Below are positions 1 to 7,508 of a DNA stretch of 7,508 bases, piece after piece (within the stretch, counting starts at the first letter, position 1; each line of letters starts with the position of its first letter). Position numbers and translations under genes: made by a program. The notes beneath the pieces are model-generated. The model was not told where the DNA came from. It searched no databases and saw only the letters and a program-made list of their open reading frames with translations. The stretch spans positions 1-7,508 of the forward strand of contig JAJKJG010000011.1 in assembly GCA_021154065.1 (NCBI GenBank), given 5' to 3'. The DNA comes from Methylobacterium sp. (GTDB lineage: Bacteria; Pseudomonadota; Alphaproteobacteria; Rhizobiales; Beijerinckiaceae).

Positions 1-221
1 CGGATGTTCACCTCGGAGAGGAACACGTGCACGTGGCTGTCGATGAGGCCCGGCATGAGCGTGCGCCCGCCGCAGTCGACGACGTCGGCGTTCTTCGCCT
101 TGATCGGCTTGTCCGAGCTCTCGCGGATCGTGTCGCCCTCGACGAGGAGCTCGAACCCGTCCTGAAGCTCGCTGACCTCGGGCTCGAGCATCTTGAAGTT
201 ACGAAACAGCAGCTGCGTCAT
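1..221 (-). CDS. Amidohydrolase-family metal-dependent hydrolase, N-terminal fragment (runs off the window)
   Basis: Only the first 73 codons are present; the frame stays open to the window edge. The translation starts MTQLLFRNFKML, has an early beta-rich segment (FELLVEGDTIRE), and then LMPGLIDSHVHV, with His63 and His65 forming the HxH metal-binding motif at the end of strand 1 of the amidohydrolase barrel. These enzymes are cytoplasmic metal-dependent hydrolases acting on cyclic amides, dipeptides and related C-N bonds. The N-terminus resembles the imidazolonepropionase-like and Xaa-Arg/Lys dipeptidase branch, but the substrate cannot be set from this fragment. The ATG is supported by GGAGGA five bases upstream. 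It lies downstream of yejF on the same strand after about 110 bases, so it may be co-transcribed; a peptidase role next to a peptide importer is plausible but inferred. The family call is firm, the exact function is not. Confidence 0.85.
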   Translation of the reverse strand, partial: MTQLLFRNFKMLEPEVSELQDGFELLVEGDTIRESSDKPIKAKNADVVDCGGRTLMPGLIDSHVHVFLSEVNI

Positions 222-226
222 GACGA

Positions 227-232
227 TCCTCC
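227..232 (-). promoter_or_regulatory. Ribosome binding site of the amidohydrolase gene
   Basis: The minus strand reads GGAGGA followed by a five-base spacer and ATG (219-221). This is a near-perfect Shine-Dalgarno match and fixes the start of the partial hydrolase gene. Confidence 0.75.
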
Positions 233-293
233 GCGGCGCCATAGGACAACGGGGCGAGAACGGGAGCAAGAGCGCTGCAGGCGGTTGGGCGAA

Positions 294-327
294 CCTCCTC
301 TCACCCGCAATCAGGGGTGAGCAGAGG
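294..327 (-). other. Hairpin just after the yejF stop codon
   Basis: A 7-bp perfect stem (300-306 with 315-321, core TCACCC/GGGTGA, 8-base loop) is extended after a 2x2 mismatch by four more pairs (294-297 with 324-327). It begins four bases past the yejF stop. No T-run follows on the minus strand, so it is not a classic intrinsic terminator. It could protect the 3' end of the yej mRNA, give partial termination before the hydrolase gene, or be a decayed relative of the palindromes near 6825-7053. The pairing is visible; the role is inferred. Confidence 0.4.
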
Positions 328-330
328 CCG

Positions 331-1955
<1,625 letters not shown>

Positions 1956-1959
<4 letters not shown>

Positions 1960-2405
1960 GGCCGAGCGTCCGGGTTGTCAACCTGAGTGATGTCGATCCG
2001 CTTTAGCGATGCTGGAACTCTCATCCGCTCATCGGATGAGACTAAAACCGTGCACTCACACTTAAGTGCCGTGGCTACATGAATCGCGTCGGGTGTCTTG
2101 TTACCAAGACGGGCACGGATTTCGGCGCTATGGCGCAGAATCGCTCGATCAATGGGAACGACCTCCAGAATCTCATCCGAAGTCAGGAACTCGTCGTAAA
2201 TTCTGGCTAGTCTAATATTACCAGATTTTAGCGGGCCAACCAGCACTTCAGAAAGGGTTAACTCGCTGGTGTACAGACGCATGAGCTCTGATGCCGCGTT
2301 CTCAATAAGAAACAGAAGCTTCTGATTATCACCTTCAATAAACTGGATGACCACGTTCGCATCCAGATAGGCGGATGTCGGAGTACCAAGTCTCACGTGT
2401 CCCAC
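1956..2405 (-). CDS. PIN-domain ribonuclease, VapC-like toxin
   Basis: 149 residues (146 if the second GTG is used) forming one PIN domain, the metal-dependent RNase fold of VapC toxins. The acidic residues are in the expected order: Asp15 in YLDANVVI, Glu53 in LTLSEVLVGP, Asp106 in TPDAIHVATA, and Asp125 in VSSDERM. VapC toxins cleave tRNA or rRNA and are held inactive by a partner antitoxin; the target here is unknown. The gene follows the small antitoxin and overlaps it. The GTG at 2405 gives a 13-base overlap; the GTG at 2396 overlaps the antitoxin stop as GTGA. Neither has a strong ribosome binding site, so coupling to the antitoxin is likely. Base composition is about 50% G+C (one sampled 60-base line is 42%), well below the yej genes, which suggests transfer. 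The last few codons return to high GC. No catalytic residue is missing, so it is probably active. Confidence 0.88.
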
Positions 2406-2629
2406 TCGTCGCGCAACGCCCTAATTCGCGCGACAGCCTCTTCTGAGGTAACTGGTTTGATTTTTCCTTCAGCGCGCAAACGGCGCGCTTCTTCCAATAT
2501 CTCAGATAACGAGCGCTGCGGTTCGTCGTTCGGCTCTATGATCAGCCTAACGGACTTCACCGGACCGAGCTCCTCTCGGATGTCGTCCGGCAGATTCGAC
2601 ACAGGATAACGCTCCCGAACGATCGCCAT
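2393..2629 (-). CDS. Small VapB-like antitoxin of the PIN toxin
   Basis: 78 residues, starting MAIVRERYPVSNLPDDIREE. I do not recognise a named family with certainty. The N-terminal third reads like a short beta-rich DNA-binding or dimerisation segment (VKSVRLIIE). The rest is charged and helical (LSEILEEARRLRAEGKI, then a C-terminal helix ending RDEWDT), as expected for an antitoxin tail that wraps the toxin. Its place directly before and overlapping a PIN toxin gene is the main argument. The start is the ATG at 2629, with GGAG six bases upstream. A TTG at 2641 in the same frame would add four residues, but the AGGA before it is only about three bases away. The gap to the yejE stop is 28 bases, too short for a normal promoter, so an autoregulated promoter would have to lie within the yejE 3' end. 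Base composition is lower in GC than the flanks. Confidence 0.75.
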   Translation of the reverse strand: MAIVRERYPVSNLPDDIREELGPVKSVRLIIEPNDEPQRSLSEILEEARRLRAEGKIKPVTSEEAVARIRALRDEWDT

Positions 2630-2635
2630 CGTCAG

Positions 2636-2639
2636 CTCC
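2636..2639 (-). promoter_or_regulatory. Ribosome binding site deciding the antitoxin start
   Basis: The minus strand reads GGAG, six bases, then ATG at 2629-2627. This favours the ATG over the upstream in-frame TTG at 2641. Confidence 0.6.
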
Positions 2640-2657
2640 AAATTCCTTTAGCACACC

Positions 2658-3845
2658 TTACCCGAATGTCTTTCGCGGGTCGAACGCATCCCTGACCGCT
2701 TCCCCAATGAAGATCAGGAGCGACAGCATGAAGGCGATGACGAAAAAGCCGGAAAGGCCGAGCCAGGGGGCCTGGAGGTTGGCCTTGCCTTGCGCCAGGA
2801 GCTCGCCGAGCGAGGGGGAGCCGGGCGGCAGGCCGAAGCCGAGGAAGTCGAGCGAGGTCAACGTCGTGATCGAGCCATTGAGGATGAACGGCAGGAAGGT
2901 GAGGGTCGCGACCATCGCGTTCGGCAACAGGTGCTTGAACATGATCGTCGCGTCGGTCAGGCCGAGCGCCTTCGCGGCGCGGACGTATTCGAAGTTGCGG
3001 CCGCGCAGGAACTCCGCCCGCACCACCCCGACGAGCGCGACCCATGAGAACAGGAGCAGGATGCCGAGCAGCACCCAGAAGCTCGGCGTGATCACGGCCG
3101 AGATGATGATGAGCACATAAAGCGAGGGGATCGAGGTCCAGATCTCGATGACACGCTGGAACAGGAGATCGGTCCAGCCGCCGAAATAGCCCTGCACCGC
3201 CCCCGCCGCCACGCCAATCAGCGAGGAGATGCCGGCGAGGATGAGCCCGAACAGCACCGAGATGCGGAAGCCGTAGATCAGCCGCGCGACGACGTCGCGG
3301 GTCTGGTCGTCGGTGCCGAGCCAGTTCTGCTCGATGTCGCGGCAGCCCGTGCCGCCGGAACGCTCGGCGATGGCGCGGCACTGCTCGTCCTTCAGCATCC
3401 AGGTCGGCGGCGCCGGCGCCGGCACCGGCAGGTCGAGGTTGTGCGTGTTGTGGGAGAAGCGGACCGGCGGCCAGTACGCCTTGCCGTTCTCGGCGATCTC
3501 CTTGGCGATCACCGGATCGCGGTAGTCGGTATTGGCGAGGAACCCGCCGAACTTCTCCTCCGGGTAGTCGAAGAACACCGGGAACAGCCACTCGCCTTTG
3601 TAGTGGACGGCGATCGGCCGGTCGTTGGCGATGAACTCGGCGAACAGGCACAAGACGAACAAGATGAGGAAGATCCAGAACGCCCAGTAGCCGCGCCGGT
3701 TGGCCTTGAAGTTCTGCCAGCGCCGCCGGTTGATCGGCGAGAGCCTGATGAAGCCTTGCCGCGGCAGCGGCGGCGCGACCGGTGCCGCCGCCGGCGAGGC
3801 GACCGGGACGTTGTCGAGCTCGGGCGGCTTCGCCAGATCGTTCAC
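2658..3845 (-). CDS. yejE: YejE, inner-membrane permease subunit of a peptide ABC importer
   Basis: 395 residues; pairs with YejB to form the transport channel. The order is: a Pro/Ala-rich cytoplasmic tail (1-30); a basic patch with SPINRRRWQNFKANRRGYW (36-54); TM1 about 54-72; a large periplasmic loop (73-185) with the family wording FIANDRPI, GGFLANTDYRDP and NWLGTDDQ; then the transporter core, with hydrophobic segments at about 193-217, 241-275 and 310-330 and a last one at 365-381. The EAA loop that docks on the ATPase is RAAKALGLTDATIMFKHLLPN (289-309), and the C-terminus GEAVRDAFDPRKTFG is typical. It is longer than my recollection of E. coli YejE (about 340 aa): the extra length is the N-terminal tail and a loop insert (about 138-172) containing PVPAPAPP and two cysteines, Cys156 and Cys168. 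The start is GTG, one base after the yejB stop, with GGGAG seven bases upstream. Confidence 0.95.
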   Translation of the reverse strand: MNDLAKPPELDNVPVASPAAAPVAPPLPRQGFIRLSPINRRRWQNFKANRRGYWAFWIFLILFVLCLFAEFIANDRPIAVHYKGEWLFPVFFDYPEEKFGGFLANTDYRDPVIAKEIAENGKAYWPPVRFSHNTHNLDLPVPAPAPPTWMLKDEQCRAIAERSGGTGCRDIEQNWLGTDDQTRDVVARLIYGFRISVLFGLILAGISSLIGVAAGAVQGYFGGWTDLLFQRVIEIWTSIPSLYVLIIISAVITPSFWVLLGILLLFSWVALVGVVRAEFLRGRNFEYVRAAKALGLTDATIMFKHLLPNAMVATLTFLPFILNGSITTLTSLDFLGFGLPPGSPSLGELLAQGKANLQAPWLGLSGFFVIAFMLSLLIFIGEAVRDAFDPRKTFG

Positions 3846-3846
3846 C

Positions 3847-4962
3847 TCACGTCTCCCGCGCCTCGAAATCGATGCGCGGATCGATCCAGGTGTAGGTCAG
3901 GTCCGAGATCAGGTTTACCAGGAGCCCGAGAAGCGAGAAGATGTAGAGGTTCGCGAACACCACCGGATAGTCGCGGTTGACGATCGACTCGAACGACAAC
4001 AGGCCGAGCCCGTCGAGCGAGAAGATCGTCTCGATCAGGAGCGAGCCGGCGAAGAAGGCGTGGATGAAGGCGCCGGGAAAGCCCGCGATGACGATCAGCA
4101 TGGCGTTGCGGAAGACGTGCCCGTACAGCACCCGGCGCTCGGAGAGGCCCTTCATGCGCGCGGTGAGGACGTATTGCTTGCGGATCTCGTCGAGGAAGGA
4201 GTTCTTGGTCAACAGCGTCGAGGTCGCGAAGGCGCCGAGCGCCATCGCCACGATCGGCATGGTGATGTGCCAGAGGTAATCGGCGATCTTGCCCCAGAGC
4301 GAGAGCTCGTTCCAGTTGTCGGACCATAGCCCCCGCAGCGGGAAGAGCTGCCAGAACGAGCCGCCGGCGAAGAGCACGATGAGCAGGATCGCGAACAGGA
4401 AGCCCGGGATGGCGTAGCCGACGATGACGACGGCGGAGGTCCAGATGTCGAAGGCGGAGCCGTCGCGCACCGCCTTGCGGATGCCGAGCGGGATCGAGAT
4501 CGCGTAGGACAGCAGGGTCATCCACAGGCCGAGCGTGATCGACACCGGCAGCTTCTCGCGGATCAGCTGCAGCACCGAGACGTCGCGGAAATAGCTCTTG
4601 CCGAAGTCGAAGCGGGCGTAGTCCCATATCATCTTGGCAAAGCGCTCATGCGCCGGCTTGTCGAAGCCGAACTGCTGCTCGAGCTGGCGGATGAACTGCG
4701 GATCGAGCCCCTGCGCGCCGCGGTAGCGCGACGACGTCGCGTCGGCGCCGGGTCCCTTGGGTCGCGCCCCGGCGCCGCCCGCGAGGTCGCCGGATCCGCC
4801 TGAGACGCGCGCCGACGCGCCGGAGTCGATGCCCTGCAGCTGCGCGATGATGCGCTCGACCGGCCCGCCAGGCGCGAACTGCACGGTGATGAAGGACAAG
4901 AGCATGATCCCGAACAGCGTCGGGATCATCAGCAGCACGCGGCGGGCGATGTAGGCGGGCAT
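3847..4962 (-). CDS. yejB: YejB, inner-membrane permease subunit of a peptide ABC importer
   Basis: 371 residues, close to the usual YejB length. [20 protein letters not shown] leads into TM1 (about 9-30), followed by [11 protein letters not shown], a hallmark of this permease class. Residues 43-86 form a Gly/Ala-rich, low-complexity periplasmic stretch ending [12 protein letters not shown]. Then come [11 protein letters not shown] and [11 protein letters not shown], and the permease core with hydrophobic segments at about 140-160, 174-200, 228-250, 285-312 and 338-355. The EAA docking loop is near [21 protein letters not shown] (266-286); the C-terminus [13 protein letters not shown] is characteristic. 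The ATG lies seven bases after the stop of the second yejA, and one base separates its stop from the yejE start. The ribosome binding site is weak (GAAGG about 12 bases upstream), so coupling to yejA translation is likely. No anomaly seen. Confidence 0.96.
3853..3857 (-). promoter_or_regulatory. Ribosome binding site of yejE
   Basis: The minus strand reads GGGAG, seven bases, then GTG at 3845. It overlaps the last codons of yejB and supports the GTG start. Confidence 0.65.
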
Positions 4963-4969
4963 TGGCCGC

Positions 4970-7072
4970 TCACGCCTTCCCGATCGCTTTCGCCTTCTCG
5001 GGATCGTACCACCACGTCCCCGGCGCGCCGGAGGCGTATTTCGGCCGCGTCGCGGGCCGCGAGAACATGTCCCAATAAGCGACGTATTCCTCCGAGCGGA
5101 ACCACATCGGGATCATGTAGCGGCCGGCGCGCAGCACCCGGTCGAGCGCGCGTGCCGCGACGTTGAGCTTCGCCCGCGAATCGGCTTGCGTGATCTCGCC
5201 GATCAGCGCGTCGACGGCCGGATCGGCGATGCCGGCGATGTTGCGCGAGCCGGGCGTCGCGGCGGCCTCCGACGAGAACACGATCCGGAGCGCATCGCCC
5301 GGCGTCATCGCCCCGCCGAGCGCCATCGAGGCCATGTCGAAGTCGAAATCCTCCATGCGGCGCCGGTATTGGGCCGCGTCGACGATCCGCGAGCGCGCCT
5401 CGATGCCGAGCCGCTTCAGGTTCGCCTGAAAGGGCTGCGTATGCGGCTGCAGCGACGCCTGGTAGTCGAGGAACTCGATCTCGAACGGCTTGCCGTCCGG
5501 CAGCTTGAGGACGGTGCCGTCGCGCTTGCAGCCGGCCTCGCGCAGGAGCGCGTCGGCGCGTCGCAGGAGGTTGCGATCGCTGCCGGAACCGTCGGAGACC
5601 GGCGGCACGTAAGGCTCGCCGAAGACCTCGTCCGGCACCTTGCCGCGGAACGGCTCGAGCAGGCGCAGCTCCTCGGAGCCGGGCGGGCCCACGGCCTTCA
5701 TGTCCGAGTTCTCGAAGAAGGAGTGCAGCCGGTGGTAGAGGCCGAACATGATGTTCTGGTTCGTCCATTCGAAATCGAAGGCGAGCCCGATCGCCTCGCG
5801 GATGCGGCGGTCCTTGAACATCTCGCGGCGGGTGTTGAAGTACCAGCCTTGCGTCGGAACGGCGCCGGCGCGGTCGATGACCTCGCGCTTGACGCGGCCC
5901 TCGCGGAAGGCCGGGAAGTCGTAGCCGGTCGCCCAGGTCCGGGAGGTGAACTCCTCGTGGTAGTTCATGACGCCGGACTTGAACGCCTCGAATGCGACCT
6001 GCCGATCGCGGAAATACTCGTAGCGCACCTTGTCGAAGTTGTTCTGGCCGAGGTTCACCGGCAGATCGCGGCCCCAATAATCGGGCACGCGGTCGAACTC
6101 GATGAAGCGCCCCTGCTCGAACCGCCCGACTTTGTAGGGGCCGGAGGCGAGCGGCGGCTCGAGCGTCGAGGCCTCGAAGTCGCGGTCCCTCCAGTAGGCC
6201 TCCGAGAACACCGGGTTGCCGCCCACGATGAGGTGCAGGTCGCGGCTGCGTTTCGGCGACAGCTGGACCTTGAGGACGTCGTCGGACTCGGCCTCGGCCG
6301 CCAAGACCTCGCTCAGCACCGAGCGATAGCTCGGGTGGCCCTTGGTCTTCAGGATGTTGATCGAGAAGGCGGCGTCCCGCGCCGTCACCCGCGATCCGTC
6401 GTGGAACCGCGCTTCGGGACGCAGGAGGAAGCGGTAGGTGAGCTTGTCGGCCGACCAGCGCACCTTGTGGGCGAGGAGGCCGTAGAGCCCGTCCGGGTCG
6501 TCGCCGGAACCGGCCATGAGGCTGTCGAAGGTCGCGTCCATGCCGGCCGCGCCGTCGCCCTTGAGAACGAAGATGTTGAGCGTGTTGAAGGTATCGAAGT
6601 TCTGGTTGCCGGCGCCGCGCTTGATCTGGAGCGCGAGCGTGCCGCCCTTAGGGGCATCCGGGTTGACGTAATCGAAATGCTTGAAGTCGGCGGGGTATTT
6701 CAGCTCGCCGAACGTCGAGAGCCCATGCGATTCGGTCTCGGCATCCGTTGCTGAGAGAGCGTCGCGGCGAGGGCCAAGCGCGGCAAGCGCGACGGTGCCG
6801 GCAAGAAGGGCGCGGCGCGAAACCCCTCTCCCCGCAAAGCGGGGAGAGGCCGACTCGCCCCTCGGGTCTTGCCTTCGGCAAGCCCAAGGACAGGCTCCGC
6901 CGAGCGGGTGAGGGGCCGGGGGCGCGAACTCCTCAGGCCCCTCACCCCAACCCTCTCCCCGCAAGCGGGGAGAGGGGGTTCGCTCGCGGCCGCGGGCCAT
7001 ATCCTGCATCGGTGTTCCCTCACCCCTGCCCCTCTCCCATGCGGGAGAGTGGGATCTGAGCTTGTCCGTCAT
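4970..7072 (-). CDS. yejA: Second YejA-like periplasmic peptide-binding protein, N-terminus expanded by repeats
   Basis: This is an extracytoplasmic solute-binding protein of family 5 that should deliver peptides to YejB/YejE. From the ATG at 7072 it has 700 residues, about 90 more than I expect for a YejA. The extra lies at the front: residues 1-82 are Arg/Gly/Pro/Glu-rich and encoded by palindromic repeats. A twin-arginine-type signal follows (SRRALLAG at 85-92, hydrophobic to about 100, likely cleavage after LSA at 106-108). The mature part has [20 protein letters not shown], then [22 protein letters not shown] and a C-terminal [12 protein letters not shown], all typical of the family. The 7072 start overlaps the previous gene's stop as ATGA and has GGAG seven bases upstream. 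Alternatives are ATG at 7009 (GAGG eight bases upstream) and 7000. No in-frame ATG, GTG or TTG lies between the last repeat and the signal. The family call is secure; the start and export efficiency are not. Confidence 0.92.
6821..6917 (-). repeat. Palindromic repeat unit 1 (minus orientation, two hairpins)
   Basis: The unit begins GGCCCCTCACCC at 6917 and ends GGGGTTT near 6821. It holds a perfect 11-bp stem (6825-6835 with 6839-6849, CCTCTCCCCGC/GCGGGGAGAGG, 3-base loop). A second hairpin lies at 6864-6885: a 6-bp stem CTTGCC/GGCAAG, plus three more G-C pairs past a one-base bulge. It is longer than the other two units because about 55 bases separate head and palindrome. It abuts the Ser-Arg-Arg codons of the export signal. 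Confidence 0.75.
6936..6978 (+). repeat. Palindromic repeat unit 2
   Basis: Head GGCCCCTCACCCC followed by AA, then a perfect 12-bp stem (6951-6962 with 6965-6976, CCCTCTCCCCGC/GCGGGGAGAGGG, 2-base gap). Its head is the exact reverse complement of the head of unit 1 over 12 bases (6906-6917 and 6936-6947). Confidence 0.8.
7017..7053 (+). repeat. Palindromic repeat unit 3
   Basis: Head CCCTCACCCC (7017-7026), identical over ten bases to that of unit 2, then TG and a shorter stem (7032-7038 with 7043-7049, CTCTCCC/GGGAGAG, loop ATGC). The head read on the minus strand also supplies the GAGG placed eight bases before the candidate ATG at 7009. Confidence 0.7.
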
Positions 7073-7508
7073 CGCGGCGCTCCGGTCTTCGCGGCCTTTT
7101 CGGCATCGTACCACCAGATCGTCGGGAAGCCCGAGCCGCCGTATTCGGGCAGGAGCTTCGGTCTTGCGAAGCGGTCCCAGCGAGCCGTCAGGGTTCGATC
7201 CGAGTAGAATTGCGGCACGACGTAGTCGTGGTGGAGGAGCACGCGGTCGAGCCCCTTCACGGCGGCGACGAGCTCGTCTCGGTCCTTCGCGAAGATGACC
7301 TTCTCGATCAGCGCGTCGACGCCCTCGTCCTTGATGCCGGCGGTGTTGCGCGAGCCCTGCCGGTCGGCGGCCGCGGAGCCCCAGAACTCGCGCTGCTCGT
7401 TTCCCGGCGACAGCCCCTCGGCCCAGAGATCGGTGGTCACGTCGAAGTCGAAGCTGCGCAGCCGGTTCTGGAACTGCGCCGCGTCGACGGTGCGGATCGA
7501 CATCGTGA
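7069..7508 (-). CDS. yejA: First YejA-like peptide-binding protein, C-terminal fragment (5' end outside the window)
   Basis: The frame is open to the window edge, so the ATG at 7503 is an internal Met, not the start. About 146 codons remain, covering the C-terminal lobe of a family 5 solute-binding protein. It is clearly paralogous to the neighbouring full-length protein: both share, in the same order, VDAAQ, FDFD, GSRN, AGI, VDALI, LDRVL and a final WWYD..EKA. Many other positions differ, so this is an old duplication rather than a recent copy. The GFPTIWWYDAEKA ending is typical of YejA. Tandem yejA genes ahead of yejB are known in Brucella and other Hyphomicrobiales. Its TGA stop overlaps the next ATG (ATGA at 7069-7072). 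A different peptide preference from the second protein is likely but cannot be seen here. Confidence 0.92.
   Translation of the reverse strand, partial: TMSIRTVDAAQFQNRLRSFDFDVTTDLWAEGLSPGNEQREFWGSAAADRQGSRNTAGIKDEGVDALIEKVIFAKDRDELVAAVKGLDRVLLHHDYVVPQFYSDRTLTARWDRFARPKLLPEYGGSGFPTIWWYDAEKAAKTGAPR
7080..7083 (-). promoter_or_regulatory. Ribosome binding site supporting the coupled start of the second yejA
   Basis: The minus strand reads GGAG, seven bases, then the ATG at 7072 that overlaps the previous stop codon. It favours this start over the in-frame ATG at 7114 inside the preceding gene. Confidence 0.5.

Follow-up and report, generated by a model that had tools for sequence, protein, structure and literature searches.

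Composite palindromic elements have probably been inserted between the coupled ATG of yejA2 and its Tat signal in the 7,508-nucleotide stretch that was analysed (the window), where they are best read as a translated, nearly neutral passenger. The open frame, the lack of nearer starts, the common start and Shine-Dalgarno sequence, the in-frame cases in relatives and the pattern of selection were all computed. Translation of the leader itself is strongly suggested by these sequence comparisons. Tolerance of the leader by the Tat system would follow from the conservation of the protein, and we infer Tat export, removal of the leader together with the signal and mobility of the element.

The yejA2 leader and its orthologues

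The minus strand of the window carries an operon of the ABC peptide-transporter type. The gene yejA2 (4970..7072, minus strand) encodes a family 5 extracellular solute-binding protein of 700 aa from the coupled ATG, matched PF00496 at 1.6e-60 (Pfam) and was 70-84% identical to the 120 homologues listed, several of which are named "microcin C transport system substrate-binding protein" in their source records. The upstream ORF is open at the window edge and is present as its 3' end (7069..7506, minus strand); no family was found for this fragment in Pfam, and its direct repeats with yejA2 suggest that it is yejA1, a paralogue. Its TGA (7071-7069) overlaps the yejA2 ATG at 7072 (ATGA). Also on the minus strand are two permeases (3847-4962 and 2658-3845, PF00528) and a double ATPase (331-1959, PF00005). 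The stretch from the second permease to the ATPase (1956-2641, minus strand) holds a PIN-domain protein (PF01850, 5.1e-19) and an 82-aa small protein with no Pfam match, which possibly form a VapBC-like toxin-antitoxin pair inside the yej operon, a presumed pairing. The sole Rfam match in the window, to mir-328 (E 0.64, 25.4 bits vs. a cut-off of 70), was sub-threshold and was taken as chance. In the plasmid collection 126 records matched and none reached 80% query coverage; those listed cover 16-25%.

The yejA2 frame is open on the minus strand from 7114 to the stop at 4970 and, in agreement with the frame, stops and coordinates of the original prediction, passes through three GC palindromes to SRRALLAG. 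The coupled ATG (7070..7072) is the most likely start and is preceded by a putative Shine-Dalgarno sequence, GGAG, at 7080..7083. Codon-by-codon reading gave two alternative in-frame ATGs, at 7009 and 7000 (6998..7009), and a TTG at 6964 (6962..6964); between this TTG and SRRALLAG (6820) the same reading found no in-frame ATG, GTG or TTG. The residues preceding SRR number 84 from ATG 7072, 63 from ATG 7009, 60 from ATG 7000 and 48 from TTG 6964, so that with ATG, GTG or TTG starts the leader has at least 48 residues, none of these codons lying closer to SRR than TTG 6964. The predicted length of about 60-85 residues before the export signal thus agrees with the values from ATG 7072 and ATG 7000; both of these starts are present, and ATG 7009 and TTG 6964 are two in-frame starts that it had not named.

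Tat signal peptides carry an (S/T)RRxLL motif, a hydrophobic stretch and an A-x-A-like cleavage site. All three were recognised by eye, with the n-regions of orthologues as a guide, in a 24-residue segment of yejA2 that begins with SRRALLAG (6749..6820, minus strand) and that we take to be a Tat-type signal. In an AlphaFold model of YejA2 (35 sequences) the leader was without secondary structure at a pLDDT of ~28, a result given little weight because the whole model is weak (mean pLDDT 56.5).

Three half-units make up the repeat cluster. P1 (CCCTCACCCCTGCCCCTCTCCC..GGGAGAG, plus strand) spans 7017..7049 with a palindrome at 7032-7049 and reads as 11 residues on the minus strand; P2, in plus-strand orientation, spans 6938..6976 with a palindrome at 6951-6976 and reads as 12 residues; P3 with an extra stem, in minus-strand orientation, spans 6823..6915 with a palindrome at 6825-6849, and its minus-strand reading ends in a 10-residue peptide. 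The palindromes of P3 (11-bp arms, loop of 3) and P2 (12-bp arms, loop of 2) bound a composite element at 6817..6983, whose 19-nt inverted arms (6817-6835 and 6965-6983) are 95% complementary; that of P1 is weaker (7-bp arms, loop of 4). The three palindromes had been described as read in one phase. This is true of their 5' arms, all of which read TCT CCC (S-P), and fails for the 3' arms, which are read in three phases (ERG, GEG and GRG) because the loops differ in length.

Taken alone, the number of stems is not extreme with respect to chance: with arms of at least 8 and loops of at most 6, the window holds four, two of them in the cluster, and 40 first-order Markov shuffles of the window held a mean of 2.0 and a maximum of 7, with at most 2 per 260 bp. 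What goes beyond chance is the common sequence of the palindromes and their dispersed copies in relatives.

Orthologues of the junction were compared using 25 loci from Microvirga-titled records, picked for an ATGA-coupled start. Comparison with these loci, which lack the cluster, supports translation of the leader: in 25/25 a GGAG-like Shine-Dalgarno sequence precedes the start and the twin arginine follows within 8 codons. The window and the two relatives G001 and G002 have the same Shine-Dalgarno sequence and ATGA, followed by the insert, and all 28 sequences have GGAG, GAGG or AGGA within the 16 nt preceding the ATG. With a looser coupling score that also counted TTGA and GTGA, 74 of 111 sequences were coupled, 35 were uncoupled and 2 were without the motif. 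A stricter script placed ATGA near RR in 26/34 Microvirga-titled loci; among its eight misses at least L034 and L075 look truly uncoupled and some others are script mis-picks, L003 and L004 being coupled in the comparison of 28 sequences. The leader of G002 has a single ATG, GTG or TTG, namely the coupled ATG, which stands 63 codons ahead of SRR; it also has one CTG, 51 codons ahead of SRR. G001 carries a P3-like half-unit where the window has P3, and its leader contains TTGs at 51 and 26 codons ahead of SRR.

Among the 120 listed homologues, the eight best (75-84% identity; DNA seen for two, the rest read from protein only) all have N-termini extended by repeat-like peptides. The extension is short in P0004 (~20 aa), and the called start of P0006 is an internal GTG of the leader. 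The remaining 112 measure 600-633 aa and are without a long leader; one of them, P0047, has a short repeat-like stretch.

Over 585 codons the mature part of yejA2 gave dN/dS values of 0.20, 0.17 and 0.19 for three pairs, and it is under purifying selection. For the leader, over 62 codons compared between G001 and G002, the value was 0.91, which argues for a tolerated passenger; the frame appears to be kept and the sequence to drift in a nearly neutral way.

Other repeat-like peptides were seen at or near this site. In the Methylobacterium loci L046, L050 and L051 another such peptide (VIASEARQSR..., VIASEAKQCR...; L051 less clear) lies in an open frame at the yejA1-yejA2 junction, with an ATG four codons before RR in L050 and L051; L046 lacks an ATG and has a GTG 19 codons ahead of RR. 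In L067 (Hansschlegelia zhihuaiae) and L113, known from protein reading alone, PPSPLQGEG and PPSPHAGEKG stand ahead of the SRR of the yejA orthologue.

A dispersed palindromic repeat family in two relatives

In the genomes of G001 and G002 the repeat unit is a half-unit of the form CTCACCC-(stem)-CTCTCCC..GGGAGAG, often arranged as an inverted pair. Palindromes of this form numbered 94 in G001 and 96 in G002 (1 and 0 for reversed-pattern controls), and half-unit matches numbered 60 and 48 in the two whole genomes (controls 0), so that in these relatives the unit is, like a REP, a short palindrome with many copies per genome. The composite core of the G002 yejA2 leader has three exact copies in G002, in the leader and at two other places, and five matches there with up to 3 mismatches; none was found when it was searched in G001. 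In 42 composites the outer palindromes are 102-187 bp apart and, with the 19-nt arms of the window, these have the terminal inverted repeats and 70-300 bp body of a MITE. The inserts in yejA2 resemble this dispersed composite family in sequence. One G002 locus (L131, G002:C1:412760-413073) holds an array of six palindromes in ~310 bp.

GTAG and CGTC are described as the tags of the two REP superfamilies (PMC3733652). Within 5 nt of either stem foot GTAG was found in 0/148 palindromes, and CGTC lay within 5 nt of a stem foot in 7/148; with the tags absent or rare, the unit was not filed under either class. We rejected the idea of an element designed for translation, since the 42 composites had a mean of 3.3 open frames of 6, no more than shuffles (3.9 of 6). 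Open frames are thus common in the elements, and openness in one genome proves little.

The original prediction had suggested a genome-wide search for the repeats within coding frames, and repeats so placed were found in G001 and G002. Coding scores were scanned in 80 repeat-bearing stretches, which covered 88 clusters. In 5 of these both sides are coding and joined by an open frame, so that few clusters lie inside genes; in 24 both sides are on the same strand and separated by a stop or frame change, 4 lie between opposite strands, 41 have one coding side and 14 neither. The leaders of yejA2 (L201) and of a VWA protein were counted by the scan among the 24 frame-change junctions. Open-through clusters are carried by GcvPB in G002 and G001 (NF003346, 661 and 654 bits, cut-off 441), by IleS in G001 (TIGR00392, 770 vs. 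a cut-off of 621), by PutA in G002 (NF008869, 1226 vs. a cut-off of 747) and by an IolC-type protein in G001 (NF047869, 585, just under the cut-off of 600).

For comparison of each gene 41 genomes were searched and at most 30 loci were taken. The GcvPB insert is present in G001 and G002 and in 0/22 other aligned loci (4/28 omitted where script anchors failed), the PutA insert in G001 and G002 and in 0/26 others (2/30 omitted), and the IolC insert in G001 and in 0/9 others (4/14 omitted), the IolC-type gene of G002 giving a weak match only. A UdgX fusion (TIGR03915/TIGR03914), for which 6/10 loci could be aligned, has an insert in one, G001, and G002 has 18 nt between the aligned parts. Repeats of this form are therefore read in frame inside conserved protein genes (IleS, GcvPB, PutA, the IolC-type gene and the UdgX fusion, in G001 and/or G002), and the comparison with Rickettsia palindromic elements made in the original prediction is sustained as a likeness. 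In both G001 and G002 the VWA protein (weak NCBIfam match to MadC) has repeat-bearing leaders after which no start codon follows, so that yejA2 is not the sole N-terminal case. Compared with their host genes, inserts evolve faster in IleS (dN/dS 0.74 vs. 0.25, 49 codons) and GcvPB (0.55 vs. 0.17, 37 codons).

Proposed origin and reading of the insert

In the reading that we prefer, a REP/MITE-like family dispersed in the lineage would have inserted into the first codons of yejA2. The start lies inside the upstream stop (ATGA), which leaves no spacer to absorb an insert, so that an insert there would have to be translated; the surviving insertions and later rearrangements would be only those that keep the frame open. 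The product would bear, before the twin arginines, an extension of some 60-84 residues that is rich in Arg, Gly and Pro and probably unstructured. Since this extension precedes the cleavage site, it would be lost along with the signal peptide, hence its low cost and its drifting sequence. More generally, the elements would enter many sites, and within genes only in-frame, tolerated copies would last. A translated long leader, as predicted, is upheld on computational grounds by the lack of nearer starts, the conserved coupled start, the same layout in relatives (with no other ATG, GTG or TTG in G002) and the selection on the mature part. With internal start codons in the window and in G001, the coupled ATG is there the most likely rather than the certain start of yejA2.

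These start codons give rise to the strongest of the alternatives, itself unlikely, by which translation begins at ATG 7009 (or 7000) with a Shine-Dalgarno sequence donated by P1. Only the P2-P3 composite would then be translated, as 60-63 residues, and P1 would be ordinary intergenic DNA. The GTGAGGG of P1 does lie a few bases upstream of ATG 7009, and the close homologue P0006 was called from a comparable place; G002, however, has no such ATG, GTG or TTG, and the coupled Shine-Dalgarno sequence and ATGA are common to the compared leaderless Microvirga loci.

Almost equally doubtful is a function for the repeats, either in the mRNA, as hairpins controlling the ratio of YejA1 to YejA2, or in the protein, as a leader peptide that tunes export, with selection for in-frame reading. 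The strong predicted RNA fold of the cluster (6800-7090, minus strand; z -6.3, with 0/200 shuffles equally stable) would fit such a function, as would the occurrence of more than one type of repeat-like peptide at this place in the eight best listed homologues and of a different one at the same junction in the Methylobacterium loci L046, L050 and L051. Against it stand the leader dN/dS of 0.91, the dissimilar leader sequences of close relatives and the 112/120 listed homologues without a long leader, all of which bear on the peptide and less on an RNA role.

An assembly error or a silenced or broken gene, outcomes named in the original prediction as refuting it, is very improbable: GC-rich palindromes are a classical cause of sequencing errors, but comparable layouts occur in the G001 draft, in the single-contig genome of G002 and in other homologue clusters, and the mature part has a dN/dS of 0.17-0.20. 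Equally improbable is initiation at a non-standard codon beside SRR, with the palindromes as 5' UTR; N-terminal repeats of predicted proteins may be mis-annotated 5' UTR, and many N-terminal REPs are possibly extragenic by way of a downstream start (PMC3733652), but the distance from SRR back to the nearest ATG, GTG or TTG is 48 codons in the window, 26 in G001 (TTG) and 63 in G002.

With its coupled start and its lack of any other ATG, GTG or TTG, G002 offers a clean test case for true N-terminal translation, and the yejA2 leader raises the question of what n-region length Tat tolerates.

Known elements and the IleS loop

In-frame palindromes in proteins are known; what is new is the repeat family, its position in front of a Tat signal and the recurrence in the IleS loop. 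The palindromic elements of Rickettsia are of ~105-146 bp, in frame inside conserved protein genes and tolerated (PMC2229807, PMC3733652). The elements described here share that position inside conserved protein genes. They differ in that their hosts have genomes of 4-5 Mb and group with Microvirga, in that they are GC-rich, in that the CGTC tag of RPE-4/RPE-6 is mostly absent (the two being likened by description, with the tag alone compared) and in that one insert precedes a Tat signal. Intragenic GTAG and CGTC REPs and REP dimers have been reported from conserved genes of free-living bacteria, tRNA synthetases included, and N-terminal cases were discussed there (Di Nocera et al. 2013, PMC3733652); here, in contrast, the tags number 0/148 and 7/148, and the N-terminal case of G002 has no downstream ATG, GTG or TTG. 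In Yersinia the MITE YPAL/RU-2 is reported to be fused in frame and is part of the signal peptide of YPO1552 (Delihas 2007, PMC2229807). There too a mobile palindrome adds to the N-terminus of a putative exported protein, but the Yersinia element supplies a part of the signal peptide, whereas the yejA2 insert precedes an intact Tat signal. Br-REP1 and Br-REP2 of Bradyrhizobium, likewise REP elements of Hyphomicrobiales, are described from intergenic regions and 3'-UTRs (PMC5082802) and have another consensus (Br-REP1, CCGGAATCTCGAGATTCCGG). In the portion available of a REP survey (PMC12306157) the terms "intragenic" and "in-frame" are absent. In the literature outside most subscription journals we found neither this repeat family described for Microvirga nor palindromes described for the Hyphomicrobiales IleS loop. 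The same literature yielded neither a mostly untagged composite family inside genes nor repeats that precede an intact Tat signal and are followed, in one relative, by no further ATG, GTG or TTG.

The loop in question in IleS, the isoleucyl-tRNA synthetase, lies after NTPQWF. In 6/30 genomes read it holds perfect DNA stems of at least 7 pairs (G001, G002, where the stem is decayed, G016, G021, G023 and G025), and no such stem was found in the loop of the other 24. Loops without stems are mostly of 10-17 residues, with longer ones in G011 and the G229 type (L214, L229). The repeat sequences differ among the loops, which makes several independent entries likely. Repeat-like peptides of several unrelated families occupy the loop in many of the listed proteins P0122-P0241, a query-biased sample known as proteins alone, among them sequences named Terrarubrum flagellatum, Methylocystis, Methylosinus and Hyphomicrobium denitrificans; the Terrarubrum flagellatum IleS is identical to that of G021 across the query region. 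A crude repeat pattern flagged 77/118 loops, missing some and shortening others (2 of the 120 proteins listed gave no loop). An estimate of prevalence from this sample was rejected, the proteins having been picked by similarity to an inserted query.

At the place of the insert the aligned parts of IleS meet, in the solved enzyme 8c9e, with three residues between them. An AlphaFold model of IleS from Terrarubrum, made with 26 sequences, had a mean pLDDT of 72.6; in it the greater part of the insert (residues 484-526) has a pLDDT below 50, is without secondary structure and lies between helices 470-477 and 530-540.

Evenly balanced in our judgement is a broader proposal, that Hyphomicrobiales bear an RPE-like load of several unrelated palindrome families, repeatedly in frame at a few permissive places such as the IleS loop and the yejA junction. 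As part of it, and at the same midway level of belief, the IleS loop would have been entered independently in several genera, and the repeats of the yejA junction would be translated as a Tat n-region. If such a load is real, translated repeats would continually supply proteins with new segments, and culturable bacteria would allow the preference for insertion sites to be studied. The IleS loop is a recurrent natural experiment in the entry of repeats into an essential gene. Another route of loop growth was seen in P0152, whose IleS loop contains near-tandem copies of the segment GFIAMDKPFANASGKPEAD itself.
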